A stretch of DNA of 64,000 nt from Maribacter hydrothermalis (GTDB taxonomy: Bacteria > Bacteroidota > Bacteroidia > Flavobacteriales > Flavobacteriaceae). The notes under the pieces are model-generated. The model was not told the origin of the DNA and did not search any database. It saw nothing but the letters and a program-made list of their open reading frames with translations. This document shows positions 1-64,000 of this stretch, piece by piece. Made by a program: the position numbers and the translations under genes. The number at the start of each line of letters is the position of its first letter. Position 1 is the first letter of the stretch. Location of the stretch: contig NZ_CP018760.1 of the NCBI RefSeq assembly GCF_001913155.1, forward strand, positions 2,728,001 through 2,792,000. The letters are read 5' to 3'.

Positions 1-581
1 ACCAAGGGCTAAAAAGTTTCATTCCACCGCATGGCACCTATAAAGGTGGTCCCGATGGGTTTACGTACATCAGGGAACACGACAATTATCTATGCCCACA
101 GGGCAAGGTGATCCCTTTCAAAAAAGTGTTCCTTGACAGCCGGACCAAGACCAAAAAGAAGGCGTACCGCGCGTCGAGCAAGATCTGCAAGGGCTGCTCG
201 ATCATGGAAAGCTGCCTTGGAAAGGTCAACGAGAAACAGTTCTCGGTCACGTATTATCGGGCGGAATACGAACGGAACATCGCAAGGGTCGAGAGCCCAC
301 AGGGCAGGTATATGAAGGGTAAACGACAAAGCACCGTAGAACCCGTTTTCGGTACCCTCACCCAGTTCATGGGCATGCGCAAGATAAATACGATAGGTCT
401 GGAACAGGCCAACAAGGTGATGCACCTCTCCGCAATCGCCTATAACCTTAAGAAGTACCTGAAATTTGAACTGAAACGTTCAAATAGTGGGCTAGCAAAG
501 CTTGCTTTTAAGGTCTTTATAAAAAGTACTGTCCAAGATATGTTTTCAGTATTCCTAAGGCATCAAAAAGTGACATTCTAA
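1..581 (+). CDS. IS1182-family transposase, C-terminal part (5' end outside window)
   Basis: The open frame already runs at base 3 and continues to the TAA at 579-581, so the N-terminal part lies outside the window. The visible part has the zinc-ribbon-like spacing of IS1182-type DDE transposases: YLCPQGK, then CKGC and ESC about 35 residues later, followed by a basic stretch (YMKGKRQSTVEPVFGTL) carrying the conserved Glu of the DDE catalytic core, and an end LKKYLKFELKR. It would cut and join the ends of its own insertion sequence. Bases 1 to about 470 are clearly richer in G+C than the rest of the window, which suggests acquisition from another host; the last 35 codons are AT-rich like the local DNA. 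The family call is from motifs, not from a search. Confidence 0.85.
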   Translation, partial: QGLKSFIPPHGTYKGGPDGFTYIREHDNYLCPQGKVIPFKKVFLDSRTKTKKKAYRASSKICKGCSIMESCLGKVNEKQFSVTYYRAEYERNIARVESPQGRYMKGKRQSTVEPVFGTLTQFMGMRKINTIGLEQANKVMHLSAIAYNLKKYLKFELKRSNSGLAKLAFKVFIKSTVQDMFSVFLRHQKVTF

Positions 582-596
582 TACTGAACCGGTAAT

Positions 597-623
597 AATA
601 AAACCTCTTAAAGAGGCTTTATT
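597..623 (+). terminator. Hairpin after the transposase, possible terminator
   Basis: Inverted repeat of AATAAAACCTC (597-607) and GAGGCTTTATT (613-623) with one mismatch, 16 bases after the transposase stop. It is AT-rich at the base like an intrinsic terminator and could work in both directions. It may instead be part of the insertion-sequence end. Confidence 0.45.
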
Positions 624-654
624 ATGTTGATTTTATTCAGAATTTAAGCTTGTG

Positions 655-669
655 CAACGGTTACCGTTG
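655..669. repeat. 15-base perfect palindrome between IS and orphan gene
   Basis: CAACGGT-T-ACCGTTG is a perfect inverted repeat around one base, flanked by TGTG on the left and TTGTGCG on the right. It lies between the insertion sequence and the 3' end of the unknown gene at 684-1598. Its role is unknown; it could be an element end, a protein-binding site or a short hairpin. Confidence 0.5.
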
Positions 670-683
670 TTGTGCGTAGGCTT

Positions 684-1598
684 TTACGTGACCCTTCCAT
701 TAACTACATTTAAAATAGTTAGAAAGTCAATCCAGTATTTTCCATCAGGGACTCTTTCATTTTCTACTATTACAAGGTCTCCAGTTGTAATTCCCGATGT
801 TTTTTTCTTCCATATTTCAATTCTCTTTTTTTTGATAATAGTTTCTTTGTAGGTAATATGGAATATACGTTCAATAGTATTGTTTTTTTGTAAAACCCCT
901 AACAGGGATTGAATTTTTTGTAAGCCATTCCTCGGTTTTTCTTTTGACGAAATAATTTCGTCTCCGACCAAAATGTTATGAGTTTTTTGTTTGACTATTA
1001 ATTCGTTATTTATAAACTTATACTTTTTCTTGAAGTATATTTTTGAAATTTTCCCGTTAATTAGTTCATACAAATTGTGTTCCGTTTCAAGAGATTTTAG
1101 AGAAGTTTTCTCCCCATTTATCAAAACGAGATTGCCAGTTTTTATTTCTTTGTCAAGCGGTTTTCTAACTACTTCAACCTCTGTGAAATCTATCAGTTTT
1201 AGCAGTGTAATATTTAAATCTTTTTTTCTAGAGTTTTCTATGTGGGCAATAAATTCATTTTCTGTGAATTTTGAATTATCATAGAATGCATATAATTCGG
1301 GGTCTGTTGAATCTTGTTTAAGTATTAATATTTCATTGTATATGAAGTGCTTTTCAAATAATTTTTTTTCATTTAAAAAACTGATTGCAAGGTATTCATT
1401 CAAATATTCATATGCTCCATCAATTATATTGCCATTTTGAGAAATAGAAAGAATTCCATTGTTTCTAAAGAACCATTTTTCGGCAACTCCATTCGTCGAT
1501 AACTTAATCCAAGTTCTGTCCTGCAATAAGGCAATCGTGGTCAATTTATTATTTAACGGCAAGACCTTTTTTAATAAGAAATTTAAATACTCTAACAT
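684..1598 (-). CDS. Hypothetical protein, 304 aa
   Basis: I do not recognise a named family. The product has no signal peptide or membrane segment and looks cytosolic. The first half has the pattern WFFRNNGILSISQNG, then YEYLNEYLAISF, then ILILKQD and LYAFYDN, a beta-rich layout. The second half contains recurring short units of the form G-N/D-L-V-x-I/V-x-N/G-E (TGNLVLINGEKT; TGDLVIVENERVPDG), and the protein ends LTILNVVNGRV, so it may be built from repeated small beta modules. It reads toward the insertion sequence and stands alone, about 190 bases from the next gene. AT-rich codon use matches the host. Start ATG at 1598 is the only good one near the 5' end. Confidence 0.65.
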   Translation of the reverse strand: MLEYLNFLLKKVLPLNNKLTTIALLQDRTWIKLSTNGVAEKWFFRNNGILSISQNGNIIDGAYEYLNEYLAISFLNEKKLFEKHFIYNEILILKQDSTDPELYAFYDNSKFTENEFIAHIENSRKKDLNITLLKLIDFTEVEVVRKPLDKEIKTGNLVLINGEKTSLKSLETEHNLYELINGKISKIYFKKKYKFINNELIVKQKTHNILVGDEIISSKEKPRNGLQKIQSLLGVLQKNNTIERIFHITYKETIIKKKRIEIWKKKTSGITTGDLVIVENERVPDGKYWIDFLTILNVVNGRVT

Positions 1599-1790
1599 TA
1601 ATTATTTATTTCTGTTTTTTTAGCTTACACACAATATTTGAATATGTATACAATTAAACCTATCCCTATTTTAGATACAATGTAGTCAAAAACTTTACAA
1701 AGTCAATGAATACACTATTGTAACGGTATTTTAACCGTATAATATACATTGGTAATCGTTTGTTATTGTTGTTTTAAGCTACTAGTTTTA

Positions 1791-2576
1791 TTATAGCGAT
1801 TTTAAAAGTCCACCATCAATTGGGATATTCGTTCCTGTAATATAAGCAGCATTATCAGATGCCAAGAATGCTGCTAAATATCCATACTCTTCTGGTTTGC
1901 CAATACGTTGCATTGCCACTTTAGACTCCATTTCTTTTCTAACTTGGCTGGCTTCAATGCCTAGTTGCTCGGCTTTTTTGGCATTGAGCTGTGTAATTCT
2001 ATCGGTGTCAAAATATCCGGTGAGAACACTATTAACGGTTATGTTATGTTTGCCTACATCTGTAGCCAAAGATTTTGCCCAAGTTACTACTGCTGCCCTA
2101 ATTGAATTGGATAATGCCAGATAGGAGAGCGGTTCCTTCACGGAAACAGAGGCTACATTAATAATACGTCCCCAATTTTTTTGCATCATGGATTTTAATG
2201 CTAATTCTGTTGTAAAAACTACGGTTTTAAACAAGAGGTCAAATGCTTCTTGATAATCATGAACCTTTATCTCTAAGGCACTCCCGGCACTAGGTCCTTG
2301 GGTGTTATTTATTAATATATCAATACTGTTATTTTCAAAGTATCTAGAAATCACCTTTTGGTAGTCTTTGAAATTATTAAAATCTATTGCAAGGTATTGA
2401 TGTTGCTGCCCTTGGTCTGTAGGCAATTCATTGACTATTTGTTGCAACTTCTCTTCGCTATGAGACATGAGGGTTACACTGGCTCCACTTTCCGCCAATT
2501 GCTGTACAATAGCTTTACCTATTCCAGCACTGCTACCACCTACTAATGCTTTTTTATTTTTTAAAGATATATTCAT
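1791..2576 (-). CDS. SDR-family oxidoreductase with atypical active site, 261 aa
   Basis: Rossmann-fold short-chain dehydrogenase/reductase. The nucleotide-binding motif GGSSAGIG is at residues 13-20 and NNTQG (usual NNAG) at 90-94; the C-terminal DGG-type end (IPIDGGLLKSL) is present. The catalytic region reads VSVKEPLSYLALSNSIR: there is a Tyr at 152 but the Lys expected four residues on is Ser. This L-S-N-x-x-R pattern is known in an SDR subgroup resembling beta-ketoacyl reductases but without a full catalytic tetrad, so the reaction cannot be predicted. It is followed on the same strand, upstream, by two cupin genes; gaps are 58 and 200 bases, so co-transcription is only possible, not shown. 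Confidence 0.85.
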   Translation of the reverse strand: MNISLKNKKALVGGSSAGIGKAIVQQLAESGASVTLMSHSEEKLQQIVNELPTDQGQQHQYLAIDFNNFKDYQKVISRYFENNSIDILINNTQGPSAGSALEIKVHDYQEAFDLLFKTVVFTTELALKSMMQKNWGRIINVASVSVKEPLSYLALSNSIRAAVVTWAKSLATDVGKHNITVNSVLTGYFDTDRITQLNAKKAEQLGIEASQVRKEMESKVAMQRIGKPEEYGYLAAFLASDNAAYITGTNIPIDGGLLKSL

Positions 2577-2634
2577 TTCTCAAATTTATTTTAGGTTGGG
2601 GGGAGTGAGCGTGGCCGAATTCAACATCTAAAAG

Positions 2635-2952
2635 CTAACGGTATTCTTCTCTGGTAGGACTAAAAACGTCTAATAATTTACATGGTGTCAAGGCAACACC
2701 GCTATGTTTTTTATGCGGAGCAATAACCACGATGTCTCCGGGGCCATACACTTTTGTCGTTTCATCTAAAGTGAATTCAAAATCACCTTCCATAACATGC
2801 ATAATTTGTTCATTTATGTGGGAGTGTTCTGGAACTTTTGCTCCTTTTTCCACCTCCCAAAAAGCGATACTCATATTTTCTGAATGGACCAATTTACCAT
2901 GTAAACCTGGCATAATTTCTTTAGAAGTTATATTAGAAAGATTTAATGTCAT
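2635..2952 (-). CDS. Single-domain cupin protein, 105 aa
   Basis: Small beta-barrel cupin. Motif 1 is H-S-H followed by Glu four residues later and then M-E-G (VPEHSHINEQIMHVMEG), motif 2 is GPGDIVVIAPHKKHSG with the fourth metal-ligand His, so all usual ligands (3 His, 1 Glu) are present. Proteins of this size bind a metal and act in sugar or small-molecule metabolism or as sensors; the substrate cannot be told. The gene 200 bases upstream encodes a close paralogue with the same order of motifs, including MPGxxGK near the N terminus and LTPC near the C terminus, so the pair looks like a local duplication. Confidence 0.88.
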   Translation of the reverse strand: MTLNLSNITSKEIMPGLHGKLVHSENMSIAFWEVEKGAKVPEHSHINEQIMHVMEGDFEFTLDETTKVYGPGDIVVIAPHKKHSGVALTPCKLLDVFSPTREEYR

Positions 2953-3152
2953 GTTGTTTTAGTTTAAAAACTAAAGATACTAGAATCACTTAAATTATAA
3001 AACAGTAAATTTTGCATAATTGATTTATAGTAGGGCACTAGTTACGCCAATTATTTACCGTATTAATTTAAAAAGGGCGAATACTTTTTGGAAAGATAAT
3101 TGTAATAAAAACTATATAAATACATAGCTCCTAATTGGTTGGAAAACTTAAA

Positions 3153-3461
3153 TCAATCGCTGTTTTTTACAAATACATCCATAAACCTACAGGGTGTTAG
3201 AGCCTTGCCTTTATGCTTTTTATTAGCAGGTATGGTTATTAAATCTCCGGCTTTAGCAATATGGGTATTACCTTCTATGACAATTTCAAATTCCCCTTCT
3301 ATGATGTGCATAATTTGCTCATGACTATGTAAATGCTCGCCAACACTTGCTCCTTTATCCACTTCAAAAAAAGCGATACTAATTTCCTCTGAAGGAATTA
3401 TTTTACCATAAAAACCAGGCATAATTTCAATAGCTTCAATATCCAATAATTTAGAAATCAT
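3153..3461 (-). CDS. Single-domain cupin protein, paralogue of the 2635-2952 gene, 102 aa
   Basis: Cupin with motif 1 GEHLHSHEQIMHIIEG and motif 2 KAGDLITIPANKKHKG, so metal ligands are complete. It shares with its neighbour the N-terminal EIMPGxxGKxxxSE segment, the SIAFxEVxKGA segment and the ALTPCxxxDVF end, which supports tandem duplication followed by divergence. No linked enzyme gives a substrate. The ATG at 3461 is preceded by AT-rich sequence with no Shine-Dalgarno, the usual situation in this phylum. Confidence 0.88.
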   Translation of the reverse strand: MISKLLDIEAIEIMPGFYGKIIPSEEISIAFFEVDKGASVGEHLHSHEQIMHIIEGEFEIVIEGNTHIAKAGDLITIPANKKHKGKALTPCRFMDVFVKNSD

Positions 3462-3628
3462 GATGATTTAGTTTTGCTATAAGTTATTTAAATGAAGCCT
3501 TTAAATAGGGTTTGCAAGATTAAGTTTATATTAATTTTTATTCGATAATCGAGTTTTATATGCTCCGAACCTTGCGTCGTAATCTTAATTAAATTTTCAA
3601 TTTTATGTCTCGTGGGTTTGCCTTGAGG

Positions 3629-5803
3629 TTATTTACTATAGTTCCAACCTATAACAACAAATTCGCATCTACGGTTCCACTCATGGTCTTCTTCTGTACA
3701 GGCGTCCTCTGTTGCGCAAACAACTATTGGCTTAGATTCTCCGTATCCTTTGGATACAATTCTGCCCGATTCAATTCCGTTTTTAACCAAGAATTCTTTA
3801 GCAGAATCTGCTCTTTTTTGGGATAGATTTTTGTTGTATCCTCCATTTCCACGAATATCTGTATGGGTTCCAATTTCAACGACTATACCTGGGTTCTTCT
3901 TCATTACATCAATAACCGTTTGTAAGCGCTCACGAGATTCTCTTCTTAAGTACCACAGGCTATAATCGAAATGTATTTCTTCAGTTTTAATTATAGTACG
4001 ATCGGTTTCTTTTACTAAAGAACTCTCCGTATTAATGGCATCGGTTATTTTTTTCACCAATGCTTCTTCACTTTTAGCCTTTTCTACTATGCGTTGCTTA
4101 GCCTCGCGAGCAATCTTTTCTTCCTTTTGTTTAGCAGCTAGTGCGGCTTCCTTTTTCTCGTCTTCAAGTTTTTTTAATGCTAAAGTTTCTGCACGTAATT
4201 TTTCTGCTGCTTGCTTTTCTTGTAGGACCAATGCTGCCGCTTTTTCTTTTTCTAAAACGGAATATAAGTCCATAGACGCATCAATTTCGGCATTACGTTC
4301 TTTAGTACTGCGAATGTTTTTTGAATTGCCCTCATAGCCCTCTTTTTCTGCCTTTACCGTATACAATGCTTCACAGTCGATAGTAAAGTTAAAAACACCA
4401 TTTTCTTTAGATTTCAATGTTGTTATAACCTGGTCGTTTGCATCAATCAAAAGTACTGTGGCACCGGCTAATGGTAGGGTAGTAGTACGGTCTGTTATAA
4501 TACCAGTGATAAATTGTTGACAATCTTCAATTTGTAATTCTTTAGTTATTTTAAAACTATACATATCATCACTTCCCTTACCGGACGGTCTGTTACTTGC
4601 AAAATAACCCGATTTGTTATCAGTATTTAAAATGTATGAAAAATCATCATATCCGCTATTTAGAGGCAAGCCTAAATTATCTGGCTGAAGGAAAGTTCCA
4701 TTCTTGTTTTTGGAGATAAAAACATCTAAAAGCCCATAACCTGGGTGACCATTAGATGAAAAATAAAGCGAATTGTCATTGGCTATAAACGGAAATTGCT
4801 CTTTTTTATCCGTATTAATTACACTTCCTACATTAACAGGTATGCCAAATGAATTATCTGCTTGTAGATTAACTTCATAAATATCAAAAGAACCAAATCC
4901 ACCGGGTCTATCCGAAGAAAAATACAATTTTGTGCCCTCTGCATTTAAAGTAGGGTGTTCATTAGAAAAATCATCGCTATTAAAAGGAAGTTCGGTAATG
5001 TTCCTCCAAACCCCATCTTCTAAATGGGCACTGTAAATTTTAAGATTGGATATTTTTTTATCATCTGTTTTTCGCTTTCCTCCGTTAGAATTGTTACGGG
5101 TAAAGTAAATGGTTTTTCCGTTGGATGAAATTGTAAATGCGCCTTCATGTAATTTAGTATTTATAGTATTAGATAGGTTGGTGCTTACACTATCTCCCAA
5201 TTGAATTTTGTCTATTGGATGCGTGTAAATATCCAAGTAGTTTTGATTGTTCCATCGATAGGTTTTAGAGCCAGTTTTTTTTTGAGTAGCCGTATACCAG
5301 ATAGCATTACCTACTAGCATAGCTCCAAATTCAGATGTTGTCGTATTTAGCGTACTGTTTTCAATAGCAAAACGGTCACCTATGGCTCGTACATTTTCTA
5401 GATATTTGGTGTTATCTTTTACTAGCTGTACTTTGTCTAGGTTGCCTTCTTTGGTATAATAATCTACTAAAACAGTTTCAGCTTCTTGGTATTCACCAAT
5501 GGCTTTTAAAGACTGATTTAGTTTAAAATAGTAGTCATCTTCTATAATTTCGCCATAATTGGCAATTAAATAACGATACCAACGTGCGGCAGCGTTTAAA
5601 TCAAAAGTATGGTAATAGCTATCGGCCAAATTTTTAATAACCTGGCTACTTTTATTGCTTGGTAATACGGCCTCATATAAAGTAATGGCATCAGCGTAGT
5701 ATGCCTTTTCAAAAAGGTCGTTTGCCCGTTTTAAATCTTGTTGCGACCAAGTAGACTGAAATATCCCTAAGAATATAATAAGGTATATGTATATTTTCTT
5801 CAT
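3629..5803 (-). CDS. OmpA-family protein with TPR, PD40-type propeller and carboxypeptidase-regulatory-like domain, 724 aa
   Basis: The start is placed at the ATG at 5803, which gives a clean signal peptide (MKKIYIYLIIFLGIFQ... ending TWSQ); an in-frame ATG 9 codons earlier lies inside the upstream gene. Order of parts: TPR-like helices about residues 20-130, beta-propeller blades with repeated YFSS/YFTRN and FDIYEVN motifs about 140-430, a carboxypeptidase-regulatory-like beta-sandwich about 445-515, a Lys/Glu/Ala-rich coiled coil about 535-600, and an OmpA C-terminal peptidoglycan-binding domain (EIGTHTDIRGNGGYNKNLSQ) near the end. Proteins of this build anchor outer-membrane assemblies to the cell wall. 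The ATG follows the PorP/SprF stop by one base, so translation is probably coupled. It is the last gene of a T9SS-linked operon. Confidence 0.92.
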   Translation of the reverse strand: MKKIYIYLIIFLGIFQSTWSQQDLKRANDLFEKAYYADAITLYEAVLPSNKSSQVIKNLADSYYHTFDLNAAARWYRYLIANYGEIIEDDYYFKLNQSLKAIGEYQEAETVLVDYYTKEGNLDKVQLVKDNTKYLENVRAIGDRFAIENSTLNTTTSEFGAMLVGNAIWYTATQKKTGSKTYRWNNQNYLDIYTHPIDKIQLGDSVSTNLSNTINTKLHEGAFTISSNGKTIYFTRNNSNGGKRKTDDKKISNLKIYSAHLEDGVWRNITELPFNSDDFSNEHPTLNAEGTKLYFSSDRPGGFGSFDIYEVNLQADNSFGIPVNVGSVINTDKKEQFPFIANDNSLYFSSNGHPGYGLLDVFISKNKNGTFLQPDNLGLPLNSGYDDFSYILNTDNKSGYFASNRPSGKGSDDMYSFKITKELQIEDCQQFITGIITDRTTTLPLAGATVLLIDANDQVITTLKSKENGVFNFTIDCEALYTVKAEKEGYEGNSKNIRSTKERNAEIDASMDLYSVLEKEKAAALVLQEKQAAEKLRAETLALKKLEDEKKEAALAAKQKEEKIAREAKQRIVEKAKSEEALVKKITDAINTESSLVKETDRTIIKTEEIHFDYSLWYLRRESRERLQTVIDVMKKNPGIVVEIGTHTDIRGNGGYNKNLSQKRADSAKEFLVKNGIESGRIVSKGYGESKPIVVCATEDACTEEDHEWNRRCEFVVIGWNYSK

Positions 5804-5804
5804 T

Positions 5805-6752
5805 TTAGTAGAATCTAGGAGATTTATCATAACCTTTTTTAAGTCCCCAAAGGTCTAGGTTAAACAGCACAAATATTTCGTGAGAACCGGTGTTAAAAGC
5901 GCCTAAATTAGATAAGGTGTAATCGTAAGCATATCCTATACGCAATGCGGGTACTACCGCAATATTGAACATGGCACTTACAGAGTCCTCTAATCTATAC
6001 GATATACCGCCTTCAAAACGATTATTGAATAAGGCGTTAAAAGAAACATCTGCTGTAATAGGAGCTCCTGAAACCATTTTTGTAAGTATTGAAGGTTTTA
6101 GTTTTAAATTAGAATTGATATCAAAAACATAACCGGCCATACCAAAAAGATGAATAGCTTCAGCACCAATTCTTGTAATACCATCTCTGTTTTCTAGATG
6201 TTTAGAAGTCAATAAATTTGGGATGGAGACACCTGCATAAAACTTATCTCTGTTATAAAAAGCACCAATACCCACATTAGGAAAGGTATTATTCATGTTT
6301 TCATTAAAAGCAGGGTCATCTTGTACTTCTGGTAGTCTAAACCCGTTGAAATTGGTTTCAAAAGTGGTAGTACCTCCTTTTAACCCTAAACTTAGATTAC
6401 TTTTTTCGTCTAACTTTAGAATGTAGGCGAAGTCTACATAAATATTATTTTCTTTTAAAGAGCCATCACCTATATCATCTGAAATAATTGATGCGCCCAT
6501 TTCTATTTTTTCCGATAACGGGGTATGCACGAAAAAGGTTAAGGTTTTAGGTGCACCTACCGCATTTTCCCATTGGGTTCTGTATAGCGTTCCAAAATTA
6601 AGCATGCCTAATTGGTTGGTGGTATACGCAGGGTTTACCACATTCATGTTATACATGTATTGCGTATACTGTGGGTCTTGCTGACCTTGTAATTTTATAA
6701 GGAACAAAAGCATTACTATGCAGATACTCCAACGTGTGTTTTTTAGTTTCAT
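5805..6752 (-). CDS. PorP/SprF family type IX secretion system membrane protein, 315 aa
   Basis: Typical PorP/SprF start: signal peptide, then QDPQYTQYMYNMNVVNPAY, followed by repeated amphipathic beta strands of an outer-membrane barrel and an aromatic C terminus (SPRFY). In flavobacteria SprF-like proteins are needed for secretion and surface attachment of specific type B cargo proteins encoded next to them. Here the gene lies 9 bases downstream of such a cargo gene and one base upstream of the OmpA-family gene, which fits a dedicated role for its neighbour. Membership of the family is clear; the specific pairing is inferred from position. Confidence 0.93.
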   Translation of the reverse strand: MKLKNTRWSICIVMLLFLIKLQGQQDPQYTQYMYNMNVVNPAYTTNQLGMLNFGTLYRTQWENAVGAPKTLTFFVHTPLSEKIEMGASIISDDIGDGSLKENNIYVDFAYILKLDEKSNLSLGLKGGTTTFETNFNGFRLPEVQDDPAFNENMNNTFPNVGIGAFYNRDKFYAGVSIPNLLTSKHLENRDGITRIGAEAIHLFGMAGYVFDINSNLKLKPSILTKMVSGAPITADVSFNALFNNRFEGGISYRLEDSVSAMFNIAVVPALRIGYAYDYTLSNLGAFNTGSHEIFVLFNLDLWGLKKGYDKSPRFY

Positions 6753-6761
6753 TTGTGTGGG

Positions 6762-9614
6762 TTATCTATTTAGGTAAAGTCGACCTTGAATAGATTCTGA
6801 GTTACCTTTGTTATAATTAATAATGTAAAAATAGACTCCGTTTGGCGCTGTGGCCGAACCATGTTTACCGTTCCATGCAGGTTTTCCTCTATCACCTTTA
6901 AATAGTGTTGTTCCGTATCTATTTATAATTTCTAAAGTGTAATTAGGAAATATGGTTTCTATATTCGGAATAAAAAAGGTGTCGTTTCTACCATCTGCAT
7001 TTGGTGAAAATCCGTCTGGAATAAAGAAATCATAATTTTCAGGGTCACAATTGCTTAAATCTATGGTAACAGGAACACGAGTAGCCGAAGAGCACCCGGT
7101 TGTTGGATCGTAATTTTCAGCATAGTAAATGCTATCTGTTACTAATGGAATATCATCTGATAAAGGAGTACCGCCAGTTTCAGTACTAAACCAAAATACA
7201 TCATTATCAAATTCGTCTACTAAAGTCCTTAGTGTAAGTACAGTAGGATTATCCAATCCACATACAGCCAAGACATCGGCTGACAATTGTGTTGGTGTAA
7301 CAGAATTAACAATAGGTATAATTGTTAACCGTTCTGAGCTATTGCATCCATTAGTATTTGTTGCAGCGAAATAGGGTTGGTTGTTAATTATCGTGGTTGT
7401 TGAGGCTAATTCATTCCCCCCTGTGAGAGCATCAAACCAGGTAACGGAATTACCAATACCAGCATCAATCTCTATATTTGCCAATATTGGGTTCGTTTCA
7501 GCGCAAAACTGTGGATTTAAATTGGAACTCGTAGGAGCTTCGGGATTACCAAAACTAACCGTTACTTGAACACGGTCGGTACCTTCACAATTATTTAAAG
7601 TATCCGTATTAGAAATATAATAGTCTTCACCATCTATCAAAGCTGTTGAAATAGGTAAAATGTCAGTGTCAGTGTCCGTATCATAAAATAAGATATCACC
7701 TTCAGCAGTAACTTCAATGTCCATTAAGGTAGGTCCACCTGTATATTCACTCATGCAAAAATTTTGATTTGCTGCAGCCACTGGCGCTGCGGGAACGCCG
7801 CCTATAGAAAAATTCTCATTCTCTTCAAACTCAAAATCTATTCGGCAGGGTGTGGCATCATTTTGAATACTTCGTACACTTGCCGTGTAATTACCTACAG
7901 GCAAAGCGTCAACATCTATTTGATACGCTGCCGTACCACCCGTAAAATTTATGGTGTTTGTAGTTAAAACCGAATTAGAAATTATTTCGGTAACATCATA
8001 CGTAATAGTATAAGTGCCGTTGGGTAATATAGGCGCATCAACAAGAACATCTATTTGTGTAGCATCGCAATTATTATCAACTATTAAATTTAGTTGAATA
8101 GTATTTGGTACGGGAGTTACTGTAAAAATATCTGCTATGGGGCAGTTTGTAGCATAAGTATTTGAAATGGAAGGACGTACCTCATATTCCCCTTCAACAA
8201 TAAAATTACTACCAGATATTGTAAATGCGGCGTCACCATTGGTAAATTCTAAATCAAAAGAAGTTGAAGTTGAGGTACTCCCATCGGGATTTGTTATTTC
8301 ATAATTGGTAGTGAAATTTCCGTTTGCCAAATTACCGGTTGCGTCAAGGATTTCTGTAATTTGTATCTCGGCATTATTTTCTATGCAAATATCCTGTACA
8401 TCTGCTTTGGAACTTGCTACCAAAAAAGTGGTTGGCGGTACAATTACTCTTGGGCAAACATCGCGCATTGGGGAAACACTTTCAATACCTATAATTTCAA
8501 GGGTAACAGTTCGGTTTAACGGGACTAAGTTTTGATTTACCATAAAGCTTCCACTTCCATTAGTTAATAAAGCAGGCGCAATGTCGGTACTATTATTTAT
8601 TGTGTATTCAATTAAAAAACTACCATTATGCAGCATGGTATCGTCATATGCTAAATTTACTTCATAATCATAACCTAGGCAGATATCGTCAGCAGTAATA
8701 GTGCCAACTAAAACAGGTAAAATATCAATATTAACTGTCGCCTCTCTTTTTTCGCAAACAGGATGACTTGGATAAACTGTATACGTGAAAGAATACGTGC
8801 CATAGCCGAAATTAGTATTCAATTCTTCTATGTTTATAAACGAATCGTTTAAATCACTTAATTGACCCGTACCGTTTTCAGACCATGTTCCGTTTGGATC
8901 TTCGCCAGTTAATTGCCCATAAAGGTCAAAATTGGTATATGCAGATAAATCATCGTTTGCGCAAAAGGTAACACTGTTTGCAATACCAGGTTCAGCCGGT
9001 GGATGAACTTCTAAAACAACAGTAGCGGTTCTAGCAGCGCAACTATTTACTGCGGGTACGGTATACGTAAAAATATAAATTCCTGTGCCTGCAGCTTGTG
9101 CATTAAAGGTATAACCTTCCAGTTGGTTGGTCACGGTGCTAGGGTCTTCTTCCCATAAACCATTAAAATCTTGAACTTTACCGTCAACATTACTTCCTAG
9201 AAATCCGTGTAAGTTTACACTGTTATCATCTCCGCATGCATTTGCACTACCGTCTATATTATCTTCGCCTGGATAACCGCCAAGGTTAATAGTCACCGTT
9301 GCTGTTTGGTTACATGACGTATTGGTATACGTAAAAGAATGTGTTCCGTAATTATTTATTCGCCATAAATCTAAGATTCCAGTGCTTTGATTTAATGCAT
9401 AGAAATTTTCGGGGTTTGTTGTTGCCCATGTTCCACCAGCTATGGGTGATCCACCAAGCTGAGAAAAGAGATTGTATGAACGATTGGTGTCATCCGAATC
9501 TTTATTGCAAATTTCTATAGTGGAATCAGAACCGGCACATTGCCCTTGTACAAAGTTTGAAAAACTAAGTAGTAAGAATGCAATTATGACAAACCTTAAT
9601 TTTAATTTGTTCAT
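6762..9614 (-). CDS. Secreted T9SS type B sorting protein (gliding motility-associated C-terminal domain), 950 aa
   Basis: A signal peptide (residues 1 to about 24) is followed by three repeated modules of about 90-100 residues, each with NLxGxLxG.. GTW.. GxYxFTYTV.. C.. ATVxI, up to about residue 300. A middle beta-rich part follows, then about three Ig-like modules (FYDTDTDTD.., WFDALTGG.., WFSTETGG..) to about residue 860. The end, from FFIPDGFSPNADGRNDTF to GRLYLNR, is the gliding-motility-associated C-terminal domain used as a type B signal by the type IX secretion system. The product should be exported and held at the cell surface, probably as an adhesin-like protein. It is the first gene of the operon with PorP/SprF and the OmpA-family protein. 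Confidence 0.92.
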   Translation of the reverse strand: MNKLKLRFVIIAFLLLSFSNFVQGQCAGSDSTIEICNKDSDDTNRSYNLFSQLGGSPIAGGTWATTNPENFYALNQSTGILDLWRINNYGTHSFTYTNTSCNQTATVTINLGGYPGEDNIDGSANACGDDNSVNLHGFLGSNVDGKVQDFNGLWEEDPSTVTNQLEGYTFNAQAAGTGIYIFTYTVPAVNSCAARTATVVLEVHPPAEPGIANSVTFCANDDLSAYTNFDLYGQLTGEDPNGTWSENGTGQLSDLNDSFINIEELNTNFGYGTYSFTYTVYPSHPVCEKREATVNIDILPVLVGTITADDICLGYDYEVNLAYDDTMLHNGSFLIEYTINNSTDIAPALLTNGSGSFMVNQNLVPLNRTVTLEIIGIESVSPMRDVCPRVIVPPTTFLVASSKADVQDICIENNAEIQITEILDATGNLANGNFTTNYEITNPDGSTSTSTSFDLEFTNGDAAFTISGSNFIVEGEYEVRPSISNTYATNCPIADIFTVTPVPNTIQLNLIVDNNCDATQIDVLVDAPILPNGTYTITYDVTEIISNSVLTTNTINFTGGTAAYQIDVDALPVGNYTASVRSIQNDATPCRIDFEFEENENFSIGGVPAAPVAAANQNFCMSEYTGGPTLMDIEVTAEGDILFYDTDTDTDILPISTALIDGEDYYISNTDTLNNCEGTDRVQVTVSFGNPEAPTSSNLNPQFCAETNPILANIEIDAGIGNSVTWFDALTGGNELASTTTIINNQPYFAATNTNGCNSSERLTIIPIVNSVTPTQLSADVLAVCGLDNPTVLTLRTLVDEFDNDVFWFSTETGGTPLSDDIPLVTDSIYYAENYDPTTGCSSATRVPVTIDLSNCDPENYDFFIPDGFSPNADGRNDTFFIPNIETIFPNYTLEIINRYGTTLFKGDRGKPAWNGKHGSATAPNGVYFYIINYNKGNSESIQGRLYLNR

Positions 9615-9841
9615 TGAACGGGGGTTGGTTTTTGAATATAATTATTCGGTTTTAAAGGTATTTTGGATTTCACTTCTCAGAAAAATATTGTTGTAAGACA
9701 TTAAATTTGTAGGGTGAATACTACTAAAATTGATATTGAGTGTTAATAAAAAGTGTATTTCATCGATTAAAAAACAGAAATTGATGGACTAATGATGTCT
9801 ATTGTATACTGGTATTAGGTCTTTAATATTTGTACAATACG

Positions 9842-9849
9842 TATCTTTG
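9842..9849 (+). promoter_or_regulatory. Possible -7 promoter box for mpl
   Basis: TATCTTTG matches the Bacteroidota -7 consensus TAnnTTTG exactly and ends 17 bases before the mpl ATG. The -33 TTTG expected about 19-21 bases upstream is not well matched (a TTTG at 9829-9832 is too close), so this is a partial match only. Confidence 0.4.
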
Positions 9850-9866
9850 AAAACTAAAATTTAGGA

Positions 9867-11222
9867 ATGCGAATACATTTTATTGCAATAGGTGGGAGTG
9901 CAATGCACAACTTGGCTTTGGCCCTTGAACATAAGGGATATATTATTACAGGTAGCGACGATGTTATTTTTGAACCTTCTAAATCTAGGTTGGCTGCAAA
10001 AGGTTTATTACCTGAAGAATTTGGATGGTTCCCAGAAAAAATTACTTCGGATTTAGATGCCATAGTTTTAGGAATGCATGCCAAAGCAGACAATCCTGAA
10101 TTGTTAAAAGCACAAGAATTAGGTATTACCATTTATTCGTACCCAGAATTTTTATACGAGCAGTCTAAGAATAAAACAAGAGTAGTCATTGGCGGAAGCC
10201 ATGGGAAAACTACTATTACTTCTATGATTTTACATGTACTTAATTTTCATGATATTGAAGTTGATTATATGGTAGGGGCGCAATTAGATGGCTTTGAACG
10301 TATGGTACATTTAACAGAGGATAATGATTTTATTGTGCTTGAAGGAGATGAGTATTTGTCTTCTCCAATAGATCGTAGGCCTAAGTTTCATTTATATAAA
10401 CCCAATATTGCCCTATTAAGTGGTATTGCATGGGACCATATAAATGTATTTCCAACATTTGAGAATTATGTGGAGCAATTTAAAATTTTTGTAGACAGTA
10501 TCGTAAAAGGAGGGTCAATTACTTATAATGTTGAAGATAAAGCGGTAAAAGAAGTTGTCGAAGCATCTGAAAATGCAATTCGTAAGCTTCCTTATTCTAC
10601 ACCAGAATATGCTGTAGAAAACGGTGAAACACTTTTAGAAACTTCAGAAGGGCCTATGCCTATAGAAGTATTTGGGAAACATAATTTAAGCAACTTGGCC
10701 GGTGCAAAATGGATTTGCCAAAACATGGGGGTCGACGAAGATGATTTCTACGAGGCAATTGCCTCTTTTAAAGGCGCATCTAAACGATTAGAAAAAATAG
10801 CTGAAGGAGCTACAAGTATTGCGTATAAGGACTTTGCACATTCGCCTAGTAAAGTAGCGGCAACTACTAAAGCAGTAAAGGAGCAATACCCAGAAAGAAA
10901 ATTGATTGCTTGTTTAGAACTACATACGTATAGCAGTTTTAATCCAGAATTTTTAAAGGAATATAAAGGTGCCCTAGATGCTGCAGATGAAGCAGTAATT
11001 TTTTTCTTGCCAGAATCGGTTGCAATTAAGAAATTGGAAGCCGTAACTCCACAACAAATATCTGAAGCTTTTTATAGAGATGACTTAAATATCTTTACCG
11101 ATGCAAAATCTTTCCATGAGTATTTAGAAAATCAAGACTACAAGAATACAACCTTGTTATTAATGAGCTCTGGAAATTATGGAGGTTTCGATTTAAAGAA
11201 ATTTCAAGAGTTGATGAGTTAA
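9867..11222 (+). CDS. mpl: UDP-N-acetylmuramate:L-Ala-gamma-D-Glu-meso-DAP ligase, 451 aa
   Basis: Mur-ligase-family enzyme of peptidoglycan recycling: it joins the tripeptide released from old wall to UDP-MurNAc in an ATP-dependent step in the cytosol. Seen: N-terminal Rossmann-like HFIAIGGSAMHNLA, the ATP P-loop GGSHGKTT at residues 109-116, the central-domain LEGDEYLSS and HINVF segments, and the C-terminal-domain DFAHSPSK and ELHTYSS segments. Mpl differs from MurC by the MHNLA-type N terminus and by length (about 450 residues), both matched here. It is monocistronic as far as can be seen, with a promoter-like box just upstream. The ATG at 9867 follows an AGGA sequence by one base. Confidence 0.93.
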   Translation: MRIHFIAIGGSAMHNLALALEHKGYIITGSDDVIFEPSKSRLAAKGLLPEEFGWFPEKITSDLDAIVLGMHAKADNPELLKAQELGITIYSYPEFLYEQSKNKTRVVIGGSHGKTTITSMILHVLNFHDIEVDYMVGAQLDGFERMVHLTEDNDFIVLEGDEYLSSPIDRRPKFHLYKPNIALLSGIAWDHINVFPTFENYVEQFKIFVDSIVKGGSITYNVEDKAVKEVVEASENAIRKLPYSTPEYAVENGETLLETSEGPMPIEVFGKHNLSNLAGAKWICQNMGVDEDDFYEAIASFKGASKRLEKIAEGATSIAYKDFAHSPSKVAATTKAVKEQYPERKLIACLELHTYSSFNPEFLKEYKGALDAADEAVIFFLPESVAIKKLEAVTPQQISEAFYRDDLNIFTDAKSFHEYLENQDYKNTTLLLMSSGNYGGFDLKKFQELMS

Positions 11223-11236
11223 GGTGGTAGAACGAA

Positions 11237-11298
11237 GTATTAAGTACAAAGTACAAAGGTGGAATAGAGGAAAGAGTATTAAGTAAAAGGTACTAAGT
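11237..11298. repeat. Imperfect direct repeats of TATTAAGTAC type
   Basis: Two copies of a unit GTATTAAGTAC-AAAGTAC (11237-11254) and GTATTAAGTA-AAAGGTACTAAGT (11276-11298) lie in the gap between mpl and the next gene. Short AAGTACnnAGTA arrays like this could be remnants of a dispersed intergenic repeat; no function is visible. Confidence 0.5.
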
Positions 11299-11360
11299 CT
11301 TTTTGAACATGAATTTGAACTTATTTTTTTTCAACAGACAACAAGCCAACAGCCAATATT

Positions 11361-11804
11361 TTATACACCAAACTGAGTTAAATGATGGTCAAGATGTTTA
11401 TACTGCATTTGTCCCCACTGTTCTTTCGTAAATGTACCAAATGCGGGATGCGGGTACCAATCTTCTCTATCACGAACGGCATAAAAATCGTTCACTAAGG
11501 TTTTAAGAACATCGTGTTCAATTTTAAAATCTTTGTCTTCCCTTGTTTTTAGTTGAGGTGCTGTGGGTAAATTTTTTCGCCAAGCTTTATCGTTATATAA
11601 CGACTTCTTAAAAAAAGTTTTTACAAACCAATTTCCTTTAGAGGTATTAGGTTTGTTAGTAATTGCAAGTTTAAGTGGATATTGGCAATGCCATACCATT
11701 TGGCCAACAGTCATTTTTCCCCAACCTCTTTCTGAGTTTTCGCTTAGTTGTTCTATTCTTCCCTTAATTTCTTGATACGCTTCGTCGGTTAGTAATGATT
11801 TCAT
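11361..11804 (-). CDS. DUF1569-like (DinB-type helical bundle) protein, 147 aa
   Basis: Short cytosolic protein with the DUF1569 pattern: GWGKMTVGQMVWHCQYPLKLA near the N terminus and HPAFGTFTKEQWGQMQYKHLDHHLTQF at the C terminus. The conserved His residues (one in MVWHC, two in HLDHHL) are those that bind metal in the related DinB/YfiT four-helix bundles. The enzymatic role is not known. The gene is convergent with mpl and divergent from radC, with 61 bases to radC. No operon partner. Confidence 0.8.
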   Translation of the reverse strand: MKSLLTDEAYQEIKGRIEQLSENSERGWGKMTVGQMVWHCQYPLKLAITNKPNTSKGNWFVKTFFKKSLYNDKAWRKNLPTAPQLKTREDKDFKIEHDVLKTLVNDFYAVRDREDWYPHPAFGTFTKEQWGQMQYKHLDHHLTQFGV

Positions 11805-11865
11805 GTTTCGTTTTTAATTGATGTATAAATTTACCATAAAATAATTAGTTCTGTATCTTTAGCCA

Positions 11866-12564
11866 ATGCAGCATAAACCCACATCGTTTTCTATAAAGAA
11901 CTGGTCAGATGATGATAAGCCTAGAGAAAAACTGGTTCAGAAAGGGCGATCCGTATTATCCGATGCAGAATTGATAGCTATTTTAATTGGTTCTGGAAGT
12001 AGATCGGAAAGTGCTGTAGAACTATCTAAACGTATTTTAGCATCCGTAGATAATAATTTAAATGATTTAGGAAGACTTTCTATTAAACAACTAATGACTT
12101 TTAAAGGAATTGGTGAAGCAAAGGCGGTTAGTATTGCAGCTGCTTTGGAAGTGGGTCGCAGAAGAAGAGGGGAAGATGCTGTAAAAGTTGATAAAATAGG
12201 TAGTAGTAAAGATGTCTACAATCTTTTACAACCAATTCTTGGCGATTTGGAACATGAAGAATTTTGGATTCTCTTTTTAAATAATTCCAATAAAGTATTA
12301 CATAAAGCACAACTAAGTAAAGGGGGTATAACAGGGACTTTGGTAGATGTTCGTTTGGTAATGAAACAAACATTGGAATTAGGTGCGGTTGCAATAATTT
12401 TGGCGCATAACCACCCATCAGGTACTTTAAGACCAAGTACGGCCGACAAACAAATTACTCAAAAAATAAAAAATGCCTGTGAAACTTTAGATGTTAAGGT
12501 CTTAGATCATTTGATCATTACTCAGAAAAGTTATTATAGCTTTGCCGATGAAAAAATTCTATAA
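11866..12564 (+). CDS. radC: RadC family protein (JAB1/MPN domain), 232 aa
   Basis: N-terminal helix-hairpin-helix region (TFKGIGEAKA about residues 78-87) followed by an MPN/JAMM domain whose metal motif HNHPSG is at 181-186 with Ser 191 and Asp 194 in the expected H-x-H-x(7)-S-x2-D spacing; the family Glu lies upstream (LEHEEF). Length is normal. Despite the name a direct role in DNA repair is doubtful for the family, and the biochemical activity is unsettled. The stop TAA is followed at once by the ATG of the next gene, so the two are probably co-translated. A TATCTTTA box ends five bases before the ATG, so the mRNA may have almost no leader. Confidence 0.92.
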   Translation: MQHKPTSFSIKNWSDDDKPREKLVQKGRSVLSDAELIAILIGSGSRSESAVELSKRILASVDNNLNDLGRLSIKQLMTFKGIGEAKAVSIAAALEVGRRRRGEDAVKVDKIGSSKDVYNLLQPILGDLEHEEFWILFLNNSNKVLHKAQLSKGGITGTLVDVRLVMKQTLELGAVAIILAHNHPSGTLRPSTADKQITQKIKNACETLDVKVLDHLIITQKSYYSFADEKIL

Positions 12565-13860
12565 ATGTTATTAATTTATACGCATAAAATTACACCAAGG
12601 CTAACCTATATAATGAGGCATGTCTTTGTAAATATTTTGGGTGTTGAGGTTGATTTTACGACCAAAGTTGAGGATTTTATAAAACATTCCGGACCAAAAA
12701 TAACATATACAAAACAACCTTTACAGAACGAATTTTTTATTCGTAGTAATGAATTATTGTTTGAGCAAAGCATTAATGATATTGAGGTAAGTATTGCCGA
12801 TTGGGAGGGAATTCCCTGTTTTTTTTCTACAGGCGAACGGAGTAATCTTCCCTTTGATATTTTTGCGGCTAGTTTTTTTTTAATTGCCAGATACGAAGAA
12901 TATTTGCCCCATGTAAAAGATATTCACGGTCGTTTTTCGCCTAAAGACAGTATTGCCTATCAAAACGGATTTCTACAAAAACCTGTCGTAGATATTTGGG
13001 CTTATAAATTTTTAAATGTTCTAAAAGAACGATTCCCTGATTTGGTATTTAAAGCCAAATCATTTGACTTTATTTCAGTTTTAGATGTAGCTACTTCTCA
13101 TTGCTATGCCAATAGAGGTGTAGTACGTGGTGTTGCCGGTTTATTGATGGATTTAGGGACATTTAAGTTAAAGCGGGTAGTAGACCGCATTTTAGTAGGT
13201 TTAAATAGGCAAAAGGATCCTTACGACAATTATGAAGAATTAATTTCATTGCACAGGAAGAATAACATAAAATGTAATTTCTTTTTTCAGTTTGCCGACT
13301 ACTCTAAATACGATAAAAATGTTTCTACAAATAGTATAAAGTTTAAATCGCTCATAAAATATGTGGCCGATTATGCTCCAGTATCATTAGCAGCTTCGTA
13401 TAGTTCATTTTCAGATTTAGACTTGTTGAAAAAAGAAAAAAGAAACTTAGAAGGGATTATTAATAGACCCGTAACTAGTTCTAAAATGCGCTATAATAGA
13501 GTAGATGTTCCAGAAACATATAGAAATTTAATGGCGGCAGAATTTACTGATGATTATACTATGGGGTATACTTATGAATTGGGGTTTAGAGCAGGTACAT
13601 GTACTTCTTTTCAGTTTTATGATATTCCTTTGGAAGTTAAACAACCCATTAAAGTTCACCCTTTTGCAGTTCATGATTATGCTTTATCGAAAATTAAGAA
13701 AGATGAAGTTGTACTACAGCAAATAAAAATGCTGGCAAATGAGGTGAAACACGTTAATGGGACTATGATAGTAATGTTTTCAAATGAACTGTTAGGGAAT
13801 AAAGAAACACGCAATTGGCTGTCTCTATATACCGATATAATTAATGAACATCATGTTTAA
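12565..13860 (+). CDS. Polysaccharide-deacetylase-like protein, 431 aa
   Basis: The N-terminal region (VFVNILGVEVDFTT, then DIFAASFFLIARYEEYLPH and GFLQKPVVDIWAY) is the conserved unit found ahead of deacetylase-like domains in flavobacteria. The second half has the layout of the NodB/deacetylase fold (FISVLDVATSHCYANRG, NNIKCNFFFQFADYSKYD, GTCTSFQFYDI). The metal-binding D-x-D seen in active relatives reads D-V-A here, so activity on a polysaccharide is uncertain. It starts directly after the radC stop and overlaps the next gene by 17 bases, so radC, this gene and the HAD gene form one operon. No signal peptide is visible. Confidence 0.7.
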   Translation: MLLIYTHKITPRLTYIMRHVFVNILGVEVDFTTKVEDFIKHSGPKITYTKQPLQNEFFIRSNELLFEQSINDIEVSIADWEGIPCFFSTGERSNLPFDIFAASFFLIARYEEYLPHVKDIHGRFSPKDSIAYQNGFLQKPVVDIWAYKFLNVLKERFPDLVFKAKSFDFISVLDVATSHCYANRGVVRGVAGLLMDLGTFKLKRVVDRILVGLNRQKDPYDNYEELISLHRKNNIKCNFFFQFADYSKYDKNVSTNSIKFKSLIKYVADYAPVSLAASYSSFSDLDLLKKEKRNLEGIINRPVTSSKMRYNRVDVPETYRNLMAAEFTDDYTMGYTYELGFRAGTCTSFQFYDIPLEVKQPIKVHPFAVHDYALSKIKKDEVVLQQIKMLANEVKHVNGTMIVMFSNELLGNKETRNWLSLYTDIINEHHV

Positions 13861-14542
13861 AAATAAGATTACGGATATTTTTTTTGATTTGGATCACACC
13901 CTATGGGATTTTGAGAAAAATTCGGCATTTACATTTCAAAAAATATTTAAAGAACAGGAAATTAATTTAGAGATAGAAGATTTTTTACGAGTTTATGTTC
14001 CTGCTAATTTGAAATTTTGGAAATTATATAGAGAAGAAAAAATTTCGAAAACGGAATTGCGATATCAACGATTGAAATCTGTTTTTGATACTATTGGTTA
14101 CGATGCCACAGATACTATTATAAATACCTTGGCAGAGGAGTATATTAATAATTTATCCTCTTACAACACTCTTTTTCCAAATACTATAGAGGTTTTAGAT
14201 TACCTACAGCCTAAATATAAGCTTCATATCATTACCAATGGATTTCAAGAAATTCAAGAGAAGAAATTAAGAAATTCTGGTATTCATAAATATTTTAATC
14301 AGATTATAGATTCTGAATTGGCAGGTGTAAAAAAACCAAACCCAATAATATTTAATCTGGCCTTAAATAAAGCCGGGGCATTACCCCACAGTTCTTTAAT
14401 GATCGGTGATAGTTTGGAAGCTGATATTCTAGGGGCAAAATCGGTTGGTTTTCATACAATTCACTTTAACGCACATAGAGAAGAACATCATACCATAGCC
14501 CCAATTATTTACGATTTACAAGAAATAAAATCACTTTTATAG
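13844..14542 (+). CDS. YjjG-type noncanonical pyrimidine nucleotidase (HAD family), 232 aa
   Basis: HAD-superfamily phosphatase with all four motifs: DLDHTLWDF (I, nucleophile and acid Asp), IITNG (II), KKPNPIIF (III, Lys) and MIGDSLEADILGA (IV). An alpha-helical cap sits between I and II, and the DHTLWDFEKN form of motif I is typical of YjjG, which dephosphorylates damaged pyrimidine nucleotides. It overlaps the end of the preceding gene; the start may be ATG 13844 or the ATG nine bases later (13853), which gives MFKNKITDIFF. Last gene of the radC operon. Confidence 0.87.
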   Translation: MNIMFKNKITDIFFDLDHTLWDFEKNSAFTFQKIFKEQEINLEIEDFLRVYVPANLKFWKLYREEKISKTELRYQRLKSVFDTIGYDATDTIINTLAEEYINNLSSYNTLFPNTIEVLDYLQPKYKLHIITNGFQEIQEKKLRNSGIHKYFNQIIDSELAGVKKPNPIIFNLALNKAGALPHSSLMIGDSLEADILGAKSVGFHTIHFNAHREEHHTIAPIIYDLQEIKSLL

Positions 14543-14591
14543 AGTTTATATTACTATAAGGTCAGCCCTGTATTAATATTTAGTAGTAAAA

Positions 14592-15134
14592 ATGAAATGT
14601 ATTCGTGCTTGTATAGCAATACTTTTTGGAGTTCTATTGGTTACCGCATGTTCTGAGGAACAAGATTTTGACCAACTAGATGATTTAGAAATTACACCTA
14701 GTTATGAAACAGGCATTTTCTATGTAAAGGCACAAGAGAGTTTAATTAATAGAGTTTCTGGTCTAAGTTTTTTTTCTCAGGATTTTAATTTTGATGCTTT
14801 CGAAGAACCCTTTTTTGCTAACAGAGTACAATCGGGTGTGCTAAGTTATGAATTGGAAAATACGACGAGCAAACCCATAGAAATTAGACTAGAGTTTTTG
14901 GATGAAAACGAAAATGTTATAGATACAGAAGTATTTAGAATGGACGCTGAACCTACTTCTACATTAATAAGAAATGTGGCATATGGCGCAACAGGCAAAA
15001 GCCTTGATATTATAAGAAATACTTCAAAAATTAGGTTGTTTGCTGCTAATTTAGGAGATAATAGTAGTACTTCTAGTCTTCCTGATCCTGCAATTGTACT
15101 ACGTTCAAGTGCTAAATTTACATTAGAGTTATAA
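14592..15134 (+). CDS. Hypothetical lipoprotein, 180 aa
   Basis: Signal peptide with lipobox LVTAC (Cys at 20), so the protein is lipid-anchored. The mature part begins with an acidic stretch (SEEQDFDQLDDLE) and is predicted beta-rich, with the motif ENTTSKPIEIRLEFLDEN. I do not recognise a named family. Its stop overlaps the ATG of the following outer-membrane protein gene by one base (TAATG), so the two are translationally coupled and probably act together at the outer membrane. Confidence 0.8.
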   Translation: MKCIRACIAILFGVLLVTACSEEQDFDQLDDLEITPSYETGIFYVKAQESLINRVSGLSFFSQDFNFDAFEEPFFANRVQSGVLSYELENTTSKPIEIRLEFLDENENVIDTEVFRMDAEPTSTLIRNVAYGATGKSLDIIRNTSKIRLFAANLGDNSSTSSLPDPAIVLRSSAKFTLEL

Positions 15135-16579
15135 TGAAGTTAACCCATTATCTTTTTATGGGCAGTTTATTGCTTACTATTGGAGCTTTTTCCCAAAATA
15201 AGCAACTACTTTACGATTTTAACGAAATTCCACAATCCCTTACTATAAACCCTGGTGTAGAAACAGACTTTAAATGGTATGCTGGCGTTCCTTTACTGTC
15301 TGGTGTTCATGGTTATGCGGGCTCAAATGGTATATCGGTAAACGATATTTTTGCATCTGATGGTGTTGATATCAATATAAAGTTTAGAGAAAGAGGACTA
15401 AATAATCTCACACCAAGAGACGAATTTAGTTCTACAGTACAATTAGAGTATTTAAATGGTGGGTTTAGGTTAAATAATCCTACTATATTTTATTCTTTTG
15501 GTGGGTATATGGAACTAGACAATATTGGTTATTGGCCGCAAGATTATGCTTTTTTAGTCTTTGATGGTAATGCGGATCAACTAGATAGAAAGTTTGATTT
15601 AGGAGATCTAAAAGCTCGAGGGTCCTTAATTAATGTGATGCATTTTGGAATTAATAAAAAGGTCGATAGAAATTTGACGATTGGCGCAAGAGGAAAAATA
15701 TATTCTGGTATTGTTGATTATAGTTCAACATCTAACAATGGTTACTTACGAAATACAGCGGGTGTAAATAACCGAATAGCAACCACTTTAGATGCAGATT
15801 TAAAGTTGCGAACTTCTGGTTTTCAAGCGTTGGATGAAGCAAATGATTCGGATACTGCTACAAACGAGATTGTAAAAAGAGCCTTCTTTGGCGGTGATCT
15901 TGGTCTTGGTATAGATGTTGGTTTTACATATCATTTATCTGAACGTACCATGTTAACCGGCAGCTTAATTGACCTGGGGTTTATTTACCACACAAGCGAT
16001 CCTAAAACCTATAGTCTAAATGGTAAGGCAACGGTAGAAGGTATACAAATTGATGTCTTAGAAGATTTTGCGAATTTAAATAGAGATTTTTGGCAAGATT
16101 TAGTGGACGACGTGGAAACACTGGTACCCTTTGATACGGATACAAATAGTTATCTAACATTTAGACCAACTAAATTATATGCTTCAATTCGCAATGATTT
16201 TGGTGAACCCGTTGGCAATAGCGGCGGTCAACTAAATTGTGATTGCACTGCGGGATCTATGGCCGGGAGTGAGCTTCGTACAAAATATCGTAATTCGGTC
16301 GGGGCACAGGTATTTATGATTAATAGACCTAGAGGTCCTCAAATGGCCCTTACGGGTTTTTATACACGAAGAATAGGTAATTTCTTAGCTTTTAAAGGTA
16401 CGTATACTGTAGATAAATTTAGTTATACCAATATTGGCCTAGGCATGAACTTACAAGCCGGACCTGTCAATTTTCACATTATGGCAGATAACTTACTTTC
16501 TTACCAAAATATAGCCGATACCAATTACGCATCTTTTCAACTAGGATTGAATATTATTTCGTGGGGACGCAATAAATAG
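15134..16579 (+). CDS. DUF5723-like outer-membrane protein, 481 aa
   Basis: A signal peptide (cleavage near GAFSQN) is followed by a long series of amphipathic strands with many Gly and Asn turns (LNNPTIFYSFGGYMEL, MHFGINKKVDRNLTIGARGK), and a C-terminal strand LGLNIISWGR; this is the layout of the flavobacterial DUF5723 outer-membrane barrel family. Function is unknown. The ATG overlaps the stop of the upstream lipoprotein gene, forming a two-gene unit; a lipoprotein-barrel pair is a common arrangement for surface assemblies. Confidence 0.8.
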   Translation: MKLTHYLFMGSLLLTIGAFSQNKQLLYDFNEIPQSLTINPGVETDFKWYAGVPLLSGVHGYAGSNGISVNDIFASDGVDINIKFRERGLNNLTPRDEFSSTVQLEYLNGGFRLNNPTIFYSFGGYMELDNIGYWPQDYAFLVFDGNADQLDRKFDLGDLKARGSLINVMHFGINKKVDRNLTIGARGKIYSGIVDYSSTSNNGYLRNTAGVNNRIATTLDADLKLRTSGFQALDEANDSDTATNEIVKRAFFGGDLGLGIDVGFTYHLSERTMLTGSLIDLGFIYHTSDPKTYSLNGKATVEGIQIDVLEDFANLNRDFWQDLVDDVETLVPFDTDTNSYLTFRPTKLYASIRNDFGEPVGNSGGQLNCDCTAGSMAGSELRTKYRNSVGAQVFMINRPRGPQMALTGFYTRRIGNFLAFKGTYTVDKFSYTNIGLGMNLQAGPVNFHIMADNLLSYQNIADTNYASFQLGLNIISWGRNK

Positions 16580-16655
16580 ACTATCTTCTTCTGCTAATTT
16601 TATTTTTTTGGCATGCTTTTTTCATATATTACCATGAACTTAAAATTTTTATGTT

Positions 16656-17558
16656 TTGAAAACAATTATTGCCATATTGGTTTTTTTTATAATGGGCTCT
16701 ACTTTTGCCCAAGCAGATTTAAATGATTATAAATATATCATTGTCCCAAAAAAATTCGATGCTTTTAGAAATGTAAACGAGCACCAAACAAGTACATTAA
16801 TTAAATATTTATTTGCCGGAAAAGGATTTAATGCTGTGTATGATGATAGTTTACCCGAAGATTTAAAATTGAATAGATGTTTAGGGGTAGTTGCTAGCCT
16901 TCAAGATGACAGTAGTATGTTTACTACTAAAACTATTGTTAACTTAATAGATTGTAATGCAAAAACAGTTTACAGCTCTATGCAAGGTTCTAGTAAAGAA
17001 AAAGAATATAAAGAGGCCTATAATATAGCCATTCGCGAATCTATGCGTTCTTTTAACAATATAGATTATGCTTATAATGGTACTAGTTCCAAAAGTGAGC
17101 CTATAACAGTAAGTTTTAAAAATGATGTAAAAAAACTAGATGAATCTAAAGTAGAAAAAGAATCTGAAGTAGAACAAGTTAAAGCTGATGTGCAGCCGAG
17201 TAATAATGCTGTGGTTGTTGAGGAAGCGACAGAATCTACTCAGTATTATAAAAATAATGCCCCTGTAGATTCATCAATTAAAAAAGCAGAAAAAGAAACA
17301 CCGGCTTTTAAGAAATTGGAAATAAATAAGTCCATAGTAAATGATATTTGGTACGCACAAGCTACCAGTAATGGTTTTCAATTGGTTGATAGCACGCCAA
17401 AAATTAGAATGAACCTATTAAAGAGTTCTACCGATAATGTTTTTATGGCAAAGACCGATGCAAAAAACGGAATGGTTTATCAGAAAGATGGTAGTTGGAT
17501 TTTTGAATACTATGAAAATGATAAATTAATACAGGAAGAATTAAATATAAAGTTTTAA
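16656..17558 (+). CDS. Secreted hypothetical protein with TTG start, 300 aa
   Basis: The reading frame begins at TTG 16656, which gives an intact signal peptide (MKTIIAILVFFIMGSTFAQ). The only nearby ATG (16651) hits a stop two codons later, so TTG is the supported start. The mature protein opens DLNDYKYIIVPKKFDAF, a pattern seen in conserved flavobacterial secreted proteins; then a charged, Glu/Lys/Ser/Val-rich linker about residues 145-215 and a C-terminal domain with DIWYAQATSNGFQLVD. No named function. It converges with rarA and the two stop codons overlap (17555-17558). Confidence 0.8.
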   Translation: MKTIIAILVFFIMGSTFAQADLNDYKYIIVPKKFDAFRNVNEHQTSTLIKYLFAGKGFNAVYDDSLPEDLKLNRCLGVVASLQDDSSMFTTKTIVNLIDCNAKTVYSSMQGSSKEKEYKEAYNIAIRESMRSFNNIDYAYNGTSSKSEPITVSFKNDVKKLDESKVEKESEVEQVKADVQPSNNAVVVEEATESTQYYKNNAPVDSSIKKAEKETPAFKKLEINKSIVNDIWYAQATSNGFQLVDSTPKIRMNLLKSSTDNVFMAKTDAKNGMVYQKDGSWIFEYYENDKLIQEELNIKF

Positions 17559-18832
17559 AAATCGTATTTATTTTTCCATCTGTTTTTAAGAAAATCACTT
17601 AAAGCTTTTTCTCGGGCATTACTTCCAGGTTTGTAAAAAGTAGTGCCCGTTATTTCTTCGGGTAAAAATTCTGCATCAACAAAGTTATTTTGGTAATCGT
17701 GGGCATATTTATATTCCTGCCCGTAGCCTAGATCTTTCATCAATTTTGTTGGCGCATTTCTAAGAGGTAATGGTACAGGTAAATTGCCTGTTTGTTTTAC
17801 GGTTTGTTGTGCTTTTCCAATAGCCATGTAACTAGCATTACTTTTTGCAGATGTTGCTAAATAAATTGCGCACTGGCTAAGTACAATTCGTGCTTCTGGA
17901 TACCCAATGGTTGTAACTGCCTGGAAAGTTGTATTGGCCATGACTAGGGCCGTTGGGTTTGCCAAACCTATATCTTCAGAAGCGGATATGAGCATTCTAC
18001 GAGCTATGAACTTAACATCTTCACCACCTTCAATCATACGTGCTAACCAATAAACAGCTCCATTTGGGTCACTGCCGCGAATAGATTTTATAAAGGCAGA
18101 TATAATATCATAATGTTGCTCGCCGGTTTTATCATATAACACCGTATTTTTCTGAACTTTTGAAAGTACAAGCTCATTGGTAATAATTACATTGTCACTT
18201 GCTTCTGAGTTTACTATTAACTCAAAAATATTCAATAATTTTCTGCCATCACCACCAGATAGGCGCAATAATGCTTCTGTTTCTTTAAGCTGTATTTTTT
18301 TCGATTTAAGCAATGAATCTTTTTCCATTGCTCTTTTAACTAGGTTTTCTAAATCTTCTTTGCCAAAAGCATTTAAAATATAAACTTGACAACGGGATAA
18401 AAGCGCTGGGATAACTTCAAAACTCGGATTTTCAGTTGTTGCGCCAATTAGGGTTACCCATCCTTTTTCAACAGCTGCTAAAAGAGAATCTTGTTGGGAT
18501 TTACTAAATCGGTGTATCTCATCAATAAATAAAATAGGGTTTTTTGCAGTGAATAGGCCTCCAGCTTGTTTTGCCTTGTCTATTACTTCTCTTATATCTT
18601 TTACACCACTATTAATGGCGCTTAAAATATAAAAGGGTCGCTTACTTTCGGTAGCAATGATATTAGCTAAAGTTGTTTTTCCAGTTCCGGGAGGTCCCCA
18701 TAGAATAAGTGAAGGAATAATTCCTTTCTTAATTTGATGCGTTAACGAACCCTTTTCACCCACCAAATGGTGCTGACTAATATACTCGTCTAATGTTTTG
18801 GGGCGTACGCGTTCTGCTAAAGGTTCGTTCAT
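17555..18832 (-). CDS. rarA: Replication-associated recombination protein A (AAA+ ATPase), 425 aa
   Basis: AAA+ clamp-loader-like ATPase of the RarA/MgsA/WRNIP1 family, which acts at stalled replication forks. Walker A GPPGTGKTT is at residues 46-54, Walker B LFIDE at 101-105, sensor 1 is in TLIGATTENPSF, the arginine finger in LLSRC, followed by the C-terminal tetramerisation part (GSDPNGAVYWLARM, DIGLANPTAL, PLRNAPT). The N terminus PLAERVRPKTLDEY is typical. Length is normal. It is transcribed alone on the minus strand and meets the preceding gene tail to tail. Confidence 0.95.
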   Translation of the reverse strand: MNEPLAERVRPKTLDEYISQHHLVGEKGSLTHQIKKGIIPSLILWGPPGTGKTTLANIIATESKRPFYILSAINSGVKDIREVIDKAKQAGGLFTAKNPILFIDEIHRFSKSQQDSLLAAVEKGWVTLIGATTENPSFEVIPALLSRCQVYILNAFGKEDLENLVKRAMEKDSLLKSKKIQLKETEALLRLSGGDGRKLLNIFELIVNSEASDNVIITNELVLSKVQKNTVLYDKTGEQHYDIISAFIKSIRGSDPNGAVYWLARMIEGGEDVKFIARRMLISASEDIGLANPTALVMANTTFQAVTTIGYPEARIVLSQCAIYLATSAKSNASYMAIGKAQQTVKQTGNLPVPLPLRNAPTKLMKDLGYGQEYKYAHDYQNNFVDAEFLPEEITGTTFYKPGSNAREKALSDFLKNRWKNKYDF

Positions 18833-18912
18833 AATACAAAAGTATGATAATCTTACATGTGAAGAGAAAAGTAAGGTGCCAATTGATACTTAGGTAAGGA
18901 TTGGAATGACAA

Positions 18913-18946
18913 TTTGACCAATTTGTATTCATTGGTCGCATATTTG
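18913..18946 (+). promoter_or_regulatory. Promoter-like boxes with an internal dyad upstream of the rhomboid gene
   Basis: TTTG (18913-18916) and CATATTTG (18939-18946, one mismatch to TAnnTTTG) lie 22 bases apart, 24 bases before the ATG at 18971. Between them is a perfect 7-base inverted repeat GACCAAT (18916-18922) and ATTGGTC (18931-18937) with an 8-base spacer, placed where a repressor could block RNA polymerase. The spacing is slightly longer than the usual 19-21 bases. Confidence 0.4.
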
Positions 18947-18970
18947 TAAATTTAATAACAAAAGAAACGC

Positions 18971-19717
18971 ATGTCGGAAATAGGACATTTTAAGTTTTCA
19001 AATAGGGTTTTAGCTGTTCCGCTGACTGCTATGATAATTATATGGGGTGTGTATTGGATAGAACTTGCTTTAGAAGTTAATTTTAATGAAATGGGGGTGA
19101 TGCCGCGAACTTTATTAGGATTACGCGGAGTAGTATTGAGTCCGTTTATTCACGGTTCGTTAGAGCACTTATACAACAATACTATTCCATTGGCCATATT
19201 ACTATCTGCACTTTGGTACTTTTATAGAGATGTTGCTTGGAAAGTAGTTCTGTTCGGTATTCTTTTATCTGGTTTAATAACTTGGCTCATTGGTAGAACA
19301 TCTTACCATATTGGTGCAAGCGGACTCATTTATGTGCTAGCAAGCTTCATTTTTTTTAAGGGAATATTTAGTTCCTACTTTAGGCTTGTGGCACTTTCAC
19401 TAATTGTTGTTTTTATTTACGGAAGTATGCTTTGGTATATATTTCCTGTGAAGGAAGGTATGTCTTGGGAAGGACATTTAGCAGGTTTTTTAACCGGATT
19501 ATTTCTTGCAAAAATGGTAAAAGCACGTATTCCTCAAACCAAAAAATATGACTGGGAAAAAGAAGATTTTAAGGAAGAGGATGACCCATTTTTACAACAT
19601 TTTGATGAAAACGGAAACTTTAAAGAAATCTCAAGTGACGAGGATGGTAATGAAGACGAAAACCTAAAATTTAACTATGTCTTTAAGAAAAGTCCCAAAA
19701 GTGATTTGGACAAATAA
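18971..19717 (+). CDS. Rhomboid family intramembrane serine protease, 248 aa
   Basis: Six hydrophobic segments in the first 185 residues. The active-site Ser motif GASG is at 115-118 (Ser 117) and the catalytic His in EGHLAGFLTG (His 169); the conserved HGSLEHLYNN of helix 2 is at 61-70. It would cleave single-pass membrane proteins within the inner membrane. The C-terminal 65 residues form an acidic cytosolic tail (EKEDFKEEDDPF, SSDEDGNEDENL), which is not part of the catalytic fold. The gene converges with rlmB with 7 bases between the stops. An inverted repeat in its promoter region hints at repressor control. Confidence 0.93.
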   Translation: MSEIGHFKFSNRVLAVPLTAMIIIWGVYWIELALEVNFNEMGVMPRTLLGLRGVVLSPFIHGSLEHLYNNTIPLAILLSALWYFYRDVAWKVVLFGILLSGLITWLIGRTSYHIGASGLIYVLASFIFFKGIFSSYFRLVALSLIVVFIYGSMLWYIFPVKEGMSWEGHLAGFLTGLFLAKMVKARIPQTKKYDWEKEDFKEEDDPFLQHFDENGNFKEISSDEDGNEDENLKFNYVFKKSPKSDLDK

Positions 19718-19724
19718 ATGTCAA

Positions 19725-20459
19725 TTATAAACGTTGACGAACCGCTTCATATAAAAATACGGCACAAGCAACAGATACATTTAAAGATTCAATTTCTCCA
19801 AGTAAAGGAAGCTTAGCTCTATAGTCTGATGCTTTTAAAATAGAAGGTGTAATACCACGATCTTCAGCACCCATTACTATTGCTATGGAATTGGTAAATG
19901 GAACATCATATACCGAGTCATCAGTTTTTTCAGTTGCAGAAACTATTTTAATGCCAGATGCTTGTAAATAAAAGACAGCATCTTTTAAGTGATCTACTTT
20001 CGCAATAGGGACTCTATATGCTGCGCCCGCAGATGTTTTAATAGTATCTGCCGTTACAGGAGCAGCTCCTTTTTTTTGTACAATAATACCATCTACCCCT
20101 GTGCATTCTGCGGTTCTTATTATTGCACCAAAATTACGAACATCAGAAAGTTGGTCTAAAAGCAAGAATAGGGCGGGACCCTCTTTTTTATTGACCTTTT
20201 CCACTAAATCTTCAAGACTATGAAATGATATAGGGGATATGTTAGCAACTGCACCTTGGTGATTGCTTTTGGTAAGGCGATTTAGTTTTTCAACAGGCAC
20301 ATAGACCATATTGATTTCATTGCGGCGCAATAAACCTTCTAATTCTTTCATAAGGTCGCCTTTTAGCCCTTTTTGAAGAAATACCTTGTCTATCTCCTCG
20401 TTAGCGTTTACGGCTTCTATAATGGCTCTTAAGCCATAAATTTGAGTGGTTTTTTGCAT
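19725..20459 (-). CDS. rlmB: 23S rRNA (guanosine-2'-O-)-methyltransferase RlmB, 244 aa
   Basis: SPOUT/TrmH-type methyltransferase. The N-terminal substrate-binding domain begins YGLRAIIEAVN, and the C-terminal knotted domain carries the three family motifs: LLLDQLSDVRNFGAIIRTA (motif 1), IVMGAEDRGI (motif 2) and LPLLGEIESLNVSVACAVFLYE (motif 3). RlmB methylates G2251 (E. coli numbering) in the peptidyl-transferase loop of 23S rRNA. Length matches the family. A related tRNA methyltransferase cannot be fully excluded without a search. A terminator for the next gene lies just upstream. Confidence 0.9.
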   Translation of the reverse strand: MQKTTQIYGLRAIIEAVNANEEIDKVFLQKGLKGDLMKELEGLLRRNEINMVYVPVEKLNRLTKSNHQGAVANISPISFHSLEDLVEKVNKKEGPALFLLLDQLSDVRNFGAIIRTAECTGVDGIIVQKKGAAPVTADTIKTSAGAAYRVPIAKVDHLKDAVFYLQASGIKIVSATEKTDDSVYDVPFTNSIAIVMGAEDRGITPSILKASDYRAKLPLLGEIESLNVSVACAVFLYEAVRQRL

Positions 20460-20477
20460 GGGGCAAAGGTAAATAAA

Positions 20478-20503
20478 AACCGCCCAATTATTGTTGGGCG
20501 GTT
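20478..20503 (-). terminator. Intrinsic terminator after the arylsulfotransferase-like gene
   Basis: Perfect 10-base-pair stem AACCGCCCAA / TTGGGCGGTT with a 6-base loop. On the minus strand it is followed by TTTTATTT, so it should end transcripts coming from the gene at 20524-21864 before rlmB. Confidence 0.85.
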
Positions 20504-20523
20504 GAAATTAATAAAAGTATATT

Positions 20524-21864
20524 TTAAAGCTCTAAAGCAAGAATAGCAGGGTCGTCCTTGGCGTAATGGTATGCCCTCCAAAAGAATCCTGGTGCAGAGA
20601 ACTTCCAAACAACTTCGCTTTCCTGTGTTACTTCCCATAGCCCAAAATCACCTTCGGTTATTAAAGTATTTCCGTTTGGTAACCGAACAGCTCCGGATAC
20701 TTTTGGCGCAAATAATTCAGGATCGGTAAAACTCCATAAAATATCGGGTTGTGTAATAGCAGGAATACTCTTTTGATTGAGTGCGGCAGGTAATTTTAGC
20801 TCATAAACAGTAGATTGTTCTAGCTCACCTCCATTGGTATATATTAACATTTTACCGGGTTCAAACAGATTTGGATAATGATTGTTTATGAATAAACGTT
20901 CCGTAGTGTTGTCGTTTAAGGTAGTAGGGTTTCCGAACCTATAAATTAAATCACCGCCTCTGTTAAAGTTTCCTCCAGAATGGGAAACGGCTTCAAGACT
21001 GGTCGTAGAATGGTCTATAACCCATACCTCGCTAAAATAATTTACGCTAAGATAAATTAGGTCATTAACCTCGTCATAGCTTATACCATTGGCGTGCATT
21101 ATATTTCCTGTGGTAGTTTCAACATAATTAAGGTCTATTAATTGCGGATTGTCCTCAACACTACCGTAATTAAGTTTTGTTTCATCAAAATTTTGTATTA
21201 AATGGTCTTTGGAATGCCACTCCCAAACAATTTCATTAGTAGTTGGGTTTACTTCTATAATTGATTCTGGGTAAATGGGAGTGTCCAATTTGTAACCATT
21301 GGCAATTGCTTCTTCAGCGGTCATTTTCTCCCACGCAATTGCCAATATGTTGCCATTTGTTAAAAGTTCCACATCATGGTGGGATCTATGTTCTGAATTC
21401 GAATAATCGAAATTCCATAAAGCTTCCCCATTTTTATCTATAATTTGAATTATGCCACCTTGTCCTCCAAATTGAAAATCTGGATTATCAGATTCTAGTG
21501 AAGCTAATAATGTTCCGTCATTTAACAATAGTACATCATTACCTATTATACGATCTCCTAATGGCCATTGATAAATTAAGTCTGCATTTTTATCCATTAG
21601 ATATACACTGTTTGCAGCCGCATCATTTACTAAAATATAATGATCTTCGACTAGGGCTTTATTATAGAAGGTAACAGTGCCTAATTCCCCTGTTGAGGTC
21701 TGTGCAGAATCAATAGGAATTTCTTCCTCAATAATTTCTTCGTTGTCAATTTCTTCCTCTTCTGAGATTTCAATACTGTTGTTATCGCTAGAACATGATG
21801 CGAAAATAATACAGAGTAAGTATAAGAGTCCACTTTTTATACCTATAGAGTTTAGTTTAATCAT
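20524..21864 (-). CDS. Arylsulfotransferase-like lipoprotein (beta-propeller), 446 aa
   Basis: Signal peptide with lipobox FASC (Cys about 24), then a strongly acidic linker (EISEEEEIDNEEIIEEE and on) to about residue 55, then a beta-propeller with the pattern of flavobacterial aryl-sulfate sulfotransferase-like proteins: LIYQWPLGDRIIGNDV, HRSHHDVELLTNGNILAI, IVWEWHSKDHL, MHANGISYD, LPNGNTLITEGDFGLWEV. The family moves sulfate between phenols; whether this member does so is not shown by sequence alone. It sits at the cell surface or periplasmic face. The next gene on the strand starts 79 bases upstream; a strong terminator follows. Confidence 0.8.
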   Translation of the reverse strand: MIKLNSIGIKSGLLYLLCIIFASCSSDNNSIEISEEEEIDNEEIIEEEIPIDSAQTSTGELGTVTFYNKALVEDHYILVNDAAANSVYLMDKNADLIYQWPLGDRIIGNDVLLLNDGTLLASLESDNPDFQFGGQGGIIQIIDKNGEALWNFDYSNSEHRSHHDVELLTNGNILAIAWEKMTAEEAIANGYKLDTPIYPESIIEVNPTTNEIVWEWHSKDHLIQNFDETKLNYGSVEDNPQLIDLNYVETTTGNIMHANGISYDEVNDLIYLSVNYFSEVWVIDHSTTSLEAVSHSGGNFNRGGDLIYRFGNPTTLNDNTTERLFINNHYPNLFEPGKMLIYTNGGELEQSTVYELKLPAALNQKSIPAITQPDILWSFTDPELFAPKVSGAVRLPNGNTLITEGDFGLWEVTQESEVVWKFSAPGFFWRAYHYAKDDPAILALEL

Positions 21865-21943
21865 GGATTATTTTCTTTTTTGTGTTAAAAATGAAGAATT
21901 AGAATGTAATTGTTTGTAACCTACGAATCATGAAAATGATTAA

Positions 21944-23374
21944 TTATTTATGTTCCATCTTTTCAGGAATCTTAAGGTAAGATTTTGCTTTGGCCTTCTC
22001 CATTGTTTGTAATTGTTCCTTACCAAATTCAGATTTATTTCCATTGAAAGTAACTTTCCAAATTTTTCCTTGTTTTGATTCTGAAATAAAAAGTGATCCA
22101 TCAGGACCTTCGGCAAGTCCCATTGGTCTATATTTTGCATCTGGCATGGCTACAATGGTATCTAAACCTGCAAAACCATCTGCAAAGACTTCCCATTCGC
22201 CTGTTGGTTTCCCCTGGTTAAATGGAATAAATGCCACGATATAGCCAGCTTGTGGATAAGGGGTTCTATTCATAGAACCATGGAAAGCAATGAATGCACC
22301 GTCCTTATACCGCTCCGGAAAAGCATTGCCTTTATAAAAAAGTAAATCGTTAGGTGCCCAATGCGCGGGAAGTCCTATAATCGGTTTTTTATAGTCTGTG
22401 GCTTCTTTTTTACCATCGCCACCGTATTCTGGTGCAATTAATTTTTTGTTTTGGAAATGATCATAGTAACTGTAAGGCCACCCAAAATTATCCCCTTCTT
22501 CAATTTTCATAAATTCTTCCGATGGTAAAACGGCTTGGTCCCATTTACTAAAATATTGTGGTGCATGATTATGTAGATAATCACGGCCGTGTTGTAATCC
22601 ATAAAGACTATTGTCTTTATCGTTCCAAGAAATAGCTACCATACTCCGTATTCCTGTAGCATATAATTGTCCGTCTTGCTGAGATTGGTTTAATTTGTTT
22701 TCATCAAATCTCCAAATACTCCCTAAAACTTCAACACCTGGGCAAGGATTCATGCCTTTAATTTGGCCAACAGAATTAGGGTCTTCGCATGCATTTGTTG
22801 GTGCGCTAAAGGTAACATACATAAATCCTTTTTTATCAAATGCTAAAGATTTAGCATTATGCCACCTTTTAGGAAAATAATCAGTTAATATTACTTCTGG
22901 GCTGCCTTCAGGTATTAACTTGTCTTTAGTGAGTTTTTGTCGGTAAATAACTTGTTCCGAACTAAAATATAGGTATTCATTATGAATTCGCATTTCTGTT
23001 GCAAAAGTGCCATCATTAGGATAGTTGCCAAATCGGGTTTTAATATCGGCAATGCCATTACCCGTAGTATCTCGTAATGCCATGTTGCCATTTGTTCCTT
23101 CAGGTTCTCTTAATTTGGCATAGATGTCACCGTTTGTATTAACGGCTATGTGCCTTGACGGTCCAATACTATCTACAACTACTAGCGCAGAAAAGCCATC
23201 TGGAAAAATTAAGCCTCCATTAATTTCATGTTTTATGGGAGTTGATTTTGTTTCTTTGATTTTGGTATTGGGCTCTGGAAGCTTATTATTTGTTGGTGTG
23301 ATTGTTTTGTTTTCCGTGCTGTTTTTACAGGAGAATAGTATTAATGTAAAAATTAAAAGTAAGTATCGATTCAT
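21944..23374 (-). CDS. PQQ-dependent sugar dehydrogenase-like lipoprotein (sorbosone dehydrogenase family), 476 aa
   Basis: Signal peptide with lipobox LFSC (Cys about 16) and a Thr/Pro/Lys-rich linker to about residue 50. The rest is a six-bladed propeller of the glucose/sorbosone dehydrogenase type: FPDGFSALVVVD, KRWHNAKSLAFDKKGFMYVTF, GIRSMVAISWND, YGLQHGRDYLHNH, EGDNFGWPYSYYD, HWAPNDLLFYKG, PMGLAEGPDGSLFIS. Such enzymes oxidise sugars or sugar aldehydes with PQQ in the periplasm; no PQQ synthesis genes are in the window. It may be co-transcribed with the arylsulfotransferase-like gene 79 bases downstream. Confidence 0.85.
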   Translation of the reverse strand: MNRYLLLIFTLILFSCKNSTENKTITPTNNKLPEPNTKIKETKSTPIKHEINGGLIFPDGFSALVVVDSIGPSRHIAVNTNGDIYAKLREPEGTNGNMALRDTTGNGIADIKTRFGNYPNDGTFATEMRIHNEYLYFSSEQVIYRQKLTKDKLIPEGSPEVILTDYFPKRWHNAKSLAFDKKGFMYVTFSAPTNACEDPNSVGQIKGMNPCPGVEVLGSIWRFDENKLNQSQQDGQLYATGIRSMVAISWNDKDNSLYGLQHGRDYLHNHAPQYFSKWDQAVLPSEEFMKIEEGDNFGWPYSYYDHFQNKKLIAPEYGGDGKKEATDYKKPIIGLPAHWAPNDLLFYKGNAFPERYKDGAFIAFHGSMNRTPYPQAGYIVAFIPFNQGKPTGEWEVFADGFAGLDTIVAMPDAKYRPMGLAEGPDGSLFISESKQGKIWKVTFNGNKSEFGKEQLQTMEKAKAKSYLKIPEKMEHK

Positions 23375-23480
23375 TTTGTATGAAATAGTTCCTTGTTATG
23401 GTTATTGAAAAATTCGTATATAAAATATTTTGTTAATCAATATAATATAAAGGTATTGAATTACTTAAAGAGATAAATTA

Positions 23481-23513
23481 AAAAAGGGCGTAAACAATGT
23501 TTACACCCTTTTT
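23481..23513 (-). terminator. Intrinsic terminator of the SusC-SusD-lipoprotein operon
   Basis: A 15-base-pair stem, AAAAAGGGCGTAAAC and GTTTACACCCTTTTT, with a 3-base loop. The single non-Watson-Crick position is a G-U pair in minus-strand RNA but a mismatch in plus-strand RNA, which favours action on the minus-strand operon ending at 23532. Confidence 0.85.
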
Positions 23514-23531
23514 AAAATTACATGATTTTTC

Positions 23532-24413
23532 TTATAAATCTAAAGGCAAGCAGAAATCAAATAGGCTTTCCCCAGAAGTTGGAGATGGACCTAAATCTAA
23601 CACTGTATCACCGTTTGCAGAAATTACTTGGAAATTATTCTCCTCATCGTAAGAACCACTGTTATACACAATTTGAATTTCTACAGTTCCAGCTGGTACA
23701 GTAAATGTATGTGTAGTAGAACTACCATCAGCGTGCGAATAATCTGTTGAAACTCCATCTATAGTTACTGATAGCGAAGCACCATTCCATGAATCTCCAT
23801 AGCTATCTTGAAGTTCAAGTGTCCATTCACCTGCTGTAGGAGCGATAGGTGGGCAAACTAATGGTATAGTATAAATAAACGGCGATCTAAAGTAAGATCC
23901 GCCAGATACAGTACTATTTAAGTTATCATTAGAAAATGATCTACCATCTGTTAAGTTTAACACATATCTAATAGTAAAACTATCTCCTCCAGTATAATCA
24001 CTTGGTGATAAACCTAAAGCTGATGCCAACTCTCCCAGAGTGGTATTAACCGTAATTGAAGGTAAACCAAAATCGTTAGCAGAAAATGCCGAAGCTGGTA
24101 GTGTAGTTACTAAAGCTTCACTTGAAGAAGTTCCGGCTACCGCATCATTGAAACTGGTGTATACTTCAACATCTTGTAAAAGCGCACCTTGTTCATGATC
24201 CTCTACTTCAAAAGTCACAGAGTATGTTGATGAAGGGTCATCAAAGTTAAAACTTTGTGCTGCTACATCCGCAGCTGCTGTAGTTGATCTAAAAACAGCT
24301 CCACGAGTTACTTCAGCGAAGACATCATCAATTGTCTTGTTGCTGGACTCGCAAGCAATGAAGCCTGTAGCTACCAGCGAAAGTATCATTATGTTCTTAA
24401 TATATTTTTTCAT
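23532..24413 (-). CDS. Lipoprotein of a SusC/SusD operon, 293 aa
   Basis: Signal peptide with lipobox FIAC (Cys 20). The first part (about 25-190) looks like a beta-sandwich as in SusE/SusF-type surface lipoproteins (VTFEVEDHEQGALLQDVEVY). The C-terminal part from about 200 has the motif EWTLELQDSYGDSWNGASL followed by TVPAGTVEIQIVYNSGSYDEEN, a small module with a conserved G-D-x-W-N-G-A core found in secreted proteins of this phylum. It probably helps SusD bind a substrate; which one is not known. It is the third gene of the operon, 12 bases after susD, with the A-rich start region AAAAAAAAGAAAAAATG. Confidence 0.8.
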   Translation of the reverse strand: MKKYIKNIMILSLVATGFIACESSNKTIDDVFAEVTRGAVFRSTTAAADVAAQSFNFDDPSSTYSVTFEVEDHEQGALLQDVEVYTSFNDAVAGTSSSEALVTTLPASAFSANDFGLPSITVNTTLGELASALGLSPSDYTGGDSFTIRYVLNLTDGRSFSNDNLNSTVSGGSYFRSPFIYTIPLVCPPIAPTAGEWTLELQDSYGDSWNGASLSVTIDGVSTDYSHADGSSTTHTFTVPAGTVEIQIVYNSGSYDEENNFQVISANGDTVLDLGPSPTSGESLFDFCLPLDL

Positions 24414-24425
24414 TTTTTCTTTTTT

Positions 24426-26087
24426 TTAGTTTGATAATGGAAAACCAGCATCAGGATTGTTGTCCCAGAAAACTTTAGTAGTCACAGAAGTTTTTTGTGT
24501 AACAGTATTGTTGTTATTCGCATAAACTGCTGGATATAGGAAGGATCTAATATATGCACCCGGATCTGGTTCAAGATTTGGTTGTAAATCATTTGGATAT
24601 CCAGTTCTTCTATAAAAGTTATAGGCATCTATACCGTTACCATAAAGTGCAACAAAAAATTCCTTAGCTATTAAATTAAGCTTTTCATCGCCTACTGCTG
24701 CTTCGTAAAGTGTGTCAACTTCATCAATATAATCGGTAACATCATCATCTGTTGGTGCTAAAGATAAATCTGCACCACTATCCAAATCACCGAATGCTAA
24801 TGTTTTGTCCATTGATTTTTGAATTCCACTAAGTAAAAATGCTTTGGCTCCAGCAGCGTTATTGTTCGCATATGCCATTTCAGCTCTAAGGAAATCTACA
24901 GTTTGCGCTAAGAAAATTGGCATAATACCAGCGCCACCGCCACCTGTTCCTAAATTAACCGATGCAAACGTACTGTCATCGAATTCGCCACCTGCAGGGT
25001 ATACACCGTACGTAGTCTTCAATTGACCATCTGGAGGAGTACCATCATCATCACCGTGATCTCTACCCCAATACCCATTAGGTAAATAGCAGAAAGTGAA
25101 ACCGGCCATATGTGCTGGTGCAGGTTCTACACTACAAGATAAATTCTGTTGATTAGGACCATCTGAATCACTTGCACCTGGTGTAATAGGAGCTTGTCTG
25201 TAATAGTAGTATCTAATTCTTGGATCACTGATAGATTTATCGTTATCCATATAATTCATCAACCAGTTACTCATATAATCTTCAGAACCTTGCGGTGTGT
25301 AATTGTCAATGTAATTCGGATGTCTTGAATCAGGATTCACAACATTTGTTCCCCAAGTAAATTGAAAATCCTCATCAACAGAAGTGATATAATTACCGCT
25401 AGTGATAATAGCATTAAAAGCACCTGTAGCTCCTGCATCAACTAATCTGCTTTGAGCATAGATCTTTAACTTTAATGAGTTGGCTAATTTTGTCCATTTA
25501 TCCCAATCACCACTATAGTAGTAATCATTGTCTGGATCTGCAGCATTATCGGTTGTCGTGAAATTTACTTTTGCAGCATCTAATAATTCTAATGCAGCAG
25601 CATAAATTGAAGCACCGCCATCTTGTGAAGGATTTAAGTTTTCTATTCCTTGTATCGCATCTGAGTAAGGTACATCACCATAAAAATCTACAAGAGTAAC
25701 AATGGTAAAGGCTTGCATTACTTGACCCATACCAATGTGTCTTTTAAAATTAGCTTCATCGGCTAATGCATTCATAGCATTAATATCCGTAAGCATAGAT
25801 GAATAAGCAAATCTCCATTCTGCATCTTGTGAAGCAGGTGAATAGGCTTGCTGATACAAACGAGTTCCCATTTGTTCTATGCGGGTAACTTGAGACCCGT
25901 TCGTTCCAAAGGCATCGTTAAACCTTGCAAATTCTTCTTGAACACGATTTAAATAAAAATCTGGTGTTGCTTGATCAGGACTAACCGCATTAGGGTCAGT
26001 AATCAGATTAAGTTCAGTAGTCTCACAAGAAAGGACAAGCCCCGCTGAGAAAAGTGTTAGAACTAAGTTTTTAATAAATATTTTCAT
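24426..26087 (-). CDS. SusD/RagB family nutrient-binding outer-membrane lipoprotein, 553 aa
   Basis: Signal peptide with lipobox VLSC (Cys 21), then the N-terminal pattern NLITDPNAVSPDQATPDFYL and TPR-like helices (DINAMNALADEANFKRHIG, IVTLVDFYGDVPYSDAIQG, LLDAAKVNF) of the SusD-like group 2 fold. SusD proteins sit as a lid on their SusC channel and capture the nutrient. The gene lies 11 bases after susC and 12 bases before the third lipoprotein gene. No glycoside hydrolase, peptidase or regulator is linked, so the nutrient cannot be named. Confidence 0.92.
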   Translation of the reverse strand: MKIFIKNLVLTLFSAGLVLSCETTELNLITDPNAVSPDQATPDFYLNRVQEEFARFNDAFGTNGSQVTRIEQMGTRLYQQAYSPASQDAEWRFAYSSMLTDINAMNALADEANFKRHIGMGQVMQAFTIVTLVDFYGDVPYSDAIQGIENLNPSQDGGASIYAAALELLDAAKVNFTTTDNAADPDNDYYYSGDWDKWTKLANSLKLKIYAQSRLVDAGATGAFNAIITSGNYITSVDEDFQFTWGTNVVNPDSRHPNYIDNYTPQGSEDYMSNWLMNYMDNDKSISDPRIRYYYYRQAPITPGASDSDGPNQQNLSCSVEPAPAHMAGFTFCYLPNGYWGRDHGDDDGTPPDGQLKTTYGVYPAGGEFDDSTFASVNLGTGGGGAGIMPIFLAQTVDFLRAEMAYANNNAAGAKAFLLSGIQKSMDKTLAFGDLDSGADLSLAPTDDDVTDYIDEVDTLYEAAVGDEKLNLIAKEFFVALYGNGIDAYNFYRRTGYPNDLQPNLEPDPGAYIRSFLYPAVYANNNNTVTQKTSVTTKVFWDNNPDAGFPLSN

Positions 26088-26098
26088 TTTTCTTTTTT

Positions 26099-29000
26099 TT
26101 AAAATGTTGCTTTTATAGACATACCATATCTTCTAGAACCTGGACTGTTGATAAAGTCAAATCCTAATGCATTACCTACACCAACTCCAAGATTTTCTGC
26201 ATCAAAATTAGTTCCTTCTGGAACATTAAGACTTTTAAACCAAAGATTTTGACCACTTAAAGTAAAACTTAGAGATCCAAAAGGTGTTTTATCAAGAGCT
26301 TTACTAGGTACAGAGTAACCTAAGCTAATTTCTCTTAAACGAAGTGTACTACCATCGTAAACCTGTAATTCCGAAGGTCCAAAAGCGACATTGGTGAAAT
26401 AATAATCAGAATTGTTTATTTGTATCGTATTCACGGCACCATCAGCGGTAACTCCAGGAAGAATGAAAGTTGAAGCTCTATCTTGTACATCAGTAGTTAA
26501 ACCTCTACCTACAAGAGCGGAAATCGTATTAGAATAAACATCACCACCATGTCTGTAAGAGATGTCAACGTTAAAAGAGAAATTTTTATAGTTAAATCCG
26601 TTACTTACGTTAAGTCTCCAGTCAGCATTTGGATCACCAATTTCAAATAAACCATTTTCTTCTACATAATCACCAGTACTGGCAACAACTTTGTTTCCAG
26701 CATCATCTCTTAAAACTCTACTACCCATAATAATACCGAAAGGTCTATTAGGTACAGCAAAGTTAGAAAGATCGGAGAAAAGACCACCTATGTTGATGTT
26801 GTCCGTATCTTGGCCTAAATCTACAACTGTAGATTCATCTGCAGTAAAGTTGGCATTTACATTCCAATTGAAACCTCCAGGGTTGTCATTTCTAAATAAG
26901 GTTACCCCTAAATCTGCTTCTACACCTTTTACTTGAACCTCTCCAATGTTTGTTACTGTACTGGTATATCCGGTTGAAGGATCTAATGGTTGTTCAGATA
27001 TTAAATCAGTCGTATTCTTTTTGTAAACAGATACGTCTAAAGAAACCCTATTGTTTAAAAATCTAGACTCTACTCCAAATTCTAGTTCTTTTAATAACTC
27101 TGGACTTAGACCTGGGTTGGCCAATTCGTCATCCACTCTAATCGAGGATACCAAAGTACCATCCTTTAAGAATTCTCTTGTATCTAAGGATGCAGTTGCA
27201 GCTACAGGATATCCACCAAAGAAACCTGCAGAAGTACCGTAACCAGCTCTTAATTTCAAGAAATTAAGTCCGTTTTGCGATTGTAAACCGTCGATAAGGG
27301 CGGTTGGTAAAATTGACAAACTCGCAGATGGGTAAAATATTGAATTTTCAATGAAGTTAGAAACCCAATCATTTCTAGCCGCTAAAGTTAAATATGCAAA
27401 ATTGTCATATCCAAATTCTGTTTGCGCATATACACCAATGATATTTTGAGTTTCATCTCTTTGTAAAGGATCAGTTCCATTAAGAGACGATTGCGAGGCA
27501 AAATTGTAATGCTTGAATACACCAAATATAGATTGTTGATCACTCGTAACCCCTTGTCTAGAAAATTCTGTTCTTCTAGAAGTAGCTCCTAAGTTAACGT
27601 TCATATCTAATTTTTCGGTCAATTGCCACATACCATTTAATTGTGCGGTATGATCCCAAATCGTGTTTTTGTTGTCATATGTTTGGTATCTACCTTGAAT
27701 ATACCCTTCTGCTCCACCTTTGTTCTGGCCAATTTCGTTACGTTCCGTATAGAAATCTAAACCAGTTCTCCAAAATACGTTTAAGTTATCGTTAATTTTG
27801 TAAGAGAATTGTGAGCTACCAAAAACCCTATTTGTCACCTGATTTGCAAAAGCATTTTCAGCAGTCCATCTTGGGTTTTGAATATCGTTACCACCTCTAT
27901 AGTAAACACTTCTACCATCTATAGGGCTTTGGAATGGTAATCCCATTAAATCAACACTTCTTGGTGTAAAGAATAAATGACCAAAAACAGAAGAACCGTC
28001 ACCTGTAGAACCATTACCTAAACTTGCAGCAATTGGTGGTGATTTAACATCACTTTTAGTAAAGTTCATTGTACCGTTCACAGTAAATCTATTACTTAAT
28101 TCAGCTTTACCACCAACACTTATTGTTGTTCTTTGTAATTTGTTGCCAGGTGTAAAACCTTCGTCTCTTAAGTTACCAAAACTAGCACTGTAAGACACTT
28201 TACCATCCTCTGAAGCACCTGTAGCATTTACAGAGTTATTTGTTACCGTTCCCGTACGGAAGAAATCTTTTACACCATCATAAGGCTTGTACTCGTATGT
28301 CTGTCCTTGATATTCTGGAAATGCAGCACTAACACCTGCATTGTTAGAATAAGGGTGCTTTATTAAGATTGTACCTTGAGAATTAGTTCCTCTATATTTT
28401 GAGCCAAAACTATTAGCATCAGGAATATTAAAATCAGGACCCCAGTTACTGAAAAATTCACCATAAGCCTGATCAAACCCATTACCATATTGATCTTGAT
28501 AATCTGGTAATGTAGAAATTTGGTTGTAGAAAAGGGAAGAAGTAACCGTTATTTCAGATTTTTTCTTACCACCGCCTGTTGAACCAGCTTTAGTAGTAAT
28601 TAAAATTACACCGTTTCTACCTGCTGTACCATATAAGTTAGCCGCAGCTAAACCTTTTAATACGTTAACATTGGCAATGTTGTTCGGATCTAGATCTAAG
28701 AATCTACTTGAACCTACGTTACCATCAATAGCATCACCTTGTGCATTTGTGTCAGATGAAAAAGGAACACCATCTACAATAAAAAGAGGTTGGTTACCTC
28801 CAGAAATAGATGTAAAACCACGTATGATAATGTTCGTAGCAGAACCCGATACACCACTGGCAGCATTAATTAATACCCCAGATGCTTTACCGTTAAGTAC
28901 TCTACCTACATCACCTTCTGCTTTTTGTTCTAAATCTTCTTCACCTACAGAAGAAACAGCATATCCAAGAGATTTTTTCTCTCTTTTAATACCTTGCGCC

Positions 29001-29323
29001 GTAACAACTACTTCTTCCAATGCTTGTGCATCTTCTTCCATAGCTACATTTACAGTGTTTCCTGCTCCAACTGCTTGGCGAACTGCTTTTTGTCCAATGT
29101 AGGTAAACAATAATGTTTGTCCTTGAGCAGCGGAAATTGAATAGTTACCATCAAAATCGGTCTGTGTACCAGTAGTGGTACCCACGACTACAATGTTAAC
29201 CCCGGGCAAAGGAAGCCCTCCTTGATCAGTAACCGTACCGGATACTGTTTTTTGTTGTGCAAAAGAAATATGCACAACTAACGCTAGTAGTAACGTTAAC
29301 AATCCATTTAGTTTTGTTCTCAT
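26099..29323 (-). CDS. SusC/RagA family TonB-linked outer-membrane protein, 1074 aa
   Basis: The start chosen is ATG 29323, which gives the signal peptide MRTKLNGLLTLLLALVVH ending SFAQ; an in-frame ATG 10 codons upstream would spoil it. Next come the carboxypeptidase-regulatory-like domain (VSGTVTDQGGLPLPGVNI, about 25-100), a TonB-box-like EEVVVTAQG segment, the plug (VLINAASGVSGSATNIIIRG, PLFIVDGVPF, about 115-235) and a 22-strand-type barrel to the C terminus (RRYGMSIKATF). It imports a nutrient with TonB energy together with the SusD protein. First gene of a three-gene operon; it diverges from the ribosomal str operon across a 387-base AT-rich gap. Confidence 0.94.
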   Translation of the reverse strand: MRTKLNGLLTLLLALVVHISFAQQKTVSGTVTDQGGLPLPGVNIVVVGTTTGTQTDFDGNYSISAAQGQTLLFTYIGQKAVRQAVGAGNTVNVAMEEDAQALEEVVVTAQGIKREKKSLGYAVSSVGEEDLEQKAEGDVGRVLNGKASGVLINAASGVSGSATNIIIRGFTSISGGNQPLFIVDGVPFSSDTNAQGDAIDGNVGSSRFLDLDPNNIANVNVLKGLAAANLYGTAGRNGVILITTKAGSTGGGKKKSEITVTSSLFYNQISTLPDYQDQYGNGFDQAYGEFFSNWGPDFNIPDANSFGSKYRGTNSQGTILIKHPYSNNAGVSAAFPEYQGQTYEYKPYDGVKDFFRTGTVTNNSVNATGASEDGKVSYSASFGNLRDEGFTPGNKLQRTTISVGGKAELSNRFTVNGTMNFTKSDVKSPPIAASLGNGSTGDGSSVFGHLFFTPRSVDLMGLPFQSPIDGRSVYYRGGNDIQNPRWTAENAFANQVTNRVFGSSQFSYKINDNLNVFWRTGLDFYTERNEIGQNKGGAEGYIQGRYQTYDNKNTIWDHTAQLNGMWQLTEKLDMNVNLGATSRRTEFSRQGVTSDQQSIFGVFKHYNFASQSSLNGTDPLQRDETQNIIGVYAQTEFGYDNFAYLTLAARNDWVSNFIENSIFYPSASLSILPTALIDGLQSQNGLNFLKLRAGYGTSAGFFGGYPVAATASLDTREFLKDGTLVSSIRVDDELANPGLSPELLKELEFGVESRFLNNRVSLDVSVYKKNTTDLISEQPLDPSTGYTSTVTNIGEVQVKGVEADLGVTLFRNDNPGGFNWNVNANFTADESTVVDLGQDTDNINIGGLFSDLSNFAVPNRPFGIIMGSRVLRDDAGNKVVASTGDYVEENGLFEIGDPNADWRLNVSNGFNYKNFSFNVDISYRHGGDVYSNTISALVGRGLTTDVQDRASTFILPGVTADGAVNTIQINNSDYYFTNVAFGPSELQVYDGSTLRLREISLGYSVPSKALDKTPFGSLSFTLSGQNLWFKSLNVPEGTNFDAENLGVGVGNALGFDFINSPGSRRYGMSIKATF

Positions 29324-29710
29324 TTTTAAATTATTTGAATTAGCTAGCGACAAACTTCATAATAAACTGTTAATAATGCAAGAGAATTTTAATAAAACTT
29401 TAAGAAGATGTTATAAATCGCGAAGTTACAGATTAAACACTGTCTATATTTATTAGTAAATAATATAACAGCCTTTGTTTTATTAAATTCATAATTTTTT
29501 AAAAAATATGGTAAAATCTTATATAAAATTTAAAGTTGTATTGTTTGGAGATAAACTATAAGGTTGCTTTATGGTACTTGTTTTTGAATGCGCGATTTCG
29601 ACTGTTTTTAAAAAAAAATAAAAATAAATCGATTAGGATTTGAATTACTGTGATTTATTACTACATTTGCCGACCCTTAAAGTAGGGGTAATTTTTATAT
29701 ATTATTTAGT
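29324..29710. other. 387-base intergenic region between susC and rpsL
   Basis: Very AT-rich gap between divergent genes. On the plus side it contains a good promoter for rpsL (29639-29669) and, just after it, a small inverted repeat ACCCTT / AGGGGT (29673-29689, one G-T pair) followed by a T-run, right at the expected start of the transcript. For the susC side no full promoter match was found (GAAGTTTG on the minus strand at 29351-29358 is one base off the -7 consensus). No ORF or RNA gene is visible. Confidence 0.6.
29639..29669 (+). promoter_or_regulatory. Bacteroidota-type promoter of the str operon
   Basis: TTTG at 29639-29642 and TACATTTG at 29662-29669 match the -33 (TTTG) and -7 (TAnnTTTG) consensus exactly with a 19-base spacer. 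The -7 box ends 41 bases before the rpsL ATG, leaving a short leader. Confidence 0.75.
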
Positions 29711-30085
29711 ATGCCAACAATATCACAATTAGTACGAATAGGAAGAGAGACGATTACTAAGAAGAGTAAATCGGCTGCTTTGGATTCGTGTCCTCAGAGA
29801 AGGGGTGTTTGTACACGTGTTTATACTACTACACCAAAGAAGCCAAACTCAGCTATGAGAAAAGTAGCAAGGGTTAGGTTGACAAATGGTAAAGAAGTAA
29901 ATGCTTACATTCCAGGAGAGGGTCACAATCTTCAAGAGCACTCGATAGTATTAGTAAGAGGCGGAAGAGTTAAAGATTTACCAGGGGTTAGGTATCATAT
30001 TGTACGTGGTGCATTGGACACAGCAGGTGTGGCCGGTAGAACACAACGTAGATCAAAGTATGGTGCAAAAAGACCTAAGAAGTAA
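29711..30085 (+). CDS. rpsL: 30S ribosomal protein S12 (uS12), 124 aa
   Basis: Decoding-centre protein of the small subunit. The signature [19 protein letters not shown] is present, with Lys 43 and Lys 88 at the two positions where changes give streptomycin resistance, so this is the sensitive form. The [13 protein letters not shown] segment is also intact. First gene of the str operon, directly behind a consensus promoter; 23 bases separate it from rpsG. Confidence 0.99.
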
Positions 30086-30108
30086 TTAAACTTGTTTAAA
30101 AGGAAGTA

Positions 30109-30585
30109 ATGAGAAAAAGACAGGCAAAGAAAAGACCACTTTTACCAGATCCAAGATTTAATGATCAGTTAGTGACGCGTTTCGTTAACATGATGATGTG
30201 GGATGGTAAGAAATCAGTAGCTTTTAGTGTATTTTACGATGCAATCGATATCGTTGATGCAAAAAAGACCGATGATGAAAAAACAGCTTTAGAGCTTTGG
30301 AAAGATGCATTAAGTAATGTAATGCCTCACGTAGAAGTAAGAAGTAGAAGAGTTGGTGGAGCTACGTTCCAAATTCCAATGCAAATTAGGCCGGACAGAA
30401 AAATATCTACTGCCATGAAATGGTTAATTAGTTATGCTAGAAAGCGTAATGAAAAAGGTATGTCTCAGAAATTAGCAGGTGAGATTCTAGCAGCGGCAAA
30501 AGAAGAAGGTGCGGCGGTTAAAAAAAGAACTGATACTCACAAAATGGCAGAGGCGAATAAGGCATTCTCTCACTTTAGATTCTAA
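30109..30585 (+). CDS. rpsG: 30S ribosomal protein S7 (uS7), 158 aa
   Basis: Primary 16S rRNA-binding protein that nucleates the head of the 30S subunit. The N terminus [17 protein letters not shown] and the motif [14 protein letters not shown] are typical; the C terminus [11 protein letters not shown] is intact. Length is usual for the phylum. Lies between rpsL and fusA, 6 bases before fusA, in the normal str order. Confidence 0.99.
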
Positions 30586-30591
30586 TCGGAA

Positions 30592-32724
30592 ATGGCAAGA
30601 GATTTAAAATATACAAGAAATATTGGTATTGCAGCGCATATTGACGCTGGTAAAACTACGACTACCGAACGTATTCTTTTTTATACAGGGGTAAGTCATA
30701 AGTTGGGTGAAGTTCATGATGGCGCTGCTACTATGGACTGGATGGAGCAAGAGCAGGAGAGAGGTATTACAATTACTTCTGCGGCTACTACATGTGAATG
30801 GACATTTCCAAAAGAAAATGGTGAGCCTACCGAGGACGCTAAGGGTTATCATTTTAATATTATTGACACTCCGGGTCATGTTGATTTTACCGTAGAGGTT
30901 AATCGTTCGTTACGTGTATTGGATGGATTGGTGTTCCTATTTAGTGCGGTTGATGGTGTTGAGCCACAATCCGAAACTAACTGGAGACTGGCAGATAATT
31001 ATAAGGTGCCAAGAATTGGTTTCGTTAATAAAATGGATCGTCAGGGTTCTAATTTTCTTAATGTATGTAAGCAGGTTAAGGAAATGCTAGGTTCCAATGC
31101 TGTGCCAATTGTACTTCCTATTGGTGATGAAGCTGATTTTAGGGGTATTGTTGATTTAGCAAAGAATAGAGCTATAGTATGGCACGAAGAAGGTTTTGGT
31201 GCTACTTTTGATGTTATTGACATTCCAGAAGATATGAAAGCAGAAGTTAAGGAGTATAGAGCTGCCTTAATTGAAGCTGTAGCGGAATATGATGAGGAGT
31301 TAATGGAGAAATTCTTCGAAGATGAAGATTCTATCACGGAGGAGGAAGTTCATGCTGCTTTAAGAGCTGCTGTTATGGATCGTGCGATCATACCTATGGT
31401 TTGTGGTTCTTCCTTTAAGAATAAAGGTGTTCAATTTTTATTGGATGCTGTTTGTAGATATTTACCTTCACCTGTGGATAAGGAAGCAATTGAAGGTACA
31501 AACCCAGATACTGGTTTAGCTGAAAAACGTAAGCCTAGTGTAAAGGAACCGTTTGCTGCGTTAGCTTTTAAAATTGCAACTGATCCGTTTGTAGGTAGAT
31601 TAGCGTTTTTTAGAACCTATTCTGGTCGTTTAGATGCAGGTTCCTATATTTTGAACAATCGTTCAGGCAAAAAAGAACGTATCTCCCGTATTTATCAAAT
31701 GCATTCAAATAAGCAAAATGCTATCGATTTTATTGAAGCTGGTGATATTGGAGCTGCTGTAGGATTTAAGGATATTAAGACTGGAGATACCATGTCTGAT
31801 GAAAAGCATCCTATAGTTTTGGAGAGTATGAATTTTCCAGAACCAGTTATTGGTATTGCTGTTGAGCCTAAAACTAAGGCTGATGTGGATAAATTGGGTA
31901 TGGCTTTGTCAAAGTTGGCTGAAGAAGACCCTACTTTTCAGGTAAAAACTGATGAAGCTTCTGGACAAACTATTATTTCTGGAATGGGCGAGCTACACCT
32001 AGATATTATTGTAGATCGTTTAAGAAGAGAGTTTAAAGTAGAGGTTAATCAAGGTGAACCTCAGGTTGAGTACAAAGAAGCATTGACTAAGACGGCTTCA
32101 CACAGAGAAACTTACAAGAAGCAATCTGGTGGTCGTGGTAAGTTTGGTGATATTGTATTTGAAATGGGTCCTGCTGATGAGGATTTTACAGGCGAAGGAT
32201 TACAGTTCGTAGATGAAATTAAAGGTGGTCGTATTCCAAAAGAATTTATTCCAGCGGTGGAGAAAGGGTTTGCTGCAGCAATGCAAAACGGACCTTTGGC
32301 CGGTTATGAAATGGATACCATGAAAGTAGTTCTTAAGGATGGTTCTTTCCACGCTGTGGATTCGGATGCGCTTTCTTTTGAGCTGGCTGCAAAAATGGGT
32401 TACAAGGCTGCGGGTAAAGCTGCAGGTGCTGTGATTATGGAGCCAATAATGAAACTAGAAGTTATTACTCCTGAGGAAAATATGGGTGATATCGTAGGGG
32501 ATTTAAATAGACGTAGAGGAACAATTGGTAATATGAGCGATAGAGCGGGTGCTAAGGTCGTTAAAGGTACTGTGCCATTATCTGAAATGTTTGGTTATGT
32601 AACTTCTTTAAGAACATTATCTTCAGGTCGTGCGACTTCAACAATGGAATTTTCACACTACGCAGAGACGCCTTCCAATATTTCAGCGGAAGTAATAAAG
32701 GCAGCAAAAGGTATAACAGCATAA
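30592..32724 (+). CDS. fusA: Elongation factor G, 710 aa
   Basis: Translational GTPase that drives translocation. G motifs are all visible: [13 protein letters not shown] (P-loop), RGITI (switch I), DTPGHVDF (G3), NKMDR (G4) and CGSSF (G5); domain IV carries the [10 protein letters not shown] segment and domain V follows to the C terminus. Length is normal for EF-G. The usual fourth str gene, tuf, is absent: rpsJ follows after 9 bases, as expected for Bacteroidota, where tuf is elsewhere. Confidence 0.99.
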
Positions 32725-32733
32725 ATTTAAGAC

Positions 32734-33039
32734 ATGAGTCAAAAAATTAGAATAAAACTAAAATCTTACGATCATAATTTAGTAGATAAATCTGCTGAGA
32801 AGATTGTAAAGACGGTAAAGACTACTGGTGCTGTTGTAACAGGACCAATTCCTTTACCAACACATAAGAAAATTTTCACGGTTTTGCGTTCACCTCACGT
32901 GAATAAAAAATCAAGAGAGCAGTTTCAATTAAGTTCTTACAAGAGATTGTTGGATATTTATAGCTCTTCATCTAAAACTATTGATGCACTTATGAAGTTA
33001 GAACTTCCAAGTGGGGTAGAAGTAGAGATTAAAGTATAA
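32734..33039 (+). CDS. rpsJ: 30S ribosomal protein S10 (uS10), 101 aa
   Basis: Head protein of the 30S subunit, also the NusE partner of NusB in antitermination. [18 protein letters not shown] at the start and the loop [23 protein letters not shown] are characteristic. It belongs transcriptionally with fusA (9-base gap), while 144 bases with a terminator-like hairpin separate it from rplC, so the gene that usually opens the S10 operon here ends the str unit. Confidence 0.99.
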
Positions 33040-33071
33040 TTTATTATCTATCTCAATTTGGGGTAGAGGAC

Positions 33072-33116
33072 ATGTCCGGAGCTGCGTGCGAAGGAAAAAT
33101 GGAAAAGATAATTTAG
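33072..33116 (+). other. Possible 14-codon leader ORF overlapping the hairpin before rplC
   Basis: ATG at 33072 opens a frame MSGAACEGKMEKII ending at TAG 33114-33116. GAGG sits 3 bases before the ATG, a Shine-Dalgarno-like sequence unusual here. The TAG is the first three bases of the left arm of the terminator-like hairpin, so a ribosome stopping there would cover the stem. The ORF is short enough to be chance. Confidence 0.3.
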
Positions 33117-33144
33117 GGTTAAATTATTTTGACCCTATTTTTTT
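33114..33144 (+). terminator. Intrinsic terminator or attenuator between rpsJ and rplC
   Basis: Stem TAGGGTTAAA (33114-33123) with TTTGACCCTA (33128-33137), 10 pairs including one T-G, loop of 4, followed by seven T (33138-33144). This is a textbook intrinsic terminator in the direction of the ribosomal genes, 39 bases before the rplC ATG. Since no strong promoter is seen between it and rplC, some read-through or regulated antitermination is likely. Confidence 0.75.
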
Positions 33145-33183
33145 GAAAAGTATTTAAATAAGTAATAATTAATATAAATAAGT

Positions 33184-33807
33184 ATGTCTGGGTTAATAGG
33201 AAAGAAAATAGGCATGACTAGTATATTTGACGAAAATGGAAAAAATATTCCATGTACCGTTATTGAAGCTGGACCATGTGTAGTTACCCAAGTCAGAACC
33301 GAAGGGGTTGACGGGTATAGTGCTCTTCAGCTTGGTTTCGATGACAAGGCAGAAAGTCGTGCTAATAAGGCTGAATTGGGCCATTTTAAAAAAGCAGGAA
33401 CTTCTCCTAAGAAAAAAGTCGTTGAATTCCAAGATTTTGAAGGTGATTTTAAATTAGGAGACACCATTGGTGTTGATGTTTTTGTTGAAGGCGAATTCGT
33501 AGATGTTATTGGTACATCTAAAGGAAAAGGTTTTCAGGGTGTTGTAAAACGTCACGGTTTTGGTGGGGTTGGTCAAGCAACACACGGTCAGCATAACAGA
33601 CTTAGGGCTCCAGGTTCTATTGGTGCTGCTTCATATCCTGCAAGAGTATTTAAAGGTATGAAAATGGCTGGTAGAATGGGTACGGATCGTGTAACGGTTC
33701 AGAACCTTAGAGTTTTAAAAGTAGTTCCAGAAAAGAATCTTTTAGTAGTAAAAGGTTGTGTTCCGGGCCATAAGAATGCTTATGTAACTATACAAAGGTG
33801 GATGTAA
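33184..33807 (+). CDS. rplC: 50S ribosomal protein L3 (uL3), 207 aa
   Basis: Early-assembly 23S rRNA-binding protein near the peptidyl-transferase centre. [15 protein letters not shown] at the start and the loop [18 protein letters not shown], whose Gln is the usual methylation site, are present. It is the first gene of the long S10-spc-alpha run and lies behind a terminator-like hairpin (33114-33144) that may control the whole run. It overlaps rplD by one base (TAATG). Confidence 0.99.
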
Positions 33808-34436
33808 TGAAAATAGCAGTTTTAGATATTAACGGAAAAGACACAGGTAGAAAGGCAAACCTTTCTGATGATGTTTTCGCTATAGAGCCTAATGAGCACG
33901 CAGTTTACTTAGATGTTAAGCAATATTTAGCTCATCAAAGACAAGGTACGCACAAGGCAAAAGAAAGAGCAGAGATTGCAGGTAGTACAAGAAAGATTAA
34001 AAAACAAAAAGGTACTGGTACGGCCAGAGCTGGTAGTATTAAATCTCCTGTATTTAGAGGTGGTGGTAGAATTTTTGGACCAAGACCTAGAGATTATGCT
34101 CAAAAACTAAATAAAAATTTAAAGCGTTTGGCAAGAAAATCGGCATTGACTTTAAAGTCTAAAGAAAATGCAATTTTGGTAGTTGAAGACTTTGATTTTG
34201 ATACTCCTAAGACTAAAGATTTCGTACAAGTTTTAAAGGCTTTTGGTCTTGAAAACAAAAAATCTTTAATAGTGTTGGGTGATTCAAATAAAGGTGTATA
34301 TTTGTCTTCGCGTAATTTTAAAGGTTCTGAAGTTATAACTAACTCAGAATTAAGTACTTACAAGATTCTTAATGCAAATAGTGTTGTGTTGTTAGAAGGC
34401 TCTTTGGAAGGAATTGAATCGAATTTAAATAAATAA
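33807..34436 (+). CDS. rplD: 50S ribosomal protein L4 (uL4), 209 aa
   Basis: 23S rRNA-binding protein with a globular part and the extended exit-tunnel loop (KKQKGTGTARAGSIKSPVFRG). The ATG at 33807 overlaps the rplC stop and gives [15 protein letters not shown]; a GTG 9 bases earlier is inside rplC and is less likely. In E. coli L4 represses its own operon through a leader RNA; here the only candidate leader is the gap before rplC. Confidence 0.98.
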   Translation: MKIAVLDINGKDTGRKANLSDDVFAIEPNEHAVYLDVKQYLAHQRQGTHKAKERAEIAGSTRKIKKQKGTGTARAGSIKSPVFRGGGRIFGPRPRDYAQKLNKNLKRLARKSALTLKSKENAILVVEDFDFDTPKTKDFVQVLKAFGLENKKSLIVLGDSNKGVYLSSRNFKGSEVITNSELSTYKILNANSVVLLEGSLEGIESNLNK

Positions 34437-34443
34437 TAAGATC

Positions 34444-34734
34444 ATGAGTGTGTTAATAAAGCCAATTATAACGGAAAAGATGACTGCTGATAGCGAGTTG
34501 AACAACCGTTATGGATTCGTAGTTAACCCTAAGGCAAATAAATTGCAAATTAAAGATGCAGTTGAGGCTACTTATGGTGTTTCTGTGAAAAAGGTTCGTA
34601 CAATGAATTACGGTCCTTCAAGAAAATCCAGATATACAAAAACTGGTGTGCAGCACGGTAAGACAAATGCTATTAAAAAGGCAATTGTTGATGTTGTAGA
34701 GGGAGATATAATCGATTTATATAGTAATCTATAA
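34444..34734 (+). CDS. rplW: 50S ribosomal protein L23 (uL23), 96 aa
   Basis: Tunnel-exit protein that docks trigger factor, SRP and SecY-type partners. MSVLIKPIITEKMT at the start and the motif VVNPKANKLQIKDAVEATYGV are typical of L23, and the basic loop SRKSRYTKTG follows. Lies 7 bases after rplD and 9 before rplB. Confidence 0.98.
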   Translation: MSVLIKPIITEKMTADSELNNRYGFVVNPKANKLQIKDAVEATYGVSVKKVRTMNYGPSRKSRYTKTGVQHGKTNAIKKAIVDVVEGDIIDLYSNL

Positions 34735-34743
34735 AGACAAGAA

Positions 34744-35568
34744 ATGTCAGTTAGAAAATTAAAACCAATCACTCCAGGACAGCGTTTTAGAGTAGTAAAC
34801 GGATTTGACGCCGTTACTGCTGATAAGCCGGAGAAGAGCTTGCTTGCTCCGTTAAAAAAGTCCGGAGGTAGAAACAGTCAAGGAAAAATGACCATGCGCC
34901 AAAAAGGCGGAGGTCATAAGAGAAGGTATCGTGTAATAGATTTTAAGAGAGACAAGCAAGATGTGCTTGCTACTGTTAAAACCATAGAGTACGATCCTAA
35001 TAGAACTGCATTTATTGCTCTATTGGAATATGCTGATGGGGAAAAGAGATATGTTGTTGCTCAAAATGGTTTGCAGGTTGATCAGCAAATATCATCTGGT
35101 TCTTCTGTAGCTCCTGAAATCGGGAATGCATTGCCGTTAAGTGAAATTCCTTTAGGTACTATTATTTCGTGTATTGAATTAAGGCCTGGTCAAGGTGCTG
35201 TTATGGCGCGTAGTGCGGGTACATTTGCTCAGCTTATGGCAAAGGATGGTAAATTTGTTACTGTTAAAATGCCTTCTGGTGAAACAAGATTAATTCTTTC
35301 TGGGTGTTTAGCAACCATTGGTGCTGTGTCTAACTCTGATCACCAATTATTGGTATCAGGTAAGGCAGGTAGAAGTAGATGGTTGGGTAGAAGACCTAGA
35401 ACAAGACCGGTAGCAATGAACCCTGTTGATCACCCAATGGGTGGTGGTGAAGGTAGAGCTTCTGGAGGTCACCCAAGATCGAGAAACGGAATACCTGCTA
35501 AAGGATTCAGAACTCGTTCTAAGACCAAGAGCACCAATAAGTATATAATAGAACGTAGAAAGAAATAA
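34744..35568 (+). CDS. rplB: 50S ribosomal protein L2 (uL2), 274 aa
   Basis: Core 23S rRNA-binding protein essential for peptidyl transfer. The segment [19 protein letters not shown] contains the conserved His (in VDHP) tied to peptidyl-transferase function; the [10 protein letters not shown] segment and C-terminal [14 protein letters not shown] are intact. The residue after VDHP is Met where many bacteria have His. 14 bases before rpsS. Confidence 0.99.
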
Positions 35569-35582
35569 AAAAGTAGAAAGAA

Positions 35583-35861
35583 ATGGCACGTTCACTAAAA
35601 AAAGGACCTTACGTTCACTATAGTTTGGAAAAGAAAATCCAACAAAGTGTTTCATCCGGAAAAAAATCCGTAATAAAAACTTGGTCAAGGGCTTCTATGA
35701 TAACTCCTGATTTCGTCGGGATGACTATAGCGGTTCATAATGGAAAACAATTTGTACCTGTTTTTGTTACAGAAAACATGGTGGGACATAAACTTGGAGA
35801 ATTTTCACCTACTAGATCCTTTAGAGGTCATGTCGGTGCAAAAAACAAAGGAAAAAAGTAA
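35583..35861 (+). CDS. rpsS: 30S ribosomal protein S19 (uS19), 92 aa
   Basis: Head protein that pairs with S13. [18 protein letters not shown] at the start, then [19 protein letters not shown] and [14 protein letters not shown], are the family signature. Length is normal. Only 3 bases separate it from rplV. Confidence 0.99.
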
Positions 35862-35864
35862 GCT

Positions 35865-36272
35865 ATGGGAGTTCGTAAAAAACAGATGGCCGAAAGAATT
35901 AAGGCAGAAAAGAAGAAGGTGGCTTTCGCAAAGTTGAATAACTGTCCTACTTCACCTAGAAAAATGCGATTAGTTGCAGATTTAATTCGTGGTGTTCAAG
36001 TAGAAAAAGCATTAGCTATTTTAAGATTTAACCCTAAAGAGGCTTCAAGAAAGTTGGAGAAATTATTACTTTCTGCTTTGGCTAATTGGCAAGCTAAAAA
36101 TGAAGAGGCAAGTTTAGAAGATGCTGATTTGGTTGTAGCTGAAATTAGAGTTGATGGTGGTGCAATGCTTAAAAGATTGCGTCCAGCGCCACAAGGAAGA
36201 GCACATAGAATTAGAAAACGTTCAAACCATGTAACTTTGGTTTTGGGGTCAAAAAATAATACAGAAAACTAG
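35865..36272 (+). CDS. rplV: 50S ribosomal protein L22 (uL22), 135 aa
   Basis: Protein lining the exit tunnel, with the long beta-hairpin that ends in [21 protein letters not shown], where macrolide-resistance changes occur in other bacteria. The start used, ATG 35865, gives an N-terminal extension [18 protein letters not shown] before the conserved [19 protein letters not shown]; an internal ATG (35886) is an alternative. It lies 3 bases after rpsS and 1 base before rpsC. Confidence 0.97.
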
Positions 36273-36273
36273 G

Positions 36274-36990
36274 ATGGGACAGAAAACAAATCCAATAGGA
36301 AATCGTTTAGGAATCATTAGAGGTTGGGAGTCTAACTGGTATGGTGGAAACGATTACGGAGATAAATTAGCTGAGGATGATAAAATACGTAAGTATATTC
36401 ATGCCAGACTAGCTAAGGCTAGTGTTTCTAGAGTTATTATTGAGCGTACTCTTAAATTAATCACTGTTACTGTAACAACTGCTAGACCAGGTATTATAAT
36501 TGGTAAAGGTGGACAGGAAGTTGACAAATTAAAGGAGGAGTTGAAAAAAATCACCAATAAGGAGGTTCAAATCAACATATTCGAAATAAAAAGACCTGAG
36601 CTTGATGCTAATTTAGTTGCAGCTAGTGTAGCTCGTCAAATTGAAAGTAGAATTTCCTTTAGAAGAGCAATTAAAATGGCAATCGCTGCAGCAATGCGTA
36701 TGAATGCCGAAGGTATAAAGATTCAAATCTCTGGAAGATTGAATGGTGCTGAAATGGCTCGTTCTGAATCATATAAGGATGGTAGAATTCCATTATCAAC
36801 TTTTAGAGCAGATATTGATTATGCTTTACAAGAGGCTCAAACTACATATGGCAAACTTGGTATTAAAGTTTGGATTATGAAAGGTGAGGTTTATGGTAAA
36901 AGAGATTTATCTCCATTGGTAGGAATGCAAAAGGATTCTCCTAAGGGTGGTAAGCAAGAAGGTGGAAGAAAACAACGTCGTAGAAAGTAA
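36274..36990 (+). CDS. rpsC: 30S ribosomal protein S3 (uS3), 238 aa
   Basis: mRNA-entry-channel protein with an N-terminal type II KH domain whose GxxG loop is GKGG (in [18 protein letters not shown]) and a C-terminal S3 domain ([20 protein letters not shown]). [18 protein letters not shown] is the standard start. The C terminus is a Lys/Arg/Gly tail. 20 bases before rplP. Confidence 0.99.
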
Positions 36991-37010
36991 TTTTTTAAAG
37001 AACTAAAGTA

Positions 37011-37439
37011 ATGTTACAACCGAAAAGAACAAAGTTCCGTAAGATGCAGAAAGGCCGTATGAAAGGCCTAGCTGGAAGAGGACACCAACTTTCAAATGGT
37101 ATGTTCGGTATAAAGAATGTTGATGATGCTACATTTTTGACTTCTCGTCAAATAGAAGCTGCTCGTATTGCAGCTACTAGATTTATGAAAAGAGAAGGGC
37201 AATTGTGGATCAAAATATTTCCAGATAAACCGATTACCAAAAAACCTTTAGAAGTACGTATGGGTAAAGGTAAGGGTGCTCCTGAATATTTTGTAGCTGT
37301 TGTTAAGCCTGGTAGAATTATGTTCGAGGTAGCTGGAGTTCCAATGGAAGTAGCAAAAGAAGCTTTAAGATTGGCGGCACAAAAACTTCCTGTTAAAACA
37401 AAATTTATTGTAGCTAGAGATTTCGAAGGCACAAATTAA
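37011..37439 (+). CDS. rplP: 50S ribosomal protein L16 (uL16), 142 aa
   Basis: Late-assembly protein at the A-site/tRNA elbow. [19 protein letters not shown] at the start and the segment [24 protein letters not shown] region ([13 protein letters not shown]) are present; [12 protein letters not shown] ends the fold. The family's hydroxylated Arg would lie in the GKGKGAPE region. 12 bases before rpmC. Confidence 0.98.
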
Positions 37440-37451
37440 ACGTAAGGAATA

Positions 37452-37643
37452 ATGAAAAAACAAGAGATTAAAGAAATGTCTGTGGAAGGACTTACGGAGA
37501 AATTGGCCGAGTACAGGAAGCAACATTCGGATTTGAAAATGGCACATTTTGTAACCCCGTTAGAAAATCCACTTCAAATTAGAAAAGTAAGAAGAACAGT
37601 AGCAAGATTAGCCACTGAAATTACTAATAGGGAAAACCAATAA
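37452..37643 (+). CDS. rpmC: 50S ribosomal protein L29 (uL29), 63 aa
   Basis: Small two-helix protein at the tunnel exit. Motifs: KEMSVEGLTEKLAEYRKQ, then LENPLQIRKVRRTVARL, which is the conserved second helix. Length is normal. It is 12 bases before the rpsQ ATG. Confidence 0.98.
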   Translation: MKKQEIKEMSVEGLTEKLAEYRKQHSDLKMAHFVTPLENPLQIRKVRRTVARLATEITNRENQ

Positions 37644-37655
37644 TTGGTGGGCTTT

Positions 37656-37913
37656 ATGGAAAAAAGAAACTTAAGAAAAGAGAGAGTAGGAGTTGTTACT
37701 AGTAATAAAATGGAGAAGTCTATTGTTATTGCAGAGGTAAAAAGAGTAAAGCATCCTATGTACGGTAAATTCGTTTTGAAGACAAAGAAATATGTTGCTC
37801 ATGACGAAAAGAACGATTGCAATATTGGTGATACGGTAAAAATCATGGAGACTCGTCCTATGAGTAAAACTAAATGTTGGAGACTAGTAGAAATCTTAGA
37901 AAGAGCTAAATAA
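37656..37913 (+). CDS. rpsQ: 30S ribosomal protein S17 (uS17), 85 aa
   Basis: OB-fold 16S rRNA-binding protein. The ATG at 37656 gives [19 protein letters not shown], the usual start; a TTG four codons upstream is possible but unneeded. The [19 protein letters not shown] segment and the [18 protein letters not shown] end are typical. 3 bases before rplN. Confidence 0.98.
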
Positions 37914-37916
37914 GTT

Positions 37917-38285
37917 ATGTTACAGCAAGAATCTAGATTAAAGGTTGCGGATAACACAGGGGCAAAGGAAGTTTTAACTATCCGTGTTCTTGGTGGTACT
38001 AAAAGAAGATATGCGTCTATAGGTGACAAAATTGTTGTTACTGTTAAAGAAGCTACTCCTAATGGAGGTATTAAAAAGGGAGCAGTATCAACTGCTGTTG
38101 TAGTTCGCACAAAAAAAGAGGTAAGAAGACCTGATGGGTCTTATATTAGATTTGATGATAACGCTTGTGTTTTATTGAATCCTGCCGGAGAAATGAGAGG
38201 AACTCGTGTTTTTGGACCTGTAGCAAGAGAGCTTAGGGATAAGCAGTTCATGAAGATTGTATCATTGGCCCCAGAGGTATTATAA
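37917..38285 (+). CDS. rplN: 50S ribosomal protein L14 (uL14), 122 aa
   Basis: 23S rRNA protein at the subunit interface. [19 protein letters not shown] at the start and [17 protein letters not shown] plus [13 protein letters not shown] later are the family signatures. Length is normal. 13 bases before the rplX ATG. Confidence 0.99.
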
Positions 38286-38298
38286 TATAACGGACAAG

Positions 38299-38613
38299 AT
38301 GAAAAAGTTAAAAATCAAAACAGGAGATACGGTAAGGATTACAGCTGGTGACCATAAAGGTACAGAAGGTAAAATAATGCGTGTAGATCTTGAGAAAAAT
38401 AAAGCCATTGTTGAAGGTGCTAATATGGTATCTAAACATGAGAAGCCTAGTGCTAAGAATCCTCAAGGTGGTATTGTAAAAAAAGAAGCTTTAATCCATA
38501 TATCTAACTTGGCTCTAATCGACAGTAAATCTGGAGATGTAACTAGAGTTGGTTATGAGATAAAGGATGGTAAAAAAGTTAGGGTTTCCAAAAAATCCAA
38601 TGAAGTAATTTAG
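38299..38613 (+). CDS. rplX: 50S ribosomal protein L24 (uL24), 104 aa
   Basis: Assembly-initiating 23S rRNA-binding protein with a KOW motif ([20 protein letters not shown]). The ATG at 38299 gives [13 protein letters not shown]; a longer frame from 38257 would lie inside rplN and is rejected. 2 bases before rplE. Confidence 0.98.
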
Positions 38614-38615
38614 TT

Positions 38616-39167
38616 ATGGCATACGTTGCAAGATTAAAGAAAGAGTATAAGGAGCGAATAGTAGCGGCCCTTACCGAAGAGTTTGGTTACAATAATGTAA
38701 TGCAGGTTCCTAAGTTAGAGAAAATAGTAATGAGCAGAGGTGTAGGAGCTGCCGTTGCTGATAAAAAGCTTATTGACCATGCCTTGGATGAAATGACTAT
38801 GATAACAGGTCAAAAAGCAGTTGCTACATTGTCTAAAAAAGATGTTGCTGCTTTTAAATTAAGAAAAGGTATGCCAATTGGTGCAAAGGTTACTCTTAGG
38901 GGAGAGCGTATGTACGAGTTTTTAGATCGCTTGGTTACTTCTGCTTTACCTCGAGTACGTGATTTTCAAGGTATCAAAGCTACTGGTTTCGATGGTCGTG
39001 GAAATTATAACCTAGGTGTTACTGAACAAATTATATTTCCTGAAGTAAATATTGATAAAATCAATAGAATTAACGGAATGGACATTACTTTTGTTACTTC
39101 GGCAGAAACTGACAAAGAAGCGAAATCATTATTAACTGAATTAGGTTTACCTTTTAAAAAGAATTAG
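38616..39167 (+). CDS. rplE: 50S ribosomal protein L5 (uL5), 183 aa
   Basis: 5S rRNA-binding protein of the central protuberance. Typical segments: [53 protein letters not shown], and [17 protein letters not shown]. Normal length. Only 1 base separates it from rpsN. In E. coli the S8 repressor site lies at the start of this gene; here the best S8-leader candidate is before rpsH instead. Confidence 0.99.
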
Positions 39168-39168
39168 T

Positions 39169-39438
39169 ATGGCTAAGGAATCAATGAAAGCCCGTGAAAG
39201 AAAAAGGGAAAGAACTGTGGCAATTTATGCTGAAAAAAGAAAGGCTTTAAAAGAAGCTGGTGATTATGAAGCACTTCAGAGATTGCCTAAGAATGCATCA
39301 CCGGTACGTTTACACAATAGATGTAAATTAACTGGAAGGCCTAAAGGTTACATGAGAACTTTTGGTATTTCAAGGGTAAAGTTTAGAGAAATGGCAAATG
39401 CTGGTTTAATACCTGGTGTTAAAAAAGCTAGCTGGTAA
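39169..39438 (+). CDS. rpsN: 30S ribosomal protein S14 (uS14), zinc-independent form, 89 aa
   Basis: Head protein near the decoding site. It is the long form (89 residues), without the CxxC zinc ribbon of the short form; a single Cys remains in [15 protein letters not shown]. The end [18 protein letters not shown] is the standard S14 C terminus. A 67-base gap with a hairpin follows before rpsH. Confidence 0.98.
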
Positions 39439-39455
39439 AAATTAGAATTATTAAT

Positions 39456-39492
39456 GGAATCAGGTTTGGCCTAAATGCTGAAAACCGTTTCC
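39456..39492 (+). ncRNA. Candidate leader hairpin before rpsH
   Basis: In the 67-base rpsN-rpsH gap, GGAA (39456-39459) pairs with TTCC (39489-39492), GGTTT (39463-39467) with AAACC (39482-39486), and GGC (39468-39470) with GCT (39477-39479), leaving a 6-base loop CTAAAT, a 2-base bulge and a small internal loop. A bulged helix 14 bases before the S8 start is where an S8-binding autoregulatory site could be. This is a structural inference only. Confidence 0.4.
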
Positions 39493-39505
39493 GAATTTTA
39501 TATAA

Positions 39506-39904
39506 ATGGTAACAGATACTATTGCAGATTACCTAACGAGAGTTAGAAACGCGAGTAGAGCGGGTCACAGGGTTGTTGAAATTCCTGCGTCGAATCTAAA
39601 AAAGGAAATAACTAAGATTTTATTCGACCAAGGATATATTTTAAGTTATAAGTTTGAAGATAATAAGGTTCAAGGTTCTATTAAAATTGCCTTGAAATAT
39701 GACAAACTTACTAAAGAGCCAGTCATTAAGAAAATTCAACGTATCAGTAAACCTGGTCTTAGAAAGTATGCTGGTAGTGAAGATTTACCACGTGTATTAA
39801 ATGGTTTAGGTATTGCTATTGTATCAACCTCACATGGTGTGATGACTAGCAAACAAGCAAAAGCAGAGAATGTTGGTGGTGAAGTTTTGTGCTACGTTTA
39901 TTAA
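39506..39904 (+). CDS. rpsH: 30S ribosomal protein S8 (uS8), 132 aa
   Basis: Primary 16S rRNA-binding protein and, in E. coli, the repressor of the spc operon. MVTDTIADYLTRVRNASRAG at the start (Val replaces the more common Met-Thr/Ser-start residue) and the end LPRVLNGLGIAIVSTSHGVMTSKQA are typical. A foldable 67-base gap precedes it. 20 bases before rplF. Confidence 0.98.
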   Translation: MVTDTIADYLTRVRNASRAGHRVVEIPASNLKKEITKILFDQGYILSYKFEDNKVQGSIKIALKYDKLTKEPVIKKIQRISKPGLRKYAGSEDLPRVLNGLGIAIVSTSHGVMTSKQAKAENVGGEVLCYVY

Positions 39905-39924
39905 TTGATTTAAAGATTTAGAAG

Positions 39925-40467
39925 ATGTCTAGAATAGGTAATAATCCAATCGCAATTCCTGAAGGAGTTACAGTTGAAATCAAGGAGAATGTCATTTCTG
40001 TTAAAGGAAAGTTGGGCGAATTGACTCAAGAATTTTCTGATGTTGCGGTTAAAGTAGAAGATGGACAGGCTTGGGTGACAAGACCATCAGATTCTAAGGA
40101 GCATAAAGCTAAACACGGTTTATATAGATCACTTATAACTAATATGGTTGAAGGTGTCTCTAAAGGATGGACTAAAGAATTAGAATTGGTAGGAGTTGGA
40201 TATAGAGCAAGTAATCAAGGGCAAAAACTTGATTTGGCGTTAGGTTTTTCTCATAATATAATCTTTGATTTAGCTCCGGAGGTAAAAGTTGAAACTATAT
40301 CTGAAAAGGGTAAGAACCCTATTGTGAAGTTAACTTCACATGATAAACAATTAGTTGGCCATATTGCTGCAAAGATTAGATCTTTCCGTAGACCTGAACC
40401 ATACAAAGGGAAAGGTATTAAATTTGTAGGTGAAATATTAAGAAGAAAAGCTGGTAAGTCAGCTTAA
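39925..40467 (+). CDS. rplF: 50S ribosomal protein L6 (uL6), 180 aa
   Basis: Protein near the factor-binding site. MSRIGNNPIAIPEGVTVEI starts the first of two similar folds; the second contains LVGVGYRASNQGQKLDLALG, and the end RRPEPYKGKGIKFVGE is the family signature. Length is normal. 12 bases before rplR. Confidence 0.99.
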   Translation: MSRIGNNPIAIPEGVTVEIKENVISVKGKLGELTQEFSDVAVKVEDGQAWVTRPSDSKEHKAKHGLYRSLITNMVEGVSKGWTKELELVGVGYRASNQGQKLDLALGFSHNIIFDLAPEVKVETISEKGKNPIVKLTSHDKQLVGHIAAKIRSFRRPEPYKGKGIKFVGEILRRKAGKSA

Positions 40468-40479
40468 TATAAGGGTATT

Positions 40480-40836
40480 ATGGGATTATCAAAAACACAA
40501 AGAAAAACAAGAATCCGACGTAGAATTCGTAAGGTTTCTTCTGGAACTGCAGCAAGACCAAGGTTGTCTGTATTTAGAAGTAATAGCGAAATATACGCTC
40601 AAGTTATAGATGACGTAAAAGGAATCACTTTAGTATCTGCTTCTTCAAGAGATAAGGATATTGCTAAAGCAAAAGGAAATAAAACAGAGATTGCTGCATT
40701 GGTTGGAAAATCAATTGCGGAAAAATCCGTAAAAGCTGGCTTGGATAAGGTCGCTTTCGATAGAGGTGGTAATTTATATCACGGAAGAGTAAAATCTTTG
40801 GCGGATGGCGCAAGAGAAGCAGGATTAAAATTCTAA
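40480..40836 (+). CDS. rplR: 50S ribosomal protein L18 (uL18), 118 aa
   Basis: 5S rRNA-binding protein of the central protuberance. The basic N-terminal tail ([18 protein letters not shown]) is followed by [21 protein letters not shown] and the end [20 protein letters not shown], all typical. 9 bases before rpsE. Confidence 0.99.
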
Positions 40837-40845
40837 AATACTAGT

Positions 40846-41370
40846 ATGTTCCAAAAATATAAAAACGTAGAAACAGTTAAACCTGGTGGTTTAGATTTAA
40901 AAGATAAATTAGTTGGTATACAACGTGTAACTAAAGTAACAAAGGGTGGTAGAGCATTTGGTTTTTCTGCTATTGTTGTGGTAGGTGATGAAAATGGCGT
41001 TGTAGGTCATGGTTTAGGTAAATCTAAAGAAGTTGCTACGGCAATAGCTAAGGCTATAGAAGATGGTAAAAAGAACCTTGTGCGTATTCCCTTAAATAAA
41101 GGTACTTTGCCACATGAGCAAAAAGGTAAATTTGGTGGTGCTAGAGTGTATATTCAACCTGCATCTCATGGAACCGGGGTTATTGCTGGTGGTGCAGTAA
41201 GGTCTGTATTAGAATCTGTTGGTGTACATGATGTACTTTCAAAATCTCAGGGTTCATCCAATCCACATAATGTTGTTAAAGCTACTTTTGATGCGCTTTT
41301 ACAACTTAGGGATGCAAAGACAGTTGCAACACAAAGAGGTGTTTCTTTAGAAAAAGTATTTAAAGGCTAA
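40846..41370 (+). CDS. rpsE: 30S ribosomal protein S5 (uS5), 174 aa
   Basis: Fidelity protein with an N-terminal double-stranded-RNA-binding fold ([38 protein letters not shown]) and a C-terminal S5 domain ([19 protein letters not shown]). The loop VTKVTKGGR is where spectinomycin-resistance changes occur in other bacteria. 10 bases before rpmD. Confidence 0.99.
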
Positions 41371-41380
41371 GAGTAGAATT

Positions 41381-41560
41381 ATGGCAAAGATTAAAGTAAC
41401 ACAGTTAAAAAGTGGAATTAAGAAACCTCAAAATCAAAAAAGGACTTTAGAGGCTCTTGGTTTAAAAAGAATAGGACAGGTCGTTGAACATGAAGATACG
41501 CCTAATATTCTTGGAATGATAAATAAAGTTAAACATTTAGTTTCCACTGAGGAGGCTTAA
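41381..41560 (+). CDS. rpmD: 50S ribosomal protein L30 (uL30), 59 aa
   Basis: Small 50S protein read directly from the sequence: MAKIKVTQLKSGIKKPQNQK, then RTLEALGLKRIGQ and the end GMINKVKHLVSTEEA, which fit the L30 fold and length. It occupies the expected place between rpsE (10-base gap) and rplO (12-base gap). GAGGAGG near its 3' end may serve as ribosome-binding site for rplO, though the distance is long. Confidence 0.97.
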   Translation: MAKIKVTQLKSGIKKPQNQKRTLEALGLKRIGQVVEHEDTPNILGMINKVKHLVSTEEA

Positions 41561-41572
41561 ATATAGAATAAA

Positions 41573-42025
41573 ATGGGTTTACATAATCTACAGCCTGCAG
41601 AAGGTTCAGTGAATAGAGATGGAAAGCGTCTTGGAAGAGGTCAAGGTTCTGGAAAAGGAGGAACTGCTGCAAGAGGTCATAAAGGAGCAAAATCAAGATC
41701 TGGTTATTCTAAGAAAATAGGTTTCGAAGGTGGTCAAATGCCTTTGCAACGTCGTGTACCTAAGTTTGGTTTTACCAATATTAATCGCAAGAATTACCAA
41801 GGTATCAATTTAGAAAAGTTGCAAGAACTTGTTGATAATAAAGTTGTTACAAATGAAGTGTCATTAGATATTTTAATTGAAAACGGTTTGGTTGGTAAAA
41901 ATGATTTAGTGAAAATTTTAGGTAATGGTGAATTAAAATCACCGCTAAAAATTTCTGTACATAAATTTACAGTTTCAGCTAAAGCGGCTATAGAAGCGGC
42001 TGGTGGTGAAGCAATAAGTTTGTAA
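41573..42025 (+). CDS. rplO: 50S ribosomal protein L15 (uL15), 150 aa
   Basis: Late-assembly 23S rRNA protein. The Gly/Arg/Lys-rich N terminus (GKRLGRGQGSGKGGTAARG, SRSGYSKKIGFEGGQMPLQR) and the end KFTVSAKAAIEAAGGEAI are diagnostic. 14 bases before secY. Confidence 0.99.
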   Translation: MGLHNLQPAEGSVNRDGKRLGRGQGSGKGGTAARGHKGAKSRSGYSKKIGFEGGQMPLQRRVPKFGFTNINRKNYQGINLEKLQELVDNKVVTNEVSLDILIENGLVGKNDLVKILGNGELKSPLKISVHKFTVSAKAAIEAAGGEAISL

Positions 42026-42039
42026 GCATAAACGAGAGC

Positions 42040-43383
42040 ATGAAGAATTTTATTGATACATTATCCAATATTTGGAAGATAGAAGAACTAAGAAATAGAA
42101 TTCTTATAACTTTAGGACTTTTGTTGGTTTATCGTTTTGGTTGTCAAATCGTACTTCCAGGTATTGATTCTACACAATTAGGTGGATTAACGGATAGTAC
42201 TGACCAAGGTATTTTTGGTCTTTTAAATGCATTTACCGGAGGGGCATTTGCTAATGCTTCTGTTTTTGCATTAGGTATTATGCCTTATATTTCTGCTTCT
42301 ATTGTTGTACAGCTAATGGGTATTGCAATTCCTTATCTTCAAAAATTACAAAAAGAAGGTGAAAGTGGTCGTAAGACTATCAATCAAATCACTAGGTGGC
42401 TAACTATTGGTATTTGTATAGTGCAAGCTCCTGCATATTTATATGGGTTAGAAGCCTTTGGTGTAAGGGATAGTGCTTTCTTATTAGGAAAAGGATTAGA
42501 TTTTATGGTTCCTGCGGTAATTATTTTGGTAACAGGTACTGTATTTGCTATGTGGCTAGGGGAAAAAATTACTGATAAAGGAATTGGTAATGGTATTTCT
42601 TTGTTGATTATGATAGGTATTATTGCTACAATGCCGCAATCTTTTGTTCAAGAGTTTATATCTAGAACAACTAATAATAACGGTGGATTAATGTTTATAT
42701 TAATAGAAGTTATTATTTGGTTCTTAGTAATATTGGCTTGTATTTTATTAGTAATGGCTACAAGACAAATACCTGTTCAGTATGCAAGACGTACTGCTTC
42801 TGGTGGCTATGAAAAGAACATTATGGGGTCTAGACAATACATTCCTTTGAAATTAAACGCTTCGGGAGTAATGCCAATAATATTTGCACAAGCTATTATG
42901 TTTGTTCCTGGTATGATTGGTGGAGCATTTGATGATACCGCTTTTGGACAGTGGATGCAAGTACAGTTTAGTGATATTTTTGGTTGGGCATATAATTTAT
43001 TGTTTGCAATATTGATTATAATTTTCACCTATTTCTATACTGCAATAACAGTTCCAACGAATAAAATGGCCGATGACCTTAAAAGGAGTGGTGGTTTTAT
43101 ACCTGGAATACGTCCTGGAAAAGAAACTGGAGATTATTTAGATAAGATTATGTCTTTAATAACGTTACCTGGATCTATTTTCTTAGCTTTGCTGGCTATT
43201 TTACCAGCTATTGTGGTTAAATTAATGGATGTTCAAGCAGGATGGGCATTGTTTTATGGTGGTACATCACTATTAATTATGGTTGGTGTTGCTATCGACA
43301 CTGTTCAACAAGTAAATTCTTATTTGTTAAATAGACATTACGATGGTTTAATGAAAACCGGTAAAAATAGAAAAGTAGCATAA
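42040..43383 (+). CDS. secY: Preprotein translocase subunit SecY, 447 aa
   Basis: Channel subunit of the Sec translocon in the inner membrane, with ten hydrophobic segments. Characteristic parts: LGIMPYISASIVVQLMG (TM2 signature), EKITDKGIGNGISLLI (cytosolic loop and TM5), RQIPVQYARR, KLNASGVMPIIFAQ (TM7 region), and IRPGKETGDYL. The usual place within the spc operon. infA follows after 3 bases, without the adk or map genes found here in many bacteria. Confidence 0.99.
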   Translation: MKNFIDTLSNIWKIEELRNRILITLGLLLVYRFGCQIVLPGIDSTQLGGLTDSTDQGIFGLLNAFTGGAFANASVFALGIMPYISASIVVQLMGIAIPYLQKLQKEGESGRKTINQITRWLTIGICIVQAPAYLYGLEAFGVRDSAFLLGKGLDFMVPAVIILVTGTVFAMWLGEKITDKGIGNGISLLIMIGIIATMPQSFVQEFISRTTNNNGGLMFILIEVIIWFLVILACILLVMATRQIPVQYARRTASGGYEKNIMGSRQYIPLKLNASGVMPIIFAQAIMFVPGMIGGAFDDTAFGQWMQVQFSDIFGWAYNLLFAILIIIFTYFYTAITVPTNKMADDLKRSGGFIPGIRPGKETGDYLDKIMSLITLPGSIFLALLAILPAIVVKLMDVQAGWALFYGGTSLLIMVGVAIDTVQQVNSYLLNRHYDGLMKTGKNRKVA

Positions 43384-43386
43384 TTT

Positions 43387-43602
43387 ATGGCTAAGCAGGC
43401 AGCAATAGAACAAGATGGATCTATCATTGAAGCATTATCTAATGCAATGTTTCGTGTAGAGTTGGAGAATGGACATGTGGTAACGGCGCATATATCAGGT
43501 AAGATGCGTATGCACTATATTAAACTATTACCTGGAGACAAGGTTAAATTGGAGATGAGTCCGTATGACCTTACCAAAGCAAGAATTACATATAGATACT
43601 AA
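43387..43602 (+). CDS. infA: Translation initiation factor IF-1, 71 aa
   Basis: Single OB-fold factor that binds the A-site of the 30S subunit. [20 protein letters not shown], then [20 protein letters not shown] and [13 protein letters not shown] match the family end to end. It lies between secY and rpmJ as in many bacteria. Confidence 0.98.
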
Positions 43603-43610
43603 GATACAAG

Positions 43611-43727
43611 ATGAAAGTAAGAGCATCAGTTAAGAAGAGAAGTGCCGACTGCAAGATTGTTCGCAGAAAAGGCAGGTTGTACGTAATCAACAAAAAGAAT
43701 CCTAGATTTAAACAAAGACAAGGGTAA
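43611..43727 (+). CDS. rpmJ: 50S ribosomal protein L36 (bL36), zinc-free form, 38 aa
   Basis: Read directly from the sequence: starts [20 protein letters not shown] and ends [10 protein letters not shown], 38 residues, the normal length. The zinc ligands of the usual form (three Cys and one His) are mostly lost: only Cys 14 remains, with Ser at 11, Asn at 27-28 region and Phe in place of the His. This is a C-minus version that should not need zinc. 8 bases after infA, 2 before rpsM. Confidence 0.96.
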
Positions 43728-43729
43728 TT

Positions 43730-44104
43730 ATGGCAAGAATCGCAGGTATAGATATACCAAAACAAAAGAGAGGCGTAATCGCCTTAACCTATATTTTTGG
43801 AATTGGCAGAAGTAGGTCACAAGAAATTTTGAAAAAAGCCCAAGTTAGTGAAGATACTAAGGTTTCTGATTGGAACGATGATGAAATTGGCCGTATAAGG
43901 GAAGCTGTTTCAGGTTTTGTAATTGAAGGTGAATTACGTTCTGAAACTCAGTTGAACATTAAGCGTTTAATGGACATTGGCTGTTACAGAGGAATTCGTC
44001 ATAGATCAGGTTTACCTTTAAGAGGTCAGCGTACTAAGAATAACTCTAGAACAAGAAAAGGAAAACGTAAAACAGTTGCTAACAAGAAGAAGGCAACTAA
44101 ATAA
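43730..44104 (+). CDS. rpsM: 30S ribosomal protein S13 (uS13), 124 aa
   Basis: Head protein contacting tRNA and bridging to the 50S subunit. [20 protein letters not shown] at the start, [14 protein letters not shown], and the basic tail [20 protein letters not shown] are typical. 9 bases before rpsK; opens the alpha part of the cluster. Confidence 0.99.
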
Positions 44105-44113
44105 TAATTAGGT

Positions 44114-44506
44114 ATGGCAAAGGCAAATACTAAAGTTACCAAGAAACGTAAAGTTATAGTAGATTCTGTTGGGGAGGCTCATATAAGTGCTTCTTTCAAT
44201 AATATCATTATATCTTTAACAAATAAAAAAGGAGATGTTATTTCTTGGTCATCTGCTGGTAAATTAGGTTTTAGAGGGTCTAAGAAAAATACACCATATG
44301 CGGCTCAAGTGGCTGCTGAAGATTGTTCTAAAGTTGCTCATGAAGCAGGCTTAAGAAAGGTTAAGGTATATGTAAAAGGACCTGGAAATGGTAGAGAATC
44401 AGCGATAAGATCTATACACAATGCAGGAATAGAAGTGACAGAAATTATAGATGTTACACCTATGCCTCATAATGGTTGTAGACCTCCTAAAAGAAGAAGA
44501 GTTTAA
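44114..44506 (+). CDS. rpsK: 30S ribosomal protein S11 (uS11), 130 aa
   Basis: Platform protein at the mRNA exit. [40 protein letters not shown], and the end [18 protein letters not shown] are the family signature. A 90-base structured gap follows before rpsD. Confidence 0.99.
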
Positions 44507-44529
44507 ATTAATTACTAATATATTTCACG

Positions 44530-44583
44530 GAAAGTGTAGTTACGATTATCGAAGGATAAGCCTTAATTCATAATCTCACTTTC
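44530..44583 (+). ncRNA. Candidate S4 leader: three-tier nested hairpin before rpsD
   Basis: GAAAGTG (44530-44536) pairs with CACTTTC (44577-44583), inside it GATTAT (44544-44549) with ATAATC (44570-44575), inside that AAGG (44552-44555) with CCTT (44561-44564) around a 5-base loop; all 17 pairs are Watson-Crick. Internal loops are asymmetric (7/1 and 2/5). The element ends 13 bases before the rpsD ATG. S4 represses its own operon by binding leader RNA in other bacteria, so a similar role here is plausible but unproven. Confidence 0.6.
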
Positions 44584-44596
44584 AAATTAAAAGAAA

Positions 44597-45202
44597 ATGG
44601 CAAGATATACAGGACCAAAATCAAAGATTGCTCGTAAATTCGGCGAGGCAATTTTCGGAGATGATAAATCTTTCGAAAAGAAAAATTACCCTCCAGGGCA
44701 ACACGGAAATAATAGAAGAAGAGGTAAAAAGTCTGAATACTCTATTCAATTAATGGAGAAACAAAAGGCTAAATATACTTATGGTATTTTAGAAAAACAG
44801 TTTAGAAATTTGTTTCAAACTGCTAAAAGAAAAGAAGGTGTTGCTGGTGAGATTTTACTTCAATTATGTGAGTCACGTTTAGATAACGTAGTTTATAGAA
44901 TGGGAATTTCCCCTACTAGAAGCGGAGCTAGGCAATTGGTTTCTCACAGGCACATTACAGTAAACGGAGAGTTGGTAAACATACCATCTTATTCATTAAA
45001 GGCTGGTGATGTTGTTGGTGTAAGAGAAAAATCAAAATCACTTCAAAGTATACAAGATTCATTAACTGCTAGTAGTGCGGTTTATGAGTGGATTTCTTGG
45101 AATAGTGAAAAGAAGGAAGGTACATATGTTTCCATTCCTGAAAGATTACAGATTCCAGAAAATATCAAAGAACAATTAATCGTGGAGTTATACTCTAAAT
45201 AA
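44597..45202 (+). CDS. rpsD: 30S ribosomal protein S4 (uS4), 201 aa
   Basis: Primary 16S rRNA-binding protein that nucleates the 30S body. [20 protein letters not shown] at the start, [20 protein letters not shown], and an S4 RNA-binding domain [20 protein letters not shown]. The N terminus has no Cys cluster, so it is the zinc-free form. It is preceded by a structured 90-base gap and followed by rpoA after 17 bases. Confidence 0.99.
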
Positions 45203-45219
45203 ACAACACCGATCCAATT

Positions 45220-46212
45220 ATGGCATTATTTAATTTTCAGAAACCCGATAAAGTAATAATGATCGATTCCTCTGATTTTGAAGGGAAGTTCGAATTTCGC
45301 CCTTTGGAACCTGGTTATGGATTAACTGTTGGGAATGCATTAAGACGCGTATTGTTATCTTCATTAGAAGGTTACGCTATTACGTCTGTAAGAATAGATA
45401 AGGTAGATCATGAGTTCTCAGTAATATCTGGCGTTGTAGAAGATGTTACAGAGATTATTTTGAATTTGAAACAAGTGCGTTTCAAAAAACAAATAGAAGA
45501 CTCGGAAGCTGAAGTTGTTTCAATTTCAGTAAGTGGTAAAAATCAATTGACCGCAGGTGATTTTCAGAAATTTATTTCTGGCTATCAAATATTAAATCCT
45601 GAATTGGTAATTTGTAATATGGATGCTAAAGTTAGTATCAATATGGAAATTACTATCGAAAAGGGTAGAGGTTATGTACCAGCGGAAGAGAATAAAAAAT
45701 CTGGAGCTCCATTAGGAACAATAGCAATTGACTCTATTTTTACACCTATTAAGAATGTAAAATATAGTATAGAGAACTTTCGTGTTGAGCAAAAAACGGA
45801 TTACGAAAAATTGGTTTTTGAAATATCTTCAGATGGTTCCATTCATCCTAAAGATGCTTTAACTGAAGCTGCTAAAGTACTTATTCACCACTTTATGTTA
45901 TTCTCTGATGAGCGTATTACATTAGAAGCTGATGAAATTGCTCAGACAGAGACTTATGATGAGGAGTCTTTACATATGAGACAATTGTTGAAAACTAAAT
46001 TAGTTGATATGGACCTTTCTGTTCGTGCACTAAACTGTTTAAAAGCAGCTGAAGTTGACACTTTAGGAGATTTAGTTTCTTTCAATAAGAACGACTTAAT
46101 GAAGTTTAGAAACTTTGGTAAAAAATCTTTAACGGAACTTGAAGAACTTGTAATTAACAAGGGGTTAAGTTTTGGTATGGATTTATCAAAATATAAATTA
46201 GATAAAGATTAA
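45220..46212 (+). CDS. rpoA: DNA-directed RNA polymerase subunit alpha, 330 aa
   Basis: The N-terminal dimerisation domain ([36 protein letters not shown]) is followed by a linker and a C-terminal domain with helix-hairpin-helix type motifs ([39 protein letters not shown]), so both halves are complete. It is the platform for core RNA polymerase assembly. A 59-base gap with a nested hairpin follows before rplQ. Confidence 0.99.
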
Positions 46213-46215
46213 ATA

Positions 46216-46260
46216 ATCATATTTTGCTCCTCGTTCTATCGAGTTTGGTAGCAAGATGAT
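46216..46260 (+). ncRNA. Candidate leader hairpin between rpoA and rplQ
   Basis: ATCAT (46216-46220) pairs with ATGAT (46256-46260), TTGCT (46224-46228) with AGCAA (46250-46254), and CTCG (46230-46233) with CGAG (46240-46243) around a 6-base loop; 14 Watson-Crick pairs in three tiers. It starts 3 bases after the rpoA stop and ends 11 bases before the rplQ ATG. It could be an autoregulatory or processing site. Confidence 0.5.
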
Positions 46261-46271
46261 AAAATTAAAAC

Positions 46272-46805
46272 ATGAGACACGGTAAAAAAAATAACCATTT
46301 AGGTAGAAAAACTGCTCATAGAAAAGCGATGTTAGCAAACATGGCTTGTTCTTTGATCGAACACAAAAGAATCAATACAACTGTTGCTAAAGCGAAAGCT
46401 TTAAAACAATTTATCGAGCCTTTGATTACAAAGTCTAAAGCTGAGAATAATGTTAGTGCTGAGAAAGGTACTCATAACAGACGTATCGTTTTTAAAAATC
46501 TTCGTGATAAGTATGCTGTTACAGAATTGTTTAGTGTAGTTTCTGAAAAGGTTGCCGATAGACCAGGTGGTTATACTAGAATTATCAAATTAGGTAATCG
46601 TTTAGGTGATAACGCTGATATGGCAATGATAGAATTGGTTGATTTCAACGAGTTATACAATGCTGGCAAGCCTAAGAAGAAATCTACTAGAAGAAGTAGA
46701 AGGTCAGGTGGTAGTGATGCTGAAGTTGTTTCTGCAGAGAAAGAAACAAAAGTGGAAGAAGCTCAAACCGAAACAGAAGCTAAGACAGATGATTCTAAGG
46801 AATAA
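46272..46805 (+). CDS. rplQ: 50S ribosomal protein L17 (bL17) with long C-terminal tail, 177 aa
   Basis: Protein near the tunnel exit. [20 protein letters not shown] and [20 protein letters not shown] are the family signature, and the conserved fold ends near [13 protein letters not shown] (about residue 130). A tail of about 45 residues follows, first Lys/Arg-rich ([15 protein letters not shown]), then Glu/Lys/Thr-rich to the stop, longer than in E. coli. Last gene of the ribosomal run, followed by a strong terminator. Confidence 0.98.
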
Positions 46806-46829
46806 AATTGTCGATAAATATTAATAATG

Positions 46830-46863
46830 AAAAAGGATAAACTTTCTAGTTTATCCTTTTTTT
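46830..46863 (+). terminator. Intrinsic terminator of the ribosomal/rpoA operon
   Basis: Perfect 14-base-pair stem AAAAAGGATAAACT / AGTTTATCCTTTTT with loop TTCT, followed by more T. It lies 25 bases after rplQ and ends the long ribosomal transcript before carA. The A-T base makes it usable in both directions. Confidence 0.9.
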
Positions 46864-46899
46864 ATGTTTTTTTGTTAACGAATAAATTATAAGACTAAA

Positions 46900-48027
46900 A
46901 TGAAATATCAAGCAAAGAGAAAAGCTATTATATTACTTGCAGATGGTACCATCTTTTATGGAAAATCTGTTGGAGATAAAAAAGGTACTGCTTTTGGTGA
47001 AGTATGTTTCAATACAGGAATGACAGGTTATCAGGAGATATTTACGGATCCATCTTATTTCGGACAAATAATGGTAACTACCAATGCCCATATTGGTAAT
47101 TATGGCGTTAATAAAGATGAGATAGAATCTGAGTCTATAAAAATTGCTGGATTGGTTTGTAGAAATTTCAGCTATGAGTATTCAAGACCTTCCGCAGATA
47201 ATAGTTTGCAAAATTTCTTAGATGAAAATGAGCTGTTTGCTATATCAGATGTCGATACGCGTGCATTAGTTAGCTATATAAGGGACAATGGTGCAATGAA
47301 TGCTGTAATATCTACTAATATTGAGAATATAGATGAGTTGAAAAAACAATTAAGTGAAGTGCCAAGCATGGAGGGTTTAGAATTGGCCTCGAAAGTTTCT
47401 ACTAAAGAACCATATTTTGTTGGTGATGATAATGCAACGTTTAAAATTGCAGCACTTGATATTGGAATTAAAAAGAATATTTTAAGAAACCTGGTGAAGC
47501 GTGGAGCTTACGTAAAAGTCTTTCCTTATAATAGTAGTTTTGAAGAAATGTCTTCTTGGAATCCTGATGCTTTCTTTATTTCTAATGGTCCTGGTGATCC
47601 AGAACCATTAGTGGATGCAATTACTGCGGTTAAGAAAATGATCCAAACAAATAAACCCCTTTTCGGTATTTGCTTAGGACATCAAGTTTTGGCATTGGCA
47701 AACGGAGTTTCTACATACAAAATGCATAATGGGCATAGGGGTATAAATCATCCTATTTTAAACTTAATTACAGGGAAAGGAGAGATTACTTCGCAAAATC
47801 ATGGCTTTGCCATAAATAGAGAAGAAACAGAAGCTAACAGTAATTTAGAAATCACGCATACACATCTTAATGATAAGACCGTTGCAGGTATTCGTATGAA
47901 AGATAAAGATGTATTCTCTGTGCAATATCATCCAGAAGCTAGTCCAGGTCCTCACGATGCAGATTACCTTTTTGATGATTTTTTCAAATTAATTGAGAAA
48001 AGTTCAAAACATAACGAAATAGTTTAA
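46900..48027 (+). CDS. carA: Carbamoyl-phosphate synthase small subunit, 375 aa
   Basis: Glutamine amidotransferase subunit that feeds ammonia to CarB for arginine and pyrimidine synthesis. The N-terminal CPSase_sm domain (ADGTIFYGKSVGDKKGTAFG, EVCFNTGMTGYQEIFTDPSY) is followed by a class I GATase domain with Cys 258 (FGICLGHQ) and His 344/Glu 346 (YHPEASPG), so the triad is intact. carB is not in the window. carA sits between rplQ and eno, an order seen in other flavobacteria; terminator-type hairpins on both sides suggest its own transcript. Confidence 0.97.
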   Translation: MKYQAKRKAIILLADGTIFYGKSVGDKKGTAFGEVCFNTGMTGYQEIFTDPSYFGQIMVTTNAHIGNYGVNKDEIESESIKIAGLVCRNFSYEYSRPSADNSLQNFLDENELFAISDVDTRALVSYIRDNGAMNAVISTNIENIDELKKQLSEVPSMEGLELASKVSTKEPYFVGDDNATFKIAALDIGIKKNILRNLVKRGAYVKVFPYNSSFEEMSSWNPDAFFISNGPGDPEPLVDAITAVKKMIQTNKPLFGICLGHQVLALANGVSTYKMHNGHRGINHPILNLITGKGEITSQNHGFAINREETEANSNLEITHTHLNDKTVAGIRMKDKDVFSVQYHPEASPGPHDADYLFDDFFKLIEKSSKHNEIV

Positions 48028-48031
48028 ATAA

Positions 48032-49420
<1,389 letters not shown>

Positions 49421-49442
49421 TCCTTGTTTGTGATGATTAATT

Positions 49443-49474
49443 AAGCCTTTCTTTTCAGAAAGGCTTTTTTTTTT
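49443..49474 (+). terminator. Intrinsic terminator of eno
   Basis: Perfect 10-base-pair stem AAGCCTTTCT / AGAAAGGCTT with loop TTTC, followed by eight further T. It lies 22 bases after the eno stop. Confidence 0.92.
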
Positions 49475-49539
49475 GGCGTACATCAAAACTTTAACTACCT
49501 TTTGAGAATAAACCATTAAAAACCCCACTTTGTTAGCGT

Positions 49540-51075
49540 ATGAATAATTTTCTTTTTGTTTCCGCAGAGAACGATGCCATTCCTGATTGTAAAGCAGGTG
49601 GAATGGGTGATGTAGTTAGAGATGTACCAAGAGAGATTTCTAAACGAGGTGATAAAGCCCATGTTGTAGTCCCTTCATATTCTAGATTGCATAAAAATGG
49701 TATATTCAAGACAAAGCTTGAGTTTAGTCTAAGAGGTATCCCATATACCGCAGAGTTATATGAAGTAATTCCAAAAAAGGTTGATGTAAATATTACACAT
49801 TATGTCATTCATCATCCTGAAATCCTTGAAGGTGGTATAGCTCATATTTATCACGATGATCCCACAGAACCCTTTTTTAATGATTTTATAAAATTTATTA
49901 TTTTTTGTACTGCGACTGCAGAGGCTATAAAAATAGGGGCTTTTGGGGATTTAGATATTGTTCATATGCATGATTGGCATGCAGCCGCATTATTGTTTAT
50001 AAAAAAGTACCATCCCAATTATCAAGATTTAAAAAAGATGCGTTATGTATATAGCATCCATAATTTAGCAATTCAAGGAATAAGACCATTTTATAATAAC
50101 CATGCATCTGTTAATAATTGGTTTCCTGAAATTCAGCTAGACCATAAAGCCCTAATGGATTATCGTTATCAAGATTGTATTAATTTAATGGCCGTGGGAA
50201 TTAGATTGGCCGATGCTGTACATACCGTTTCGCCTTCTTATAAAGATGACGTGCTTTTGCCAAGTAGAAGACCGGAATTTATTGGAGGAGAAAGTTTAGA
50301 AGTAGATTTGCAAAAAGCAGATAATGAGGGCAGGCTATTTGGAATTTTAAATGCAAGTAATTACGGTAATATTCGAGTAGCCGAAAAAGGATTACTGTAT
50401 AGAAACACAGTTAAAGCCTTATTTAGATGGCTTCAAGATACATCAAAGAAGTATAAAGCTGATTTTTTGGCTCATACCGGCGAGAAAATTATGCAATATG
50501 TAGGTAATAGACCAAAATTCATTGTGTCTAGTGTTGCCAGGTTAACTGAACAAAAATTCTATTTTTTAAAACGATCACCAGAAGCTTTTGAGAAAATACT
50601 TGTAAGACTAACTAAGGTAGAAGGGATCTTTATGTTGTTAGGAACCGGGGACCCGGATTATGAAGAGTTTTTTAGAGAAATGAGTTATAAGCATAAGAAT
50701 TTTATATTTACAAATGGTCAGTCAGAAGACCTTATTGATTCTATGTATTTAGAAACAGATTTGTATTTTATGCCTAGCTTATTTGAGCCATGTGGAATAA
50801 GTCAAATGCTGGCAATGAGAAATGGGAACCCATGTCTTGTACATCATACAGGTGGTTTAAAAGATACAGTTGCTCATATGAAGACGGGGTTTGCTTTTAG
50901 CGGCGAAACTTATGATCAACAAATTAAGAATATGGTAAATAGTTTTGATGAAGCGCTAACTCTTTGGGAAAACGATAAACCTGCTTGGAAAAAAATTCAA
51001 AACAATGCTAAAAAGGCTCGTTTTACATGGGAAAAGTCTTTAGATGAGTATTATAAATCATTATATCTGTTGTAA
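49540..51075 (+). CDS. glgA: Glycogen/starch synthase (GT5-type), 511 aa
   Basis: Transfers glucose from a nucleotide sugar to a growing alpha-1,4-glucan. The N-terminal Rossmann domain carries the KxGG nucleotide-sugar motif (DCKAGGMGDVV, Lys 18) and VHMHDWHAA; the C-terminal domain has FIVSSVARLTEQK, MLLGTGDPDYEE and the end motif SLFEPCGISQMLAM with TGGLKDTV. This is the GT5 two-domain GT-B layout. Length is close to normal. The gene symbol is given by family; no other glycogen genes are in the window. A TTTG at 49501 with TTTG at 49529 resembles a weak promoter. Confidence 0.85.
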   Translation: MNNFLFVSAENDAIPDCKAGGMGDVVRDVPREISKRGDKAHVVVPSYSRLHKNGIFKTKLEFSLRGIPYTAELYEVIPKKVDVNITHYVIHHPEILEGGIAHIYHDDPTEPFFNDFIKFIIFCTATAEAIKIGAFGDLDIVHMHDWHAAALLFIKKYHPNYQDLKKMRYVYSIHNLAIQGIRPFYNNHASVNNWFPEIQLDHKALMDYRYQDCINLMAVGIRLADAVHTVSPSYKDDVLLPSRRPEFIGGESLEVDLQKADNEGRLFGILNASNYGNIRVAEKGLLYRNTVKALFRWLQDTSKKYKADFLAHTGEKIMQYVGNRPKFIVSSVARLTEQKFYFLKRSPEAFEKILVRLTKVEGIFMLLGTGDPDYEEFFREMSYKHKNFIFTNGQSEDLIDSMYLETDLYFMPSLFEPCGISQMLAMRNGNPCLVHHTGGLKDTVAHMKTGFAFSGETYDQQIKNMVNSFDEALTLWENDKPAWKKIQNNAKKARFTWEKSLDEYYKSLYLL

Positions 51076-51113
51076 GTGATGTAGTTGATAGAACTTATTG
51101 TTAATTTTAGCCC

Positions 51114-51150
51114 AAACAGAATTTTGAAATTGTTAAAACAATCCTGTTTT
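51114..51150 (+). terminator. Possible terminator between glgA and gltA
   Basis: AAACAG (51114-51119) pairs with CTGTTT (51144-51149), and inside it ATTGTT (51129-51134) with AACAAT (51137-51142) separated by two bases. It is followed by TTGTTAACTTT. The inner dyad has too short a loop to be ideal as RNA and could instead be a protein-binding site in the gltA promoter region (TAACTTTA at 51153-51160). Confidence 0.4.
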
Positions 51151-51189
51151 GTTAACTTTACGAGAAGTATTTAAAACGTAAAAATAAAA

Positions 51190-52476
51190 ATGTCAGATAA
51201 AGCTATTTTAGAATATAATGGTCAAAAATATGAGTTTCCAGTTATTAAGGGAACCGAAGATGAACTTGCAATCGATATCAAATCATTGCGTTCAGCAACC
51301 AAAGGAATGATAACTATTGATCCAGGTTTTAAAAACACGGGATCTTGTGAAAGTGCCATTACATTCTTAGATGGAGAAAAAGGTATTTTACGTTATAGAG
51401 GTTACTCAATTGAAGAATTAGCTGAGAAAGCCGATTTCTTAGAAGTAGCTTATGCATTGATTTTTGGAAACTTACCGAACAAAGAAGAATTGGCTAAGTT
51501 CCATAAAGATATTAAAGATGAGTCTCATGTAGATGAAGAGATGAAAAAGATATTGGATGGTTTTCCAAAATCTGCACACCCTATGGGCGTGTTGTCATCC
51601 TTAACAAGTGCCTTAATTGCATTTAACCCTTCAACTGTTGATGTAAGTTCAGATGAGGCAATGTATCATGCTATTGTACGTATTCTTGCCAAATTCCCAG
51701 TTCTTGTAGCTTGGACATTGCGTAAAAAGAAAGGCCTTCCGTTAGATTATGGTGATGATAGTTTAGGATATGTTGAGAATATTCATAAAATGATGTTCAA
51801 GCGTCCAAACCAAGATTATAAAAAGAACAAAGTTGTAATTGAGGCTTTAGATAAGTTATTGATATTACACGCCGATCATGAGCAAAACTGTTCTACGAGT
51901 ACGGTACGTATCGTTGGTTCTTCTCATGCTGGTTTATTTGCATCGTTATCTGCAGGTATTTCTGCGCTTTGGGGCCCGCTTCATGGAGGGGCTAACCAAG
52001 CGGTATTGGAAATGCTAGAAGCTATCGAAGCTGATGGTGGCGATACCAAAAAATATATGGCGAAGGCAAAAGATAAGGAAGATCCGTTTAGATTAATGGG
52101 CTTTGGTCATAGAGTATACAAGAACTTTGACCCGCGTGCCAAGATTATCAAAATGGCTGCCGATGAAGTATTGGCAGATTTAGGAATAAATGATCCTATT
52201 TTGGAAATTGCAAAAGGTTTGGAGAAAGAAGCATTAGAGGATCAGTACTTTGTGGAAAGAAAACTATATCCTAATGTAGATTTTTATTCAGGTATTATAT
52301 ATAGAGCTTTAGGTATACCTACAGAAATGTTTACAGTAATGTTCGCTTTAGGTAGATTGCCAGGGTGGATTGCTCAGTGGAGAGAAATGAGATTGAATGG
52401 TGAACCAATAGGTAGACCAAGACAGGTTTATGTTGGTGAAAATTTAAGGTCTTTTGTCGAACTGGACAAGAGGTAG
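51190..52476 (+). CDS. gltA: Citrate synthase, 428 aa
   Basis: Condenses acetyl-CoA and oxaloacetate in the TCA cycle. It is the type II, hexameric kind with the N-terminal beta domain (AILEYNGQKYEFPVIKGTED). Catalytic His in GPLHGGANQAV and in FGHRVYKNFDPRA and the Asp in YPNVDFYSGII are all present. Length matches E. coli GltA. Monocistronic, with a strong terminator after it. Confidence 0.97.
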   Translation: MSDKAILEYNGQKYEFPVIKGTEDELAIDIKSLRSATKGMITIDPGFKNTGSCESAITFLDGEKGILRYRGYSIEELAEKADFLEVAYALIFGNLPNKEELAKFHKDIKDESHVDEEMKKILDGFPKSAHPMGVLSSLTSALIAFNPSTVDVSSDEAMYHAIVRILAKFPVLVAWTLRKKKGLPLDYGDDSLGYVENIHKMMFKRPNQDYKKNKVVIEALDKLLILHADHEQNCSTSTVRIVGSSHAGLFASLSAGISALWGPLHGGANQAVLEMLEAIEADGGDTKKYMAKAKDKEDPFRLMGFGHRVYKNFDPRAKIIKMAADEVLADLGINDPILEIAKGLEKEALEDQYFVERKLYPNVDFYSGIIYRALGIPTEMFTVMFALGRLPGWIAQWREMRLNGEPIGRPRQVYVGENLRSFVELDKR

Positions 52477-52500
52477 ATTGCTACCTTTATTAAAAAAACA

Positions 52501-52534
52501 AAAAGCTCTTTTAATTTTAAAGGAGCTTTTTTTT
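52501..52534 (+). terminator. Intrinsic terminator of gltA
   Basis: Stem AAAAGCTC / GAGCTTTT extended by one T-G and three T-A pairs, loop of 6, followed by four more T. It lies 25 bases after the gltA stop. Confidence 0.88.
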
Positions 52535-52568
52535 GTGCCAAATTTTAATTCATTTTAAAATATTAGTT

Positions 52569-53483
52569 ATGTTACAATTAAATATAAATGACGAAATATC
52601 ACCACTAAAGGCTGTTGTTTTAGGTATTGCAAAAAGTTCTGGACCTATACCTACAGTTGAGGAAGCTTATGACCCCAAATCTTTAGAGCATATTAAGGCC
52701 GGTACATATCCAAAAGAAGAAGACATGATTCAAGAAATGGAGGCATTTAGAAAAGTGTTTGAAAAATATAATGTAAAAGTTTTTCGTCCTGAAATTTTAA
52801 TAGATTGTAACCAAATTTTTTCTAGAGATATCGCCTTTGTAATTGGTGATAAATTGATTAAGGCAAATATATTACCGGATCGTGAAAAAGAAGTTGAGGC
52901 AATACTGCATGTCTTGGATAAGATTGATGATAATCATATTCTTCATCCACCAGATAACGTTCATGTTGAAGGGGGCGATGTAATGCCATGGAACGATTAT
53001 ATTTTTGTGGGTACATATACTGCACCCGACTACTCAGAATTTATTACGGCTAGAACGAATAAAGCGGCAATAGACTACTTAAGAAAACAATTTCCTGATA
53101 AAAAAGTAAAATCTTTTGAACTTAGAAAATCCAATACAATTGCTCAAGATAATGCCCTGCATTTAGATTGTTGTTTTCAGCCATTAGGTAAAGGGAAAGC
53201 TATTTTACATAAAAATGGATTTTTGGTTGAAGAGGAATATCAATGGTTGGTTGACTTTTTCGGGAAGGAAAATATTTTTGAAATAGATGCTTTAGAAATG
53301 TATAACATGTTCAGCAATGTCTTTTCTATTTCTCCTAACGTGGTTGTGTCTGAGCGTAATTTCACGCGATTAAATAATTGGTTGCGCGAACATGGTTTTA
53401 CGGTTGAGGAAATACCGTATGCTGAAATTTCTAAGCAAGAAGGGCTATTGCGTTGTAGCACATTGCCTTTAATAAGAGAATAA
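52569..53483 (+). CDS. Dimethylarginine dimethylaminohydrolase / arginine-deiminase-fold protein, 304 aa
   Basis: Guanidino-group-modifying enzyme fold. The ATG at 52569 gives MLQLNINDEISPLKAVVLG; an earlier in-frame ATG lies inside the gltA terminator. Active-site signatures: FSRDIAFVIGDKLI with its R-D, VHVEGGDVMPW (Glu-Gly-Gly-Asp), NALHLDCCFQPL (catalytic His and Asp) and the C-terminal Cys in GLLRCSTLPLIRE. Likely acts on an arginine derivative or citrulline-like compound in the cytosol; the exact substrate is not shown. It is followed 32 bases later by a second enzyme of the same fold, so the two probably share a pathway. Confidence 0.85.
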   Translation: MLQLNINDEISPLKAVVLGIAKSSGPIPTVEEAYDPKSLEHIKAGTYPKEEDMIQEMEAFRKVFEKYNVKVFRPEILIDCNQIFSRDIAFVIGDKLIKANILPDREKEVEAILHVLDKIDDNHILHPPDNVHVEGGDVMPWNDYIFVGTYTAPDYSEFITARTNKAAIDYLRKQFPDKKVKSFELRKSNTIAQDNALHLDCCFQPLGKGKAILHKNGFLVEEEYQWLVDFFGKENIFEIDALEMYNMFSNVFSISPNVVVSERNFTRLNNWLREHGFTVEEIPYAEISKQEGLLRCSTLPLIRE

Positions 53484-53515
53484 TATTTAGGTCAATTTTT
53501 AATAACTTATCAATA

Positions 53516-54445
53516 ATGCAAATTACTAATACCATACTCATGATTCGTCCTGTTTCATTTAGAATGAACGAGCAGACGGCAGTTAATAATTATTTTATGG
53601 AAGATCTTGATATGAAAAATCAAGCCATAAATGAAAAAGCACAAGAAGAATTTGATGTTTTTGTGGATGCCTTAAAAACAAAAGGTGTAAATGTAATTGT
53701 GGTTGAGGATACAAAAGAGCCAGATACTCCAGATAGTATTTTTCCAAACAATTGGATATCGTTCCATTCAAATGGTACGGTAGGCGTTTATCCTATGTAT
53801 GCAGAGAATAGAAGAAATGAACGAAGAGAAGATATTTTAGAAATTCTAGAAAGTAAGGGATTTAAAATTAATGATGTTGTAGATTATACTTCTGCAGAGG
53901 AAGAAGGATTATTTCTCGAAGGTACCGGAAGTATTTTGTTAGATAGGGTCAATAAAAAGGCTTATTGTGCATTATCTGAACGGGCAGATGAAGATTTATT
54001 TATTGAATTTTGTGAAGACTTCGACTGTTTTCCCGTAATATTTACGGCAAATCAATCAGTAAACGGTAAACGATTACCTATTTACCATACCAATGTAATG
54101 ATGGCACTTGCCGAAAATTTCGTGGTTATTTGCCCTGATACAATTGATGATAAAAAAGAAAGAAAAAATGTACTAGACCATTTAAAAAAAGATGGAAGGG
54201 AGATTATTACTATCACAGAAAAACAAATGCATCATTTTGCAGGTAATATGTTACAAGTTTTAGGAAGCGAAGACAAAAGATATATGGTAATGAGTTCGGC
54301 AGCATTTAATAGTCTTACTTCTCAACAAATTTCACAAATTGAAAATCATTGCCCTATACTTCATAGTTCATTAGATACTATTGAAACATGTGGTGGTGGT
54401 AGTGCTCGTTGTATGATGGCCGAAGTATTTCTTCCCAGAAACTAA
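53516..54445 (+). CDS. ctlX: Citrulline utilization hydrolase CtlX-like (amidinotransferase fold), 309 aa
   Basis: Second arginine-deiminase-fold enzyme. Motifs: IRPVSFRMNEQTAVNNYF at the start, DSIFPNNWISFHSNG, the Glu motif FLEGTGSILLDR, catalytic His in PIYHTNVMMALAENF and the Cys region ETCGGGSARCMMAEVFLP at the C terminus. This pattern is that of the CtlX group linked to citrulline catabolism. Name by pattern; activity not shown. 32 bases after its partner gene, and followed by a hairpin terminator. Confidence 0.85.
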   Translation: MQITNTILMIRPVSFRMNEQTAVNNYFMEDLDMKNQAINEKAQEEFDVFVDALKTKGVNVIVVEDTKEPDTPDSIFPNNWISFHSNGTVGVYPMYAENRRNERREDILEILESKGFKINDVVDYTSAEEEGLFLEGTGSILLDRVNKKAYCALSERADEDLFIEFCEDFDCFPVIFTANQSVNGKRLPIYHTNVMMALAENFVVICPDTIDDKKERKNVLDHLKKDGREIITITEKQMHHFAGNMLQVLGSEDKRYMVMSSAAFNSLTSQQISQIENHCPILHSSLDTIETCGGGSARCMMAEVFLPRN

Positions 54446-54475
54446 ATATAGCTTGAAATAAGAATAAGTTGATTG

Positions 54476-54513
54476 AAAAACTGTTTAGGATTTTATATTC
54501 TGGACAGTTTTTT
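54476..54513 (+). terminator. Terminator after ctlX
   Basis: AAAAACTGT (54476-54484) pairs with ACAGTTTTT (54504-54512); the stem extends inward by six pairs that include G-U in plus-strand RNA but mismatches in minus-strand RNA, favouring the plus strand. It lies between the convergent ctlX and SDR-DUF2867 genes and just touches the end of the latter. Confidence 0.75.
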
Positions 54514-55942
54514 AATTTTTCTGATGGGCAATATTCTTGATCATTCCGCCAAAAATAAAATAGTGGAATGGCACAATGCTGTACCAATATAACCTACCGC
54601 GTAAACCACGTGGTCTAAAAGTCGCTGTTTGGTGAAGTATATTATCATCGTCAATCTTAAATTCTAACCAAGCTTCGCCTGGTAGTTTCATTTCAGCAAA
54701 CAATAATAATCTTTTTGCTTTTTTATCGGCAAGTAGAACTCTCCAAAAATCTAATGAGTCACCTGCGAATATTTTATTTGCATGAGTCCTTCCACGACGT
54801 AAACCTACACCGCCAGAAAGCTTATCCATAAACCCTCTAATTTTCCAAAGCCAGTTCCCGTAATACCATCCGGTTTCACCGCCAATGCTCCAAATGCGTT
54901 CTAATACTTCCTCAGGATTCGAAATTTTAAGTTGTTTGTAATCCTTCAGAATACCATATTTTGGAACTTGTATATGTTTCTCTAAGTTTTCAACAAAACG
55001 ACCGCTGATCATACTATCTTTCCAGCTACTGACCACTAAATTTTGTTCTATTTTTTTAAAAGCTAAATCTATTGCTTCTTTGTAAGTGTGTGGAGTTATT
55101 CCAAGTATATCTTGCAAGCGAGTATCTTTGGCTACCACTTCAATCTTCATACTGTCTACAAGATTCAATGCTAGTTTATAAGAGGTAGAGGTTACAAAAT
55201 ATAACCAATAGGAAGATAGTTTAGGAGTCATAATCGGTACGGTCCAAATCCAGTTTTTGAATCCTCTTACTTCGGCATACTTATGCAGCATTTCTTTATA
55301 GGTGAGTACATTGGGTCCTGCAATATCGAACGAGTCGTTGTACGTTTTTTCATTTCCTAAAACTCCCGTTAAAAATGCGATAACATCACGTATGGCAATA
55401 GGTTGAGTCTTGGTTAATACCCACTTTGGAGTAATCATAACAGGTAATTTTTCACATAAATCGCGGATGATTTCAAATGAAGAACTTCCAGAGCCTACAA
55501 TGATTCCGGCTCTTAAAACAGTTAGGTTAAAATCACCTTGATAAAGAATATCCTCCACATTTTTTCGGGACTGTAAATGCTTTGAAAGATTTTCATCATT
55601 AACTATTCCGCTTAAATAAACCACTTGTTTAATTTTTGTTTGAGAAACATACTTATTGAAATTCTCAGCGGTTTTCGCCTCCATGTCATCAAAGTCCTGT
55701 GTAGAAGAGCTCATAGAGTGAATTAAAAAGTACGCTGCATCAATATCCTGTGGAACTACATTTTCTTTTGGTTCCTCTAAAAAATCAATTTCAATAACTT
55801 GAATCTGGCTTCTAATTTCTTTATCTACCGAAAGCCTAGTTTCATCGCGTACAGCACAAACTATCTCATGACCCATTTCTAAAAGCTGCGGTAAAAGTCG
55901 CATACCTATATAACCATTGGCACCTGTGAGCAGTATTTTCAT
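54512..55942 (-). CDS. SDR-family NAD(P)-binding protein with C-terminal DUF2867 domain, 476 aa
   Basis: The N-terminal extended/atypical SDR Rossmann domain (ILLTGANGYIGMRLLPQL, residues 3-20, then AAYFLIHSMSSS and VVYLSGIV, VLRAGIIVGSGSSSFE) extends to about residue 300. The C-terminal part from about 320 is DUF2867-like (RIWSIGGETGWYYGNWLWKI, GDSLDFWRVLLADKKAKRLL, PRGLRGRLYWYSIVPFHYFIF), ending with a hydrophobic stretch that may touch the membrane. Function is unknown; relatives are called NAD-dependent epimerase-like. Its ATG overlaps the stop of the upstream small gene (ATGA-type, 55939-55942), so the two form an operon. Confidence 0.88.
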   Translation of the reverse strand: MKILLTGANGYIGMRLLPQLLEMGHEIVCAVRDETRLSVDKEIRSQIQVIEIDFLEEPKENVVPQDIDAAYFLIHSMSSSTQDFDDMEAKTAENFNKYVSQTKIKQVVYLSGIVNDENLSKHLQSRKNVEDILYQGDFNLTVLRAGIIVGSGSSSFEIIRDLCEKLPVMITPKWVLTKTQPIAIRDVIAFLTGVLGNEKTYNDSFDIAGPNVLTYKEMLHKYAEVRGFKNWIWTVPIMTPKLSSYWLYFVTSTSYKLALNLVDSMKIEVVAKDTRLQDILGITPHTYKEAIDLAFKKIEQNLVVSSWKDSMISGRFVENLEKHIQVPKYGILKDYKQLKISNPEEVLERIWSIGGETGWYYGNWLWKIRGFMDKLSGGVGLRRGRTHANKIFAGDSLDFWRVLLADKKAKRLLLFAEMKLPGEAWLEFKIDDDNILHQTATFRPRGLRGRLYWYSIVPFHYFIFGGMIKNIAHQKN

Positions 55943-56364
55943 AAATCTTCAATTGACGTTGGTGCGTTATCCGCTTTATAACCCATAATTTTTTTAAAGA
56001 ACTTCTGCACAGCTTTGGTGTCAGATTCTACTTTTATAAAATGATGGTCTTTATAAATAGAATATACAGATGCTTCTCCTTTGTAAATAGTGAGTTTATA
56101 GTAGGGGATCACCAATGCATACGATTCTAATAATGACCTAAACCCAACTATGATTCCCTTTGGTCTCATTTCTATATTACAAGTATCTCTATTATTGTCT
56201 AAAATCAGCAAGTTTCTTATTTCTATGCTTGTTTCGGTAATCATAAGTTTCGGAGAACCAATACCGTTCAATGCCCACCTTTCTTTTAAAGTAAAAGACT
56301 TACCCACTTCGGTGTTAATTTTGCTTGAAATCTCTTTGTTATTATACGATACGTTTACGAGCAT
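55939..56364 (-). CDS. Conserved hypothetical protein, possible PH-like fold, 141 aa
   Basis: Small cytosolic protein with no signal peptide. It reads as alternating strands (PKLMITETSIEIRNLLIL, GIIVGFRSLLESYALVIPYY, LTIYKGEASVYSIYKDHHF) and ends with a helix KAVQKFFKKIMGYK, a layout like a PH-type domain, but I do not recognise a family. It overlaps the SDR-DUF2867 gene by 4 bases and lies first in that operon. It diverges from argS with 115 bases between. Confidence 0.7.
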   Translation of the reverse strand: MLVNVSYNNKEISSKINTEVGKSFTLKERWALNGIGSPKLMITETSIEIRNLLILDNNRDTCNIEMRPKGIIVGFRSLLESYALVIPYYKLTIYKGEASVYSIYKDHHFIKVESDTKAVQKFFKKIMGYKADNAPTSIEDL

Positions 56365-56479
56365 GGTAAATTTGTTGCGCAGTTTACATTAAAGTTAACG
56401 AAATGCCGAATGAATGCCGAATCTGTTCATCTTAAAGCGTAAAAAATGATTAATTTTGCAGCCTTAATTAAACGTTTTG

Positions 56480-58261
56480 GTGAATATTCAAGAGGTACTA
56501 TCAGATAAAGTTAAAGAAGCGGTAAATTCTATTTTTGACAAGGAATTGCCAAATGTAGAATTTCAGCCTACACGTAAAGATTTTGAAGGAGATATCACGA
56601 TTGTGGTTTTCCCAATGTTACGTGTGGTAAAAGGAAATCCTGTTCAAATTGGTGAACAAATTGGTGCTTACTTACAGGAACATGTAGATGCCGTTGCCGG
56701 CTTTAACGTGATCAAAGGATTTTTAAATATCGCTATTAACGATGGTTTCTACCTAGATTTTTTCAATTCTATTACGGCTACTGAAAATTACGGTTACGTA
56801 AAAGAATCTACCGATGCGGTAATGGTAGAATATTCTTCACCAAATACGAATAAACCATTACACTTAGGGCATATTCGTAATAACTTATTAGGTTATTCTG
56901 TTGCTAAAATTTTAAAGGCATCGGGTAAGAAGGTGTATAAAACTCAAATTATTAATGACCGTGGAATTCATATTTGTAAAAGTATGGTGGCTTGGCAGAA
57001 ATTCGGAAACGGAGAAACGCCAGAGTCTACAGGGTTAAAAGGAGATAAGCTAGTTGGTAATTATTACGTAGCTTTTGATAAAGCGTATAAAGAAGAAATA
57101 ACAGAATTGGTTGCTAGCGGTAAAGAGCAGAAAGTTGCTGAAAAAGAAGCTCCAATTTTATTAGAAGCACAAGAAATGCTTTTAAAATGGGAATCTGGGG
57201 ATGAAGAAACTGTTGCGCTTTGGAAAACTATGAACGATTGGGTATACCAAGGATTCGAAGTTACTTATAAGAATTTAGGGGTTGATTTTGATACCTTGTA
57301 TTATGAAAGTGACACTTACCTTTTAGGAAAAGATGTTGTAGCCGAAGGATTGAAAAAAGGTGTTTTTTTCAAAAAAGAAGATGGCAGTGTTTGGATTGAT
57401 TTAACTGATGATGGATTAGATGAAAAAATTGTACTTCGTTCAGATGGTACTGCGGTTTATATGACCCAAGATATTGGTACTGCCATACAACGTGTAAAAG
57501 ACCACCCAGATGTTAACGGAATGGTTTACACGGTAGGGAATGAGCAAGATTACCACTTTAAAGTATTGTTCTTAATTCTACAGAAACTCGGTTTCTCTTG
57601 GTCTAAAAAACTACATCATCTTAGTTACGGGATGGTAGATTTACCTAGCGGAAAAATGAAAAGTAGAGAAGGTACTGTTGTTGATGCCGATGATCTTATG
57701 GCTGATATGACACAAACTGCTGCAAACATTTCTAAGGAACTAGGTAAGCTAGAAGATTACGACGAAAAAGAAAAGCAGGCACTGTATCAAATGATTGGCT
57801 TGGGTGCTTTAAAATATTATATTTTAAAAGTGGATCCTAAAAAACGTATTCTCTTTGATCCTGAAGAATCTGTAGATTTTCAAGGAAATACGGGTCCGTT
57901 TATTCAATATACCTACGCACGTATTCAGTCTATCTTAAGAAAGGCGGAAAGTATGGGTATAGATATTTCTAAAGATGCCAAGGTCACGGAATTACATGCG
58001 AAAGAAAAGGAATTGATCAAGCAACTGCAGTTGTTCCCAGAAACTATTCAATTGGCTGCGGATAATTATAGTCCAGCATTGATTGCAAATTATACTTATG
58101 ATTTGGTGAAGGAATTTAATTCGTTCTACCAACAGGTTTCTATACTTGGCGAGTCTGACGATGAGAAGAAAGTTCTACGTGTGCAGTTGTCCAAGAAAGT
58201 AGCTGAGGTTATACAAGATGCCTTCAAGTTATTGGGTGTTGAAGTGCCTGAACGTATGTAA
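56480..58261 (+). CDS. argS: Arginyl-tRNA synthetase, 593 aa, GTG start
   Basis: Class I aminoacyl-tRNA synthetase. The N-terminal additional domain (about 1-115) is followed by the catalytic core with the HIGH-type motif HLGH (SSPNTNKPLHLGHIRNNLLG), NDRGIHICKSMVAW, and the KMSK-type KMKSREG, then the anticodon-binding DALR domain (ALIANYTYDLVKEFNSFYQQ) to the C terminus ERM. No ATG is available near the 5' end: the codons are TTG (56477) then GTG (56480); GTG gives M-N-I-Q-E-V-L, the usual form of the family start. Convergent with the TonB receptor gene with 2 bases between the stops. Confidence 0.96.
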   Translation: MNIQEVLSDKVKEAVNSIFDKELPNVEFQPTRKDFEGDITIVVFPMLRVVKGNPVQIGEQIGAYLQEHVDAVAGFNVIKGFLNIAINDGFYLDFFNSITATENYGYVKESTDAVMVEYSSPNTNKPLHLGHIRNNLLGYSVAKILKASGKKVYKTQIINDRGIHICKSMVAWQKFGNGETPESTGLKGDKLVGNYYVAFDKAYKEEITELVASGKEQKVAEKEAPILLEAQEMLLKWESGDEETVALWKTMNDWVYQGFEVTYKNLGVDFDTLYYESDTYLLGKDVVAEGLKKGVFFKKEDGSVWIDLTDDGLDEKIVLRSDGTAVYMTQDIGTAIQRVKDHPDVNGMVYTVGNEQDYHFKVLFLILQKLGFSWSKKLHHLSYGMVDLPSGKMKSREGTVVDADDLMADMTQTAANISKELGKLEDYDEKEKQALYQMIGLGALKYYILKVDPKKRILFDPEESVDFQGNTGPFIQYTYARIQSILRKAESMGIDISKDAKVTELHAKEKELIKQLQLFPETIQLAADNYSPALIANYTYDLVKEFNSFYQQVSILGESDDEKKVLRVQLSKKVAEVIQDAFKLLGVEVPERM

Positions 58262-58263
58262 AT

Positions 58264-60783
58264 CTAAAAATTGATTCGTACGCTGGCATTGGGCGTAATA
58301 CCTAATGATAAGCGTTCAATAGTTTCAATGGTATTATCATTTTGCAACCTGTAATAGGTGTTTAATGTGTTGCGTCTATTGGTGAAATTCAATACTGATA
58401 CGCCAAAAATAGCGTTCATGGTATCACCCATTTTCAGCGTGTAATTTGCTGATGCATCCGCCCTAAAATATTCTGGTAGTCTACTGCTATTTGGATCCTC
58501 GTAATTTATTTCAGTGGGGAAAACAGTTTCATTTATAGGCTCATTTTCATCTGGTCGTGTAAAAGGTTTTCCAGATTTGTAATTTATACCCATTCCTATT
58601 TTAAGGTCTCCAAGGGTATAGTTTCCTGCAAGGGTAATAGCATGTCTGACATCTAAGTTGTTCGGAAATGTAGATGGTTCTAAAACATCAAACGTATAAT
58701 CGTTTTTGTTGAAGGTGTAGCTCAACCAAGCGCTATAGTCGTTATTCTTCGTGTTGATTAAAAATTCGGCTCCCTTAACTGCGTACGAGCCAATCTCACC
58801 ATCAAATTGATTCTGATTTTGGAACCCTTGGGTGTATACATTAATACCATTTACTTCTTTGTAAAAAGCATCTATGCCTACATATAATCTATTGGTATCA
58901 AAATTAAAGCCAAAAGATCCCTGCTTACTTTTTGTAATAGGTAGGGCATCGCCATCAGAAAGTATCCATCGTCTTTTTTCAATGCCTAGAAAGTTCTGTT
59001 CTAAATCGATAATCTGATTGGTAACCTGACTTTTATATTCCCCCAATACCTCTACTTTAAAATTAGAAAGCAGCTCATAGCTAATATTTATACGAGGTTC
59101 AAAGATGTATTCTTGAAACGTATCTAGATTTTCTATATAGTTCACACGACCACCAATAAATCCATTTAATTTCTCATCTTCTGAGCTATAGGCAATTTCG
59201 CTGAATAACCCGTGTTTACGAATTACGCCTTTTATATTACTTGTAAATGGTGGCTGATTAACATTGGTGGTGTTTTCAATTCCTGTTTCTGTAAATTCAT
59301 AACCGTTCATCCAAACCAAGTTTTCTCTTAATTTGTAATTGGTAGTTAATTTGATATTAGATTCTTTTACAAGGTTGTTTTGTTCTAACTGCTGAGCATC
59401 ATTGTTAGATATGGATAGGGCATCCAAATCGTATTGCGTGTAATAGAAGCTAAGTTGAGATGAAAAATAATCTGTCCATTCGCTTTGTAATTCGCTACCA
59501 ATTGAAAAATTATCTTGATTCAGATTACTTCTATTTGGCGCAAGGCTGTCATTGGCAGTTTCCAAATAGTTCAGGTTATTACTCATGTTTATTAAGCTCA
59601 CACTTGCTTTCTGATACGGATTGATTTCATACATAAACTTCGTTGTGAAATCATAGAAATAGAATTCGCTCTCACTATTTACTTCGGTATCTTGAAATGC
59701 CTTTTCTGAGAAGGTAGTATACGTGGGCGTGTTTAAAAAATCGGTATATGATCTACGCGCAGATACTTGTAATGCCATGTTATTTTGAATAGGAATTTCG
59801 CCAAAAACATCGCCAGAGATTAAATTGAATCCGCTGCCGCCATTAAAATTTAGGGGTAATTCTTCGGAGGTACGCATACTCAATGTACCACTAACGCCAC
59901 CACTATACATGGCAGATGTGCCGTTTTTTATGATGGTTACTTTTTCTGTTACATACGGATTGAATGCAGATATTAATCCGAAGAAATGTCCGGTTTGGTA
60001 CATTTTAATTCCGTCCCATAGAATAAGATTTTGGTCATTTGTACCACCTCGTATATTGATGTCAGATACCGTTTCATCAACACTCTTAATTCCCGGTAAA
60101 GCCTGTACGGTCTGTAAAATATCTGGTTCGCTTACTCCTGGTAGAATTCCGAATTTCGAGGGACTCAATTCAAAACCTGCGTTGTTAAGTTTATATAATC
60201 CTGTGGTAAGAAACTGCGTTACAATTACTTCATCTAACTCTTGGTAGCTGAGTGCCATGGCAATAGTTTTGCACTCGTTGGTTTTTAAAAGGACTTTTGC
60301 TTCAATAAAAATGGGCCTATACCCAAGGTGTTTTATGTATACTAATGAATTTATAGGGACATTTTCAAAATTGAAAGAACCGTTTTCATCTGTAACTCCA
60401 GAGAGGTTAGATTCGTAAATTTCAACAGTAGCACCGGGTATATTGTTTTCTTCAAAGTTATCAAGCACATAACCACAGATAGAGATAGTGGTGGTTTTGG
60501 TTAGGGTGTAGTAACGATCATTTAATTTGTTGATGGTAATACCTGTAATATCGCCTAGTTCATTCAGAATATCGTTTAGAACATTGGATGTTGGTTTTGT
60601 GATGTATACAGTATCGACATCAGTATCAGCATAAGAGAATTTAACATCAAACTTAGATTCTAGTTCTGATAAAAAATCGCGTAGTGCTACACTATCTTTA
60701 GTTTCAGTTTGGGCATAGCTCGCCCCACTGAAAATCAGTAAGAAAAATAAGGTGATAAGAGTATTAAGGTGCTTCTTCAGCAT
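58264..60783 (-). CDS. STN-containing TonB-dependent outer-membrane receptor, 839 aa
   Basis: The ATG at 60783 gives a clean signal peptide (MLKKHLNTLITLFFLLIFSG ending SYAQ). Then: secretin/TonB short N-terminal (STN) signalling domain about 30-105 (FLSELESKFDVKFSYADTD), carboxypeptidase-regulatory-like domain about 108-190 (CGYVLDNFEENNIPGATVEI), plug (PDILQTVQALPGIKSVDETV, DINIRGGTNDQNLILWDG) and a barrel to the C-terminal VRINF. An STN domain marks a receptor that signals to a FecR anti-sigma factor. Its start overlaps the FecR gene by 20 bases. The ligand is unknown. Confidence 0.93.
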   Translation of the reverse strand: MLKKHLNTLITLFFLLIFSGASYAQTETKDSVALRDFLSELESKFDVKFSYADTDVDTVYITKPTSNVLNDILNELGDITGITINKLNDRYYTLTKTTTISICGYVLDNFEENNIPGATVEIYESNLSGVTDENGSFNFENVPINSLVYIKHLGYRPIFIEAKVLLKTNECKTIAMALSYQELDEVIVTQFLTTGLYKLNNAGFELSPSKFGILPGVSEPDILQTVQALPGIKSVDETVSDINIRGGTNDQNLILWDGIKMYQTGHFFGLISAFNPYVTEKVTIIKNGTSAMYSGGVSGTLSMRTSEELPLNFNGGSGFNLISGDVFGEIPIQNNMALQVSARRSYTDFLNTPTYTTFSEKAFQDTEVNSESEFYFYDFTTKFMYEINPYQKASVSLINMSNNLNYLETANDSLAPNRSNLNQDNFSIGSELQSEWTDYFSSQLSFYYTQYDLDALSISNNDAQQLEQNNLVKESNIKLTTNYKLRENLVWMNGYEFTETGIENTTNVNQPPFTSNIKGVIRKHGLFSEIAYSSEDEKLNGFIGGRVNYIENLDTFQEYIFEPRINISYELLSNFKVEVLGEYKSQVTNQIIDLEQNFLGIEKRRWILSDGDALPITKSKQGSFGFNFDTNRLYVGIDAFYKEVNGINVYTQGFQNQNQFDGEIGSYAVKGAEFLINTKNNDYSAWLSYTFNKNDYTFDVLEPSTFPNNLDVRHAITLAGNYTLGDLKIGMGINYKSGKPFTRPDENEPINETVFPTEINYEDPNSSRLPEYFRADASANYTLKMGDTMNAIFGVSVLNFTNRRNTLNTYYRLQNDNTIETIERLSLGITPNASVRINF

Positions 60784-61675
60784 AGAACAGCACTTTGTTC
60801 CCATCTAAGTTAAACTTAATTTGTAAAGGAACGCTTATGCTTTTAAGGGCAAGGTCTAAATTTTCATTGCTAAAAGACCCAGTAAAAAGCTGTGCGGTGT
60901 CAATATCCTTTGCAGTAATCTCAACATTGAATTGTCGTTGCAATTCATCCAAAACATAATGTAGTGGAATACTTGTAAAAGAACTTTCGTTTGACAACCA
61001 AGAAGGTTTGCTATCTACGATAGCTTTGGACATGGTGCTTTTTCCATTTATTGCAAGCAAAGAATTACCTGCAGGTAATTTGGTTTCTTTACCGTTGATG
61101 GTAACACTTACCAAGCCTTCAAAACAGGTAACTTCAAAATAGTCTTCCCTTGTTTCTACATTAAACTGAGTTCCTAATACGGTAACCAATCCTTCAGCCG
61201 TTTCTACAGTGAATTTTTTTCCTTTTGCTACTTTGAAATAAGCTTCTCCTTTAAGATCTACATTTCTATTGGAATCCCATTTTTTCTCATTAAAAGTCAA
61301 TTCAGATTCGGCATTCAATATAACTTCAGAAGTATCTGGTAGTGTAATTGATTTGTTCTCGGCGTATTCCGTTGTATAAGATTCTTTCAACGTATTTAAA
61401 TAAAAGAACGACGCGGTAAGTAATACGGCAACAACCGCAGCAACGCGAAGAAACTTCTTGAACGGTGAAAGTATAAATACCTTTGGGTCGTCTACGGTCT
61501 TCGTTTGTTCAATAGATTCCCATGCTTTGTCCATATCAAATTCAGGAGATTCTAGCTGTGCCGCCGACTCCTTAATTTTCCGATATGTTTCATAAGCTTC
61601 CGACTTCTTAAACTCCGCCAGTTCGGCTTCGGTCAATTCATCATTAAGCCATTTTGCTAAGTAATTGTCTTGCAT
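60764..61675 (-). CDS. FecR family anti-sigma factor, 303 aa
   Basis: Inner-membrane regulator. The ATG at 61675 gives MQDNYLAKWLNDELTEAELA, the usual short N-terminal anti-sigma part; an in-frame ATG 9 codons earlier is less likely. One membrane helix about residues 80-100 (FLRVAAVVAVLLTASFFYL), the FecR domain about 110-205 (SEVILNAESELTFNEKKWDS, VDLKGEAYFKVAKGKKFTV, VLGTQFNVETREDYFEV) and a C-terminal DUF4974 domain (IPLHYVLDELQRQFNVEI) that contacts the receptor. Lies between the sigma factor gene (123-base gap) and the receptor gene (overlap). Confidence 0.95.
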   Translation of the reverse strand: MQDNYLAKWLNDELTEAELAEFKKSEAYETYRKIKESAAQLESPEFDMDKAWESIEQTKTVDDPKVFILSPFKKFLRVAAVVAVLLTASFFYLNTLKESYTTEYAENKSITLPDTSEVILNAESELTFNEKKWDSNRNVDLKGEAYFKVAKGKKFTVETAEGLVTVLGTQFNVETREDYFEVTCFEGLVSVTINGKETKLPAGNSLLAINGKSTMSKAIVDSKPSWLSNESSFTSIPLHYVLDELQRQFNVEITAKDIDTAQLFTGSFSNENLDLALKSISVPLQIKFNLDGNKVLFYAEEAP

Positions 61676-61798
61676 GTTTTTAACTTTGTATAAGTATAAC
61701 AACTATGTAGAGCAATACCCTACTTTTTTATTTTTGTATTAAGTATTAAGTAGTTATGTTGTTTAATTGAAATTTAAATAGTTTTTTAACTCACTAAC

Positions 61799-62329
61799 CT
61801 ATATCCCATCAATTTGCTCTCTTAAACTTTTCAGTGCCAAATGCATCCGTTTTTCTATCGCTTTGACGCTTACATCTTCCATTTCTGCTATTTCGGCATA
61901 TTTTTTTCCATCTATCCTATTTAATAGAAAAGTAGTGCGCTGGTTTTCTGGTAAACTATTTAAAGCGTTATCCAATTTTTCCTTGAACTGATTTTCCACC
62001 ATAATAAACTCCGGAGATTCATTGGTAGTCTTTAAAGTAGCATCGGCATACTTTAAACGTACCTTTTCAGCCTTAATAACATTAAGGTAGAGATTATTGG
62101 CAACCGTATATAAATAGGACTTTGCTTTTTCTGGTGCCACTTTGGCGCAATTCTCCCATAGCTTAACAAACGCCTCTTGTACGGCATCGTTTGCTTTTTC
62201 TTCATTGCCAAATTTGTAATAAATATAATTGAAGATAGTTTTAGACGTTTCGTTAAAAACCCTTTTATATATCTGCTCTTCGCATACATTTAATTGTTGG
62301 TCTACTTTCAATAGATTGCTTTTTATCAA
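61799..62329 (-). CDS. ECF RNA polymerase sigma factor (FecI-like), 176 aa
   Basis: Sigma-70 region 2 (FNYIYYKFGNEEKANDAVQE, AFVKLWEN) and region 4 (LPENQRTTFLLNRIDGKKYA, EIAEMEDVSVKAIEKRMHLA) are complete, without regions 1 and 3, as in ECF factors. It should direct RNA polymerase to genes under control of the adjacent FecR. No ATG is available at the 5' end: the frame opens at TTG 62329, with another TTG at 62311 as alternative, which also fits the family length. The gene diverges from a long lipoprotein gene with 88 bases between. Confidence 0.93.
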   Translation of the reverse strand: MIKSNLLKVDQQLNVCEEQIYKRVFNETSKTIFNYIYYKFGNEEKANDAVQEAFVKLWENCAKVAPEKAKSYLYTVANNLYLNVIKAEKVRLKYADATLKTTNESPEFIMVENQFKEKLDNALNSLPENQRTTFLLNRIDGKKYAEIAEMEDVSVKAIEKRMHLALKSLREQIDGI

Positions 62330-62417
62330 AGATATTTGAAAAAAAATTAAAAAGGAGGTAGGGTATTTTAAAAGTCGGTTGTTTTAGAAGTATAATAACA
62401 AACAATACCAAGTCATT

Positions 62418-64000
62418 ATGAAAAAGATTTTTAATTATGCAATGTACGTTAGCCTACTAACAATTGCTTTAAGTTTTACAGGGTGTCAAGATGAGTTCGA
62501 AGAAATTAATAATGGAGATGAGCCTACGGCAATATCTGCTAATTCTTCAACGGCAGATTTAATTCAACGTACCAGTTCTAACGATGGTTCTTGCGACAAT
62601 ATCGTTGATGGTACCAGTTGCTTCCAAATTAAATTTCCATACACGGTTGAGGTAAACGGAATAACACTTACCATTGAATCTGAAGATGATCTTGAGCAAA
62701 TAGAAGAAATTTTTGATAGTGTTGATGATGATGAAAACCTATTGGATATTATTTTTCCTATTACGATTACTGCAGGGGATTTCTCTGAAATTACTATTAA
62801 CGGATTAGAAGAATTACGCGAATTGGCTGCAGATTGTAAAGAAGGCGGAGAAGATGATGATATAGAATGTATAGATTTTGTATACCCTATAACACTTTTC
62901 ACATTTAATGTCAATCTAGAGCAGACCAGTACTATTGAAGTTACAAGCGACCGTGAACTACGTTTGTTCTTCAAAGATTTGGGCGACGATAACTTAATAA
63001 GTTTTGATTTTCCTGTTACTTTAAAATTATACGATGAAACTACTATCACTGTAGCAAGTAATCAAGAGCTGGTGGCTGCTATTGAAAATGCAAAAGATAA
63101 TTGTGATGAAGATGATGATGACGATTATAACGATGACGATTTTAATATAGATGAATTTAAAAACGAATTGGTTGAATGTGTATGGTTTATTACTGAATTT
63201 AAAAGAGACAATATAGATCAAACTCCACAATTTGTAAATTATATTTTAAACTTTAAGGAAGATGGCACCGTTGTAACAGGCTTTACAGGAGCAACAACTA
63301 ATGAGGGTACTTGGAGCACGACTGTAAGTGATAATGGAGCAAAATTGACAATTGAATTCGATTCCTCGACAGATTTTAACCTAGAGTGGAATGTCTATGA
63401 TATTGGAGACGACAAAATAAAGTTATATAACGGCGATAGTAACCGTGTTATAATGAAACAATTTTGCGATGAAGATTTACATGAGTTAACTACTGAGGGT
63501 GTTAGTGAAATTTTGAGAGATTGTTCTTGGATAATTAAAAGCGTGAAGAACAATGGAGATCAGATTGATAGATTATTGGGTGGCGCGTTAGAGTTTCAAC
63601 CGCAAGGTGTAATAACCCTTACCAATAATGCTATGGTTTCTCAAGGTACATGGGCAATTACAACAAATGCACAAGGTCGTTTTGTAGTAGCTATTTCAAT
63701 AGGTGATGAAGGTGCTGTAAGTTTTGAGTGGTTGTTGAGCGATTTAAAAGATAGCATTGTAAAGTTCAATGTAGAAGAGACTTTCTATGAATTGGTAATC
63801 GTTAAAAAATGTATGGATGATGACGATGAAGATGAGGATATCACATACGTTAAAAATATTTTTGATAATACGGAATGGAATGTTGCTTTGTTCTCGGAGA
63901 ACGATGACGAGTCTACAGATCTGTATGTGAACGATACTTTTTACCTGGCAAATGACGGTACTTTAGAAATAAGAAATCCTAATGGGGTGGTTTTAAGTAA
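62418..64000 (+). CDS. Large repeat-built lipoprotein, 527+ aa (3' end outside window)
   Basis: ATG 62418 opens a frame with no stop up to the window end. Signal peptide with lipobox FTGC (Cys 23), then an Asp/Glu-rich protein. First come two similar units of about 115 residues, each with two copies of a strand pair such as FPYTVEVNG / TLTIESEDDLEQI and FPVTLKLYDE / TITVASNQELVAAI. After an acidic linker (NCDEDDDDDYNDDDF) come at least three units beginning with a Cys/Trp pair (ECVWFITEFK, DCSWIIKSVK, NTEWNVALFS) and running through LxFxxDGxVxx and GTWxxxxxxxGxxLxIxF, like small lipocalin-type barrels. Function unknown. It diverges from the FecI-like gene, so it may belong to that regulon. 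Confidence 0.88.
   Translation, partial: MKKIFNYAMYVSLLTIALSFTGCQDEFEEINNGDEPTAISANSSTADLIQRTSSNDGSCDNIVDGTSCFQIKFPYTVEVNGITLTIESEDDLEQIEEIFDSVDDDENLLDIIFPITITAGDFSEITINGLEELRELAADCKEGGEDDDIECIDFVYPITLFTFNVNLEQTSTIEVTSDRELRLFFKDLGDDNLISFDFPVTLKLYDETTITVASNQELVAAIENAKDNCDEDDDDDYNDDDFNIDEFKNELVECVWFITEFKRDNIDQTPQFVNYILNFKEDGTVVTGFTGATTNEGTWSTTVSDNGAKLTIEFDSSTDFNLEWNVYDIGDDKIKLYNGDSNRVIMKQFCDEDLHELTTEGVSEILRDCSWIIKSVKNNGDQIDRLLGGALEFQPQGVITLTNNAMVSQGTWAITTNAQGRFVVAISIGDEGAVSFEWLLSDLKDSIVKFNVEETFYELVIVKKCMDDDDEDEDITYVKNIFDNTEWNVALFSENDDESTDLYVNDTFYLANDGTLEIRNPNGVVLS

Follow-up and report, generated by a model that had tools for sequence, protein, structure and literature searches.

How are the ribosomal protein genes downstream of rpsJ transcribed in Maribacter hydrothermalis when a terminator points into them? 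In the window, the whole stretch of 64,000 nucleotides analysed here, rpsJ (S10; 32734..33039, + strand; NCBIfam TIGR01049 / NF001861) is the last gene ahead of a gap of 144 nt (33040-33183), and rplC (L3; 33184..33807, + strand; TIGR03625) is the first gene past it. A sequence-only reading of the locus had placed in this gap an intrinsic terminator hairpin (33114..33137, + strand; a stem of 10 pairs around a loop of 4) and directly behind it a run of seven T (33138..33144, + strand), with 39 nt between the end of the T-run and the rplC ATG at 33184, and all of these features were found as described. The same reading attributed the control of the 28 genes from rplC to rplQ to the translation of a short ORF. 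The gap was found to hold a larger feature than a terminator and an ORF, namely a structured attenuator RNA made of four pieces. A conserved core, a hairpin preceding it (P1) and an antiterminator are added here to the feature, as all three had been missed. The conserved RNA switch in the gap probably sets the transcription of the 28 downstream genes.

The conserved core and the P1 hairpin

The core (33070..33102, + strand) is the putative ligand site, and was recovered in alignments A2, A3 and A4 and with the covariance models R1 and R2. It is 33 nt long and nearly invariant, with the consensus ACAUGUCC-N-R-AGC-loop-GC-R-A-R-GGAAAAAYGG, and it contains hairpin P2 (33075-33096, + strand). Eleven of the 33 positions were invariant in A4 (69 distinct sequences), and the core pattern was present in one copy in the window genome. 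The core stem usually has R.A and A.R mismatches in the middle. Both mismatches were replaced by Watson-Crick pairs in 4/69 cores (CCTTAAC...GTTAAGG type), and a different stem was present in 4/69 (CCCACCG type). For the core helix alone, the covariation score and the number of paired cells were above those of all 500 shuffles, and the number of pairs with a two-sided change was matched by 5/500. The values were modest for pair types (matched by 35/500 shuffles) and for two-sided cells (16 versus 12.7, with 121/500 shuffles as high). The support for the core helix is thus based more on invariance than on covariation.

P1 (33047..33067, + strand) is a hairpin of variable sequence just 5' of the core, identified by folding. 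It ended 0-5 nt 5' of the core in 84 of 89 loci, with a mean folding z-score of -2.99 relative to mononucleotide shuffles (63/89 loci below -2), compared to -0.24 (11/89 below -2) for control stretches of equal length after the T-run. The P1 sequences were unrelated among loci (e.g. L117, L131, L008 and L022), and by eye they often resembled dispersed palindromic repeats. Judging by these sequences, any stable hairpin might serve as P1, as if any would do. The core starts 9-11 nt past the rpsJ stop in ten of the 99 loci in A3 (L021, L024, L031-L033, L045, L125, L132, L143 and L144), which leaves no room for P1. Because of this short distance, a ribosome that completes rpsJ would reach into the core, and an interplay of the core with rpsJ translation is possible in those ten loci.

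Terminator, antiterminator and short ORF

Taken alone, the terminator match is weak evidence; 15 terminator-like matches were counted in 17.1 kb on both strands, versus 7.7 +/- 3.1 in shuffles. The z-score for folding of the whole gap was -2.06, with 9/200 shuffles as good. What places the terminator beyond chance is its conservation in relatives, as its helix was paired in 97.4% of cells among 94 distinct sequences. Covariation was assessed in two alignments. A2 is a plain MAFFT alignment of 57 sequences, obtained from the 63 of A1 by removing six nearly identical rows from the same genus (A1 itself omits L084, which is the window again). A3 contains 99 sequences, 94 of them distinct, and omits the near duplicates L088 and L100 and the window copies L084 and L147; it was aligned by model and so leans towards the modelled structure. 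RNAalifold predicted 15 pairs in A2, and two-sided changes were kept in 10 of them. For P2 and the terminator in A3, two-sided changes were present in 14/18 pairs and 86.1% of cells were paired. The two-sided cells numbered 84 versus 26.7 in shuffles and the covariation score was 0.262 versus 0.151, and for all five measures none of 500 shuffles was as high. Sliding one side by a single column reduced the covariation score to 0.06-0.07. All shuffle and permutation controls keep the relatedness of the sequences in.

The antiterminator hairpin (33105..33130, + strand) has 11 pairs, with arms at 33105-33115 and 33120-33130, and overlaps the terminator. In a swap test on 57 sequences, the pairing energy was -6.25 kcal/mol for own arms versus -3.70 kcal/mol for swapped arms, with 0/2000 permutations as good. 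The own partner was the single best for only 2/57 sequences (median rank 8), because the arms are A/U-rich. For the outer arms alone (94 sequences), the values were -1.8 for own and -0.6 for swapped arms, with 0/5000 permutations as good. These outer arms are unpaired in the terminator state and still pass the swap test, so they covary apart from the terminator. The arm types varied among loci, including AAAAUAC/GUAUUUU, AAAACAAA/UUUGUUU and AAAGAAAA/UUUUCUUU. The antiterminator is weak (-4.7 versus -11.4 kcal/mol for the terminator). When growing transcripts were folded, by minimum energy at nine chosen lengths and not as kinetics, the antiterminator was the minimum-energy fold at 3' ends 33130-33134 and the terminator from 33136 on. 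In these models the antiterminator and the terminator share bases and are mutually exclusive, and both are conserved in relatives. Such exclusive hairpins, kept in relatives, are the mark of an attenuator with an antiterminator.

The 14-codon ORF (33072..33116 with its TAG, + strand) is present, and its TAG forms the first three bases of the left arm of the terminator. It had been proposed that a ribosome ending there would cover this arm and favour read-through, and in line with such translation-coupled attenuation the window does contain the ORF, with its ATG and with a TAG that overlaps the arm. This model is at odds with the comparison of relatives. The ORF that starts at the core ATG had 2 codons in 46 of 99 core-bearing sequences and 4 to 49 codons in the others, the length of 14 codons being unique to the window, and no conserved short ORF overlapping the switch was found among them. 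Comparison with relatives, which had been suggested as a check, thus yielded covariation and no conservation of the ORF. The ATG is conserved because it lies inside the RNA motif AUGUC (core columns 3-7), which was invariant in 69/69 distinct cores. The GAGG noted ahead of the ATG does exist (33066-33069), but only 2 nt separate it from the ATG, and part of it belongs to another hairpin. According to excerpts of PMC10931766, PMC6847099 and PMC9976891, flavobacteria initiate without Shine-Dalgarno pairing, rpsU being an exception, so the GAGG does not count as evidence of translation initiation. The ORF is regarded as accidental, short-ORF control as a conserved mechanism was ruled out by the ORF lengths across the 99 sequences, and translation-coupled attenuation is considered highly improbable.

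Distribution in the Flavobacteriaceae

The named rplC loci nearest to that of the window belong to the Flavobacteriaceae (Maribacter, 93%). Gaps were collected at 80 named rplC loci as well as in the window genome and in its relatives. By pattern search, the core was found in 63 distinct loci, comprising 45 of the 80 named loci, the window and 17 of 18 same-genus relatives. At E <= 0.01, covariance model R1 had a match in 323 of the 397 family genomes, including 290/330 good family genomes and 201/237 genera. Matches were strong in 312 genomes (E 8.6e-10 or better) and weak in eleven (2.3e-4 to 7.8e-3). All weak matches but G400 were re-examined, ten in number; rplC was found in eight of them, the element in none of these eight, and in the other two no rplC was found. 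When these ten genomes were combined with 20 unmatched genomes, rplC was found in 23 and the gap was visible in 22. The core was present in 0/22 of these gaps, which ranged from 2 to 402 nt, nor was a degenerate leader seen in any of the 22. Similarly, R1 had no match among 40 loci without the core pattern. All 14 named loci titled Flavobacterium lacked the core. The element is cleanly missing from some genera and is thus dispensable in them.

Two groups of core-less gaps were of separate interest. In four loci titled Flavobacterium (L029, L030, L035 and L046) and in L188 (genus g139), the rpsJ-rplC gap contained a different conserved block, which follows a promoter-like element and holds CUCCCUGUUU...AAAUUGAAGGGAAUUUUAG; this block may be a replacement regulator. 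In the core-less L184, L187, L189, L191 and L192, a simple hairpin was recognised by eye in the gap.

The core lay between rpsJ and rplC in 39/39 loci with checked flanks (the 30 best-scoring family matches and nine matches from an order-level search, the window included). The element has two properties of ribosomal protein leaders (r-leaders), a consistent location upstream of ribosomal protein genes, as observed in these mostly best-scoring matches, and an RNA structure supported by covariation, which is weaker for the core helix alone. At the order level, R1 gave 22 matches, 11 of them outside the family, and at the class level 28 matches, 25 of them outside. Neither rpsJ nor rplC was found in any of 26 out-of-family R1 loci (L152-L177), inspected with flanks of about 1.5 kb or as much as the contig offered. 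Six out-of-family alignments looked terminator-like, with little of the core. The core-only model R2 matched 4/295 class-level genomes, all four in the Flavobacteriaceae, and 18/246 order-level genomes, 17 of them in this family; both sets also hold Flavobacteriaceae genomes with no R2 match. The sole out-of-family R2 match (L160/L222, E 0.018) lies inside a gene that by eye resembles uracil phosphoribosyltransferase, and is apparently a chance match.

Operon context, proposed mechanism and known leaders

Ten proteins of the gene run were confirmed by NCBIfam (rpsL, rpsG, fusA (EF-G), rpsJ, rplC, rplD, secY, rpsD, rpoA and rplQ), and the remaining gene names were assigned by eye from translations. 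TAnnTTTG is the Bacteroidetes -7 type promoter element. In a regular-expression scan, a Bacteroidetes-type promoter match, TTTG-N19-TACATTTG, was located ahead of rpsL (29639..29669, + strand), and this was the only two-box match from 28 kb in the window to rplC. Further two-box matches were located within downstream genes, at 34275, 35225 and 41107. Because the only two-box match before rplC precedes rpsL, the element appears, on this sequence scan, to lie inside a gene run rpsL-rpsG-fusA-rpsJ / rplC-...-rplQ. A small hairpin, ACCCTTAAAGTAGGGGT, and a T-rich stretch were seen directly after the rpsL promoter match, in a short rpsL leader (29639-29689); this hairpin is possibly another control element.

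The absence of a full promoter match downstream of the terminator, as stated in the sequence-only reading, was borne out. On the + strand, no sigma-70-like match was found to begin within 33144-33184, and all 99 sequences, that of the window among them, lacked TAnnTTTG in the stretch from the T-run to rplC. The attenuation site that it placed ahead of the 28 genes likewise proved to be conserved in relatives, with no promoter match before rplC. In 8 of 98 loci (L004, L134, L041, L048, L052, L067, L072 and L151), a promoter-like TAnnTTTG was present in the stretch that leads from rpsJ to the core, in five of them also with a TTG box; a ninth locus, L092, was omitted, as its TAnnTTTG overlaps the first bases past the rpsJ stop. 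By eye, seven of the eight have a terminator after rpsJ. In these loci, where the promoter-like element separates rpsJ from the core, the attenuator would be a 5' leader of rplC in the strict sense, which suggests that it serves the downstream genes.

These observations bear on a simpler explanation, in which the hairpin just terminates the str part (rpsL-rpsJ) at its 3' end, a fraction of the polymerases always reads through and no ligand is involved. That a terminator follows rpsJ is consistent with this, as are the simple hairpins of the five core-less genomes mentioned above, but a plain terminator leaves unexplained the nearly invariant 33-nt core, the separately covarying outer arms of the antiterminator and the promoter-like element found between rpsJ and the core. 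We consider it unlikely. Our preferred reading is that the gap encodes a cis-acting ribosomal protein leader and that this leader, within a single long operon, attenuates the S10-spc-alpha genes; given the sequence comparisons and the folding models, we judge this to be likely.

In the proposed mechanism, RNA polymerase would arrive from the predicted rpsL promoter via rpsL-rpsG-fusA-rpsJ or, in 8/98 loci, would start at the promoter-like element past rpsJ. P1 and the core hairpin would be transcribed first, followed by the antiterminator, which is able to fold before the terminator. If the antiterminator holds, the polymerase would clear the U-run and transcribe the 28 genes from rplC to rplQ. 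A ligand bound to the core would hinder the left arm of the antiterminator, which starts 2 nt past the core; the more stable terminator would then form and transcription would stop. Termination in living cells, the order of events, the direction of the response and the nature of the ligand are inferred. Termination caused by the ligand is the usual sign for ribosomal protein feedback, and the most likely ligand is a ribosomal protein encoded in the operon. Our guess, by analogy, is L4 (rplD; 33807..34436, + strand; TIGR03953), named because L4 controls the S10 operon of E. coli (excerpts of PMC10931766) and is the proposed ligand of an Archaeoglobi rplC leader (excerpts of PMC7247131).

Mimicry of rRNA was assessed by scanning the 23S rRNA of the same genome with the core, as a mismatch pattern and as a weight matrix, and its 16S rRNA as a weight matrix. 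The best 23S place, at own position 986 (CCAUGUCCGAGAGGGAAA), was not beyond shuffles and was rejected; in this sequence scan, the best two-block match was equalled or beaten by 21/40 shuffles and the right block alone by 65/200. This place presumably pairs differently from the core. The best 16S place, with 2/40 (two blocks) and 8/200 (right block) shuffles as good, is suggestive at most and is not claimed. This sequence scan of 23S rRNA lends L4 no support; r-leaders lacking rRNA mimicry are not unusual, according to parts of PMC7247131 and PMC2864571.

The core might instead recruit a complex of general use in elongation or antitermination (NusA, NusG/LoaP or NusB-S10 type) that assists the polymerase across the 13-kb operon. 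S10 is NusE and is encoded just upstream of the core, invariant unpaired flanks (AAAAAYGG) adjoin the hairpin, most carrier genomes have a single match, and a very long series of genes starts behind the core. However, no boxA-like element was recognised by eye, a single genomic use would be odd for a general factor, and the pair of antiterminator and terminator suggests a local switch, so that recruitment seems improbable to us. We hold the same doubt about its specific form, in which the core is a loading site for an antitermination complex, perhaps with S10/NusE, licensing the whole S10-spc-alpha run; if true, this would couple free S10 to the making of some 25 other ribosomal proteins.

The element, read as a ribosomal protein leader, was compared with known systems. 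The search with Rfam leader models that had been suggested gave no support, as Rfam 15 had no covariance-model match at the gathering score in the gap, where manA-II scored 15.5 bits (cut-off 100). The element resembles the r-leader class (for example the 20 leaders of Eckert and Weinberg 2020, PMC7247131) in being a structured, covarying, lineage-restricted RNA at a single position directly before ribosomal protein genes, but in most loci it lies inside a gene run after rpsJ and not at a 5' end, and Table 1 of that paper lists none before rplC in Bacteroidetes. The E. coli S10 leader, as described in parts of PMC10931766, also controls S10 genes, and its action likewise includes stopping transcription early, at an intrinsic terminator within the leader itself. 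It is a long leader that precedes rpsJ, has an additional effect on translation and is regarded as 23S-like, whereas the element described here is located after rpsJ, is about 100 nt long, has an explicit antiterminator and showed no sequence mimicry in our scans. The B. subtilis rplJL leader (L10(L12)4) shares an antiterminator/terminator exchange under ribosomal proteins (PMC10931766, in part) but differs in operon, lineage and structure. The S4-Flavobacteria leader (RF03141, 52.5 bits) was the only Rfam match in the window, where it precedes rpsD at 44544-44575. It belongs to the gene run described here, which therefore carries at least two leaders; the model of this leader had no match in the rpsJ-rplC gap, and the leader precedes other genes.

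The GUCCY-hairpin was compared by its name and table row in PMC2864571. Its name includes GUCC, which the core also holds, and Bacteroidetes are listed for it, but Proteobacteria are listed too, with '?' for RNA and for cis-regulation. The core position after GUCC was mixed (T in 33, G in 20 and C in 14 of 69), whereas the name allows only Y. Going by name and table row, the GUCCY-hairpin is a possible earlier sighting of the core. The available portions of PMC11109978, PMC2965389, PMC2864571 and PMC9723704 contain no mention of the element, and in part of the last, 64 structured 5' regions are reported from the transcriptome of F. psychrophilum. No earlier description was recognised in the open-access literature, most subscription papers and all supplements being beyond the scope of the search. 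The best reading is that the element is an undescribed ribosomal protein leader.

The S10-spc-alpha genes encode much of the ribosome, together with SecY and RpoA. The L4 leader of E. coli does not reach even Pseudomonas (PMC10931766, in part), and no account was found in the open-access literature of how these genes are tuned in Bacteroidota. A family-wide attenuator with an almost invariant 33-nt core offers a directly testable putative binding site. On the model proposed here it would be a case of ribosomal protein control inside, and not ahead of, a merged operon, and it points to a way in which a single transcript could have its str and S10 parts set at different levels.
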